This document shows positions 1 to 64,000 of a stretch of DNA of 64,000 bases, piece by piece (the stretch's first letter is position 1; each line of letters begins with the position of its first letter). The notes beneath the pieces are model-generated. The model saw only the letters and a list, made by a program, of their open reading frames with translations. It was not told where the DNA came from and did no database searches. A program made the position numbers and the translations under genes. Source of the DNA: Chondrosia reniformis (taxonomy: Eukaryota; Porifera; Demospongiae; Chondrillida; Chondrillidae); NCBI GenBank assembly GCA_947172415.1, contig OX359193.1, positions 2,040,501 to 2,104,500 on the forward strand, written 5' to 3'.

Positions 1-367
1 ATACATCTGAAGTAGGCCTAGGGGATGGTGCGCCAAAGACAGAAGTGTTTCAAAATTATGGGAAAGCGATAATTATTCGTTACCCTTTTATTCTCGCAGC
101 AATAAGTGTGAATGTATATCTTTATAATCATTAACGCGAATGGCAGTTCCTCACACGAAAAATTGAGGATCAGATTCTTCAGCAGGGGACTTGGTAATTG
201 TATGCGCGCAAACACATTCTTGTTACAATGTAGCAAAGAGACTTTACTGCGGCGCGTGGGTGGTGTTCTGGTCTGACGACTGACGTCATAACAAAATGGC
301 TTCTCACTGCTCGGGATTGAGTTTTATATGATATTCCTTTCTTGTTAAGTTTCATTTGTCGCAAGAC
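1..367. other. Upstream region, no gene seen
   Basis: No coding signal was recognised. The stretch presumably holds the promoter and 5' untranslated region of the ankyrin gene that follows. The short open frames on the minus strand look like chance. Confidence 0.5.
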
Positions 368-3300
368 ATGGCCAAATCTTCGAAGCATATTGTGAGCGAT
401 TCTCGCGTAACTCTTTCAATATGTGAAGAAAATGTAACTTCTAAAAGTTATTCAGGAAGTTAGTAAACATTAATCTATTGCGCATGTGTTTATTTTAAGT
501 ATTACTTTGCCTAAACCTCCTCTTGTTCCTGTTATTAGGTTATAATATTATGGGGAGCAGTTCATCCCAGTCAGAATTATCTCAAAATACCAAGTCTTCC
601 CTGGTTGATGATCTGATGTTGGCTGTACACTTGGGAGATGTACAGACTGTTCAAGATGTCCTCCTTGAAGGGCTGGATGATGTAGACCAGTTCGATGAGC
701 TGGGCTACTCTGCTCTACATTATGCTGTGTGCTATAACCACATATCTCTTGTATTGTTGCTACTTAAGAATGGAGCTAGTGCCAATCTAGGCACATTAGA
801 CAAGTGTACAGTGGCTGGCGTGACTCCAATACACATTGCTACCATATTAGGTCGTGCATATTGTCTGACTGTCCTAGCTAGGTCTGGTGGTAATGTGAGT
901 GCAATGGACAGCTGTGGTCTTACTCCACTCCACTACTGTGTAGATAGTGGTGATGCTGAGATAGCAAAGTGTCTGATAGCACTTGGGGCTGATGACACTG
1001 TGTGTGGTGATAATGGTTCAGCCCTACACCACGCAGGGGGGGCAGGGAACATGGTCATGATTGATTTATTAGTACAAGCTGGGTGTCCACCTGATCTCCA
1101 GGACAGTGAGGGACTGACACCAGCTGAGTGGGCCAGGAGGAAAGGCATGGATGGAGCAGTGTTTTACCTAGAAGAGTTACAGTCTATACATCTAGAGAGA
1201 TGGGAAAATAGAGGAGGTATGTTTGTAAGATATTGAATTGTATTTAGTATTTACATAATGACATTCTACCTTTATTATTCATGTAGTTGATGAAACTCCA
1301 TTTGATGCTGTTAATCAAGGAGATTTGTCTACACTGAGGGCATTACTGAAAGATGAAAGTCTTTCTTTGACCAATGAAGATGGCAAAATAATGCTGTATA
1401 ATGCTGCTATGTTTGGTCACTACAGGATATGTAGTTTCCTACTAAAAAATGGGTGTACTGTAAATAGCAGAGGTACAAATGCATTGCATGCTGCTGCAAT
1501 GAGCGGTGATATTAGAATCATCCACTTACTTTTTGAACATGGTTTAGATGTTAATGCAGTAGATAATGTTGGAGTTACACCACTTCACCTTGCCTCAAGG
1601 ACTGGAAAAACAAATGCTGCTGTTAAGTTCCTTATATTAGGTTCTAATAAAGCTGTAGTGGCTGGTAGTTATGGCACTCCACTACATCAAGCCTCCATTG
1701 GAGGTCATTTTGATACAGTATTAGCATTATTAGGTGAAGGTTGTTCAACAGATGTGCTATGTAGTGATGGTGGTAGTGTCCTTCATTTTGCTGCTAAAGG
1801 AGGCAATGTTGATATCATTAAATACTTGAGTGAGAATGGTTTAGATGTCAATGCAGTAGATAATGATGGTAAGACACCACTTCACTGTGCTTCAATGGCT
1901 GGTAAAACGAATGCTGCCATTGAGCTCCTTGGTTTAGGTGCTAATAAAGCTATAGTGGCTGGTAGTTATGGCACTCCACTTCATCAAGCCTCCATTAGGG
2001 GCCATTTTGATACAGTATTGGCATTATTAGGTGAAGGTTGTTCAACAGATGTGCTATGTAGTAATGGTCGTAGTGTCCTTCATTTTGCTGCTGAAGGAGG
2101 CAATGTTGATATCATTAAATGCTTTAGTGAGAATGGTTTAGATGTTAATGCAGTAGATAATGATGGTGAGACACCACTTCACTGTGCTTCATTGGCTGGT
2201 AAAACAAGTGCTGCCATTGAGCTCCTTGGTTTAGGTGCTAATAAAGCTGTAGTGGCTGGTAGGCATGGCACTCCACTTCATCAAGCCTCCATTGGAGGCC
2301 ATTTTGATACAGTATTAGCATTATTAGGTGGAGGTTGTTCAACAGATGTGCTATGTAGTAATGGTCGTAGTGTCCTTCATTTTGCTGCTAAAGGAGGCAA
2401 TGTTGATATCATTAAATGCTTTAGTGAGAATGGTTTAGATGTTAATGCAGTAGATAATGATGGAGTGACACCACTTCACCGTGCTTCAATGGCTGGTAAA
2501 ACAAGTGCTACCATTGAGCTCCTTGGTTTAGGTGCTAATAAAGCTGTAGTGGCTGGTAGGCATGGCACTTCACTACATCAAGCCTCCATCGGAGGCCATT
2601 TTGACACAGTATTGGCATTATTAGGTAAAGGTTGTTCAACAGATGTGCTCTGTAGTAATGGTGGTAGTGTCCTTCATTTTGCTGCTGTAGGAGGCAATGT
2701 TGATATCATTAAATGCTTTAGTGAGAATGGTTTAGATGTTAATGCAGTAGATAATGATGGAGAGACACCACTTCACTGTGCTTCATTGGCTGGTAAAACA
2801 AGTGCTGCCATTAAGCTCCTTGATTTAGGTGCTAATAAAGCTGTAGTGGCTGGTAGGCATGGCACTCCACTTCATCAAGCCTCCATTGGAGGTCATTTTG
2901 ATACAGTATTGGCATTATTAGGTGAAGGTTGTTCAACAGATGTGCTATGTAGTAATGGTCGTAGTGTCCTTCATTTTGCTGCTAAAGGAGGCAATGTTGA
3001 TACCATTAAATGCTTTAGTGAGAATGGTTTAGATGTTAATGCAGTAGATAATGATGGAGTGACACCACTTCACCGTGCTTCATTGGCTGGTAAAACAAGT
3101 GCTGCCATTGAGCTCCTTAGATTAGGTGCTAATAAAGCTGTAGTGGCTGGTAGGCATGGCACTCCACTTCATCAAGCCTCCATTGGAGGCCATTTTGATA
3201 CAGTATTAGCATTATTAGGTAAAGGTTGTTCAACAGATGTGCTATGTAGTAATGGTCGTAGTGTCCTTCATTTTGCTGCTAAAGGAGGCAATGTTGATAT

Positions 3301-6300
3301 CATTAAATGCTTTAGTGAGAATGGTTTAGATGTCAATGCAGTAGATAATACGGGACTGACACCACTTCACCGTGCTTCATGGGCTGGTAAAACAAGTGCT
3401 ACCATTGAGCTCCTTGGTTTAGGTGCTAATAAAGCTGTAGTGGCTGGTAGTTATGGCACTCCACTTCATCAAGCCTCCATTGGAGGCCATTTTGATACAG
3501 TATTGGCATTATTAGGTAAAGGTTGTTCAACTGATGTGCTATGTAGTAATGGTCGTAGTGTCCTTCATTTTGCTGCTGAAGGAGGCAATGTTGATATCAT
3601 TAAATGCTTTAGTGAGAATGGTTTAGATGTTAATGCAGTAGATAATGATGGAGTGACATCACTTCACCGTGCTTCCTGGGCTGGTAAAACAAATGCTGCC
3701 ATTGAGCTCCTTAGATTAGGTGCTAATAAAGCTGTAGTGGCTGGTAGTTATGGCACTCCACTTCATGAAGCCTCCATCGGAGGCCATTTTGATACAGTAT
3801 TAGCATTATTAGGTGAAGGTTGTCCAACAGATGTGCTATGTAGTAATGGTGGTAGTGTCCTTCATTTTGCTGCTGAAGGAGGCAATGTTGATATCATTAA
3901 ATGCTTTAGTGAGAATGGTTTAGATGTTAATGCAGTAGATAATACTGGACAGACACCACTTCACCGTGCTTCATGGGCTGGTAAAACAAGTGCTGCCATT
4001 GAGCTCCTTGGTTTAATTGCTAATAAAGCTGTAGTGGCTGGTAGTTATGGCACTCCACTTCATCAAGCCTCCATTGGAGGCCATTTTGATACAGTATTAG
4101 CATTATTAGGTGAAGGTTGTTCAACAGATGTGCTATGTAGTAATGGTCGTAGTGTCCTTCATTTTGCTGCTGTAGGAGGCAATGTTGATATCATTAAATG
4201 CTTTAGTGAGAATGGTTTAGATGTCAATGCAGTAGATAATACTGGACAGACACCACTTCACCTTGCTTCATTGGCTGGTAAAACAAATGCTGCCGTTAAG
4301 CTCCTTATATTAGGTGCTAATAAAGCTGTAGTGGCTGGTAGGCATGGCACTCCACTTCATCAAGCCTCCATTGGAGGCCATTTTGATACAGTATTGGCAT
4401 TATTAGGTGAAGGTTGTTCAACTGATGTGCTATGTAGTAATGGTGGTAGTGTCCTTCATTTTGCTGCTGAAGGAGGCAATGTTGATATCATTAAATGCTT
4501 TAGTGAGAATGGTTTAGATGTTAATGCAGTAGATGATACTGGACAGACACCACTTCACCTTGCTTCATTGGCTGGTAAAACGAGTGCTGCCATTGAGCTC
4601 CTTAGATTAGGTGCTAATTTGAAAGCATATAGTGCTGTCTTTGGCATTCCACTACATGTGGCTTGTTTATCTGACGAGTTTGAAATAGTTGAACTACTTT
4701 TAGAAGAAGGCTCCTCACTTGATGTTCTTGATAATAATGGTGATAGTGTGCTGCATTATGCTTCAGCAGGAAGAAATATAGCCATTATGGAGGTCATTTT
4801 AAGACACATAATGGAAAGACTAAAATATGTACTTGAAGGGGGTGGTCTCAATGTTTCCAATAGTTTTGGTCAAACTCCACTGACCTATGTTGTACTTTAT
4901 GGTAGTAATAAAATGGCTGAATTGTTGATTGATTATGGTGCTGATGTTAATGTAAGGGATAATGTTGGTACTACTATACCTGAGTATGCTCTGATAAATC
5001 CAAAGTTTGATCTTGACCAATTTCGAAAGAAATTGGATTTCTCCAATAATCAAACAACAGCAGCTGTACTTTCTAGTTCATCCATGGTATCATATTCATC
5101 CATTTGCGGAAATGTCAAAAGTTTTACAAAGTGTATCAACCAAGTAGATCTACCACTTCCAAAAGTGTGCCTCTCTCTTGCGGTGAATGTTCACCGATGG
5201 TATTATCCTAGTTTGTTAAAGTGGAAACAGAATAGCCTATCCACAGCCATTCCTGGAAAATGTCCATTGAATGCTCTTCAGATATCTCTACTTAGCATCT
5301 TTCTAGACTCCGATATAGTAGACTACAGCTATAGAGACTTTGTATTTCAGTTACTGTCTCATTCCAAGCTACATTACATGATCAATGAGCACCTTCCTAA
5401 TGGTCTCACTGCACTGGATTTAGCAAGACAATTTAAACTCCCTGACATTGCTGCTGCAATTGAAGAGAAAGGTGGTGAACTAGGTATTTGGGCAAACATA
5501 CCCCGAGAGGATTGGATAACACTGACGCCTTGCTTACCTCATTTCATAGAAGCTCATGAAGGGTTAATGAAACTGGCTAAAAGCAGTTTGATGGGTAAAA
5601 TGGCACTTCGTCACATTCATAGGTTAGTGTTTCAGAAAGAGCTTGGCTATCCAAATGAAGTGGAGATGGAAAAGCAACAATTGCTTGGAGAGGCACTGAA
5701 TACTAAACCATCCATGATGAAGATTGCTAAATTAGTTACTCCAATGGTTAATAAGGATACTTTTGAGTCATGGATGGAGATTGCTTATGCATTGGGTATT
5801 GATGAGGATAGCATTGATAGCCTGTTATCCTCTAATCTGATATCCAAGCAGTCATTCATTAAACTACTGAATACCTGGATAAAGGAAGGTAGGCAGGTGA
5901 CATGGTCAGTTCTTTTAGATGTTTTGGGAAGTTATGAAACTCAAAATTGCATTTCAGAAATTAAGGAAGCTATCCTAAAGGAATATTTTGCTTGCCACCC
6001 AAAGAGCATTAATATGCAGGTACATAAATGTGTGTGTACATACAAATTTTATACAAACCTTGCATATGTTCATATGTACATGCGTACTTACGTATATGTA
6101 ATATTAACTGTTACAGTACTTTTTGGGTTGGTTGTCCAGACTGGACATTGCAATCGTTAATTGTAAAAGACTATCGCCAAATGCATGGTGAAGTCAGTGG
6201 GAACGTTTTTTCAAATGGTAGTTGCGAGTTACCAATTGCAATGTCCGGTCTGGACAACCGACCAAAAAGTACTGTATATGCAAAGAATGATTCCTTATGT

Positions 6301-7171
6301 TCTAATGATAAAATATTTTCCAGCAATTAGGCCTACTACAAAATGCATAGTTTCATCTATCACAGTAGAAAACCTTTTATTCGTAATTTGTTTCTGACAT
6401 ATATATGTAGCCAGTTAATTGGAGCTCAAAGGTAGACAGCGACTACCAGATTTATAAAGTGAATTCAAGAAAAGATAATACAAATGGTAAGAATGTACAG
6501 TGCAGTCCACTTATTGAATTTACTCTGGTCAAAATTCCTTTTTATTGAACTATTTAAAAGTCATTCTATACTGAATTTGGTGAGACCTGATGTATTTCAT
6601 TGACAAAAACTTCTGTTTTTAAGTAGCTAGGTTGGTCCTAATTTTCATTGGATTTATATGCTACTAATTCTGATTCAGCCATCCAATTGCAATCATTCCT
6701 TTTAATGGATTTTACAGTAGGTTTAATGTGTAATTATTGTACAAGATGTACATATTATATTGTGTTGTTTCAATTTACAGCTAGTCATCTCTTACCTTTG
6801 TAGACTTTGAGGAAATAAAGATGAGAGAAACAAACAAAGTTGAAAGGTTCATGAAGAAGTGCAATATTGTGGAAAGATTAAGAGAATGTGAAATCAGTAG
6901 GATTGCAGCTGATTTACGTTATGCAGGAGTTATTGATGCAGGCGATATGCTATCTATCATCACTGGACATCCTAGGACAGATGCTGATCGCCTCTATGGG
7001 ATTTTAGACAGAGATAAGAGTATCATTAAGTTTAGAGCATTAGCTGAAGCACTGCACAATGATAAAACAGTAGAAAATCATGTACAACTAGCTGCTACCA
7101 TTTTTGAAGAGTTACTTGAAGAATCCCCAATTCTAGGTTGCAACATTTCTGTTGCTGATTTCCTCCAATAA
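368..7171 (+). CDS. Ankyrin-repeat / death-domain / CARD-like protein
   Basis: Probable exons are 368-458, 539-1216, 1287-6029 and 6804-7171, all joined in phase. Exon 2 and the start of exon 3 carry divergent ankyrin repeats with the TPLH..A...G signature. Exon 3 then holds ten nearly identical 99-residue modules of three ankyrin repeats each, followed by a few divergent repeats. A death-domain-like segment sits near 5720-5980 (SWMEIAYALGI followed by a W..LL.VL helix pattern). The last exon encodes a roughly 90-residue helical CARD-like domain that begins near MKKCNIVERL. Ankyrin arrays bind partner proteins, and death and CARD domains assemble signalling complexes in apoptosis and innate immunity, so a cytosolic sensor or adaptor is a reasonable inference. 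The ATG at 368 gives an extra exon in phase; an ATG at 550 (MGSSSS) is an alternative start. The joint to the last exon is the weakest part: donors at 6020 and 6030 compete, and only 6030 keeps the CARD in frame. Confidence 0.72.
1668..4638 (+). repeat. Ten tandem 297-bp modules inside the ankyrin exon
   Basis: The motif GTPLHQAS recurs every 297 bp, first near 1673 and then 1971. Each unit encodes three ankyrin repeats. The copies differ at only a few positions, such as SYGT versus RHGT, KGC versus EGC, and DNDGVT versus DNTGQT. Such low divergence points to recent expansion or to gene conversion within the exon. All units keep the frame. Confidence 0.93.
6114..6274. mobile_element. Palindromic MITE with TA duplication
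   Basis: The 161-bp element begins and ends with inverted repeats of about 45 bp that start CAGTACTTTTTGG and contain GGTTGTCCAGAC. It is flanked by TA on both sides (6112-6113 and 6275-6276). TA target duplication and a CAGT start are typical of Tc1/mariner-type miniature elements. It lies in the last intron of the ankyrin gene. Confidence 0.85.
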
Positions 7172-7799
7172 AGCCTCTTGCCTCCACATATTTAGTAAGT
7201 GTGTATATTATACAGACACTCAATTCTCTCAACTCAAGTACTTATATCAACTGTAATTTTTGTGATGGTCTTAAGGATGAATTCAAGTTAACATATCCCA
7301 TTCTTATTATTGTCCTGCCAAATAGTTACGCAAGACATATTTTCCAAAGATTGGAGGGGAAACTGCTAATTCTATATATTGTATAGCCAGAAATTTTAGC
7401 AACAAATTTATTTTGGGAGATTGTCAGTTGTGAGAGCAATCCACCAATATTTCAGCCACCGAACTACACCGAACATAGAAGAACAACTGTCTTGTCTGTA
7501 AAATTGCCAAAGTAAAATCAGCTGAATGCCATAATTTGAGCAATCTGCCAAATATTCTACCTGGCAGATTTTCCAGCTATACGATAATCGACAACTTAAC
7601 TGTCTCACACACACTGGAACCATACCACATATCTTTGCACACCTCAATTTATAACACTAGGTCACTGAATTGTATTTCTCTTATATTTTGCTGCAGGTAG
7701 TACAGATTAAAGAGTCATAAGGGAAGTGTATCTAGAATAAATTTACACTCTTCAGCTTTCCAAAACATTACTTTACTACTACCTTTCCCAGTTAGTAGC
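7172..7799. other. Intergenic, no gene seen
   Basis: This is sequence downstream of the CARD exon. A TAATAAAG near 7168-7175 overlaps the stop codon and could serve as a polyadenylation signal. Nothing else was recognised. Confidence 0.4.
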
Positions 7800-10262
7800 C
7801 TCACTCTCTCAAGAAGTCACTTGTTACTCGCAGAAAGTCACTTCAGTCACCGAAAAATCACCTCTCCCTCTCAGGAAGCTGCTTCATTCACAAGGAGTCA
7901 CCTCTCTCTCTCAAGAAGCTTCTTCACTCTCTCATGGAGTCTCCCCTCCCTCTCTGGCAAGAAGTTGCTTCACTCTCAAGGAGACACCTATTCCTCTCAA
8001 GAAGTTGCTTCACTCTTTCATGGAGTCACCTCTCCCTCTAAGGAAGTCACCTCATTCTCTGAAGGAGTCACCTCTCCCTCTCAAGAAGCTTCTTCATTCT
8101 CTCAAGGAGTCGCTCCTCCCTCTCAAGAAGCTGCTTCACTCTCTAAGAGTCACCTCTCCCTCTCAGGAAGTTGCTTCACTCTCAAGGAGTCACCTCTCTC
8201 TCTCAAGAAGCTTCTTCACTATCTCATGGAGTCACCCCTCCCTCTTAGAAAGTCACTTCATTCTCCCACGGAGTCACCCTTCCCTCTCAAAAAGCTGCTT
8301 CACTCTCAAGGAGTCACTCCTCCCTCTCAAGAAGTTGCTTCACTCTCGAAGAGTCACCCATTCCTCTCAAGAAGCTGCTTCATTCACAAGGAGTCACCTC
8401 TCTCTCTCAAGAAGCTTCTTCACTCTCTCATGGAGTCTCCCCTCCCTCTCTGGCAAGAAGTTGCTTCACTCTCTCAAGGAGTCACTCCTCCCTCTCAGGA
8501 AGTTGCTTCACTCTCAAGGAGTCACCTATTCCTCTCAAGAAGTTGCTTCACTCTTTCATGGAGTCACCTCTCCCTCTAGGGAAGTCACTTCATTCTCTGA
8601 AGGAGTCACCTCTCCCTCTCAAGAAGCTTCTTCATTCTCTCAAGGAGTCGCTCCTCCCTCTCAAGAAGCTGCTTCACTCTCTAGGAGTCACCTCTCCCTC
8701 TCAGGAAGTTGCTTCACTCTCAAGGAGTCACCTCTCCCTCTCAGGAAGTTGCTTCACTCTCTCAAGGAGTCACTCCTCCCTCTCAGGAAGTTGCTTCACT
8801 CTCAAGGAGTCACCTATTCCTCTCAAGAAGTTGCTTCACTCTCTCATGGTGTCACCTCTCCCTCTCAGAAAGTCACTTCATTCTCCCACGGAGTCACCCT
8901 TCCCTCTCAAGAAGCTGCTTCACTCTCAAGGAGTCACTCCTTCCTCTCAGGAAGTTGCTTCACTCTCGAAGAGTCACCCATCCCTCTCAAGAAGCTGCTT
9001 CATTCACAAGGAGTCACCTCTCTCTCTCAAGAAGCTTCTTCACTCTCTCATGGAGTCTCCCCTCCCTCTCTGGCAAGAAGTTGCTTCACTCTCTCAAGGA
9101 GTCACTCCTCCCTCTCAGGAAGTTGCTTCACTCTCAAGGAGACACCTATTCCTCTCAAGAAGTTGCTTCACTCTTTCATGGAGTCACCTCTCCCTTTCAA
9201 GAAGCTTCTTCATTCTCTCAAGGAGTCGCTCCTCCCTCTCAAGAAGCTGGTTCACTCTCTAGGAGTCACCTCTCCCTCTCATGAAGTTGCTTCACTCTCA
9301 AGGAGTAACCCCTCCCTCTCAGGAAGTTGCTTCACTCTCTCAAGGAGTCACTCCTCCCTCTCAGGAAGTTGCTTCACTCTCAAGGAGTCACCTATTCCTC
9401 TCAAGAAGCTTCTTCACTCTCTTATGGAGTCACCTCTCCCTCTCAGAAAGTCACTTCATTCTCCCACTGAGTCACCCTTCCCTCTCAAGAAGCTGCTTCA
9501 CTCTCAAGGAGTCACCTCTCCCTCTCAAGGAGTCACTTTCCCCTCTCAGGAAGTCGCTTCACTCTCTCAAGGAGTCACCTCTCCTTTAGGAAGTTGCTTC
9601 TATCTCTCAAAGAGTCACCTCTCCCTCTCAGGTAGTCACCCCCGGGAGTCCCCTTTCTCCTTCAGGAAGTCCTTCACTCTCAAGGAGTCAACTCTCCCTC
9701 TTAAGAAGCTGCTTCACTCTCTCAAGGTGTCACTTTTCCCTCTCAGGAAGTCCTTCACACTCTCAAGGAGTCACCTCTCCTTCAGAAAGCTACTTCTATC
9801 TCCCAAGGAGTCACCTCTCCCTCTCAGGAAGTCACTTCCCCCCTCCACCCCGTGGGAGTCGCCTTTCCCCTTCAGGAAGTCCTTCACACTCAAGGAGTCA
9901 ACTCTCCCCAATAAGAAGCTGCTTCACTCTCTCAAGGAGTCACCTCTCCCTCTCAGGAAGTCACTTCATTCTCTGAAGGAGTCACCTCTCCTTCTTAAGA
10001 AGCTGCTTCCCTCTTTCACGGAGTCACCTCTCCCCTTCAGAAATTTGCTTCACTCTCTTAAGGAGTCACCTCTCCCTTTCGGGAAGTCCTTCACTCTCTC
10101 AAGGAGTCACCTCTCCCTTTCGGGAAGTCCTTCACTCTCTCAAGGAGTCACCTCTCCCTTCAACGAAGCTGCTCATTCTCTCCAAGAGTCACAGCTTCCT
10201 CTCAACAAGCTGCTTTACTCTCTCAAGGAGTCACTCATCCCTCTCAGGAAGTCACTTCATTC
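7800..10262. repeat. 2.4-kb minisatellite, unit about 42 bp
   Basis: The basic unit is AAGGAGTCACCTCTCCCTCT followed by CAGGAAGTTGCTTCACTCTC, with 36-42 bp variants. Segments recur as higher-order blocks: one marked stretch starts at 7891, 8387 and 9007. The units lack stop codons in all three plus-strand frames, so long open frames (up to about 800 codons from 8005) arise automatically, and frames switch wherever a unit loses bases. I found no splice sites, start context or domain supporting a protein. The array is pyrimidine-rich on the plus strand. Confidence 0.9.
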
Positions 10263-12414
10263 TCAACATGTGGAGCACCTTATCTTATTCAACATTTATG
10301 ATCCAGTAGCAAGGTTTGTTAGTTGTGTAACTATCTGGCCTCCCTATATAAATATTGCAACTATACATACTTTTTTTCACTTCTTAGTGCATACGTGTGC
10401 ATGTTATGTGATAAATTGTATTTAAGAAATTCACTACCCATTCTGTTTTGTTGTTGTTTAAATGTTATACTTTAATACAAACACATTAGACTGGAGGAAG
10501 TGTGTCCTGCATCAATCAGCTACTGATAGGACTTGTGAGCTACACTGAAGGAACATTGGAGAAGGACAAAGGAGCTAATGAAGGCTTGTGACCTAATGAT
10601 GTAAAGGCACTGTATGGACTGTATTTACAGTAGTTATCTTACATAGTATTATCAGACAACTTGAGAACTGTTTCTGTATACATTAACACCCATACCCGTT
10701 TCAGATAATGTACATTGCCTGTAGAGAAAATGTTTTCAGTTTTGGAGTATTGGTTTATGTATGTGTGTTAACATGCCTACTTAGTATAGCCTGCTGTATT
10801 GTTATTATCTCTTAACATTAGCCTTATACATATTTTCCTTTTTTTCAAATAATTGTAGCCTTATTTCATTAATTTTCAAATAAATGTCTTCAATTAAGTG
10901 CATGGTCCTGTTTTTTACAGTATTTAAAGAAAATTACAAAAAATGTCTACTTCAAGTCACTACATATATAACAATATGAAAGGGAAGTTATGATGACACA
11001 GGATGAAGGGCTTTACATACATGTGCATTTGTAGTGGAGGAGGTAAATTTAGAGGCCAATGATGATGAAACTCAAAGCTTTAATAAGATCAGCTTTAGAT
11101 CTTAGAGTCCCTCTTATTTTTCATTAAATTTCAATATTCCTTTTATTATGTAATCATGTTTCTCTTTTTCCATTTACTGTAACTAGCAGCATTCACTCTT
11201 CCTCATTATTGATTACCAAATTTAAAGTTATTGACAGCTCAATTTATATATATATAGAACTGTAACCATCTACAGATCCATTTACTGTAACTAGCAAGCT
11301 ACAGATCTATGAGTAAAGCTATAGCCATGGATCTACTATAATAATCCCAGGTATACGTCCATGTGCACTTGGAAAGGTCAAAGGTTATAGAATCTAGCTA
11401 ATATTCACAGAGGTCATAGTGGTAAGTTTAATGATATTTGAAAGTAATTATTTAAACGTAGGAAATATATACTCAAGACTGGTACATACCTGTATATGTA
11501 TATAAGTAGGGTATAATTTATGTAAATATAACTAGCTATATAGATCTAGAAACTCTAGAAGGTTTGGTATATCATTGTTGTATGTGTCATAATACAGTGG
11601 CACTAGTCTACACAGGTATACGTACTGTAGGTTGCATCTACTGAAGAGTTACTGGTGTCGTTTAACAATCTTTTACAACACCACAAAGTTTAGAGGTTTA
11701 ATGTCAAAGTTTTTCTAATTAGAAGGTTAAAGTTTAAGAATTTGAGTTGTTTGATCATGCCATATATATGCATAGTACACATTTTCATATGATATCTACA
11801 GTACTATAGTACTGCCTTTAATTTTTCTATATAACTAAATTAATATTCCTGCAGTTCCTCCACTTTACTTTACTAAGAAGTATATATATAGAAGCACTTT
11901 CTTCACCTGTTGCAGGAACCCTAAGCTTATATATATTGGTTACAGTATAACTCTAGAGCCGTATAAACACATGCATACATATACTGGACCTGTTGGGGAA
12001 ATGCTACATTGCATGTGTAAGCATCCTTTAATAACTCTGTAATGACCGAGATCCCTTTCAAACTATAGTTAAATTCTCAGTTTCATAAACCTACACTTTA
12101 ATAAAGATGCTCACAGAATTTGTTTAGTCATCGCCTGTAGATGATCATAGCTATTTAAATATACTATATTCTTTACACATAGATAACTATATGTCTTACA
12201 TCAGTTCAACTTAACAATTGTCCATCAAATTGCTCAATAAATTAAAACATTTCATACGTATGTTTGCAACAAGTGTATATATATTGGAGTTTATTAAAAG
12301 TGTGAAACAAAAATAAAAGAGCAAAAACAGCACAATCTCCCGACCATATTCTACTTAATGTAGTCCTGCAGAAACAGAAATGTGATAAGAATGTAGATCA
12401 GGTTCAAAGAGGAC
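10263..12414. other. Intergenic, no gene seen
   Basis: The sequence is AT-rich with many short TATATA runs. An AATAAA near 10880 could end a transcript, and 10487-10620 could be a non-coding or short coding terminal exon of the upstream gene. No protein signature was recognised. Confidence 0.4.
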
Positions 12415-15400
12415 CTAATGTGCCAAAATGCTTACAACAGGGATGCAGGTAAAGCCATAGTAGTCATCAGGCACTTCTTTCATTCTGACCCTATATATAA
12501 AATATACAACATACATACAGGATGTATATATATAGTCAGCACCTTATGTGAATGTGATAAACACTTGGTATGAGGTGTTCAAAGAGTGATACAGCAAATG
12601 ATAGCAATGCTAAATACGCTGGACTATTTGATTATATGCAAAGTAATGAGGTGTTTACAACTGCATATATTGTATTGGTATCAACTCATGCACAATTGCT
12701 TAACACAAACACTCTGCCTTGGGAGGGTATATTGAATACACTCCTACCTGCAGAGTACTTTAGACCAAAAATTAAAGCAGGTTAATTGCAAGAGAAAAAA
12801 TGTGAAAATCAGGGGTTAAAGTGTAAAGTTTAAAGTTTAATAACCATATTAGCAAAATATAACACTACACTTGCTTTCACAGCAGACACAGCAACCATAA
12901 AGCTTACCACTTGCCATCTTGAGACTCCTCAGCTACACAGTAGTAGTGACAATCCCTCTCCTGTGGAACAGAATGAGGTAATACTTATCCATGAGGTCTG
13001 CAGCTGACACAACAAGCGTATACTTAAAACCCTTAATATTAACGTCCATTATATATTTAGAGTTTTACCATATATGACTTATCAGTGTCCATTAAATTTA
13101 GCGTTTTGCTGTAAATACTTGCTCCACAGTACTGCACATGCATAATAATAAACATTTTAGCGATCATAAATGTTAGAGAATGATATAGCATGGCTAATTT
13201 CGCTAACATTAATGGTGTGCTAATATTAATGTACAGTATGCAACAATTATTGCTGGGAAAGTACATCTTCCAATACTTTAGAATTCTTTAGAAACTCTAA
13301 ATTATCAGAAGACGTACCACCCCAAGGGTTTTCTAGGGACACAGTTAGAGGAACCATTTTCACTGTATGGTAGCACTTGTAGCAAATGCTGCATCATGAT
13401 GATTGCTTTAAATGATTTAAAGGTTATTAGCAGGTTGCATACATTTTAATATACAAAAATACAATACAAGATTTGTAACATTAAGGATTGGCTATTTAAG
13501 ATTTCACTGCATCACATGATTAGCACCATCAGAGTCAAAAAATGTTTCACTTTAGACAATGTACTGTGATACTTATTGTGATACTCTGAGGTGAGCAGTC
13601 ACTTGTCTAATTACTAAATAACTTAACATAATATAGTTATATCCTTAGCCCCACCCTGAAAGTGTGCCTTAGTTAGGCTAAATTAGATGTAATATTGCAA
13701 GTTAAGATTTGCAACTGCAATGTGCATGACATATTCACCTTGTCTTCGTCATACGGAGGAACCAAAACATCTAGAATGGCTACTGGTTCACTATAGATAA
13801 AGGGAAATGAAATTTACTAATTTTCTTAATTATGCAAATTAAGTTAATTGTACTTGAGGGCTTTAAGTTCATGAATATTTCCATGGACTGGGGTCAGTAC
13901 ACAAGGGTTATCTTGAGATGACAGTGTGATAACAGGTCCCCTGCAGTGGGTAAAGCCTACAGGCAATGAGAGAAAGGGGTACTGACTGAATACAGTTGAA
14001 AACAACTGCTTAGGAAATGAAAGTTTTCGTTTAATTGCCATACATATATCTATTGTAACATGTACATGCACATGTAACACAATTATTCAGCATTAAATAT
14101 AAGATTCCTGTACAACCCAGTGCTGAGATAAAATACAACTAAAATAGGAAGCATCCAACTTTATTGTTACAAAACATTAAACAATAATCCATTGTGAATA
14201 AGTACTGACTTCAAACATGATCTGGTTAACAGCAAATGAGGTCATAATGGAATTATATGCCACTTTATGTAACACATATACCATGTATAATGAAAGACAC
14301 CATTTCCTACAAGAGTAAATATTACACTACATCTATTCTACCATGTGGAGGTCTATAGGAAACTAAAACTAGTGAGATATGAGGATATAAGAGTCTTTTC
14401 TTTCTTCTCCACTGGGCCACTCAGCTGTTTCTGGGAGTTCCACCTTTCACCAGTGACACCTGGAATCTCTGTCTTCTTGTTGATCTTTTGTGAGTCCATA
14501 ACATTCAGCTAATTACATATTCATTATGAAAACATCATCTGCCAATAATATAGTCTACCGAATGTGCAATTTGCCAAGTGATATGAAGTGTTATGTTACT
14601 CTGTGCATACGTATATCATATGGAAACAACTGCAGTTTATCTAGGCAGTGATTATGACAGGCTTTGTTGTTATCACTTGCTCCATTATCCAAGATGTGAC
14701 TGTACACAGTCATTGCCTCATGACTCCCCAAATTAATCATTTTAAATACCTTGAACTTTAGACTGCCCTTTACTGGCAGGAAAACCAAAGATATGACATC
14801 CTACAAGTGGTCTGATAATTATTAAAAGTCATGCTTTTCAAATTTCAGGAAAATAGTACAAGGTCAAATCATACTTATACTTTACATATATATAATATAA
14901 TACAGTACATAATACAATAAGACCATGAGTAACACGATACAGCATAAAGTACATGCAGTGGTAACTATACCAGGCAATTGTCTTGGAGGGAACAGCTTAT
15001 GGAGGCTTGGTAGGAGTGTACAGGGATACATACATACACATGTGTGAATATTCATATAATAATGTTGTCAGCAAATGAGGATGGAATATCCTTTTAAAGG
15101 TTTGTCTTTCAAACTTTGAAATAATATCTTTTTAAAGGTTAGTCTTGTCTTTCAAACTTTTGAGCGTCTAGAGACACAGTTGGTAATAATAATCTTCCAA
15201 CTGACAGATGTTTCAACCCTGAGGGTCTTCTTCAAAGTTCGAAAGATGAACCTTTCAAAAGATATGTTTGATGCAGTTAGAAGAAATCCTTATTAATTCC
15301 ATTATGAGGATGGAATAATGATTTGCGTGATTACAAAAAAGATTCTATAAGATACATTTGAAGTCATACATTGTAAATACAAAGGATATATTATAATACT

Positions 15401-16257
15401 ACCAATACGTGTTTATGGACTCACCACTTGATGGTATGCAGCCATTTGAAGCAGCCTCTTTATTGTAAGGAGACCTTAAAAATGAGTAGGGTCAAAGGTC
15501 ATTTGCTGTTACCAGCTATTGCATAACATATTAAAGTAACACAAATTTTATTAATCCACTTCAGTGATCAACTATGATAGGCAGTAATATAATATGTCTT
15601 CTTTGCATGTGGTAAGGAATTGGATATGCGTTGTAGAATCTTCTATTCTATTACAACTCACTGATTATAGCCAACAATTTCCAGAGATCCGCATAGCACT
15701 TTCCTATATGCAAAAGAAATAATAAATCCCTTCACTGTAAAACAACTGCTCTTATGCGTGATACTAAATGTCTGAACATGCAGGAATTAGACAATAATCT
15801 TTGTATTGCACTGGTAGGTTAGATCGTTAGCTAGTGAAGCTTGCTTAGCATACTCACAGAAAACCGTGCATGCTTGGATGGTCGTGCAGTGGAATTCTAG
15901 CGCGAGGTCGCAAGAAAAATACGCAAACTACATAATTTGTTTTCTTTTCGACAACTTTACAAGCAACATTGTATCGCTCCCCTCGATACACCCAGTTCTT
16001 CTTCAACACCTTAAACACATCTAGATCGCCAGCTTTAAGCACTTGCAACTACATTCGCAGGAAAAGAACGCATGGGTAACTAACATTTCACGATAAAGCT
16101 GACAGATACAGCCGCAAAGCATTGAATATAATGGTGTTGCGCACAAACTAACTTCTTTTCTTATAGACTCAATGGATTCCTCAGAGATAATCTCAGATCC
16201 TTTCTCGTTCGATGACACTTGAGATATTTTGTCCAAAAGCCTCCTGAGGCTAGCCAT
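12415..16257 (-). CDS. ADO: 2-aminoethanethiol (cysteamine) dioxygenase
   Basis: ADO is an iron-dependent thiol dioxygenase that adds O2 to cysteamine and to N-terminal cysteines of proteins, acting as an oxygen sensor in the Cys/Arg N-degron pathway. Exons on the minus strand are 16257-16153, 16048-15858, 15703-15662, 15457-15425, 13940-13854, 13790-13739, 12960-12908 and 12490-12415. Their phases agree and give about 212 residues, shorter than the roughly 270 of human ADO. The signature RIPLHDHPSMHG carries iron ligands His90 and His92, and GNIHEL carries the third, His147. LKVLCGSL, VAILDVLVPPYDED and RDCHYYCV follow the family order. The small exon at 15425-15457 and the acceptor at 13940 (alternative 13956) are the least certain. 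The gene starts 164 bp from OGFOD2 in divergent orientation. Its introns hold two dispersed repeats. Confidence 0.87.
14297..14505. repeat. Dispersed repeat, family A, copy 1
   Basis: This copy begins near ACACCATTTCCTAC and contains CACTGGGCCACTCAGCTGTT. It matches copies at 23976-24175, 31944-32030 and 61487-61600. It lies in an ADO intron. No coding capacity or clear inverted termini were seen, so the class is unknown. Confidence 0.65.
15090..15290. repeat. Hairpin repeat, family H, copy 1
   Basis: Inverted arms carry CTTTCAAACTTTTGAGCGTC on one side and GTTCGAAAGATGAACC on the other, around a core ACCCTGAGGGTCTTCTTC. The minus strand of the core reads TTGAAGA, a short stem, then GAAAC, which resembles a slightly decayed hammerhead ribozyme core. 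Related copies are at 26085, 28822 and 32208. Confidence 0.6.
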
Positions 16258-16421
16258 TCTCACTTACGTTTGATCATATACACACAAATCCCTTGCACGT
16301 CATTTTATACGGTTTATTTCTTAAAATAGACCAGAACCCCGAAGTCACTAAATATTTATAAAAAATGGCGATCACTTTTAGATGGTACACGTTGTTTTCT
16401 TGAGTTTATCTTCTAGTAACA
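16258..16421. promoter_or_regulatory. Shared promoter of ADO and OGFOD2
   Basis: Only 164 bp separate the two start codons, so both transcripts must start within or near this gap. No TATA box was evident. The inference of a bidirectional promoter rests on geometry alone. Confidence 0.6.
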
Positions 16422-19363
16422 ATGCCAAGTTATTACGTTTGTAAATGCTTCTTCACAAAAAATATCTTCCTGAGGAAATACAAGTTGCATGTATCTTTCG
16501 AATCAGAGAGGAAATTCAGGAAGGAATACAGAGAGGTGAATGTGTGATACAGTATAACAAACAAGCATGCTCACCCATTAATATATTGTGTCATCCATTT
16601 CCCTTGTGATATATATAATGTGACGATGGGCCAGAACCTGGCAGGAGGTGATGAACTCTGTCTTTTTGATTTAAAGTGTTCTTCATTAACAGAACAGTAC
16701 CTACGCGTGTGATATGAATTATCACGTGTTACTGTGCTAGTCTTCAAGGTGTGGGCAATGCCTCGGCACGCTTATTGAATTGCATCAACTTGCATTATCA
16801 TCAATACAGTTGCATTTGCACTGACCATTGAAAATAATTTGATGACAACTGACAGTCTGTCTAGTTTCAGTGTGGAGACAACTAAGGAATTAATATTATG
16901 AGATTTTTGCAGAAGTATACGTCATTTTGGTGACTAAGTCTAAATTTTAGAGAAAGGAAATCGTAATGACTATTACTGTTTGCATGAAAATTGCCTGTTA
17001 TACGTGACTCTATCAATGAATGCCTTTGAATTGTGAGTATAATGTATAATAAGGTGCTATAATAGTTAAGCCGGTAGTTTGTAACATCTTTGATTCCAGT
17101 ATAACGCATTTTGATAATGAATAATTAATAGTTTTGTATTGTTCCCAGTTGTATTATATTAACTGAGGCCCATTGTAATTATTAATCATTTGATGATAGA
17201 TTCTCTATGACAGAGGATGCATATCAGACATTTCATTTCAGGAAGTCCTGTCTGAGGCAAGTTGTCTGCTGCATAGATTGTCTATCAATGCAGTGATTAA
17301 TGTACATGTATACGTATCTACCTGTATGTAGATAGAAAGTGAAATAACTAGAAGAAGAGTTAGTGGAAAACTCTTTATGGAATCTAAAGCACTTACTGAA
17401 GGAAATTATCGGAAGTTGCATCCAGATATATTTATCTTGAAGGTGCATAATTCAATCATATTAAATTTATGTTACTATAGGGGAGCAAGGGCTTCTGTAA
17501 TTGATCAGGTACCCAACAAGCCAGATACGGTCACTGATTTCATTTATTGTACTGTATATACATACCTTGTTGGTTGTTATCTATTTACATAATTTGCTGA
17601 GTTGATTACTCTGAAATGGTAGTGGTGTTAATTATGCATCACTCTTCTTCTTGTTAATTATAGGAGGACTACCTGACTCCTGAATTCCTTCAGATAGTCT
17701 CCCAGTGTAAAAATTCCAAGAATTCGACATATGTTCACCTCCTTAAATCCATCAGGGATCATGGTAATACAGAGGGTATATGTACAAATGTGTTCACTGT
17801 AGTGTGTACATCTAATAGAGCAAGTCTGGTCAACTCTGCTGTACGTATGCGTGCAAATCTGTAATGTAGAGTTTGTGTATTAACCATTTGATGATCATGT
17901 CTAGTACTTTACTAGCTAGAATAGCAGGGAGCAATAATCTTTGATATACAAATAAGCTCCTGTCCAAGATAGATTTATTCAGTATCATAATTGTTGATGA
18001 ATAGTACCTTCAGGTTGAATTGACTAGTCACTGATTCAGTACGTAATGATGAATAAAGATATCTTCAATAATATGAATTTTATGACCATTTCACATTAGC
18101 TCTTGTGCAATGAATAAGCAGTTTTGCATGCATTCTTATCGATCTGATTTTAATGTATTTATGTTTCTATATAGGTGAAAGAATATATTCCTTTTCTGTG
18201 TTCACTTTGGAATTTTGTCAATTGCTTTTGGAAGAGTTGGTTCACTATGAAAAAGCTGACATTCCAAAGCAGAGGCCAAATACTATGAATAGATATGGGG
18301 TGTGTACTACAGTTTTGGGGTGTGTGCTACAGTTTTGGGGTGTGTGCTACGGTTTTGGGGTGTGTGCTACAGTTTTGGGGTGTGTGCTATAGTTTTGGGG
18401 TGTGTACTACAGTTTTGGGGGGTGTGCTACAGTTTGGGGGTGTGCGCTACAGTTTGGGGGTGTGTGCTACAGTTTGGGGGTGTGTGCTACAGTTTTGGGG
18501 TGTGTGCTATAGTTTGGGGGTGTGTGCTACAGTTTTGGGGTGTGTGCTATAGTTTGGGGGTGTGTGCTACAGTTTGGGGATGTGCTACAGATCAGTTTGG
18601 GGGTGTGCGCTACAGTTTGGGGGTGTGTGCTACAGTTTAGGGATGTGCTACAGATCAGTTTGGGGGTGTGTGCTACAGTTTAGGGGTGTGTGCTCTGGTG
18701 TATTATCATATTATAATATATGGTTTCAAAAATTATCATTTTCTCTCAGATCCTTCTGGATGTTTTGGGATTTGACAGTTTTCTGGAAGCTCTGCGGGAA
18801 AGTTACCTCTTGCCATTGTCCAGGTTACTCTATCCTGAATGGGTTGAAGGAGGCTTGGATTCTCACAAGACCTTTACTGTTAAATACAATATGCAGGGTG
18901 ACAGAGAACTGAATTACCATTTTGACAATGCAGAAGTGACACTTAATGTTTGCTTAGGAAGAGAATTTTCTGGTGGTGATTTGAAATTTGGCAAAATGTG
19001 GACGGTAGAGACTGACACATACATACATAGATGCTAAACAAATATAACTGATTACTTATCTCAAGCTTTCATTCATTTGCTGTACAATGACTCATTTAAA
19101 GGGACAGAACTGTACAGTTACATTTACTTGTTGTGTAGATGCCTTGTCCTAAAGAAGAGATGATATGCATAGAGCATAGGGTGGGATGGGGGATACTTCA
19201 TCGAGGACGCCACATGCATTTAGCAGAATCTCTGGAAAATGGAGAAAGAGAAAACATGATTATATGGATGAGATCTTCGACCATTAGAAATGAACAGTGC
19301 CCTCTTTGTCAAGAGAGACCTCATTTAGTACCTTTTGAGGGGTTTGGGGATGGATTCACATGA
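16422..19363 (+). CDS. OGFOD2: 2-oxoglutarate/iron oxygenase domain protein 2
   Basis: Exons are 16422-16535, 17242-17292, 17332-17442, 17664-17763, 18175-18299, 18750-19004 and 19139-19363. All junction phases agree and give about 326 residues, against about 350 in vertebrates. The N-terminus (YYVCKCFFTKNIF) and the block PKQRPNTMNRYG match the OGFOD2 family. The oxygenase core has the iron motif in NYHFDNAE (His224, Asp226), a distal His near residue 279 and the 2-oxoglutarate Arg in GERENMIIW. The C-terminus ends in the family hallmark GFGDGFT. Family members are poorly characterised 2-oxoglutarate oxygenases, so the substrate is unknown. Intron 2 would be only 39 bp, and the exon at 17242-17292 is the least certain. 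Intron 5 is almost entirely a 20-bp minisatellite. Confidence 0.9.
18297..18693 (+). repeat. 20-bp minisatellite filling OGFOD2 intron 5
   Basis: About 19-20 copies of GGGGTGTGTGCTACAGTTTT, with a few variant units that include ATCAG. The array begins exactly at the splice donor (18300), so the first unit supplies the GTGTGT donor. Each unit also contains an acceptor-like CTACAG. Because 20 is not a multiple of 3 and the unit lacks stops, open frames appear in all three phases; these are not genes. GGGG runs recur every 20 bp. Confidence 0.92.
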
Positions 19364-20119
19364 TTAACTCACTGAATTAACACTGCTTAGTTTTAGTGAC
19401 ATATTTTGTACATAATTTCATTATTCACGTACTTTATAAACTGTTTACTTCGGGAATCCTTTGGAGATTATACCTTACACGTATTACTATAAACAAGAAT
19501 GAAGAATTTAGTCTGGGTATCATTCACTGAAACAGAAATCAGGTTAGAAGTACTCAAGTGGTCTAAATGCATTATGTTACCTTTAAACTACATCATGAAG
19601 TAAAATCAATTATTATTTTTCCTCGAGGAAAAGAAGAGAATACACATATGTACACTATATAGCAATGGAACAAGAGGATGGTCTAAGAATGTAGTGTTCT
19701 ATCCAGTTCTATCATTGCTTATCTGCAGCCAAGAGTCAACATAGCATTCTAACATGTATATTGGATGCAATATCTCTCTGGTGTGTCTGATATTCTCCAT
19801 CTTATATATTCTTTAATTTGTTAAAATGATTGATTGATTGATTGATTGCTTAATTCACTAAATGATTATACTGCATGATGTTGCATTGTCCTTATATAAA
19901 CATTCTAGAAAAGAGCAGATCCAGAAGGTTCATGTATATAATATGTTCACCTCAACTTGTGTCCTGCTCTAACAATCGGACTTATTTTTTGACTGGCATA
20001 GATTCAGCTACCGCAAATCCAGTTGGTTAAAATATGTTATTAATTATAACATACTATTATGTATTGATTTTACAGTTAGGCTAATATGTTAAAATAATTA
20101 TATCTTCCTTCTGCTTTAG
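19364..20119. other. Intergenic, no gene seen
   Basis: This is the 3' region of OGFOD2. It holds a short TTGA microsatellite near 19824-19848. No exon was recognised before the GPCR fragment. Confidence 0.45.
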
Positions 20120-20657
20120 GATGCCTGTGGATTTGTGGCCTTTCTGCTTCATTATTTCTTCTTGATGTTGTTCACTTGGTCACTCTGTGAAGGAGTTCTC
20201 ATCTGTAACCTTCTTATTAAAGTGTTCAGAGCTAATGAAAAGAAGTGGATTTACATCTACACTGCACTTGGATGGAGTAATACATTTACTGTATCTCTCA
20301 GTATATAAATATATACATATGTGTGGATGCTTTTTCCAAAGTAAATTTCATACACGTACATACTATGTAGTTTTAAATATCTTTCCTCTACTTATATACA
20401 GGTTTACCATTACCCGTTGTTTTATTAACTATTGCTCCAAGAAGTGAATTTTACCTTAGAAGACAATCACGGGATGCAGATAGCATTCACTATGATGAAG
20501 TTCACGTGTAAGAAGAATATTTTACATCTGTGAATTCACTTTTATGGAATATAATACTCACTGTCAGATAGAGTACTACTTTCTGATACCAACATATATG
20601 CTTACAATATATATCACACTTAGGGTATGGCTTCCATCATTTTCAACATTCAAATAA
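20120..20657 (+). pseudogene. Fragment of an adhesion-type (family B) GPCR
   Basis: Three pieces join in phase: 20120-20276, 20402-20507 and 20624-20657. The first encodes a transmembrane 3 segment with LLHYFFLMLFTWSLCEG, followed by NEKKWIYIYTALGW, which is characteristic of adhesion and secretin-like receptors (TM3, intracellular loop 2, start of TM4). The second continues through TM4 into extracellular loop 2. The third runs VWLPSF and meets a stop, where the family usually has CWL. I found no extracellular domain, TM1-2 upstream or TM5-7 downstream. The piece is therefore most likely a relic of a receptor, although a truncated product cannot be excluded. Confidence 0.7.
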
Positions 20658-21186
20658 AGAGCATCCTGAGTGCAACTGAAAGAATTGCACAAAGTCTTGC
20701 AAATTTTACCAGTGTGAAAGAATGTCGACAATACCCGTAAGCCAAATTGTATTTTAGCAAACTTAAGAATTAAAATAAAATCTTTAATTTTAGGTGAATA
20801 TTTAATATTTATTATGGCATGTGGAAATATTTCATTGTGCAATCATAATACTGTGTGGCAGGTGATAAGAATGTGTAGATAAGGTTTTTAATTTTGGTTG
20901 AATTTAAGTTTAAGGTATAGCTACATTGTACGGTTTAAAAAACGTTAAAGGATACATCTTAGCTAAGACAGCGTTCTTAATTCTTATAGGATGCAGACCC
21001 TTCAGGCTTGATGAATATATTTGAGCTGGAGACAGCATATATATAATTTCCGGCAGGTAGTAGTTTCTAAATTTGGAAGGTGTTATCCAAAGGGGGCTTT
21101 TGGAATACGGAAATGGGCAAGCAAGCACCTCGATCGGTCGCTATAATCTATGATGCAACGGACAGCAAACAGAATCTAATTTCCTA
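20658..21186. other. Intergenic, no gene seen
   Basis: No coding signal was recognised. The stretch presumably includes the promoter of the doublecortin-kinase gene that starts at 21187. Confidence 0.4.
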
Positions 21187-24100
21187 ATGGAAAATCGCAA
21201 TCCTTCGTGTAATAAGCTGCCTCAGCTAAAGGGCGTCAATAAAACAATCAAATCATCCGCCGTAGAGAGGTAACGAGAAATTCGTTATATACCTAATCTC
21301 TGAGTAGATATGACCTATTCTGGTCGTTATATAGAGTGGGTAATACTTGTGAATGTATAATATAGTTTATCCTCCACCTCCAATATCATATAGTGCAAAA
21401 GTTGTCACTTTTTACAAGGATGGAGACTGCAATTTCGGTGGCCTTGAAATGTGTATTTCTAAGAGATACTGGAGCATCGATACTTTGATGAATGATTTGA
21501 ATAAAAAGATAAGTCTACCGAATGGAGTCAGAGCTATCTATACACCGAAAGGAACTCAAAGAGTAGAGAAGCTTAAAGATTTTGTTGATAAGGCTAAGTA
21601 TGTTTGTTCATCCAACTGTAATCGAATCAAGACGATTAGCTACTCTTCTGCGAAAACTCCCTCTTGGGGTCTAGCTAATCGAACTCCAAAGCAAATGAAT
21701 GAGCAATGTTTTAGCAAACATTCTTCCAAAGTAGTTGACAGGTCATCTAGTCATTGCCCTTGCTTCAAACGGAGACTCGACCCCAGGCGTTCCATCTCAG
21801 AATCAGCTCCTGTTTTCACGCTGGTATCTCCTTGGTGCAACCAAGAGCGGAAATTTTTCTACAATTACAGGACTAGAGATCGACATTGGGAAAGTGTAGC
21901 TGAGGATATAAAAAGAAGTGTCAATGTACCATACAATGAGCAAGCCTCCATCATTGCACCAGATGGAGTTGAGGCATGTCTGTATGCATATGTGACGCGT
22001 AATGTTAATTTTTACTTTTAATTTGTGGTGTTACTTTACAGATCCAAAGTCTGTCAGAGTTACACAGGCTGGGAGGTTGTGTCCTACAAGTTCAACCAGA
22101 CATATACAGAGGAAGACACGGAACAAGTTAGTCTGACAATGTGTACTGGATGCATGATTAATATTGATATAGAGATGCATGACTCCTTCAAAACAGGCCT
22201 TTGCTTTATGTAGGAAAAGGTGTTAGAAGCAATGCACATGTGAGTTCCACTTCTCCTGTCATGGAGCAACCACCAGCTCTTCCACGACCTCCTCTCACTG
22301 GAAACAGTTCTCCCGAACATCAGCAAAAAAGTTCACTGCTAAAGGAAAGAAACTCTCTTTCACTTCTTAATCAGGAAAAAGTAGAAGCAGACATACAGGA
22401 TCCCCAAGGTGAAAGGAATTCTCCAACATATCAAAGTGGGGTCAGGGAAGGACATACAGAATTTAGTCTAGAAGGGGATCTAATGAAGAAGACAGAGATG
22501 AGTCCTTCACGTACCATCAACAAACAATACTCTAAAGATGTAGACACCCACTCCTTGCAGCTATCTCTGGACAGTGAGAGTCATGTACCTTGTAATCTAG
22601 ATGTTGAGTCCATTAGAGAAACGAAAGATATGCATTTAACTGAAAGGAGTGAGAATACAGAAAACCAAGAAGTGTTTCAAGAAATGAACACCAATCCACC
22701 TTTAAATCATGACCTTCATAAGTCATCAGAAAGCCTGTTAGCACATTCCACAATGGAATCACCTGACTTGGAAGAAGAAAGAGATCTCTTTAATCCAGAA
22801 AATGATAGCCTTGCTACCTCCCTTAATGACCCAGCTGTTGATGGGATTGGATCATCAGTATCTAGACCAGACTTCTTTTCAAGGCAAAGGACAGACAGTA
22901 TGCTGACGACAGACTCAAGTCTGTCCTATTCCACATTTTTAGCCCTTAGGCCAGGTGAGTGCTATGAATATCATTATTGACCAATGTGGAGGAATGTGTG
23001 TTTATTTACTGAAGTGTTATGGTAATCTAAACAGTACACAAAATTATGTTGTGAGTGCCCTCAGGGATAGTGAGAGCTACAGGAAGTACCCAGCTGTGAA
23101 GTAGCTAGTCTAGACTGTACGTATAGAATATGAAAATGGTGTTCTAGATTGCTCATATCTATACTGTCCATATGGTCTTATTACTGTTTATACTACCCCA
23201 TTGTATACAGTGATTAGAGTTAAAGTGTAGTTAACATTATCTTTATTATGGTGCATACTGTAGTGCTCTGCAGTAAAAATTTATTTCTTGTAATAATCTT
23301 GTTTAGGAGATCTTAATAATAAACTTGGTCATATGGTTCCAAGCACTCCAGTGTCAAGCATTGTATCGATGTCATCTCCTCAGGTTCTTCAAATGATGAT
23401 TAAGAAACCCTGTGGATCAGTAAGTGCTAAAATTCTCTCCTGAGCATTATAGCATTATTTCCCGAGACATATTCTGACAATCCAATCACCTGTCTAATAC
23501 AGCCTGACAATCCAATCACCTGTCTAATACAGCCTGACAATCCAATCACCTGTCTAATACAGCCTGATAATCCAAATTCCTACCACTAAGAGTTAGGGAC
23601 TACACTATAATTGGGGATAAATTTATTGTACTGACACATACTTGTAGTCTCTAATATGGTACATCCACATCCATTTTATAATGTGACCTCTACATGCTTG
23701 GTGAGGATGCCTAGTGAAGAGGTGAGCAGAGAAACAGTGTACGTAGCTTACAGACAACCTTTTGTTAGTCACAATAGTGTGTTCAAAGCCTCAGAATGAT
23801 ATACGTAGTGTTGTTATATATGTACATCTACACTTACTTGTACATGCACTTTTGTTTTATTGTGTTTTTAGGAAGATGATGTGAGTAGTTCTATTAATCC
23901 TAAAGTAGAAACTAGAGAGGTTGGAGCTCAGTGTAATTGTAAGTTGTTTAACCTGCAGGTCATGAATAATCTAATACACCATTTCCCTACATGCTATGCC
24001 TACTCTGTAATAAATTAAAAAGCCTATAGAGAACTAAACCTGGAGAGAACTTTGGATGAAGATACAGGAGTCTTCTCTTTCTTCTTCTGCTTCACTGGGC

Positions 24101-26963
24101 CAGAGAGCTGTTTCTGGGGATTCCACCCTTCATTAGTGACCCTGGGAATCATTGTCTTTTTCACAATCTTTTGGCACTGTGACCATACTTATTAGCTATT
24201 TCATGTGTTTATCCATCTACTGCTAAAGCTACTGAAAGTGACATTCCATCCCAAAATGTTTGTAATTAGCACCTTCCAGTGTCCTCTTTTGGTACAATAG
24301 CATCCGTCATGATCTGTCTCCTTATTTCAGTTGATGGCAAAAATGTTGGAGGAGAGGTTGATGTTGTGCAGAAGGTACATTCATGCAAAGTTCACTTGCC
24401 TTGTATATATACGTAGTCTTGTTTCAGTTTTTCATTTTCTCTTATTAGGATATGGGGCATAAAATGGAAAGTTGGTAAGTCAATATACATACATAAGACT
24501 TTTAGTTAAGCATGTCTGTATTATTGCCCGAACTGCAAATTTTCCTACTGAAGTTGTTTCAGGTGACCTATAGATTAAGATATTTATTAGACCTTTATAA
24601 TTTAGTTTGCTGGCTTATAATATAAAGATTTAAATTTGTAATTTTAGAAATAATGCTCATTGTCAGAGCATGTTACGTACATGCCAATCATAGGTAAGAG
24701 AAGGTTTTTATGTTTAGAGTAATTATATGCTATCGATTCACCAATGTAACTAATTAATAATGCTTACAAGTTGAACTGTGTAACTCGAGGCAACTTTACT
24801 AAATTGTGTGTATATATGCTTTCAATAACTAAAGGAAGCATTGTTTGAGAAATGTATATACATCCTGTATGTTTTGAAGGAGAGTTAATTGTGCAAAGGC
24901 TGTGATATATATGATACAAATAATCAATGGGGCAGTGATTATTCCTTTTGTACATAGTCTTGAAGATAGCTATGATGTTGGTGATAAGCTGGGAGTGGGA
25001 GATTATGCTGTGGTAAGAGATGCTGTACATAAAAGTACCAAGAAGCAGTATCTAATAAAGAGTATCAAGAAGCAGGCATTGTTCCTTTATGAAGACATTA
25101 TGCAGAGAGAGCTGGGAATTATTCGTTTATTAAACCATCCAAATATTTTAAAACTGGAAGAAGAGTATGTTGATGATAGCAGGTATCACTTGGTATTTGA
25201 GTATGTTGAGGTGAGTTGTGACTGCATATTTTATAAGCAAGGACCATAGGCGCCAAGACTAAACACATCTACATATAGGGGCATCTTATTCCGAATCTTG
25301 TTTTACACATTTAATAGTGTTTTTGTTAAACTTCTTTCCAGTGCGACCTCTATTTTTTGACTCTTCATCATTCAAGATTTGATGAGGGTGAGGCTAGGAT
25401 AATGATGAGAAGCTTGAGCCATGCTCTTATGTACCTTCACCACAAACGACCATCTACACCAACTTCAGTAAAAACTCCAATGTCCATTGTTCACAGAAAT
25501 GTTAGACTGGAGAGTTTATTTGTGAGTGTCAGGTGTATTATACAATACATAATGTGTGCTGTACCAGACTTGGTAACACTTGTATACCTGTAGATATGTG
25601 TCAGGTCTGATGGTACAAGGACACTCAAGTTGGGTGATTTCAGTATGGCCACATTCATTAGAGGTGCCCTTAGTGTAGCATGTAGCTCAATTCCTTATAT
25701 AGCACCAGAGATACTCAATGGAACAGGGTAAGGGCATCGTGGCATGTATTGTTTACATTATCAAGTGCAGACTCTCTCCTATGTGAATGTAGTTATGGAG
25801 TAAAAATTGATACCTGGGCCACTGGTGTGGTGTGTTACATACTGTTAAGTGGGCATTCTCCCTTTATTGCTACTGAGGAAGAGTGCCATAGGTAAGACCT
25901 GTGTACATTATTAGCAGCCATATATAGCCTATCCTTCTGCATGGTTGGTTTCAAATCCTTATCGGAGTGCTACATTACCAATATTGTATGTACAAATACA
26001 ATTTTTATTTAAAATAATACATTTATTTTTTGATTATTTTCAGAGTTACTTTAATTGGTTTCTGTAGCCTCATCAAGAATAGATGTTGTAGTTCTCTTTG
26101 AAAGGTTCATCTTTTGATCTCTCTTGAGCATCCAAACACTGCGGGGGACCCCCAGGGTCTAAAACATCTGATGAGAAGATCCAACCAAATTGCATCTTGG
26201 CATGCTTATAAGAGATTGAAAGATGAGCCCTATCAAAGATAAGTTCGACATAGTTAGAACAAATCCATATCATATCATCCTGTAATTCAGTGTACACACT
26301 CTGTATACATATGTTAAATGGCCTTCGATTACTGTGTAGGTGTCGGTATAGGATTGTGTTACACCTCTACTTACATACAGTATTGTATTGCATATATCAT
26401 AATTCTTCAGCACAAATCTGACTGAGAGACAGATTGTCTTGGAAAAGATAAGAAATTTTCCCTGTGATTTCAACGCAAAGGTTTGGAATAGTGTCTCTTT
26501 TGAAGCAAAAGACTTCATCTGTCATCTATTAGAAAAGTCACCTTGCAGGAGATTCTCTGCTTGTGAAATGTTGGAGCACCCTTGGCTTACTGTAAGATTA
26601 GCTGAATTAAATGAGATAAAAATAAACCCTTCATTCTCTTGGATTGCATGCTTGCACCAGCTTAATTTGGTCAAAAAATAGCAGTGTCACTTATGTAATC
26701 ATTCAATATCAACTTGTATGTGTTCCCATTTGCTGTAGCAAACTGACGGTCAGGATATCAATGGCAAACTGGACTTGAAAATGTTTGACAAAAAAACCAA
26801 TTCCAAGTTTAGATTCACGGTGAGTTTAAATGTCATGGATGTATACATATGTATATTTGTCTCTTACCTACGTAAATCCTCTTTCCAGATGACAGTGCTA
26901 GACAGATATTCAAAAGATTTTAACAGAACATTTAATCAAGGTCTTGGTAAATCCTTATCTTAA
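21187..26963 (+). CDS. DCLK-like: Doublecortin-like kinase, probably catalytically dead
   Basis: Fifteen exons join in phase: 21187-21269, 21394-21973, 22042-22126, 22214-22954, 23307-23419, 23872-23938, 24331-24374, 24449-24474, 24958-25210, 25342-25521, 25594-25727, 25793-25891, 26411-26591, 26739-26819 and 26889-26963. They encode about 913 residues. Two doublecortin domains (around residues 29-115 and 150-250; VTFYKDGDCNFGGL, GVRAIYTPKG) would bind microtubules. A long low-complexity linker follows, then a CaMK-type kinase domain (about residues 580-862) with the DCLK layout. The Gly loop GVGDYAVV, the Lys in YLIKSIKK and the helix-C Glu remain. The catalytic loop reads HRNVRLES instead of HRDxKPEN, so Asp, Lys and Asn are all changed, and DFG is DFS. 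The domain is thus probably a pseudokinase, as inferred from sequence. Intron 2 appears to use a GC donor at 21974. Confidence 0.9.
23473..23580 (+). repeat. 30-bp tandem repeat, about 3.6 copies
   Basis: The unit CCTGACAATCCAATCACCTG plus TCTAATACAG repeats almost without change inside a DCLK-like intron. Each unit ends in a sequence resembling a branch point and acceptor. Confidence 0.9.
23976..24175. repeat. Dispersed repeat, family A, copy 2
   Basis: It starts ACACCATTTCCCTACATGCT and contains CACTGGGCCAGAGAGCTGTT. It aligns along its length with the copy at 14297-14505 and lies in a DCLK-like intron. Confidence 0.65.
26085..26255. repeat. Hairpin repeat, family H, copy 2
   Basis: The arms GAAAGGTTCATCTTTTGATC and GATTGAAAGATGAGCC surround a core GACCCCCAGGGTCTAAAACA. 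This copy is decayed and appears to lie in the opposite orientation to copy 1. It sits in the DCLK-like intron before the exon at 26411. Confidence 0.55.
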
Positions 26964-27097
26964 ACACTTTATATTTATTTTTGTACATATACCTGTTTGG
27001 TTAAACCTGTATATTGCTATCTTTATACTGTAACAGTATGTTTTGAATATTTTCCTCTAGAAATATATTATTGCAACCGATATTAACACTTATAATG

Positions 27098-27103
27098 AAT
27101 AAA
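27098..27103 (+). terminator. AATAAA polyadenylation signal of the DCLK-like gene
   Basis: A canonical AATAAA lies 135 bp after the stop codon at 26963. DCXR converges from the other side and ends at 27153, so the two 3' untranslated regions may overlap. Confidence 0.5.
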
Positions 27104-27152
27104 GACAATAAATTAAAATAATATTCTGTTGACGGGAGATATTGTCTACTAC

Positions 27153-27905
27153 TTAGCAGGCATGATAGCCTCCATCAACTGGTAACTTACTACAGTTGAT
27201 CATGGCACTCCTATCACTAAGCAAGAAGAGGATGGCATGGACCACTTCCTCCACTTCTGCAAACCTTCCCATGGGAATACCACCAAGCATTTTATTGGCC
27301 TTCTTTGGATCAGACCAGCCAATCTTACCCATCTCAGTCATCACTACAGTTGGATGAACAGAATTGACACGAATGCCATACTTTCCAAGTTCTAGGCCCA
27401 TGACTGCAGTCAACATGTCTAGGGCACCCTTTGAGGAACAATAAACTGCATGATCATGTAGAGCACACATTGAAGCTTGACTTGAAATGTTTACAATAGA
27501 TCCACCCATTTTTCTTTCCACCATCCCCTTAGCTACAACCTGAGATATAAATAGCACAGCCTTGACATTGACGTTCATGCTGAGGTCAAAGGCTTCTTCA
27601 GACACCTCCATAAAGGGATCAAGTTTGGCCACTGCTGCATTATTTACAAGTAAGTGAATGGCTCCAAGTGAATGAACTGCTTTGACAGCGGATTTCGTGT
27701 CGCTCAAGTCCACACAGAGGGTGCCGATTGCCGGTACTTCTACTTTCAATGAATCTAAGTCTGATTGCGTTCTACTCAATGCAATCACTTCTGCTCCACA
27801 TTCAACAAGCACTTTAGCAGTATCGCGCCCTATTCCTTTCCCAGCCCCAGTTACTAGTGCTCTTTTACCAGAGAAATCAAGTCCAGTGCAGAACGAAGTA
27901 GCCAT
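27153..27905 (-). CDS. DCXR: L-xylulose reductase (dicarbonyl reductase)
   Basis: A single uninterrupted exon encodes 250 residues, close to the 244 of human DCXR. It is a short-chain dehydrogenase with the NADP(H)-binding motif TGAGKGIG at residues 19-26, NNAA at 88-91, catalytic Ser142, and Tyr155/Lys159 in YCSSK. Family-specific blocks are [19 protein letters not shown]-like [19 protein letters not shown] and the C-terminal GGYHAC. The enzyme reduces L-xylulose to xylitol in the glucuronate-xylulose pathway and also reduces dicarbonyls. The gene lacks introns while its neighbours are intron-rich. It is divergent from UBE2G1 (186 bp) and convergent with the DCLK-like gene. Confidence 0.93.
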
Positions 27906-28091
27906 TTTTGAAAGACAAATGGCGCCAATTGTAAAATGAAATCAGCTGTTTTCTGTTTTCGATAAGTCTGTAAACGCTTCCGTGGTTACCGCGTACTGTG
28001 TTATAGGTGGTTACAATTTATACAACATATAGGTCTACAATTCCTTGTCTGCGACTTGTTTTTGATCTATTCTGAGGTCCCTGTATTAAAC
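27906..28091. promoter_or_regulatory. Shared promoter of DCXR and UBE2G1
   Basis: The start codons are divergent and 186 bp apart. A bidirectional promoter is inferred from this spacing. No specific element was identified. Confidence 0.55.
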
Positions 28092-30168
28092 ATGGCTGGG
28101 TCGTCACCAGAACAAGGAGCACTTTTGTTAGCCAAACAGCTGGCTGGTGAGTTCAGATGCCTTGGCGAAACGCGATAATATGTTTAGGCCTTCTATCTGT
28201 CTAGAGTTAGAAAAGAATCCAGTGGAGGGTTTCTCGGCCGGACTGGTTGATGACAGCGATTTTTACAAGTGGGGCGTCCTAATAATAGGACCTCCCGACA
28301 CTTTTTAGTATCCTCAAAGTCTATTGTTTTGATAAAACCATTAAGTTAAACCCAGTAATTTAGGAAAATTTAAGTGATACAAAAGGAGCGACTTAGTCTA
28401 TCGACAATATGTGTTTGTGGCCTGCTTATGGATGTCCTTAACAAGCTTTTAGTGAAGGAGGATATTTCAAGGGGGAGCTCCAGTTCCCGAAGGAATACCC
28501 TCACCGGCCTCCAAAGATGATATTTACCAGCGACATCTGGCACCCAAATGGTTAGCGACTGTGCAAAGTGTGAAGAGAGCTAGGTCATTCAGTTTATAAA
28601 TTTTGATAGTTTCCAATGTCTCTTTGTTTATGTGTTCATTAGTCACTAATACAATACATTAAATATGTTTGCTCTTTTTTCCTCATTTTGTCTCTCATTG
28701 AAAGTCTTAGCCCTACATCTTCCATATGACTACCAGTATGATTCTAGGCTGATGGTTATCACACTGTGCCCTGACAAATGTGCATCTAAAGTTGTCTGTT
28801 TACTGACTGCCTATATTGTTGCTTATCTTTAAGATGCTACATCTTTCGACCTTTTGAGCGTCTAAAAACGCAGTTTGTCTTGGTAAATCTTTTGGTTGGA
28901 CGTTTTGACCCTGAGGGTCTTCTTCAGCGACTGACAGCGTTTTTAGACGCTCAGAGAGTCGAAAGATGTACCATCTTAAAGATAACTTTGACAGAATTAG
29001 TATTGTTGCTGTTGTGCTCTCCAGTGTTTATGAATTCTTTATGTATATGCCTAACAAGTAACTAAGAATGGAATGTCTACATAATTGAGTGATTGGTCTC
29101 TGACCACACACTCACATATCAAGAGATTTGTGTATGTAGACACTGTGTAAAATTTTTATAGTCTTGTCCAAAGTCTTTAATACTGAAAGCAGCTAACTGT
29201 AGGAAACCCTTTGTAAGTCCTTGCCTCATTCATGTAAGCTGGCATCATTTAAGGGAAAACCAATTAAAGAAATATATTGTATATTACATGATGAATAAAC
29301 TACATCTGAACCTGCTTATGCATGTATATATAATTTTGTTCTCCTCTTATAGTGGGCAAAGATGGAAGTGTTTGCATATCAATATTACATGAGCCTGGGG
29401 AAGACAAGTACGGCTACGAGAGGGCTGAAGAAAGATGGCTTCCGATCCACACAGTGGAAACTATTCTGTTAAGTGTTATTTCCATGTTAGCTGACCCGAA
29501 TGATGAAAGTCCAGCAAATGTTGATGCAGCAGTAAGTATTTTTTAGTGTAACTGTGATGCTCAGGCTTAGGATCTAGTCACTTGTGATGCTCAGGCCTAG
29601 GAACGAGCCACTTGTGATGCTCAGGCTTAGGATCTAATCACTTGTGATGCTCAGGCCTAGGAACGAGCCACTTGTGATGCTCAGGCCTAGGAACGAGCCA
29701 CTTGTGATGCTCAGGCCTAGGAATGAGCCACTTGTGATGCTCAGGTTTAGGAAGGAGCCACTTGTGATGCTCAGGCCTAGGAAACGAGCCACTTGTGATG
29801 CTCAGGCTTAGGAACGAGCCACTTGTGATGCTCAGGCCTAGGAACGAGCCACTTGTGATGCTCAGGCTTAGGAACGAGCCACTTGTGATGCTCAGACTTA
29901 GGAAGGAGCCACTTGTGATGCTCAGGCTTAGGAACGAGCCACTTGTGATGCTCAGGCTTAGGAACGAGCCACTTGTGATGCTCAGGCCTAGGAATGAGCC
30001 ACTTGTGATGCTCAGGCTTAGGAAGGAGCCACTTGTGTTATATATTGTAGTCATTGTATTAAGGTGAACTTGTACATTTATTTGCAGAAAGAATGGAGAG
30101 AGGATTATAATGGAGAATTTAAAAGGAAAGTCATGCAGTGTGTAAGAAAGAGCCAAGATTCTCTATGA
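28092..30168 (+). CDS. UBE2G1: Ubiquitin-conjugating enzyme E2 G1
   Basis: Exons 28092-28146, 28205-28307, 28453-28550, 29353-29531 and 30088-30168 join in phase and give 171 residues (human UBE2G1 has 170). The protein carries [10 protein letters not shown], the E2 core with [14 protein letters not shown], the active-site Cys at about residue 93 in [18 protein letters not shown], and the acidic loop insertion next to it that marks the UBE2G/UBE2R group. The C-terminus [14 protein letters not shown] matches the family. The enzyme accepts ubiquitin from E1 and builds Lys48-linked chains with cullin-RING and other ligases. Intron 3 holds a hairpin repeat and intron 4 a 30-bp minisatellite. Confidence 0.95.
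28822..28986. repeat. Hairpin repeat, family H, copy 3 (best preserved)
   Basis: Arms of about 47 bp at 28822-28870 and 28939-28986 are nearly perfect inverted repeats containing TTGAGCGTCTAAAAACG and its complement. The core between them is TTTTGACCCTGAGGGTCTTC. The minus strand reads CTGAAGA, a short stem, then AAAACGTC, one base away from the GAAACGTC expected of a hammerhead ribozyme. It lies in UBE2G1 intron 3. Confidence 0.7.
29553..30036 (+). repeat. 30-bp minisatellite in UBE2G1 intron 4
   Basis: About 16 copies of the unit GTGATGCTCAGGCCTAGGAA plus CGAGCCACTT, with small variants. The unit length is a multiple of 3 and lacks stops in some frames, which creates spurious open frames on both strands. 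Confidence 0.93.
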
Positions 30169-30777
30169 TCATATTCCCATGTACTCTTACAGGATAGTGC
30201 AATTCTTTACAGCTGTCTGTATGACTCAATGCAAGTGTAAATAATTTCATAGTGTCCAATTTATTTATTGACTTGGTAATTCACTTTTGTTGAAACTTAC
30301 AAAATTTCTTAATTATTGTGGTTTGTGTCTATATACATGGAAAACATACAAATAATATTACATGCATGTGTGTATTACGGGAGATACACTGCATGTTACT
30401 GTAACAGTTAGCTGTAAATGGAAAAGGTTTTTATCTTGAGAACTAGATGTGATATAGCACATCAGGTGGACATATGAAATATACAGGTGTGTACTGCCAC
30501 ACTATCCTGGTTCAACTTTGATTAGGATGACCTTAGCTGGCTGCTCCACGTATATGCTATATCAAACCTCATGTCACACAAGTTACTGTGATACTGTAAT
30601 TGCAATTTGTATTGTGTGAATTGAAAATGTTACAGGGATCAAAGGTATTTGTCACATTCATCAGAACAGAAGTCCTTTACATCTGTAGTGACCCATCCTA
30701 TGGGGGTCCAGGTATGTGTACATACCAATTGTTTGCCGCTTAAGATAAAATTCCAGGAGTTACTCCATTTTGTTATT
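30169..30777. other. Intergenic, no gene seen
   Basis: This is the 3' region of UBE2G1 and the upstream region of PRIM1. No exon was recognised. Confidence 0.45.
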
Positions 30778-30785
30778 TTTGGCGC
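30778..30785 (+). promoter_or_regulatory. E2F-type site upstream of PRIM1
   Basis: TTTGGCGC matches the E2F consensus TTTSGCGC and lies about 33 bp before the PRIM1 start codon, extending into a GC-rich TTTGGCGCGAGTTTTGCGGG. DNA replication genes are classic E2F targets, so S-phase control is a plausible inference. Confidence 0.6.
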
Positions 30786-30817
30786 GAGTTTTGCGGGAGA
30801 AGTGGAGCATATTCAAA

Positions 30818-33800
30818 ATGTCTACTGAATATAAATCTTCAGAACTTCCGGAGCTTCTAAAGCAATATTACGCTTGGCTGTTTCCATACGACAAGTACTA
30901 CGATTGGCTGAGCTACGGAGAAGGTGTGTGTACAGATTGTTGAAATGATGTCAGTACAAATTATAGAACGCCATGCAATCCTAGTGAACGTGTAAAGATT
31001 CCCACAAACACAGAAGTGACGTGCATACTTATATTTCATTATGTCGTTAAGTTTCCAGATGTACCAGTCAGTATTGCAAGCAATGCCATCCCTACTTCAT
31101 TAATACATTGAATAGGACGTCCTTGTCTTTGGGGCCATCCCAACTGAGAGATCGAAAGTACTAAAGTACTCTCTGATATACTCGTGAATTTATGTAAGCT
31201 TTTACTTGGTTTGATAAACTCTGATGATAACTATTTAGAGAGTGAGCGATTATTCTTTTCATTAAGCATTCTGCTATCCAACGTTGCATTAGCTAGTCCT
31301 CTCAAAACATGGCATTGTTAAGTATCATTCATTTTCTTACCCGAGGTCTTTCAAAGGTGTTTACTCATCGTGAGTTCTCCTTCACCTTGGAGGGTGATAT
31401 TTATGTACGGTACCAGTCCTTCAGAGATATAAAGGACATGGAACAGGAGATAAGGAAGCGGAATCCTCACAAGATTGACATAGGAGCAGTCTTTTCAGCC
31501 AAAGTTAGTGCATTAATAAGAAAACTATCTTCCTCCATCCCTCTCTCAATCTCCTCTTCTCCCTCATTATTACCCAACCTCTTTATTTCCTCTATTCCTA
31601 TCCCTCTCCATCTCCTGCACCATTCCTCTTCTATCTCTCTCTCCCTCCTTATAGCCCAAAGATCACAAGAAAATCAGTCCAGCTGCATTTAAGGCAGAAA
31701 CTAAGGAACTAGTCTTTGATATAGACATGACTGATTATGATGATATTAGAACTTGTTGCAGTGGGGCCAACATTTGTATTAACTGTTGGAAGTTCATAAC
31801 AGTAGCAATGAAAATTGTTGATAGAGCTTTGAAAGGTATATATGTCTGTCAAAGTTGTGAGACTAGGGGAGTAATTGCATTAACATATTTTAAGAACTAT
31901 GAGAAAATTACACAGACCAACCAAAGTATTATGAAAATCTAAGATACCATTTTCCTACATGCTATGCGTATTCTGTAAAAAAGCCTATAGGGGAACTAAA
32001 CCTGAAGAGAGCTTGCATGATTCAGCAAACAAAGTCCTATTAAAATTGAAAGTAGTGATTGCCTCGAGATGAAAACATCCTTTTAACCCATCAATTTTAA
32101 TGCACTTATGTTGTGAGCTAGGAAGGCTGCCTTAAATTTGTTAATCATCACAAGTGTAACACTTGTAGTTTCATAATAAGTGAAGGTGGAGGCTGTACTT
32201 TATGAACAAGTTCTTATCTTTGAAAGGGTTTGTCTACCGATCTCTTTTGAGTATCTTAAGACACAGCTAGCTTTTTTGGTTTAAACTTCTTGTTGTTGGA
32301 TGCATTGACCCTTGGAGTCTTCTGCTAGTGATTAGCTCATTTAGCTACTTCTTTGCATGTACATATATAATAATAGTCTATATGTTAACATTCTCTTATT
32401 GGTACTGTTGTATTAGATGATTTTGGTTTCAAGCACTTGTTTTGGGTGTACAGTGGTCGTCGTGGAGTCCACTGTTGGGTTTGTGATGACAGAGCTCGTT
32501 GCCTCACACAAGAGGGACGGTCTGCCATAGCAGAATACCTTACTCTTATAAAGGTGTGTATTTACGTATATTATACATTACTCATATTAGAGTGTGTTGT
32601 TTGAAGAACTTCCACGTGGCTAGGTTCTTGCATGCTATTTGACTGGGTAACCATACTAGTCAAATTACAGAACAAATTTCAGACATTTTGAACCAATCCA
32701 GGATCTTCATTAGTGAATTACATATATATAATCACTTACAAAACTAACTGTAAAGGACAGGGACAAGGGGGTGTGTATATATATATATATTTGTGTGTAA
32801 GTGTCTATATATATTTCACTGATTAAAGACCCTGGATTGGGTTGAAATGTCTGAAATTGGACTAGTGTGGTTACCTGATTGAATTGGCATAAGAGTGTGT
32901 TATTATGTTGTAACTCGGTCATATAAAGGTGTAAATTTATGCTATGCCTCAGATATATATGAAGATATTAAGGATTAACTAAGGCTTGTCTGGACTGAAT
33001 TATCTTGACCTTTACAAATGTATTTCTGGCTTTCATCAATTACATTGGTAAAGCTAGACTTGGAATGCACTAATTGGAATTGACTGTGTATAGGTTCATC
33101 TCTAGTGTCTTTCACTACTTTTACCTCACCCCAATAGGGAGGGGAGGCTCAGGCTAAAAAAGTGAAAATTGAAGATCCTCCCCACTGGTCCATAAGGTAT
33201 CACATCACATCAATTAGTTTATGAAACTGTTGTTGTGCATCATTTGGGTCAGGTATTGCAAGTCTTACTTAGAGTATTAATATCAGTACATATTAACTTC
33301 ATGGTGTACTGCTACACCTATACATATAAGCATTTTCCAATTCTTGTTAACTTATATAATGGATTGTGAATTTTGTTTTTTTTGTTAATTTATATAATGG
33401 ATGTCGATATTTGAGTAAGACCTTATTCTCCATCTTCACTTCACAGTAAAGCACTAAAGATTATTGATGAGTACTTTATGGAAATTGTCCAGGATCAGGA
33501 TCTGTTGATGGATGAGAGCAGATATACCAAAATTCTAGCCCTACTGCCGACAGCTACTCAGGAGAAGATAAAGAAGTATTTTGAAGAAGAGAAAGATAAG
33601 ACTTCACAATATAGATGGCAGCGTCTGTTAGCTGAGGTACAAAATAGATTAAATAGGTTCAATGAAGATTTTGTACAACAACATTCAAATTGAACCATTC
33701 GTATGACGGGTATTACATTAAATTTTCAGTCTGGAATCCTTAGTGGTTTGATTTTTATTAGTATGATTTACTTTATTTATTCCTCCTCTAATCAAATCAC

Positions 33801-35744
33801 TGGCCATTAATTAAGGTTGAAAAATCTAAGCAACCATATTCAAGCCTAAAGACTTGTAAATAAAGGAGGAATTATGACAGTTACTTGGTTCATTTTTATA
33901 CAATGCATATGTAATGTAATGCAAAGTGCTATAAGTCACTTAGTGTCTGATAAAAGTATTTATATTTGTGCGGCCAGCCATTTTATCATTTATATTCTGG
34001 CCTCCAGACAGATGTGGTACTGTATTAATATAAATTTTTTCTCTTCTTCTAGATACCTGCAGTGTACAAGAATGGAACTGGAGATACACTGTTAAATGAG
34101 ATAAAGATACAATTTTCATATCCCAGGCTTGACATTAACGTCACCAAAGGGTTAAACCATCTACTGAAGAGTCCATTTTGTGTCCATCCAAAAACAGGAA
34201 GGGTCTGTATACCAATCAACATCAATGAGATTGATGATTTTGATCCTCTTGCTGTACCTACAGTCAAGTGAGGGTGCATACAGTATTGTAATATAGTGGA
34301 CCCTGTCAAATTCGGTCACCTATGGGACCTAAGTTAGCTAGACAAGTGGCAGCATTATAAAGGATTATTAATTGCCGAGTGGTGAGTGTGAGCGAGCGAA
34401 GCGAGGCCAATGAACGCGTTTTATTTAAGATTTTTGTATGTGTATATATATGTCCGCACCTTGCGCAAGCTTTCACTTCAATTGCATAAATGTTCTATAC
34501 GAGATTTGACAATTGCATAAGCCAATTCAATCTAGCAGCAGAAGACAATTGCGTTAGCCAAGTCGATCGATTTTCCATTGTCCATTGTCTGGTGTTTGTT
34601 CATCTAATATCTTGCTCATCACTTCTTGCTTTACTTACCTTGATAAGCTTTCTGCATGGTTAAGAAGCGAGACATGTGTTTGCGCATTGCCTATGCCTAG
34701 TATTCATGATGAACAATTGTCTTAGAGTAAATCAAGGTGTGGTCTTGGACTTGAAGTACCATTTATAATGGTAGGAGTAGTTACATGTACAAACTCAGAG
34801 CTTTAGTAGATTACTTGTAGACTATTTTTTGTCTCTGTTTTTAATATTCGTTCTTTATCAAACCTGTTATTCATGTTATAAACAGTGAGCACGGCCGGAT
34901 ACGAAGGTAAGAAACCTCTTTGGACTCGAAAATAGTAACCATGTTATGCATTAGACAGATGACCGCATTATCAGGGTTTAAATGTATACAAAGAATAGCG
35001 TAAATTTTCGAGACTTGATCCAGCTGACCGGTTTAAGCAAGTGACTGTCCTAAAGCAGCTGAGAAGTGTATTTGAATTCATTTACTTATGAGTATATTTC
35101 ACTGCACGATGTTGTTGTAGATGTTTCAGATATGTATGTAATATATAAGACCTTGGTAATCAAACTTTCAATTGTAGACAATTATGTGATGAACTTAATT
35201 CCTCCTTTGAACAAGATAATACAGACAGTTCAGACCACATTGGAGGAAAAGCCGGTCGAAAAGGTGCATATCTGACAGTCAAGGGTTGAAACAGCAGATT
35301 GCATATGATTTTTTGTTTTGAAAATGGCTTCTAAATATCACAAAAATATGACATTTAGCATACAATAAATGCCCAACTTTAAATGTTTATATATATATCT
35401 TGATTTCTGTCATTGTAAGATTTCATAAAAGCTAGAAATAACTATAGTTGTACTAATAAATTGTCACATGTCATTATACAATCAGGTTGTGGAAAGCATT
35501 AAACGCAGATCAAACTAATGTTATGTATGTAAAGTTCGGGGTTAAACAACTGTATTTCAATATATATTGTTATAACAGTCTTGACTGTGAGTGCAAAGTA
35601 TATTATATACTATATATACATATTGCATTTTTTGTTGTAGCCTATAATCAAACATCTCTGAAGAGTTACATAAAATCATTTGATGATCACTTCTTAAAAC
35701 CACTGAAAAGTGACATTTTAAGTGCAAAGAGAAAGGGCAAGTGA
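30818..35744 (+). CDS. PRIM1: DNA primase small (catalytic) subunit
   Basis: Nine exons join in phase: 30818-30923, 31346-31503, 31655-31835, 32417-32553, 33138-33196, 33447-33636, 34053-34267, 35178-35263 and 35641-35744. They encode about 411 residues (human about 420). The protein makes RNA primers within the DNA polymerase alpha-primase complex. Visible signatures are [20 protein letters not shown], catalytic Asp110 and Asp112 in [11 protein letters not shown], the zinc-binding cysteines in [25 protein letters not shown], and [19 protein letters not shown]. The donor at 33637 was chosen over readthrough to a stop because it keeps phase and family spacing. Introns carry repeats of families A and H, a long hairpin, and a piggyBac-related fragment. 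Confidence 0.95.
31944..32030. repeat. Dispersed repeat, family A, copy 3 (partial)
   Basis: It contains ACCATTTTCCTACATGCTAT and AAGCCTATAGGGGAACTAAA, matching the first part of the copies at 14297 and 23976. It lies in PRIM1 intron 3. Confidence 0.55.
32208..32350. repeat. Hairpin repeat, family H, copy 4 (decayed)
   Basis: It contains TCTTTTGAGTATCTTAAGAC and TGACCCTTGGAGTCTTCTGC, homologous to the copies at 15090 and 28822. It lies in PRIM1 intron 3. Confidence 0.5.
32645..32877. repeat. Long imperfect hairpin with hammerhead-like arms
   Basis: The arms at 32645-32717 and 32815-32877 are imperfect inverted repeats. One arm reads TTTCAGACATTTTGAACCAA and the other carries GGGTTGAAATGTCTGAAATT. 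On the plus strand the right arm reads CTGATTA, a short stem with AGACCC and GGGTT, then GAAATGTC, close to a hammerhead ribozyme core. The spacer holds a TA-rich microsatellite. It lies in PRIM1 intron 4. Confidence 0.65.
34365..34625 (+). mobile_element. Fragment matching the piggyBac 5' region
   Basis: This PRIM1 intron 7 segment matches 50554-50907 over most of its length, for example CACCTTGCGCAAGCTTTC, GAGATTTGACAATTGCATAA and GATCGATTTTCCATTGTCCA. The second locus lies immediately upstream of the first exon of the piggyBac transposase. The fragment is probably a miniature relative of that element. Exact termini are unresolved. Confidence 0.65.
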
Positions 35745-36956
35745 TAATATATATTTCTATCTTACAGATTTATTTACATATAATAGACTTCTTGTTATGT
35801 ATAGATGTACATACGTATGTTGTGTTCAATATACAATGTACTGATATCTAGCCACTATCAGAATGTTGTTTTTGGAATATAATTACATTGGAAGGAAAGC
35901 TAAATGAGCAAAATATTCTTTATACGTAGCCATTTTATATATATACATGTAATTATATTTTTGCTGAATCAGGTCCTGCATTCTATATGCTATATTCATC
36001 TATTTGTTTTAAGACTCAAAGGATCACTGATGAAAAGAATTCTCAGAAATGTCTGGTCCTATCCAATGGAAAAAGGTCTAACATTCCAGCATCCAAAAAC
36101 TCCATTCTTTCCTCTCTCCAGCTTTCCTTCAATGTAACCGTACTATCCCAAAACATTACTCATTGATAGTGTTAACATATCAGCGGTATAGGGTTGCCCT
36201 AGCTCATAAATCTAGGTACATGTCTTAGCTAATTCCTAGCCTTGTATTTGTGACAGTGTGATCATGAAAGGGTATTTTAAATAATTCATGAAGCATCTCT
36301 GTCTATTAATCATTTGCTTTTTTTATACAGAAAATTCTATGGAGTACTAGTTGTAGACCTGTTTCTACTAAAGTTAATCATTACTTATATCGAACTTCAA
36401 TTACTAACACATAGCATATATACTTCAATTTGTATTTATGTTAATACATGCCTACATACATACATACGTACATACAGTTCAATGACAGTACATTATTCAA
36501 TTTTTTAAGTCTCTCATTCACTGCTTAACATTTTCATTTCATTGTTGAAACCATCATATTAATACTTAAATCAAGCAAGCAAGCCATTTACAAATTGCTA
36601 TTACTGGCCAATTACCACGCAAAAGAATTCATGTTTATATGAGAATATAAGAGGTAAGACAAAGAATTACCTTACTGTAGTCACTGGAGTATATGTGGAG
36701 GAAAGTTTTCGACTTGTAGACATGCAGCTGTAGATACTTTTATCCAGAACTCTGAAGACATTCTCTTTCCCAAGAGGGCCTGGCCTGTTTGAGAGAAGAC
36801 AATGAGGAAGAAATTGGGAGCAACCAGAATGATGCCAGTATATAACAGACAGTGACATTCAATGAAATCAGCATTTCTGATAGTAACATTTTACAGTACT
36901 AGTCATTGTATATAATTGTTACACTTTTAACAATTTGTCAAGTAATGGTATCATAG
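35745..36956. other. Intergenic; two weak exon-like stretches
   Basis: 36012-36132 (+) is an open stretch between an acceptor-like TTTGTTTTAAG and a donor-like AATGTAACC. 36664-36783 (-) is open between an acceptor-like CTCAAACAG and a donor-like GTAAGGTAATT. Neither gives a protein family that I recognise, and no partner exons were found. Confidence 0.25.
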
Positions 36957-37275
36957 AGTACGGTAGTACTCTATAAGTAGGGATGGCCGTAAAAAAACAT
37001 GGCCGCCCTATCTAATGTATTATCAATTAACACCTCGTAATTCAACAACGATAGGATTTTCGGTTATATTCGAGTGTTTGCAGTCGTTTTTGCATGCTTT
37101 TATAAAAGCCAAAATATGTTTCGATGCTCTACAACCTTCGCAAAGTGGTAAAACCGAAATAGGCCAAATTCTGAAATTCCTCATTTTTTCTTTTTCTTCT
37201 TTTTTCAAATGAGCTAGCGCTAACATACGAACTTACGCAGGAACACCCAAGTACTAAATCGTCATTAATGTTTCC
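36957..37275. repeat. Dispersed repeat, family G, copy 1
   Basis: This region matches 62490-62840 almost collinearly: GTAGGGATGGCCG versus GTAGGAATGGCCG, TCTAATGTATTATCAATTAA versus TCCAATGTATTATCAATCAA, and GTTTCGATGCTCTACA in both. Related GTAGGGATGG ends also occur in the palindrome at 37697-38070. Class unknown. Confidence 0.65.
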
Positions 37276-37696
37276 GAACTAGGGAATAGGCTACCCTAGA
37301 TTTCAACGCGCTCTATCCGAAGCGTGTTACTTTTAAAAGTGCCAAATTTAGGGCCTCTTTGAACGCCATTTTTTAATTAAGTTTCAAATTCTCTCTATAT
37401 AAATAAGTAACTCGAGTTAGAAAAATTGGAGGTACTGCCGCCCCCCGCGATCGAATTACTTAGTCCCTTTGCAGGGCATTTATACAGTCGTAGTCTTAAC
37501 GATTATGGAGCCTTTAACATCCTAATCTGAATGTTAAAGAACGGTAGAAAACTTATTGTACAAATTTGGGATCTTTTCGGACGCCATTTTTTAATTTAGA
37601 ACTCTAGCTTATATCGTCTATGAATCTGCTACTTTATTTCGAGTTTTCGCCAAGAATACGTTCGAAACAAATGCTAACTAGAAAAAGGGGCAATAC

Positions 37697-38070
37697 AAGT
37701 TAAATAAAAACATTCAAAAATGAAGTTAAAAGTAGGGATGGCACTATAACAGTGATTGGCACATCTAGAAAAAGTAACGAAACAAGAAAGTGATCATATG
37801 GTAAGGCTAACATTGCAGAAGTGGCATACTGAAACTTAACTATACACATCACTTCTATGTTTGGGCGCATCAATCCCTACTTCTAGTATATCCATGATGC
37901 ACCCAAACATAGAAGTGATGTGTATAGTTAAGTTTCAGTATGCCACTTCTGCAATGTTAGCCTTACCATATGATCACTTTCTTGTTTCGTTACTTTTTCT
38001 AGATGTGCCAATCACTGTTATAGTGCCATCCCTACTTTTAACTTCATTTTTGAATGTTTTTATTTAACTT
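37697..38070. repeat. Near-perfect palindrome, 176-bp arms
   Basis: The arms at 37697-37872 and 37895-38070 are reverse complements with one visible mismatch (at 37866), separated by 22 bp. Each arm contains AGTAGGGATGGCACTATAAC or its complement. Transcription of either strand would give a 176-bp double-stranded hairpin RNA. It may be a recently inserted foldback element. Confidence 0.93.
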
Positions 38071-38344
38071 ATATTAATGGGTTAAGCATCAAACAATCTT
38101 CACGACCCACGTTTAGTGGCAATTGACTCAATTCTACAGACATAAAAAGCTGTATATATTAACACAATATTGGTCTCTTATTCACTGTTTACACCCATTC
38201 AACCCACCAGTGGTGAATTTAATTTTTATGCATATATCCACCATGTGGTGTATAATATACACCGAAAATTTCACCACCAGTGGATTGAAGTACTGGTGTG
38301 TATAAACCATCAAATGGTGGATTGTACACACCTGTGTTTTAACA

Positions 38345-38768
38345 ATGCTCCTATATACTCCTCCTGCTCCAATTGAAGTGAATCCTCCTCCTCTGCTGCA
38401 ATTGCAGTGAATCCTCCTCCTCCTGCTGCTACAATTGAAGTGAATCCTCCTCCTCTGCTACAATTGAAGTAAATCCTCCTCCGGCTGCTCCCACTGTAGT
38501 CCCTACTCCTCTGCCTGTTCCCACTGTAGTCCATCCTCCTCCGGCTGCTCCCACTGTAGTCCATCCTCCTCCGGCTGCTCCCACTGTAGTCCCTACTCCT
38601 CTGCCTGTTCCCACTGTAGTCCATCCTCCTCCGGCTGCTCCCACTGTAGTCCCTACTCCTCTGCCTGTTCCCACTGTAGTCCATCCTCCTCCGGCTGCTC
38701 CCACTGTAGTCCATCCTCTTCCGGCTGCTCCCACTATAGTCCATCCTCCTCCGGCTGCACCCACTGTA
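38345..38768. repeat. 30-bp minisatellite, left half
   Basis: The array begins with several AATTGAAGTGAATCCTCCTC units and continues with units such as CGGCTGCTCCCACTGTAGTC plus CATCCTCCTC. It stops at CCCACTGTA where the element at 38769 begins. The same array resumes in the same orientation and phase at 43984. Confidence 0.9.
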
Positions 38769-38939
38769 CGGTACAGTTCATAAAAAAGGTAACGTTGATA
38801 ACTTTTAACATTTAACCATTAGAGGTTACCGATTCACAGTTATATGGTATCAATTAACTGCTAACGGTTAACTTAATTACACATCAAAAGGTGTAGATAA
38901 CTTGTGTATGCCCAGCGAATAAAGTGTGAAATCTGATAC

Positions 38940-40168
38940 TTGTTGAATAACGATGGATCTGTCCGATATGACGGCAAAGACTTTTTAGAACCGTTAAAGA
39001 AGATAAGAAGAGAGAAAGGAGCAAAAGGACGATTGATTGCAGGGGAAAAGGTCACAATCAAAACAAAGACAAGGATATGGAATGCCATAATTGTAAGTCC
39101 CCAACCTAAAGATCCTGAGCCTGCTAAGAAGAGACGGAAGATAAAGAATCGCCGCAATGGAGAAGAAGAAAGACTTTTATCAATTGTTGCCTCGTATACA
39201 CCTGGAAATTCGACAAATTTAGCTTACCAGGAAGCGCTTCCTACAGTCTGTAATGAGGGAACTCCAGCTGTTGTTGAAGAAGGCTTATGTGAAGCCATTG
39301 AGAAGAGTGTACCTACTGTTTTTCAAGGAGAATCTACAGCTATTGAAACCGAGGAGACAATTGCTGATATTCAAGAAACCCCCATTAAAGCTGTTGAGAA
39401 GAACAACCCTACTATTACTCAAGGAAAATCTACAGTTGTAGAAGCTGAGAGTACACCTACTGTTGACCAAGAAGGTATTCCTGCAACCTCTGCAATTTCC
39501 CAGCAACTCTTCATACAGGATACTAGTGGCACGCCATCACAATCAGTTACTGATTTTACTGCTAGGGATTACTACTTTGATGATTTAACCAACTTCCCAT
39601 TGGATCCAGGGTATACGCAGGAGGTCCTCAATAGCCATGAACTAAGTCAACTAAGAGAGAAAATTGAAGAAATTGAAAAAAACAAGCACAATTTCAATTA
39701 GACATTTTTGAAAGGATTGAGAGGTTGGAGCGATTTGCAAGAGAAAGAATAACTACACCAGTAGCAAGAATGTCATCTACCGTGACACCAAGAAGGCCGC
39801 TAACTGAAAGAAATCAAAGACTGATTGTCCATTGTGGCTCTGAGAATGATAGGGCTATGTCTGTCCAGGAGACCATTGCCTGTAAAAGCTTCTCCTCAGG
39901 ACAACAAATGGCAATGGCTTTAGTTAACGTTCTTTTTACTGAGCAGGAGTTGGCTTCTTGTACTCTAACAGGACGAACAATTCATGGACAAGCTCGAGTT
40001 GCATTAGATGGGTCCAGACTACAGTTGATAGAGAGCCTGATGCAGCAAAAGTTTCAAATGTCTGAAGGTGAACTTGCTGCTGCTAGAAGCACATTCAGGC
40101 AAGCACCGGCCAACCGATGCAAATATCTGAGGCTAAAGCTGGCCCCACATGATCAAACTCTTCTTTAA
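38940..40168 (+). pseudogene. BEN-domain protein ORF inside the TIR element
   Basis: The first part (to 39701) encodes a Lys-rich stretch with KVTIKTKTRIWNAIIVS, which resembles a small Tudor-like domain, then a repetitive acidic linker and a coiled coil (LREKIEEIEKN). A one-base shift near 39690-39705 separates it from the second part (39725-40168), whose coiled coil continues as FERIERLERFARER. The second part holds a BEN-like domain (MALVNVLFTEQELASCTLTG then RVALDGSRLQLI). BEN domains bind DNA or chromatin proteins. No ATG opens the first frame after the stop at 38934, so the start may be lost or in an upstream exon. The frameshift suggests decay. Confidence 0.65.
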
Positions 40169-40289
40169 CTTAACATTACAGTAACTGCTTAGTTTCTTTT
40201 AGATACCTTTTAATATTATTTTTATGTATATATTATATATATGTATATATATATATATATATATATTATATTAATGTTGCGATTAGTTT

Positions 40290-43200
40290 AAAAACAAAAA
40301 ATGTCCGCCGCTGGCAGTAGTCAGTAGTAGCCAATATTTGCCAGTTTTGATTGCCAATTTGATCGGACTAGTCTTCATCATAGCCTCATTTGAGTCTCTG
40401 AGCCATCCCAGCTTGATTGGTACCAACAGAAGATGAACAAGGAGCCTGCGTGCACAGCATCCTCGGAATGCAGCTTCACTGGTGAGCATGCAGTCAACCG
40501 GGCGCTCTGTAAGATATGTCACCGCCCGATGCCCCTGAGAAGGGACGGCGCCATACGTGTGCACGGCCCAGTTGGTGAGCGATGCCCGGGATCGGGCGTT
40601 GCACCGCTTCCTTGTGATGTCCCTTCTGCCGAAACTCCTCAACAAACTGTCAGACAAGCGTCCACAGAGGACCTCTCCATACTCCCACATGTGAGGATCT
40701 TGAAGAGGCTTCCACGTGCCTCACGAGTCCAATCAGCAAGGAAGCTGGCCACCATCCTAGACGAGGTTACAGTTGCCAACAGTTTCAACAGCTGGATGCG
40801 CCTCTTAAAGTTCCCCAGGCGCTGTCTCTGTGTCCCTATTAGAGGGGGTCAACGCTGGAATCTGGTTAAACATGTCAACCACCAGTTGGCTGAGGAGAGT
40901 GATCCTCTCCCCACTGCTCCCTGGGCCGTAGGAAGGCCAACCACTCCACCCCAAAGTCCCAGGACCCACTGCAGTTGTTGGCCAAAAGAGTATCAGAGAT
41001 GTTGGAGGAGGGAGATTTCAGGGGAGCTGTACGCCTAACGTGCTCAGAGGATTCCATTGCGAATAACAGTGAAGACACCATAGCTGCTTTGAGATCTAAG
41101 CATCCACCTCCCCATCCGCAATCCACTCCGTCTGAGGCACCTAGCAGAAGTGCAATGACAATTAATGAAGTAGATGTGATGCAGGCGATACGATCTTTCC
41201 CCAAAGGCTCAGCAGGTGGCCCCGATGGCCTCCGACCACAACATCTTCAGGACATGGTCGGGACATCGGCGGGTGCTGAGGGCATCTTGCTACTGCAATC
41301 TCTCACTGCTTTCACCAACCTTGTGCTTACAGGAGACATCCCTGCTGAGATACGGCCCTTCTTCTGTGGGGCTTCCCTCACAGCACTTAATAAGAAGGAT
41401 GGAGGGGTAAGACCCATTGCGGTGGGTTGTACCCTTCGGCGTCTTGTAGCAAAGGTGGCCAGCAGGTCTGTCATGGAGAGAATGGTCTAGTACCTATCAC
41501 CCTTACAACTTGGGTATGGCACCCCCCTCGGTGCGGAGGCAGCAGTCCACGCGTCTAGATTATATCTGCTTCTACTGCCACCTGATCATGTCTTTTTGAA
41601 ACTTGATTTTAGGAATGCCTTTAATACAATCAGAAGAGATAAAATTTTATTAGCCGCTAGAGACATGGTACCTGAAATTTTCCCCTTCATTTTTGCATGC
41701 TATTCTGCACCCTCAACCCTATTCTTCCGAGACACCACCACACTGTCTGCTGAGGGTGTTCAGCAAGGGGACCCCTTGGGCCCTTTACTGTTCAGTCTCG
41801 TGATCCACCCATTAATACTTCAGTTGAGGTCAGAGCTTCGCATCTTTTACCTGGATGATGGCACTTTGGGAGGCCCTGAAGAGGAGGTCTTACGAGACTT
41901 TCAGTTCATTGAACGTGAAGCGGAATATCTGGGCCTTAACCTGAACCGAAGCAAGACAGAACTAATTTGTGCAGAACAAGCTGGCAGGAAGATCCTGGAT
42001 ACTGCCCCTACCCTGTGCAAAGTCCCCCTTGAACAGGCTGTCATCCTGAGATCACCCATTGGCCAGAGAGACTCAAGTGATACCTCCCTTGCCGACAAGA
42101 CACAGGCCTTAAAGACCATGGGAGCAAGGTTGAGCCACTTTTCCAAACATGATGCCATCACCCTGTTGCGCTATTCCATAGCCATCCCAAAGGTACTGTA
42201 CCTGCTAAGGACTGCGCCATGTTTCCAGTCTCCGCTTCTCAAGTCCTTTGACCTAGAGCTTCGCTCTTGTCTCAGTGCCATCCTCAATGTTGATCTGGTC
42301 GACAATTCAGCATGGACCCAGGCAACCTTACCCATTGGGTTTGGAGGTATTGGGGTCCGCAAGACATCACAGCTTGCACCGTCTGCCTTCCTGGCTTCTG
42401 CTGCTGGTTGTGTGAGCCTCACTGAATAGATCCTGCCACCTAGGCTGCATGGCGTCTCCCACCCAGCAGCTGAGGAGGCTCTACAGGAGTGGAGAATGGG
42501 TCACAGTCATCAGACTCCAGTCTCCCCTGGAAAAATTCACCAAAGATCTTGGGACCAGCCACGTGTCCAAGCTACCCTTGATGGTCTCCTTGATACCACC
42601 ACTGACCCCAAAGACCGAGCAAGGCTCTTGGCAGCCTCCACAAAGGAGTCAGGTGCTTGGCTGAATGCCCAACCATCACATCCCTGGGTTTACGCATGGA
42701 TGACGAGGTGGTACGTATAGCTGTTGGGCTTCGCCTGGGTGTTCCACTGTGCCACCCACACACATGCTGCCATTGTGGTACCCTTGTGGACAAACAGGCC
42801 ACCCACGGTCTCAGCTGCCACAAAAGCGAGGGTCGCCATTCCCGTAATGCAGCTTTTAACGACATCATTAAGCGCTCCTTGGCAGCGGCACAGATTCCAT
42901 CAATGTTGGAGCCTACAGGGCTTTGCAGATCAGATGGCAAGAGACCCGATGGGGTTACAATCATCCCCTGGAAGTCAGGCCGCACCCTCATCTGGGATGC
43001 TACATGTACCGATACCTTTGCTGCATCGCATCTGGACCGGGCTGCAAGGGAGGCAGGGGCTATTGCAGCATTGGCGGAGCAAAGAAAGAAAGCAAAGTAC
43101 CTTGACTTAGCCCAGACGCACCACTTTGTTGCAGTTGTTGTGGAGACGGCTGGTGCCATGGGTAGTGATGCCCTGGACTTTTTCGCTGACATTGGCAGCC

Positions 43201-43420
43201 GAGTCAGAGCAGTCACTAATGAAGCACAATCACGGGCCTTCATTCTGCAGCAGGTGTCTGTGGCCCTTCAGCGAGGCAATGCTGCCTCAGTCCTGGGGAC
43301 CTTCGGGTGACCTTATTATTATCTTTATGATTGATAATTGAACTGGAAAAAAAATTATTATGTATATATTATTTATTTGTCCTAAACAATAAACAATATT
43401 ACTTATTGATTGCATTGTAA
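40290..43420 (+). mobile_element. Non-LTR retrotransposon with C-terminal RLE nuclease, decayed
   Basis: An N-terminal zinc finger (CKICHRPM...HGPVGERCPGSG) starts near 40433. The reverse transcriptase follows with GSAGGPDGLRPQHL, GGVRPIAVG, LDFRNAFN, GVQQGDPLGPLLFSL and the active site FYLDDG. The last part (42657-43310) has a zinc-finger-like CHHCG...HGLSC, then KRPDG, WDATC and K..Y, which fits the restriction-like endonuclease of R2-type elements. The frame is broken by a shift near 40930-40975, TAG stops at 41488-41490 and 42427-42429, and a shift near 42670. The GC content is clearly higher than in the surrounding DNA. It lies inside the TIR element, just downstream of the BEN ORF. Boundaries are approximate. 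Confidence 0.85.
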
Positions 43421-43983
43421 ACGTTACTTTTATGTTATATTGTATTTTGATTTTCTGAGATTAGTTTGCTCTTTCTTATTTGTTGTAATATTATATTATA
43501 ATATATGTATGTATAAAAATAACTTTAAATTTATTATAATAATAAAATAAATTAAGTAATAATTATGAAATAAAAACATAATATCAAATCCTTCTTTGGT
43601 AATAAAGCTGGATGATCCTCAACTTGCAGTAATCCGTTAATACCATTTTCAATAAAAGCAACAAAAGTTTATCAATTCGAATACACCGCTATGACACACC
43701 TAATCTCGTTTAAATAAACATCTCCCGAATATCTCGTGCGTATACTAATAATATCCTCATTATACGTCTGTATATCATAGTGTATACTGACCATCTCATA
43801 TGTTTTTAATATCTTCCTATTACGTAAACGATTGACAGCTCGAGGTGTCCATTTACAAAGCTATAACTTTTGACGATTTTTGGTTAACAGTTAACTATTA
43901 CCAGTTAACTATTTCAGTTAACTTTTAACCTCTAGCGGTTATCTTTTAATCGGTTACCATTACCTTTTTTATGCACTGTACCG

Positions 43984-44682
43984 TAGTCCCTACTCCAATT
44001 GAAGTGAATCCTCCTCCTCCTCCTCCTACTCCAATTGAAGTGAATCCTCCTCCTCCTCCTGCTCCAATTGAAGTGAATCCTCCTCTGGTTGCTCCTGCTG
44101 TAGTCCATCCTCCGTCAGCTGCTCCCGCTGTAGTCCATCCTCCGTCAACTGCTCCCACTGTAGTCCATCCTCCGTCAACTGCTCCCACTGTAGTCCATCT
44201 TCGTCTGGCTGCTCCCACTGTAGTCCATCCTCCGTCAGCTGCTCCCACTGTAGTCCATCCTCTGTCTGCTCCCACTGTAGTCCATCCTCTGACTGCTCCC
44301 ACTGTAGTCCATCCTCTGACTGCTCCCACAGTAGTCCATCCTCTGTCTGCTCCCACTGTAGTCCATCCTCTGTCTGCTCCCACTGTAGTCCATCCTCCTC
44401 TGACTGCTCCCACTGTAGTCCATCCTCTGTCTGCTCCCACTGTAGTCCATCCTACTCTGGCTGCTCCCACAGTAGTCCATCCTACTCTGGCTGCTCCCAC
44501 TGTAGTCCATCCTACTCTGGCTGCTCCCACTGTAGTCCATCCTACTCTGGCTGCTCCCACTGTAGTCCATCCTACTCTGGCTGCTCCCACTGTAGTCCAT
44601 CCTACTCTGGCTGCTCCCACTGTAGTCCATCCTACTCTGGCTGCTCCCACAGTAGTCCATCCTCTGTCAGCTTCCCCAGTTG
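43984..44682. repeat. 30-bp minisatellite, right half
   Basis: Units of CATCCTACTCTGGCTGCTCC plus CACTGTAGTC are repeated about 20 times after three AATTGAAGTGAATCC units. This continues the array at 38345-38768 in the same orientation. Open frames on both strands across it are by-products of the 30-bp period. Confidence 0.9.
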
Positions 44683-45436
44683 TAAACGTAACCATATAGC
44701 CACCATCAGTAGCTCCAAGTTCCACTGTCCAAGAAGAAGAAAATTGTACAGTACAAGTCAGAAAACACTGAACATTCTATGCACGTATCCGTACGTTTCC
44801 TTACCCGTTTGTCTTGCCGTTTATTGCGAACGAAAACCCGTACTTAAGAGGCATTTCACGATGAGTTGACCCGTTCCTTAAAACCATAACCCGTCCTACC
44901 GTTTTCACTTCCCTTAGCTGTTAATGTAACAAAATGATGCGAGTGGTGAGTAAGTTGTTATTAGTGATTAACTGTCCTATTTAGTCACTATTCGCAACAA
45001 ATAGTGTCACATTCTTTAGCTTAATGATTTTGAGATTGAACGGGTAAAGGCGTCCGTTTTTCGAGAACGTGTAATGACATTTCAATAACCGTCCTCAAAC
45101 CCATTTTGGGTACCGTATGTTTACCTGTAGAACAGTTTTTCAGTCATTTTTTTCTGTCTTGTACCGTATATAAAAGATGGAATCTGAACCAAGGCACGAA
45201 TTCTCATCAGATGAGAACACAGATCATACGTAATATACGGACACGGCCGCCATATTGATTGATGACATCATGATGATACAGGATGACGTCAGAGGTCATA
45301 GTGATGTCATTCCTAACGGCACGTGCAACAAATTGCTAAGTGATAAACCTTTAGTTTGTCTTCTAGTTGTTTTATCCAAGTTTGGCGGTATTGCTTGAAG
45401 ACTTCTCCCGATTTTAATTGCATTGTTTTTGCATAT
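44683..45436. other. Intergenic, no gene seen
   Basis: The region contains a perfect CRE-like palindrome TGACGTCA near 45284 and several TGAYGTCA relatives close by. No exon was recognised. Confidence 0.35.
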
Positions 45437-45560
45437 TTTTTTGGATCCCTGATTTCTACGAGTTCAGGGCATCTGTATTTAACCTAGAAGAAGTGACGTC
45501 GGTGACGGATTCAGGTTTGTTAAAGATTATACTCTTTATGAAAGAAATCACTGAATACCA
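45437..45560 (+). pseudogene. Decayed inverted copy of Merlin transposase exon 1 end
   Basis: 45490-45547 reads GGTGACGGATTCAGGTTTGT and CTTTATGAAAGAAATCACTG, and matches the reverse complement of 46741-46800, the 3' end of exon 1 and the start of intron 1 of the Merlin transposase. Stops interrupt the frame. The two copies are in opposite orientation. Confidence 0.55.
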
Positions 45561-45884
45561 TATTATGTATCATCCATTGTGGCAACAAAGTTTAGCAATT
45601 TGCTTGATTACTGTTCTAATAAAGTGAACATTTTATTATGTTTAATAATTGCGCGTTCTTAATTTAGCCATTTTGATGTTTTTGGCTAAAATCGCTAAAA
45701 TTAGTTGCCGCAATTAATAGTAGCCTTAAGCTATGAAATCTCTAGACAAAACTTAGTAAATAAACCCTACAAAATCCCAAATCTGTATTTGAGCGGCCAA
45801 TGGATACCTTTTTGAATATGGTGCAATGCAACAGCAAGAGACTACAAGATTACAAAGCTATACAAAAGAGGGATTACAGTGCAT

Positions 45885-46941
45885 CTATACGGGATACTGA
45901 TCAGCAATGTCGCGAATAATATTGTTCAAAGCTACATTGGCAGTAGATCCATGGCGCTCCCGCCACATAAACTCATCCAGATAGCTGGGTAGCTGTGTTG
46001 CATGACACCCTTTCATTGCCTTAAATCGGTTTTTACACCGATTCCAATACGATTCTATATGCTGGGTGTGGACACCCGTCACAGGGTTGACAAACTCCAG
46101 TGAGTGATTTACTGTTGAGTGAGAGGCTACATTTTGCAGAGAGCCAACCTGACTGTAGGCCCTCCATTGGTCACTGTGAACCACTGTGCCAGGTTAAGTG
46201 TGGGCCTGTATGATTGGCAGTAGTGTTGCAGCATCCCTTTGAGGTACGATCTCCATGTACCCCAATGCTGGAGAGGAGCTGGTGTCCACCATGCCAAAGA
46301 CCCACACTTCATTAGCAGTTGCTCTCCCTCTGTGATACTGAAGAAGAGGGAATCATTTATATTCACTTATTCAGAGCAAGTACTTAATATTGTCAACATA
46401 CTTTGGGTTTATAGCGGAAAAGGGATTCATCTATTTGCACAATTACTCCGTTTCCACCAAGCTGGATCCTGGTCTGTAGTAACTTTGTGCTGCATACTTC
46501 CCGGAGCCATTGATACACAGCAATTGCTGTGTTATGCTCAACTTTGGCTTCTTCAGCTGCATCAGTGACGGGATACTTACGTACCCACCAGTAAAGCAGG
46601 ATTAGCCACTTTTGCAGGGTGAGCTTTGACCTACTGAAAAAACTACCATCTCTCACCATCACACACTTCTTGCACTGAGGGCACCGCCATCTGTTACAGT
46701 GGATGTGATTTTATAAAGTACGTTTTGTAAAGAGATTTCATATTAATTGATTTCTTTCATAAAGAATGTGATCAGTAACAAACCTGAATCCGTCACTGAT
46801 ATCACTCCTTCCAGAAAGGTTCATAGCCACATTGCATACGGTGCAGTCTTTGGACACAGCCAATAAATGTTTGGATTGCATCCAAGTAATGATATCCTGA
46901 CTGTCAGTGAAAATTACTTTCCCAAAATCCAGAATAGACAT
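45885..46941 (-). pseudogene. Merlin-type (IS1595/ISXO2-like) DDE transposase
   Basis: Three exons on the minus strand (46941-46784, 46690-46402, 46337-45885) join in phase and give about 300 residues. A zinc ribbon (CTVCNVAMNL ... CPQCKKC) is followed by the DDE core: VIVQIDESLF (first Asp), [20 protein letters not shown] (second Asp) and HTQHIESYWNRCK (Glu). This is the Merlin/IS1595 architecture, which catalyses cut-and-paste transposition. A single TAA at 46194-46196 interrupts exon 3 just before the second Asp; otherwise the frame is intact. I could not fix the terminal repeats. Confidence 0.85.
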
Positions 46942-48191
46942 AATTAAACCTTACAAAAACTGTAAAAAGCGCTAAACCAACTTCGAAATACCGCCAAAAT
47001 GGTGAACAGCTGACATTTCACGTGATAAGTCATGCACGATTGCAATTAATTAAATAATTATTAAGATACCGGTTACACACCGGAAGAAATCAATACCAAT
47101 ATGATTTGCATATCGTATATAATTGTCTCGCTTCGTATCATATCTTATAATCGTCTCACTTCATATCTTATTAAGGTCTTATCTAATCGTCTCACTTCGT
47201 ACGTATTGTATTATATAATCAATGTCTAATATAAGCGTGAAAACGTCTTTTTAGGTGCTCTTTGCATAGTAGCTATAACATGATTCACTTCTATAGCTAT
47301 CGTCGACTACTTATTTTTACGTACCTTTTGTTAATGAATAGTTCGTATACAGTCACCCTTGCAAAGCCACAGTTGAACTTCAGAGCAATCTGATTATCGA
47401 CTGATATTCCTCTTGGCTTTTTTGGGGGGCATAATCTTCTCTATTGTAGACGAAAATTTGAAAATTGGCGATCCTTAGTGTGAATAACACCTTACGGCGA
47501 TTCTCGACCACTTGCGTCAACATATAGTATACATGTATATAATATCCCAGTTACACAACTTAGGATTTGCGCAAAATTAACATCCGCTATATATAAAATT
47601 TCACCGTTTGCGTTTCAAATGTGTAAATCATCCCATGGATAGGGTATAAGCTGGTGTTATGGGACGAAGGATATTATGAGACACTTCGGTGAAAGTTGAT
47701 CAAATCTTGTTCACCGGTAGTTCTAACTACTAGCTAACTGCACCTAAAATAGTTCGCTCTGTACTGGTTGGAGTTGCTGTCCAGCCCCGTTTGAACTTTG
47801 AACTGATTACTGCAATCACGTGGCAAGCGACATTGAACTCGAGAGCCCTCTCTAGAGCGTGGTAAGCATTCTATGAGAATTTGTGTGCGTATTTCTTCTA
47901 AAAAGTCGCTCCCCGTGCCCGCTTGACTCGACAGAACTATCTAAGTAAGCCTTGGGCAACCTTACGTAAACGTATTTACATAAGGTTCTGTGGAACTATG
48001 ATAGCAATTTCCTGTTGTCAAACCTAACGGTAGCTGTATATATATATATATAGGCATTGATCGAGGTTGCAAGGTTATATTAGTCATAGTCGGATGAAAT
48101 CAAACCCTACAAGTGCGAACATATTTATCAATATTCTCATTGACCAGTGTTGTGTTACTCTACTTCTTATTCATTAAAACGCCTACCATAG
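46942..48191. other. Non-coding, presumed 5' parts of the flanking transposons
   Basis: No gene was recognised. The region presumably includes one end of the Merlin element and the 5' end of the pogo-type element. A TATATA run occurs near 48040. Confidence 0.35.
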
Positions 48192-50196
48192 ATGGCTGCT
48201 AAACGTAAGCAATGGAGTGATGTGAGCATGGCTGCTGCTGTCGAACAAGTCCAGAAACAAGAATTGTCACTAAGAGAAGCATCGAGATTGTACAACATTC
48301 CCTTGGAGACACTTAGAAGAAGAGTGAATGGGACAGTGGCAATAGATTGTCGACCTGGACCAAGAATGGTCTTGACAGAAGATGAAGAGACAAAACTAGC
48401 CAATTACCTACTTCAAATGAGCGAAATGGGGTATGGACTGACCCGTGAAGGAGTATTGGGAATGGCTTATTCAATCGTTGAGAGAAGCAAACGACCACAT
48501 CCTTTCCAGAATGAAAGTGCAGGTAGGGCTTGGTTTGAAGGGTTTATGAGGCGAAAGGTCTACCTGACAATAAGGTCCCCTCAGTCATTGTCATATTGTC
48601 GAGCTATCTCTGCTAACAAAGTAACCATTAATGAATTCTTCGGTAAACTAGGGTCTCTTTATGGAGAGCTTAACCCGATATCAAAACCAATGCAAATCTT
48701 CAATTGTGACGAGACTGGAGTAACAGTTATTTTCAAGCCAAACAAAGTCATTGCAGTTAGGGAAAAACATGTGTATGCCCTATCAGCTACTGAAAGGGGG
48801 AAAACACATACCATTTTGTCATGTGTGTCAGCAACTGGATTTATGGTGCCCCCAATGATAATCTACCCACACAAAACGTGTGTGCCAGATAAGCTGAAGG
48901 AAGGAGCATTCCCCAACACCCTGTTTAAAAACGGTGAGAGTGGCTGGATAAATTCTAAATTGTTTGTCGAATGGTGTACATTTTTTCTAAAAAGCATTCC
49001 ACCAGTTCGTCCTGTTTTGCTAGTACAAGATGGCCATAGCTCTCATGTTTGTATTGAATTGATTGAGATGGCACGTGCCAATCATGTGTGCCTATTATGT
49101 TTGCCAACTCATACCTTACACATTCTCCAACCTTTAGATGTTGGGGTTTTCAAATCATTCAAATCCAATTTCAACAAAGCTTGTGGTAACTACATGAAAC
49201 AGAATCCGGGAAGGGTCATCACCACTGATATACGTATTGGCCTCAATGGTGGGACAAAAATATCCAACTGCATTCACTCCAGTGAATATCTTGAGTGGGT
49301 TTAAGAAGACAGGAATTTATCCCTTTAATCTGAGCTCAGTTGATGACCAGCAACTGGCACCATCTAATGCACTCTCAAAAAAAGCTACTCTTACCACTAC
49401 AGCTACTTCGAATTTTCCAGAGCAGCCACTTCCAGAGGATGTAACAAGTGACAAACAGCCTGTGCTTTTTTCGCCAGAGAAGGAGAAACGATTTACACAA
49501 CGGTTTGAGGAAGGCTACAACATTCTAGATGAAGAATACATTGCATGGGTTAGAATTAATCGCCCAGAACACTGCGTAAGTGTTGGTAGTAGCTCAAATG
49601 TGTCAGCTACTTCAGGTACAAATCATATGCTTGCGACCAAGACATCTAGCTGCCCAAGTTCTCTAGATCAGCAGTCTAAAAATGACATATTAAGTGACAT
49701 TCTCGTCCTGCCTAAGCCTAAAGACAAGTCAGGACGGAAAGAAAGGCTGGTATTGACCAAAAAACGGTTTGTCTTACTGATGATGAAGTTTTGATGGTCT
49801 AAAGGCTGAAGACCAATAGAAGAAAGAAAATAAGCTGAAAAGGATTGAAAGAGAACAAAATTCGTGAGAAGAAAAGGCTGAGAAAGAGATTAAAAAAAGA
49901 AAAAGAAGAGAAAACGAAGCAGAAGGATTTGGCAAAGCAAGCAAAAATGGCAAGTGAAGGTCCAGAAGAACTAGACAGAATGCTCAGTGGACTCACTCTT
50001 GATGGAAATGAATCGGATAATGCAGTATGCCCGAAATGTGGTCTACTATACTCAGCCAACGAGGAAAAACCTATGGGTCTATTGTGACAAGTGTTCTTCG
50101 TTGTATGATTTTAAATGTACCGAGTTAAGAAGGAGAGACACCTCCCTCCCACTTATATTTGTGATTCCTACAAAAAGTTGCAACTTTAGTGTGTGA
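48192..50196 (+). pseudogene. Pogo/Tigger-type transposase with C-terminal zinc finger
   Basis: The main frame (48192-49304) starts with a pipsqueak-type helix-turn-helix (SLREASRLY, PLETLRRRV) and continues into a DDE-1 catalytic domain with Asp residues in FNCDETGV, LVQDGHSSH and LQPLDVGVF. A frameshift near 49240 moves the reading to 49237-49794 (GFKKTGIYPFN), and another near 49770 moves it to 49845-50087, a Lys/Glu-rich coiled coil. The end encodes CPKCGLLY and, after a further shift, WVYCDKCSSLYDFKC, a PHD-like zinc finger known from some pogo-type transposases. At least three shifts make it a pseudogene. Terminal repeats were not resolved. Confidence 0.83.
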
Positions 50197-50230
50197 CCCT
50201 TAATTGGAACACCTGTCCTAAAATACCAAC

Positions 50231-50470
50231 CCAGGCAATGGAATTAAAGTATACTAACACGAGCCACTCCCTTTCCAATCCATCTCTGGGACAGTACCCT
50301 CCACTGCTGCCTCTTCAACACTCATCCTCTGACTTGGACTATCCTGCCTAGGCAATGGAATTAAAGTATACTAACACGAGCCACTCCCTTTCCAAATCCA
50401 TCTCTGGGGCAGTACCCTCTGCTGTCGCCTCTTCCAAACTGCTCCTCTGAGTTGGACTATCCAGAGGAGT
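50231..50470. repeat. Two tandem copies of a 119-bp unit
   Basis: AGGCAATGGAATTAAAGTAT recurs at 50232 and about 50351. Both copies continue through CACGAGCCACTCCCTTTCCA to TTGGACTATCC with few differences. No coding meaning is apparent. Confidence 0.8.
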
Positions 50471-50553
50471 ATACTGACTGCCAATTTGATGTTTCCAATT
50501 TAATATAGGTCATTAATTGCTAATAATTGTTTACAATCTTACTAAAACAATTG

Positions 50554-53500
50554 CTAATTGCCGAGCGGCGAGCATAAGCGAGGCTAATGATCGGGTTCTA
50601 TTCGAGATTTTCCTATATATATACAGTACATGTTACAATATACTAAGGTAATCTAATTAATTAATATAAATATAGATATATATGTAAGCAGGTTCGAGGC
50701 CCACCTCAGGCGCTTTTTATTTTTTTCTCAATATACCGCACCTTGCGCAAGCTTTCGCTTCAATGCGTAAATGTTCTATTTGAGATTTGACAATTGCATA
50801 AGCCAATTCGATCTAGCAGCTAAAAGACAATTGCATAAGCCAAGTTGATCGATTTTCCATTGTCCATTGTCCGGTGTTTGTTCATCTAATATCTTGCTCA
50901 TCACTTCGTACGAATGGACAACTGGTCTAAGGAATTTTCCAAAGTGGATTCGCCACAGCAACAACCGACGCCATTAGTACCAAAACAAGAGAGATTCAAT
51001 CCGGTATACAGGGCCAGCGGCGGTGCCACCACTTCCACATCTTTCAAAGGTAACGTCTCTATACAATTTATAAGAACGAATATGTTCTACGTTCTAATTA
51101 ATCGCTCTGTTCTCTTGAAGAAACAGTAAGGAAAAAGTATCCGACGACCAGCTACTCATTTTTGTGTAAAACGATTCAATCTTCTAAATTGAGGTAAACA
51201 AATTGAATCAATTAGCAAAACTCATTAGTACATTGTAAGTGTTTATAATATAGAAATGACCAGCAAAACAAACAATCTGTTAAATACAAGTGCTGTTCTA
51301 AGAGAGGTTGACCAGGAATCTGATTGGGAAAACTCTGATCTCAGTGACTTGGGAAGTGATGACGAACTTGCTGGACGGCAATTCCTGGGTGATGCACTGG
51401 ACAATGCCCAAGCACTAGAGGATGAATCTGCTATCGATGAAAGTCTTGGTTCACCACAGTCACCACAGCCACAGTCAGCAACTGTTATTCAGCCCCAATT
51501 AACATCTACCCCTAACCGTGGAACATCCACCAGTTTGCTTGCTACACAGTCAGTTGCAACACTTCCACATGTAGGTCAGTCACCTACATCTTACTCTACA
51601 CCATCAAGTAGCCATCAGTTCAGCAAACAACCAGGTCCTATATATGAGTAGGCTAGACCATACTGCAACTGTATTGGACTATTTCAATGTAATATTCGGA
51701 AAGAACACAATAGAAAGAACAGTAGAACAAACAAATATGTATGTGGTACAAAAAAACCTGGAGAGAGCTACAAATGGTCAGACAAAACGGAAATAGAAAT
51801 ATGTTATTTTCTTGGCATTGTTATTGCTTTGGGAGTGCATCCACTACCATCCCTCTCAGACTACTGGTCAAAAGACCCCCTTTTTAGCGTACCTGGGATC
51901 ACTATACTGACATGACTTTCTCTCGATTTAAAGCCCTACGCAGCTCTCTACATTTAAATGATAACACAGCAGCTGTACCCAGAGGCCAACCAGGATGTGA
52001 TCGCCTAAACATGCTTCGACCTCTTATTGAAACAGTTAGATAGAATTGTCTACAAGCTTACTACCCTCATCAACAATGTAGCATTGACGAGGCAATGGTG
52101 GCATTCAAAGGACGCTCCTCTTTCAAGCAGTATACGTCCCTATGAAGCTCACCAAGAGGGGGTTCAAGGTGTGGACCCTATGCGACTCACACAATGGGTA
52201 TATCTGCAATTTTGATGTGTACACTGGTGCTGATGGTGCATCCAGAGAAGAACCTCTTGTTTCCAAGGTAGTCAAAGGTCTAGCCACCCCATTCTTCAAC
52301 AGTTGTCATCATCTATATTTTAACAATTACTTCTCCAGCATAGAATTGTTATCCTCTCTCCTATCCAACAGCACCTTCTGTACTGCAACCACACAAACCA
52401 AACGCAGGAAATGGCCAAATTCCTTGAAGGACACCAGACTAAGGAGTACTCTTCAGAGGGGACAACACAAAGCAGATGTAGTAATGACACCAAATGGTAG
52501 CATTAATTGCTTTTTGTGGAAGGACAAGAAATGTGTAGCCTTCCTCAATACTATTTCAGTGGCGGATCCAAGAGTTCAGAAAGAGTGGTGCAAACCAAGG
52601 GGGTCCATCGGGAAAAATTAAAAATTTGTGGAGTTTTTAATGCCCATTTCATGTCACAGCTGCATCAATGCCAATAAAATAAAACTGCGATTATAATAAT
52701 GAAAATTTCTATTTTAGTAACATACATAACAAAAATAAAATAAGGACTCTTCACCATCTTCTAGAGTTGTTGTAGAATCTGGTGGAACCTTCTTGGGAGG
52801 AGACACATTGTCCTTTGACCCAAAACCGAGCAAAAACAAAGTCGCTTGAGGTGTGGTTGTTGAACGTTCATTCAGACATATCAACTCTCACATATTTTCC
52901 GTGAGCCTCACTAAATGGACAGCATTCTCACGTTCTCACGGGCATGTGCAATAAACGCACAGAAATTCCAGAGCTTTAAATGGTACACTAACACTCCGTA
53001 CTCAACTTCAACACTCTCTATTTAGCTTCGCGCAGCCATTCCTTATTAATTATTCCGCCCGATTTTTACTAATAGTGTATACTACAAAATGTCACCATAA
53101 TCGATTATAGAAAAACGATTTGGACAATAAGGTACTGTAAGCGAAAAAATGTTTGTATTCGATTTCACTTTAAAAATGATTTTAAAAAACATTTATCAGT
53201 TCTAAATATCTATTCGATTTGAGTGATTTGGGAATGAGTAATAAAATGTATGAAGTGTATCTAGATGTTGGGAGTGAAGCGAGCTAAAAATAGTCTTCTC
53301 AGTGATTTTGGTTTCTAAAGGTTGGCATCTCTGGTTCATTATATAGCTCATCTCACCTTCAGATACCAACTAATTGTCTTTTAATATGTAACAGTACGCA
53401 TATAATAATAAAGGTATATGTGGCAAAAAATGGCTGTCGAGGCCTCTATAATTTTGAAGCTGAGCTTTTCTTCAAAGCCTTCAGAGTAACTTATTGATCA

Positions 53501-53776
53501 CTGGTAAGAACTGGGAAATTGACAGTTATATGATGTTATGACTGTTATTAATGATGCAGTTGAATATCATGAAATTGCTAAACCTTTTGTATTTAAAAAT
53601 ATTGGGTTTGGCTGTTAGGATGTTGCCTGGGCACCACAGGCACCACCCCTAGATCCGACACTGTATTTCAGATCGAGATCTTTTAACCACAGTGAAATAT
53701 TACAACAAGGATGGTTCACGAACTGACATATCTTGCCATCAGGCAGTAAAGCTTTACAATCAGTATATGAGCGGGT
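50554..53776 (+). mobile_element. Decayed piggyBac element, truncated and interrupted
   Basis: A first exon at 50914-51049 (MDNWSKEFSKVD) splices in phase to 51254, where the acidic N-terminus SDWENSDLSDLGSDDE begins. After a stop near 51651 the transposase continues in other frames: DYFNVIFGKNTIERT, then SIDEAMVAFKGRSSFKQY with a DDE Asp, then YFNNYFSSIELL and CVAFLNTIS. A 1.1-kb insertion interrupts it at 52560. Coding resumes at 53672 with KYYNKDGSRTDISC and QAVKLYNQYM, the typical piggyBac YN..M motif, and breaks off near 53776 where the next gene begins. Several shifts and stops make it inactive. Confidence 0.8.
52560..53663. mobile_element. Non-autonomous hAT-like insertion in piggyBac
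   Basis: An 8-bp direct repeat TATTTCAG flanks it (52552-52559 and 53664-53671). The ends resemble CAGTGGCGGATCCA and its complement (right end rc CAGTGTCGGATCTA), a common hAT terminal form. A 5-bp reading of the duplication (TATTT) is also possible. Removing the insertion plus one repeat restores the piggyBac frame. No transposase was seen; a short open stretch on the minus strand near 52740-52850 is of unknown meaning. Confidence 0.7.
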
Positions 53777-54748
53777 GGGGCTTGGGAGGGATCAGTATAG
53801 TGTGAAGGATGAATTATGGGTTGATATATTGGTGGAAGTGGAGCTATTGGGTGATGGTAGGTCGATGAATGTGGTGTAGTAAGGAGTGGTGGTGAGATGG
53901 TGGAGGAAGACAGTCTGAAGGTGAATGAACGTCTTGGGGTTGCCGAAAGTGACTCTGTTGGGATGTGAGGAGAGACTAACGTGGAGGAAAGGGCAGGGTG
54001 TGTATTGGGTGAATATGTTGGGGTGATGGGTGAAACTGAGATAGAGGAAGCAGAGAGTAGTGAGGATGAGTGTGAGGAACAGCAGCGAACAGGGGACAGA
54101 TTGGTCAGAGCCACTGTAGTAGAAGGCTGACTGGTGTTGCTGATTGTCCCTAATGGGGCTCTCACTGGACTACCTACTCCCAGCCATTTCTGTGAAAACA
54201 AAACAATAATAATCATTTATAAATTTGATGAATTGATAGATGCATGTAGGTTTGATTGACTCACTTGCTTAGATTTTCGAGTCGCAGTATCTGCTTTTTT
54301 AGTGATCTACAGTGGGAATTAAGCATACACAAAAGAATAATAACCATACGAGTGGCCTATTATTGATTGGTTACTCTAGATGCACGTAGGGTGTATGACT
54401 CACTTGCTTAGATTTGCGCGTCACTTTTGCCTTTTTAATGACCTACGATATGGATATTAAGTGCAGCATAATCAAATTCGTAAGTGGCTTACAACTTATT
54501 TTAATTTCAAGAAAATTTACATTCTCTTTTGCAGGGCTCTTCCTGCTTTTCCTCTTGCCAGGCTTCCAAGAAAGCAAGTCTAAAACTTTAGCGCTGTAAA
54601 TTTTGTTGCCAAATTTCACTTTGACGATTGCCCCCACTGAGATATCTTCCACACCAGGCTCTAATACGTGTTTTATATTCACTTTATTGATGTTTTCTTG
54701 GTCGTGTGACTCGAGCCACTCCACGGAGATTAAATTTTTCGCTGCCAT
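53777..54748 (-). CDS. Truncated gene with BEN-family-like N-terminus
   Basis: Exons on the minus strand are 54748-54521, 54442-54404, 54306-54265 and from 54189 down to the piggyBac junction. The first encodes ISVEWLESHD and VGAIVKVKFGNKIYSAKVLD, a Tudor-like fold comparable with the N-terminal part of the BEN ORF at 38940. Exons 2 and 3 are tandem duplicates (KVTRKSKQ and TATRKSKQ), basic and nuclear-localisation-like. Exon 4 encodes a Ser/Thr/Pro-rich linker. The open frame runs on into antisense piggyBac sequence, so the original 3' part, where a BEN domain might have been, is missing here. The gene could be a remnant or could splice over the insertion. Confidence 0.55.
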
Positions 54749-54911
54749 AATGTTTCAGAATAACATCTAACGACTAAATGCCTATTTTAACACGTAGTAG
54801 CGAACGATTTAAAGCGTTTATACACTCTGTGAGGTGATAACGTGCTGTGAGCGCTCGCGAGGCCTCTCGAGGCCTACTCTTGTCTGTTTGGGTAAACATT
54901 GATTTGAGACT

Positions 54912-56100
54912 GGGAGATCCATCCTGGTTACAGGCATCACTTCCAGTCTAGGGCTTAGGAACGCCTCGCATCTTGCACCCTCTGCTTTTTTGGCCTCTGC
55001 TGATGGAGCATCGCCCTGGTCCAGAAACTACTTCCACCACACCTACCATCCTTACCCTACAGCGATAGAGAGTCTGCTCTATCCTCTTGGAAACATGGCT
55101 TACCGGAAGACACACCCCTGCCCCCTTGCAGTTTACGTGGCCGTCAGAAGTCATGGGACCAACCCAGAGTTGAACAGCTTTACCTATCCCTCCTGTCCAA
55201 CTGTGACAATGACATATCTAGGGCCCGTCTTCTTGCAGCTGCCACAAAGCATTCTGGAGCTTGGCTCAATGCCCCTCCAGTCTCCTCTCTTGGTCTGCGA
55301 ATATCCAACGAAACTATTCGCATAGCTGTGGGCCTACGGGTGGAAGCTGCCATCTGTCATCCTCACAACTGCAAGTTTTGTGGCAGGGAGGTCGACCAGC
55401 TTGGCCATCATGGTTTATCATGCAGATACAGTCAGGGCCGCCTTGCTCGACACAATGCGTTGAACAGCGTCATCCATCCAGCGCCTTGACTACAGCAAAG
55501 ATTCCTTCCCGCCTGGAGCCATCTAGCCTCCACCGCTCAGATGGCAAACGCCCCGACGGTGTCACCATGACCCCATGGTCAGAAGGCAAGTTCCTTGTCT
55601 GGGACGCCACTTGTGTCGACACCTTTTGTGAGTTCCACAAGCACAAGTGTGCCTCAGAGTGTGGAGCAGCTGCAGCACATGCTGAAGGAGAAAAGGCCGG
55701 CAAGTACTCCAGCCTTGACCATGCCTACTCCTTCCAGCCCATTGCGATTGAGACCTCAGGCTCAGTTGGCCCCAGCACCATGTCTTTCCTGAGGGTTCTT
55801 GGCCATCGTTTGAAGACGACCACAGGAGAGCCTCAGTCTCTTGCATTTCTATTGCAAAGGCTCTCTGTAGCCATCCAGACTGGGAATGTCATCTCAGTGT
55901 TGGGTTCCCTTGGGCCCACATCTTGACTTGGACTTTATTATATTTTATAAGTAAATGTATTATAAGATCACTTTTCATGTATAATTATTTAATCTTTGTG
56001 TTTCCTGTATTATATCATCTAGTATTTTATTGTATATGGACACTCAGGCTTTTCTTTTCTTAATCCTGTTACCTCATTCATGCCCTAATTACCACCAATC
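54912..56100 (+). mobile_element. 5'-truncated copy of the RLE retrotransposon
   Basis: The sequence starts within the region equivalent to PIGFGGIGVRKTSQLAPSAF of the copy at 42330 (here LGLRNASHLAPSAFLASA). It covers the zinc finger (CKFCG...HHGLSC) and the nuclease region (SDGKRPDGVTM, WDATCVDTF) down to SVLGSLGPTS at 55926. Frameshifts break it. Truncation at the 5' end is typical of target-primed reverse transcription. A long AAT-type simple repeat follows. Confidence 0.8.
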
Positions 56101-56114
56101 ATCATCCTTTTTCC

Positions 56115-56131
56115 ATAATAATAATAATAAC

Positions 56132-56202
<71 letters not shown>

Positions 56203-56232
56203 TTGTTTATAATGACAATGTTGACTATTTAG

Positions 56233-56268
<36 letters not shown>

Positions 56269-56290
56269 TTTCCTATGTATAATTTCAATT
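56115..56290. repeat. (AAT)n / (ATT)n microsatellite
   Basis: AAT repeats at 56115-56205 are followed by ATT repeats at 56240-56268, which could fold on each other. The location directly behind the retrotransposon 3' end suggests a retrotransposon tail. Another AAT run lies at 56405-56437. Confidence 0.85.
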
Positions 56291-58337
56291 ATGCAGAAAA
56301 ACTCTAAGACTTGTTTATTATATTTGTGATTTCTTTTATTTTATTTACTAAAACTTATAATAATATTGTTAGTCAAAATATACATTATGAATAAATAAAT
56401 AAAAAAATAATAATAATAATAATAATGATAATAATACCATAATGAAAAAAGATTAAATGCTTAACATGTACTCGTCTAAAGGTAAATACAGGAGAAGGAT
56501 ATGCTGCAACACCCTTGGTTGTATATATGAGTCATCAACAACTAATGCTTTACTGTGTAACATCATTTCTTGTTTCAGTACTTTTGTGCCATCCCTACAT
56601 CTTCATGCATGAGCTAGGAATTAGATTTGTATAGATATTTAATATATTAAACCATTTTGGTTTCGCAATCTTCGAATCTGGTTATAACGTCATTAAAATG
56701 GTGAATTTATTAAAGCCTTGACTCTTGGGCCACGAAATCCATCATGCTCAATAATAGAATTTTCACTCTCACTTGTACAAAAGAATACAGCACGGATATT
56801 TAAAGTATTTTTGCTTAAGAAGTAGTCTGAAAGCTTATTTCCTTTTTTAGTAATAGCGGGCCAAGTAGATTAAGATGAAGAGGAAGAAGAACATAAAAAT
56901 GGGAAATTTCAAAATTCATTAATTTGCCAGGGGAACATGGTCGTTTGCCTTAAAAGGCCAGTTTATAGCATGGCTGGTCTATTTTTAACTAGGTATACAT
57001 AGCCTTTTTTGGCGGTTTTCAGCCTATGTCGGATTTTCGCTCCTATGCAAATGTACAGGGAAAACGAATCAACCGGTACCATTCCTACATAGAGAGTATT
57101 ACTGTACTCTCTGATGCAGATGCTTCAACTCCACCATAAAATGCACACTGGTCACACAGCAAAATGTGAACAATATATACATGGATGTTCAGTTCCTATT
57201 CTATAAATAGCTACCTATGGATTCCTATATATACCGGTAGATGTTCTTAGGACTTACCGCCTCAATGTTATGTGTAAACTTGTTTCTTGTCTGCGTGCTA
57301 CTTTGTCTTCGTAGACTGAAACATTCCCTGGCTATTCCATTGTCACGTGATCCAACACTTTACCGACTGCATTGAACATTCTCGAAAGTCAGTAATAGTA
57401 TCTTTATCACTAAATAGGAGGATACAAAAGGAAGAAATATCCAGGCAAACCGTGTAGAAGGATCTTTAACCCTTACAATGAATGTACCACGCAGGTATAA
57501 CGTGCAAATTGTACCCAAAAACAAAATAGCCGCCACAAAATGATGCCACAATTAACCTGTATTATAACAAGTATCACCATAGGACAGAGCACAGACTTGA
57601 AGCAAGAACAATAGCCACCATATAAGGAAAGTAACAAGCCCACCCATGCATGCACATACAGGTCCAATAGTTAATTGTCCTGACCACACATTTAGTTTGT
57701 TAAAAGTCAGAGGTACATGTAACACAAACACTATTGTATGACCATCTGTCCTCTTTTGATATTGAAACAGTTACAAAAACATGAAAGAAGTAGTTTTGGA
57801 TTCCACTCACACATTATATACATACACACAACCATACATATATACATAACATATATAGAATGTGTATTTGCATTCCATTACAATGCACTTGTATATAGTA
57901 GCACACCATAGACACACTTTAAAGGACTAGCTGAAGTGTATGCATGGGGTACAAATACACTTACGCCTGACTTCATGCTTCATGTTGCGACGGACTAGTT
58001 TCGTGGATTTCCACTTGACCTAAATTTCAACATTAAATTAAAACGTATAACAATCTATTTCCTGTGCACTGTTTACAGTACCTATTATAGTACATAGAAA
58101 CAGTGAAAGCACGTACACGAGATAAACGACTGGAGAAAGTTATTTAAGCTTTCCTGGAACAAGGACTGTTGGAATGAAGTCGGTATCCATCCTCTCGACT
58201 CTTCTTTGCCTTCTGCTCTCTCTCTCTATTGCAAGCGTAAACAAGTCGCGCAGAAATTCCTAACTACAGTAAACAAAAATGATTATGATCACGTGCATGA
58301 CGGCTTTGCAGTACTGATACGATCGTATTTTTACAGT
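56291..58337. other. Intergenic, no gene seen
   Basis: No exon was recognised. Short GTAGGGATGG-type ends (GCCATCCCTACATC near 56588 and ACCATTCCTACATAGAGAGT near 57079) suggest more family G relics. The start ATG near 58174 opens only a short frame. Confidence 0.4.
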
Positions 58338-61300
58338 ACCATGTACCTCGTGCATAAACTGCTGGTGGCTCGAAGAATTGTTAGAGAGGGTGTCAAGGTC
58401 TACCACAACGCCTCACAAGGGCACACAGAATCTGTCGAATATCATCCGATGGCCCATGGACTCTAAATTTGTCGCAAGTGACTACGATACGTTTCATCTA
58501 AAAGTAGCTCCTCTCTTAAGAGTTGGTACATGCTTAAAGCGAGAACTTCAGAGGGTAGCTCCAAGCGAGCATGATACTGGTGAAAGATTGGTCCGTTTGT
58601 GTTACAACACATTTGAAGTCCAGATAGACAGAATAGTGGGAGCACCCCTAAAGGAAACTAGTAGGTTGTATCAGTGAGACTATAGGGGTTTCCATAGCTC
58701 GTGTTTTCAATTAGATCGAGACTGTGTGCAAATGGCCTTTCAATGTTTGCTTATCATCATAGCCTTTGCATGGCTCAGTATTAACTCCCTTAGTTAAAAG
58801 TTATTTTTTGCTGCAGCATGTCAATTCTCTATCTGTGTCTCTATAATAGTTGACATTTATAAAATTAAAGAATTGCGTCTCAAAGAAGCATCCCTTGAAG
58901 AGAAGAATACAACTCTGAGGCTCACTATTCTGCATGGCTCCCAATTCAATCTGCAAAAGATTGTCTTTACGAGTTAGTATACATTAACCTCTCTGCAGAA
59001 TTCATTAACCTCTCTGCAGACATATGTATATTTCCATTGCAGATACCACCCATATATGTGTCTCCAATTTTACTTTACATGAGTTAAAGCTGCATAGGCA
59101 AAGCAATGTATATATTTAAGTCAGTATAGCAGTTAAACGTTTAAGTTAAAAATCATTCTGCAGAACAAATTAGGTCTCCCATAGTTTGTGTGTTTTATTA
59201 ACTTCAACTAATAATTTTTATTGTGTTTTCCAGGTTGCAGTGATGAGCTGCAACTTCCAAAATTGGAAAAAGCATCTTTGGAAAATTGATATTTTGCTCT
59301 AGATTTCTGTACTCATGAGCATGTACCAGCTGCAGTCTCTTTAGAGCAGTGAGTCATAAGTTGTTCAGCAGTACCATTAGAATGAGAAGCATTTTCATTA
59401 ATTTTTGAATGGACTCTATAAAAATTCCAGATGGCTCTTGAGGAAGTTCAAGTCTCTTGCATACAAAGAAGGATTTGAAAAGTGAGAACTATGTATGAAG
59501 TAGAATGTATAGAGTATATATGGATACCATAAATTAGTGTGAGTTTTCAATCATGTGATTTTTCGTGGTTAGCTATACTATAATTGATTTCAGATCACTT
59601 AAGTATTATAAATAATAATAATTTAAAGAAAGTATAAATTGTGTTAATATACTTATATAGAAGATCGCTAGGGTTTGCTGAAGTGAAGACATTGTTACAG
59701 AATTTGAATATGGAAATCGTAGAGAGTACTGCTCAAGTGTTGTTTGAAAATGTGAAAGATGACATTTCCAAAGAAGTTGGATTCAGTCAGTTTGTGAAGC
59801 TATACCACCAAGTCTTACCATCAGCAGAAGTAAGTCTCTATATAAAGTGCAAATTAAATACAAATGTGAATTCAATAATCTGATTAATGCTACTTTACTT
59901 TCTACTATATCAAATATGTAGTTGGTGAGAATGTTCCAGGAAAAAAAGGGCTATTGGTAAGTGTTTTTGAAGAGTAAAAAACACACTGCTAATCATCTTA
60001 TACAATACAATTAAGTAGATAGTGAATATGGAGTTAATATTGGTATATTAACAAGATATATATATATATATATATATAGATGTATGTGTGTATATATATA
60101 TGAGTGTCAGACTCCCAATTTATAGCCATCACCAGTCCACGACCACCTTACCACTCTCCATTTTGTGATGAAGCACATTATTACAAGAGAGCTCCAGGCC
60201 TGCATTTTCTTTGCCATTCTATTTATGACAATACAGTAATCATGAATATTTTGCAGTATATGTGCATATATACATATAGCGTTTACATTATTATCACATT
60301 AACCATTGGATCACTATACATATATATATATTTTGCTAATATACCATGCACCCAATTTGGAGATTTATCTAACCAATTTTACTGTTTTATTGTTTTCTAG
60401 AGATGAAATAACTTTGAGAGAATTTGAGCAATGTCTTACTAAAGTTCAAAAGGTGTCCACATATATTATGTGAAGTTTAATATATGCTTACATAGTCGGT
60501 TTCTTATTTTGAGCAATCTGCAGCATGATTCATGGATTTATACTTTCAACCCATGTGTCTTCATATGTACATGCAAAATTAAAAATACCAGTTTAGGAAA
60601 TCAGCTTGCCTCCATGCATTGCATGAGTTTCCTCTGCTGTGAAACATTTAGTATATATGCTCCATTGTCGCTATACATTTTGGCAGACGTGAAGTGTGCC
60701 TATTATTGGACATATGTACATAATATTTGCTCTCTTGTGAATAGGACCCAAATGGTAGCAACGGTCAGTATGTGTTAGATCTTTATTGGCACATTTTTGG
60801 TGTCAAGGATGGAGTGACAGCCTCTAATGGTGTCCATCGATTGGTGGAATTCCTTTTCTCTGAAGAAAATGAGGCATTGAACCCTGAATTTGTCAAACTC
60901 TATCAAAACATGGATCAGCCATTGTGCCAATATTGGATAAACTCTTCTCATAATACGTGAGAGAATTTGGTTGTAGTATTTTTGAAAGAGTTTAAGAATA
61001 GAGCTACCGTTTGTTTTGTCATCCTTATGATAGTGTACTCACTAATATATTTATTAAAATTGAATTATTTCAGGTATGTGACGGGTAACCAATTTAACAG
61101 TCATTCTTCCGTTGAATGCTACATCAGGGCCCTGAGAATGGGGTGCAGATGTGTTGAATGTAAGTATATATGTAAGTGTGGAACAAAATGTCATGTCATC
61201 AAGCAGAACAAGTTATAAATGTGGTGGCTTAAATTACATACATTCGCTGTTAGAATTGGAAGTGACATGGTGCATATAAGTATAGAAAAAAGTATTAGAA

Positions 61301-62048
61301 CCCAAAATATTGCAATACAAATAATCGAATATATTGCTTATTTGAAAATATTAGTTCAGTCCCGAGGGTATGTGATTAAGTGGGGACCACTATTATATGT
61401 TTACTCTTTAATATATACTCATTGACATGATATTTATAGTTTAAGACTAATATTATGGTAAAATCAAGTCTGTGTGTATAATCTAAAACACCATATTCTG
61501 CATACTTTGTCTATTCTATAATGAAAGGCCTATAATAAACTAAACCTATTGAGAGTTTTGGGGGCAAGACAGCTGTTTCTAGGGGTACATGTACATTTAA
61601 TTGCTACTGGTTTATGTTGATTACACCTATATTTTTTGTTCTGCATATATATTTTATCAATTTTATACATGCAGTATATATAATTATTATCATACAAACT
61701 AATTATAGTGGATTGCTGGGATGGCCCTGAAGGAGAACCTGTCATATATCATGGTTTCACATTGACAACAAAAATTGGGTTTGCTAAAGTTGTAAAGGCC
61801 ATTGCAGAACATGCATTTGATGTCTCTGAGTGAGTTGGCTACGTTCATACAGGTACAAAGAGTTGGGCAACAGAATATTTGGTTTCTACATATATAATTG
61901 ACAGCCATAATTAAGTTGTGAAGGAGGTTTTGTTTCACAGATATTATTCTGTTTTGTTATAGTTTTCCAGTGATTCTCTCTATTGAGCAGCACTGCAGTA
62001 AAGAACAGCAAAGATTTCAAGCTCGTTGTTTTCAAGAGGCTTTTGGAG
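58338..62048 (+). CDS. PLCG-like: PLC-gamma-like phosphoinositide phospholipase C, N-terminal part
   Basis: Exons joining in phase: up to 58660, 58850-58972, 59234-59348, 59431-59481, 59661-59829, 59922-59956, probably 60126-60164, 60401-60452, 60745-60956, 61074-61159, 61709-61829 and 61963-62048. They follow the PLC order: PH domain ([15 protein letters not shown]), EF-hand region ([24 protein letters not shown]), then the X domain ([61 protein letters not shown]). Catalytic His residues in SSHNT and YHG are present. The enzyme cleaves PIP2 into IP3 and diacylglycerol. TLTTKI and VTGNQF favour the gamma class. A TGA at 59287-59289 sits in frame in the third exon. The start is uncertain (ATG at 58456 is one candidate). 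No exon after 62048 was found in the remaining 1.9 kb, so the rest lies beyond the window or is lost. Confidence 0.8.
61487..61600. repeat. Dispersed repeat, family A, copy 4
   Basis: It carries ACACCATATTCTGCATACTT, GCCTATAATAAACTAAACCT and CAGCTGTTTCTAGGGG, matching the other copies in the same order with internal gaps. It lies in a PLC intron. Confidence 0.5.
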
Positions 62049-62248
62049 GTATTTTGTGACACCTACCTTTGTACTTGATCTATTTAACTTGAGCAATTAC
62101 TTATATAGTTTAGTATGTCTATGAACAGTGTAGTTATAAGCTGCGTGTAGATACTCTATAGTATATGATAGAGTAGAGAGGTTCATCGCTATGTTGAATA
62201 TATGGTGGTTAATTATTGAGCTTGCTGTAGCATTATGACACAAAAATT

Positions 62249-62284
62249 TCAAGACGTTTCAGTCCACCGACCTTCATCAGTTGA
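62249..62284 (-). ncRNA. Hammerhead-ribozyme-like motif
   Basis: On the minus strand the sequence reads CTGATGA, a stem-loop AGGTC-GGTG-GACT, and GAAACGTC. It is bracketed by TTCAA and TTGAA, which can pair as stem I. CTGANGA and GAAA are the conserved core boxes of hammerhead ribozymes, and a minimal stem III (ACGT) is typical of the dimer-acting type found in Penelope-like elements. Activity is inferred, not shown. Confidence 0.5.
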
Positions 62285-62309
62285 ACTGACACAACTTATA
62301 CCACCTTAT

Positions 62310-62420
62310 TGAATTGTGCCTCAAATCCACCTACTCCCAGTTTCATACATCCTTCTTTGACCAGGTAGAAGGAGCCGCAATGGACTCCCCTCTCTCACCC
62401 ATCATAGCAGAACTATATAT
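62310..62420 (+). pseudogene. Penelope-like reverse transcriptase scrap
   Basis: The translation FFDQVEGAAMDSPLSPIIAE then LYM, preceded by CLKSTYSQF, matches the reverse transcriptase block (EGxAMGSPLSP..A.LYM) of Penelope-like elements. A small indel precedes GDLEENA. Only about 110 bp remain. Confidence 0.65.
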
Positions 62421-62489
62421 GTATGGGTGACCTTGAGGAAAATGCACCTATATATATATTGACCCTTGAGTTATACCATTTAGATTGTA

Positions 62490-62840
62490 TGATATCAGAG
62501 AGTACGGGAGTACTGTCTAAGTAGGAATGGCCGGGAAAAATGGCTGCCCTATCCAATGTATTATCAATCAACACCTCATAAATCACCAACGAAGCTATTT
62601 TCGGATATATTCGGTTATTTGCAGCCATTAATGCACACTTTTCTAAAATTAATGCCAAAACATGTTTCGATGCTCTACACACTGTACAGCGTTCAAAAAG
62701 TGGCTAACCAGGAATAGGCCCATTTCCAATTGCAAAATTCATTTTTCTTCTTTTATTGAATGTACTAGCACTAATATGTGAACTTTTGTGGGCACATACA
62801 AGTTATAAATCATCATAAATATAGTGCATTTCACTTAAAA
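62490..62840. repeat. Dispersed repeat, family G, copy 2
   Basis: It is collinear with 36957-37275, as described there, and contains GTTTCGATGCTCTACAC. A Tigger element is inserted directly behind it. Confidence 0.65.
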
Positions 62841-62849
62841 CACCCTATA

Positions 62850-63466
62850 CAGTCAGACCCCCGTTATCCGCACCTCAAATAACCCATTCCCTCACCATCC
62901 GCATCATTTCCTGCTAAAACTAATCTGCACAATACATTTTTACCTCAATTAACTGGAAACCTCGCTATCCACATCCATTCACGCTTTTTGTATACTGTTG
63001 TATACCAATCCGTATAATTTTTCCTCAGTTAACCGGTGCATGGTTTACACCTTGAGTGAACGTTGTGAAGTCTTTCTGTTTTTTTTTTCAAGTAGTATCT
63101 GCCTGAGATGGCCTCTAGTTTGCCCATGAAACATCCAAGAAACTCCTTGAACGCCAGCAAGAAGAAGCAAATCTGCCTTTACAAGCAAGCACACCCGAAG
63201 GCTACGTACGATGGGATCCAAGCGCACTTCGAGAAGGACTGGGGTTTCAAGGTCGGCCTTTCCACTATTGGTGATGAAGGTAGAAGACGACAGCAAGGCA
63301 TGCCGTACCCGAACGCCAAAGAACCAGAGCGTTTTTAGAGCGTTTTTAAAAAAACCAGAGCGCAATTAAAGTTGCATGCAATACTGCACCCTCACTTATC
63401 CAGTTCCCTCACTTTATCCACCAATTCACCCAGATCAGATGTGTGTGGATAACTGAGGTCTGACTG
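62850..63466 (+). mobile_element. Internally deleted Tigger (pogo) element
   Basis: The ends are inverted repeats CAGTCAGACCCCCGTTATCC and (right, reverse complement) CAGTCAGACCTCAGTTATCC, flanked by TA at 62848-62849 and 63467-63468. The 617-bp element keeps one ORF (63108-63338) that encodes only the N-terminal CENP-B-type helix-turn-helix (SKKKQICLYKQAHPKATYDG). The catalytic domain is gone. Confidence 0.88.
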
Positions 63467-63468
63467 TA

Positions 63469-64000
63469 TTGTAATTTTCATATGCACAATGCAAGTAGAT
63501 GTAATTCAAATTTGGCTCTATGTAGAAAAACCTTTTGGGTCTCGTGACACTTTTCACTTTACCAGATCACTACAGTGCCCTAATACTGTAGGTATAGCTT
63601 AAGCTAATAATGAAGGACATATTGTACAGAATAGATTTTTGAAAAATTATTCAATTAAGTTTTTATACCTCATCAAAATCGACAAGATTGTTGAATTTTT
63701 ACTTTTAATATTTTTTAAAGCTCTTTGGTATATAATTCGACAAAAACCTTTAGATTTCTTTGTGTAAAATATATAAACATACTTTATTATTTTGTACAGA
63801 GTAGATTTTTAATTTTCGACATTTAAATCTAATTATTGATATGCAAAACTACCTTATATGGAAGTAGGTAATTGACATTGCTGGCTATATTCTTTGATTA
63901 AATGAAAGCTTTAAATGTAACAGGTACCTAAATTGTTTGAAATAGATGCATGAAGATCACAATACTGTAGACTACTAAGACAATCTTGCTACTAGGTATG
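63469..64000. other. Right edge, no gene seen
   Basis: The sequence is AT-rich and no PLC exon or other coding signal was recognised. Confidence 0.4.

Follow-up and report, generated by a model that had tools for sequence, protein, structure and literature searches.

Evidence for a two-gene Tc1/mariner lineage carrying a BEN-domain gene in the sponge Chondrosia reniformis

Results

Structure of the element and its target site

The analyzed window, a 64,000-nucleotide stretch of the Chondrosia reniformis genome, contains an element at positions 38769–43983 that has imperfect terminal inverted repeats (TIRs) and is flanked on both sides by a duplicated TA dinucleotide (38767–38768 and 43984–43985). 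The left TIR (38769–38792, plus strand) reads CGGTACAGTTCATAAAAAAGGTAA and the right TIR (43960–43983, minus strand) reads CGGTACAGTGCATAAAAAAGGTAA; the TIR pattern occurs twice in the window and in none of 100 shuffles, and with up to three mismatches it is found at 50 places in the genome, both window ends counted. The target is a minisatellite with a 30-bp unit, which Tandem Repeats Finder detects to the left (38415–38768) and to the right (44048–44664) of the insertion. When the flanks are joined with one TA removed, the resulting sequence is CCCACTGTAGTCCCTACTCC, which is also found at three other sites of the array (38490, 38580 and 38640). The original prediction of a TIR element that splits a minisatellite at TA is therefore borne out in its ends, its target duplication and the rebuilt repeat unit.

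Next to the left TIR lies a subterminal region with GGTTA/GTTAAC repeats (38793–38880, plus strand), followed on the same strand by the BEN gene in two parts. The N-terminal part (38937–39701), comprising the N-terminal domain and a linker, is delineated by the open reading frame and by alignment to the related element L031, whereas the C-terminal part (39677–40168) is in a different frame and has a Pfam BEN match at approximately 39908–40060. The match (E 1.3e-4, 22.5 bits) is slightly below the 23.2-bit cut-off, and the ORF (loci L003/L052) scores 123 bits with a BEN profile built in this work, which includes the 94%-identical L031. The predicted BEN domain is thus confirmed, in a gene that is broken: L031 has the same TIRs and is 94% identical across the shared 5′ part, and relative to it the start region of the window gene is gone in a 31-bp deletion and the remainder is split over two frames.

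Approximately 3.2 kb of the 5.2-kb element is occupied by a nested, broken non-LTR retrotransposon (40298–43511, plus strand) that is foreign to the BEN element and, according to the alignment to L031, is bordered by a diverged 11-bp duplication on the left (40287–40297) and an 11-bp duplication on the right (43512–43522). Its reverse transcriptase frame (41491–42429, plus strand) matches RVT_1 with an E of 5.3e-15. The insert is missing in L031 and matches 134 stretches of the genome, its own copy included, and the reverse transcriptase was accordingly rejected as a part of the BEN element. Among solved structures its closest sequences are R2 retrotransposon proteins, with a weak E of 3e-5; this copy sits in the AT-rich DNA of the BEN element, outside rDNA, and the C-terminal ORF, where a restriction-like endonuclease was looked for, has no Pfam match.

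On the minus strand, alignment to L031 identifies the first approximately 33 residues of a Tc1 transposase (43591–43688), and a right subterminal region with GTTAAC repeats (43880–43959) precedes the right TIR. The rest of the transposase has been removed by a 964-bp deletion (L031 positions 2275–3238), the two sides of which overlap by 5 bases. The absence of a recognizable transposase in the original prediction does not hold, given this remnant and the DD34E transposase of L031; the copy looked transposase-free because the gene was lost by deletion. Judged from its sequence, the window element is a dead, non-autonomous Tc1/mariner (DD34E) copy.

Full-length relatives and pairing of the two genes

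In two full-length relatives, L031 and L032, a DD34E transposase is encoded on one strand and a BEN gene on the other. The L031 transposase matches DDE_3 (E 3.1e-23) and HTH_Tnp_Tc3_2 (E 2.3e-11), and the DD34E spacing is present in 12 of 12 transposases measured, that of the window copy not being intact. Both genes, in some cases in broken form, are present at each of the 11 coding loci retrieved with a paired TIR; at 6 of 17 coding loci a TIR pair was not found. In elements of the L067 or L074 type both ORFs are open. The TA duplication is seen in the window and in the TIR-paired copies, with one end being degenerate in L062. No BEN was found in the other TIR-bearing stretches retrieved (L033–L050), and what is left of the transposase there amounts to 23 residues in each of L033, L042 and L050. 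According to the original prediction, the BEN ORF would be accidental cargo if full-length relatives encoded a standard transposase but lacked BEN; the full-length relatives found carry both genes.

Genome-wide, 70 of 105 BEN loci lie within 1.6 kb of an opposite-strand Tc1 transposase, where 0.3 would be expected. Conversely, a BEN partner is found within 4 kb for 25 of the 27 long stop-free transposase matches listed, that is, those with at least 270 aligned residues among the 117 scored of 327 first-look candidates, and no BEN partner was found for the other two (C4:2227474 and C4:3020447). The pairing count kept only matches overlapping the BEN part of the query; with fewer BEN queries 10 of 26 long transposases were without BEN, and with wider queries 2 of 27, among the matches listed. 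A transposase within 4 kb is missing for 22 of the 105 BEN loci, including the window copy, and a BEN gene within 4 kb is missing for 61 of 142 transposase loci, the unpaired loci probably being due to decay or missed matches. Full elements between TACGGTAC-type TIRs hold, almost certainly, a Tc1 transposase and an opposite-strand BEN gene and constitute a two-gene Tc1 lineage. In this one genome, the BEN-bearing Tc1 elements represent a deep lineage rather than a single family.

Domains and evolution of the BEN protein

In the predicted BEN protein, an N-terminal domain is joined by a linker to a C-terminal BEN domain. The linker looks coiled-coil-like or low-complexity by eye, and the N-terminal domain, which has no Pfam match above the cut-off, is found at other places in the genome as well. 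PF10523 scores above the 23.2-bit cut-off at 16 genome places and, among the individual elements, in L031, L062, L063, L074, L075 and L078; it is below the cut-off in L032, L069 and L079 (12.2, 16.0 and 14.4 bits, respectively) and gives no match in L064, L067, L068 and L070, where BEN is backed only by the profiles built here. A profile of clades A and C/D recovers all five clade-B BEN domains with E of 2e-4 to 0.02 among 11,981 ORFs, and L078 and L079 score 56 and 43 bits with a nine-sequence BEN profile that does not contain them. At E 0.5, the profile of clade A alone misses clade B and that of clade B alone misses clade C/D. Clade B has a putative GT-AG intron. Domain-only hhalign comparisons give an E of 3e-4 for clades A and C, and 0.05 and 0.09 for A–B and B–C, respectively, versus 0.4–0.6 for reversed controls. 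Whole-protein BEN alignments gave nothing useful in hhalign, sequence-profile searches of the PDB with both BEN alignments found no BEN chain, and a single-sequence AlphaFold model of the window BEN part, with a pLDDT of 49, was too poor for use.

The distances among the BEN proteins follow those among the transposases (Mantel r 0.887; 0 of 10,000 permutations), with the fragments L061, L065, L066 and L072, the later fetched L079 and the partial stretches L076–L078 omitted from the test. The dN/dS of the BEN C-terminal half is 0.23–0.32 in the three comparisons between L031 and other subfamilies, and that of the transposase is 0.05–0.07 with dS near saturation, BEN being the faster-evolving of the two; saturated pairs were given no ratio, and the piece-versus-piece comparison of L061 is meaningless. 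For the close pair L062–L032 the values are 1.02 for the BEN N-terminal half, 0.33 for the C-terminal half and 0.66 for the transposase, and constraint there is not clear. In the clade A elements L031 and L062 the transposase ORF is stop-free and the BEN genes contain stops or frameshifts, and because they are broken beside open transposase ORFs, the requirement for BEN in cis may be weaker.

Subterminal repeats

The two window ends together contain five GTTAAC motifs, compared to a mean of 0.26 and a maximum of 2 in 200 shuffles. The repeats at the element ends are family-specific and often palindromic, GTTAAC being that of the window family. Eight of 12 elements, which are not all independent, repeat one palindromic 6-mer at their ends to an extent reached in at most 1 of 300 shuffles, and in L064, L068, L074 and L079 a repeated palindrome is not significant (300 shuffles each). 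Both genes begin just inside the TIRs in the convergent families, which would place the repeats at promoters. In family D, represented by one element, the genes point outwards from the middle, so its ends are not expected to be promoters; GAATTC is found there in CGGAATTCCG-type sites, two per end, one within the TIR and one beyond. Of the short derivatives, the approximately 580-bp MITEs retain L031 positions 1–350 and 2707–2929, and a 160-bp copy retains two GTTAAC motifs. As originally suggested, the subterminal repeats could be protein-binding sites, for which they are good candidates.

Discussion

Relation to known transposons and BEN proteins

The best solved match of the transposase is Sleeping Beauty SB100X (E 5.6e-26), and the DD34E signature, DDE_3, the Tc3-type HTH, the TA duplication and the TIRs are all shared with the Tc1 group to which Sleeping Beauty belongs. 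Animal Tc1 elements typically have one gene, whereas the sponge lineage also conserves BEN and has subterminal repeats that are dense and specific to each family. PIF/Harbinger, En/Spm (CACTA) and MuDR are likewise two-gene transposons, in which the transposase is accompanied by a second protein that binds DNA or acts as a helper, and often by subterminal repeats; these, however, belong to other transposase superfamilies, their partners are Myb-like, TnpA and MURB proteins, and their target duplications are different. PIF/Harbinger elements have a Harbinger-type DDE nuclease and a 3-bp TWA duplication, whereas here the transposase is of the DDE_3 Tc1 type and the duplication is TA, and membership in that group was rejected.

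Extra ORFs beside the DDE ORF are also present in the ciliate Tc1/mariner elements Tec, TBE and Paramecium ITm. In the available parts of the reports, one extra ORF is conserved in all Paramecium Tc1/mariner elements, and the ciliate extra ORFs comprise a tyrosine or site-specific recombinase, a zinc-finger protein and ORFs of unassigned function (PMC7325037, PMC5405496). The whole word BEN does not occur in the text of PMC7325037, and in the accessible portions of the ciliate-element literature no extra Tc1/mariner ORF described as BEN was found. Full-text literature searches joining BEN with transposon terms, with Repbase outside their coverage, likewise returned no BEN-bearing transposon, and the two-gene BEN Tc1/mariner lineage is apparently undescribed. 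An undescribed transposon group had originally been considered; the elements belong to a known superfamily, Tc1/mariner (DD34E), within which the BEN-carrying lineage is undescribed as far as searched.

Animal and DNA-virus BEN proteins (Insv, Elba1/2, the BEND family and polydnavirus proteins) have the C-terminal BEN domain in common with the sponge proteins, but those described in the consulted parts of the literature are cellular or viral genes, whereas the sponge BEN genes sit within transposons. Transposase relatives outside the genome, with 22–43% identity, comprise 80 of 85 confirmed IMG/VR loci that were kept and 11 GTDB loci; the nine-sequence BEN profile gave no match with E ≤ 1 at any of those 91 loci. 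One ORF of a viral contig gave an E of 0.25 with another BEN profile.

Possible roles of the BEN protein

The organization of the elements suggests, with reasonable probability, that in these two-gene Tc1 elements BEN serves the transposase as a DNA-binding partner at the subterminal repeats. The transposase would cut and paste at TA, as its family, the TA duplications and the multi-copy MITEs imply, while the BEN protein most likely binds the family-specific repeats, probably as a dimer, and could help to pair or expose the element ends. Binding to these candidate sites is itself fairly probable. BEN domains are described as sequence-specific DNA binders, with Insv a homodimer (PMC5043383, PMC3510454); Elba2, in turn, is reported to be broadly spread on chromatin and not at specific sites (PMC5043383), which counts against this reading. 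That the main job of the protein is to aid transposition rather than to regulate it is plausible, at somewhat under an even chance, and a helper role is made less likely by half of the family-D end repeats lying within the TIR.

The BEN protein might instead be a regulator of the element itself that, bound to the subterminal repeats, would repress or restrict the expression of the transposase. This is a real, if lesser, possibility, as the convergent families have these repeats at the 5′ end of each gene and BEN proteins are described as repressors and chromatin factors (PMC3510454, PMC5043383). Against it stand the one family-D element, which has end repeats, half of them within the TIR, with genes that diverge from the middle, and the L031 positions and GTTAAC motifs retained in the MITEs and in the 160-bp copy, respectively. 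It is rather unlikely that BEN is an anti-silencing or chromatin-opening factor that acts at the element's own ends and shields it from host silencing; an action of BEN proteins on chromatin (PMC5043383) would agree with such a role, and the N-terminal domain, present also elsewhere in the genome, could be a chromatin-reading module, although it lacks a Pfam match above the cut-off.

The broken BEN ORFs of the sampled clade-A copies would be compatible with passenger cargo acquired by one family, but BEN occurs across no fewer than five divergent families, its distances match those of the transposase, and it is under purifying selection between subfamilies, which makes this reading very improbable and largely refutes it in the C. 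reniformis genome. The pairing of 25 of the 27 listed long transposases and the Mantel r of 0.89 support the claim that the BEN gene is not accidental cargo. Finally, the lack of an intact transposase in the window copy could point to a separate group in which the BEN protein itself is the transposase; this is refuted by L031, in which the same TIRs enclose a DD34E transposase whose first residues are retained in the window copy, leaving the idea with a negligible probability. A transposon group without any transposase is likewise rejected by L031.

Implications

Tc1/mariner elements are the standard one-gene, self-sufficient transposons and a source of widely used gene-transfer tools. A more far-reaching and rather speculative proposal is that the sponge elements represent an obligate two-protein branch of animal Tc1/mariner, in which BEN reads palindromic subterminal repeats that change together with the BEN domain, and that animal BEN transcription and insulator proteins and viral BEN proteins descend from such transposon genes. 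A second gene for a protein of DNA-binding type, kept across an entire animal lineage, would indicate that partner proteins arose in Tc1/mariner outside ciliates too, akin to those of Harbinger, CACTA and Mu-like elements, and would offer a testable source for BEN domains. Up to 25 matched loci of protein and site, some of them nearly identical, could serve for working out BEN recognition. BEN genes predicted in genomes of this kind may belong to transposons, which calls for caution in their annotation. A candidate lone BEN gene is located at C3:8964468 in the C. reniformis genome.

Structure of the window copy and transposase of its relatives

The element at 38769-43983 has the structure originally predicted: it is bounded on both sides by imperfect TIRs, it is flanked by the TA duplication, and the unit of the minisatellite that it splits is rebuilt once 38769-43983 is taken out. 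The accompanying claim that no recognisable transposase is present does not hold for its relatives. In the host assembly (117,379,552 bases, 15 contigs), where the window lies on chromosome 5 of Chondrosia reniformis odChoReni1.1, the TIR pattern with up to 3 mismatches was found at 50 places, the window's two counted, and its reversed control at 0. The full-length 2929-bp relative L031 carries its BEN gene on the plus strand and, opposite to it on the minus strand, a gene for a transposase of 346 aa. The transposase contains DDE_3 (E 3.1e-23) and Tc3-type HTH (E 2.3e-11) domains, and its best match among solved structures is Sleeping Beauty (E 5.6e-26). The same layout is found in L032, a full-length copy of a second subfamily, and the D-34-E spacing is present in all 12 transposases measured. 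At least 125 matches were obtained with the L031 transposase as query, with 117 of 327 candidates scored.

The window copy is 94% identical to L031 across the shared 5′ part and lacks L031 positions 2275-3238 (964 bp), with approximately the first 33 residues of the transposase remaining at 43591-43688. It also contains a nested 3.2-kb element (40298-43511) with a diverged 11-bp duplication, a broken non-LTR retrotransposon with a reverse transcriptase nearest to R2 proteins among solved structures; 134 stretches match this family genome-wide, its own copy counted, some with open frames of about 1000 codons.

Extent of the lineage

Judged from sequence, the pairing of a BEN gene with a Tc1 transposase defines a lineage of more than one family. 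Ten stretches found with the L031 BEN query merged into eight loci. In six of these the gene is convergent with a transposase; the remaining two are L065, a remnant, and the copy in the window. More distant transposases, about 46% identical, are each joined by a separate second ORF whose C-terminal domain is BEN-like (L067-L070), and those at still greater distance are likewise accompanied by a second BEN-like ORF (L074, L073/L075 and L079). Seventeen coding loci were retrieved together with the sequence on both sides; a TIR pair was detectable in 11, and all 11 contain both genes, some of them broken. No TIR pair was found at the other six, of which L061, L070 and L071 carry the two genes on opposite strands, L072 carries a BEN match on the strand of its transposase, L065 has BEN only and L066 has transposase pieces only.

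The association is also evident genome-wide. Of the 16 matches over the Pfam BEN cut-off, 13 are convergent with a Tc1 transposase less than 300 bp apart, and three are divergent at 1.0, 2.3 and 3.6 kb. Pooled BEN queries gave at least 105 loci, with a transposase up to 1.6 kb away in 55 convergent and 15 divergent cases, an opposite-strand transposase beyond 1.6 and up to 4 kb in eight, a same-strand transposase in five and none found within 4 kb in 22; random placement would give 0.3 loci with an opposite-strand transposase within 1.6 kb. Conversely, when the 27 long transposase matches without stops are taken as the starting point, a BEN partner lies up to 4 kb away in 25 cases, 18 of them convergent and 7 divergent. 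The 142 transposase loci left after merging include many fragments, and 61 of them lack a BEN partner up to that distance. All these counts are lower bounds, as only the best candidates were scored, for example 150 of 253 in one search. The divergent gene order is a second stable layout. In one family, represented by L073 and L075 (C12:2328402-2331760), both genes point outwards, and the layout was also seen at six other long stop-free transposase loci.

Identity of the second ORFs

The Pfam BEN cut-off is passed by six proteins from clades A, C and D of the two-gene lineage. L069 of clade B stays under it at 16.0 bits, L079 scores 14.4 bits, and the profile gave no match for clade B members L067, L068 and L070, nor for L064. 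A profile built from clades A and C/D found all five clade B domains (E 1.8e-4 to 0.02 among 11,981 ORFs). A nine-sequence profile recovered L078, L064 and L079, loci outside its training set, at 56, 47 and 43 bits, with no match at E ≤ 1 in 91 viral and prokaryotic loci. Single-clade profiles were weak, as A alone misses clade B and B alone misses C/D at a limit of E 0.5, and a profile of A and B found C/D members only at E 0.004-0.06, with one viral-contig ORF at 0.25. Domain-only hhalign comparison gave 3e-4 for A-C, 0.05 for A-B and 0.09 for B-C, with reversed controls at 0.4-0.6; of these, the value is good for A-C alone.

The second ORFs of the families also appear to have an N-terminal domain in common, with a weak tie to clade A (best E 0.001). 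The domain of L068 matches L067, L069 and L070 (E 5e-11 to 1e-9), in each of which a likely GT-AG intron comes after the domain; the N-terminal sequences of L074 and L078 match one another (E 2e-12), and in L075 and L079 the domain is putatively assigned by eye alone. Matches to this domain were also seen at approximately 54542-54742 (minus strand) of the window and at many places on contigs C7 and C2, beside which the same search gave no BEN match. A separate BEN-domain match at C3:8964468-8964794 (minus strand) falls in an open frame of 454 codons. No Tc1 transposase was detected up to 4 kb from this match, a candidate host or domesticated BEN gene.

Co-evolution and selection

BEN and transposase distances among 12 paired elements are correlated, with a Mantel r of 0.887 that none of 10,000 permutations reached, and clade structure is behind much of this correlation, with clades A, B and C+D splitting alike in both trees. 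Between subfamilies, where synonymous sites are near saturation, dN/dS is 0.23-0.32 for the BEN C-half (L031 against L062, L063 and L032) and 0.05-0.07 for the transposase (the four pairs among L031, L062, L063 and L032 yielding a ratio), which places BEN under purifying selection that is weaker than on the transposase. In the close pair L062-L032 the values are 0.33 for the BEN C-half, 1.02 for the BEN N-half and 0.66 for the transposase, and the BEN C-half of the window copy and L031 gives 1.4 with few changes. The sampled clade A BEN genes are broken, each by different mutations; long open frames for both genes are found in L067, L068, L069, L070 and L074.

Subterminal repeats and possible role of the BEN protein

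The ends of clade A elements, except L064, contain 5-8 GTTAAC motifs versus 0.2-0.5 in shuffles, and the middle 0-1. The end repeats are of the CCGTA/CGTACG type in clade B, CACTCG in L079 and CGGAATTCCG in family D. Eight of 12 elements, five of the eight from clade A and related, repeat one palindromic 6-mer so often that no more than 1 of 300 shuffles reaches the count; this is not the case in L064, L068, L074 and L079. The ends of 11 elements together hold 114 palindromic 6-mers versus 82 on average and at most 105 in shuffles, and the top 6-mer of any kind is not unusual in L062 and L074 (43 and 71 of 300 shuffles).

In the working that we propose, the transposase would act on the TIRs at TA, and the BEN protein probably binds, as a dimer, the candidate repeat sites just inside the TIRs. 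BEN domains are described as sequence-specific, dimeric binders in parts of PMC5043383 and PMC3510454, the former also placing Elba2 broadly over chromatin. Self-regulation of the element by BEN via the end repeats fits the convergent families equally well, since there the end repeats double as promoters of both genes. In family D, where both genes run outwards from the middle of the element and promoters do not lie at the ends, GAATTC nonetheless occurs in one element twice per end, once within the TIR and once beyond. This one element tilts the reading mildly towards a role of BEN in transposition.

Extra ORFs in ciliate Tc1/mariner elements are mentioned in passages of PMC7325037 and PMC5405496, and lateral transfers in Lepidoptera in those of PMC4190172 and PMC5704228, the former linking BEN genes to polydnaviruses. 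Among the papers that full-text searches joining BEN with transposon terms brought up, none was recognised as describing a transposon-borne BEN gene; earlier notice elsewhere, for example in Repbase entries, is possible.

Non-autonomous copies and other repeats of the window

MITEs of about 580 bp retain L031 positions 1-350 and 2707-2929, and two GTTAAC are still present in a 160-bp copy. Three MITE copies (L036, L037 and L038 at C7:502486, 528384 and 591404) have identical 12-bp flanks, and because these are common to all three, they are probably a segmental duplication of one insertion and not three insertions. The window also contains a 297-bp unit repeated 10.4 times in tandem (1539-4618), ankyrin-repeat-like by eye, and a minisatellite with a 42-bp unit (7858-10264). 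The 30-bp minisatellite at 38415-38768 and 44048-44664 has open frames with PPPAAPTVVH-type repeats.
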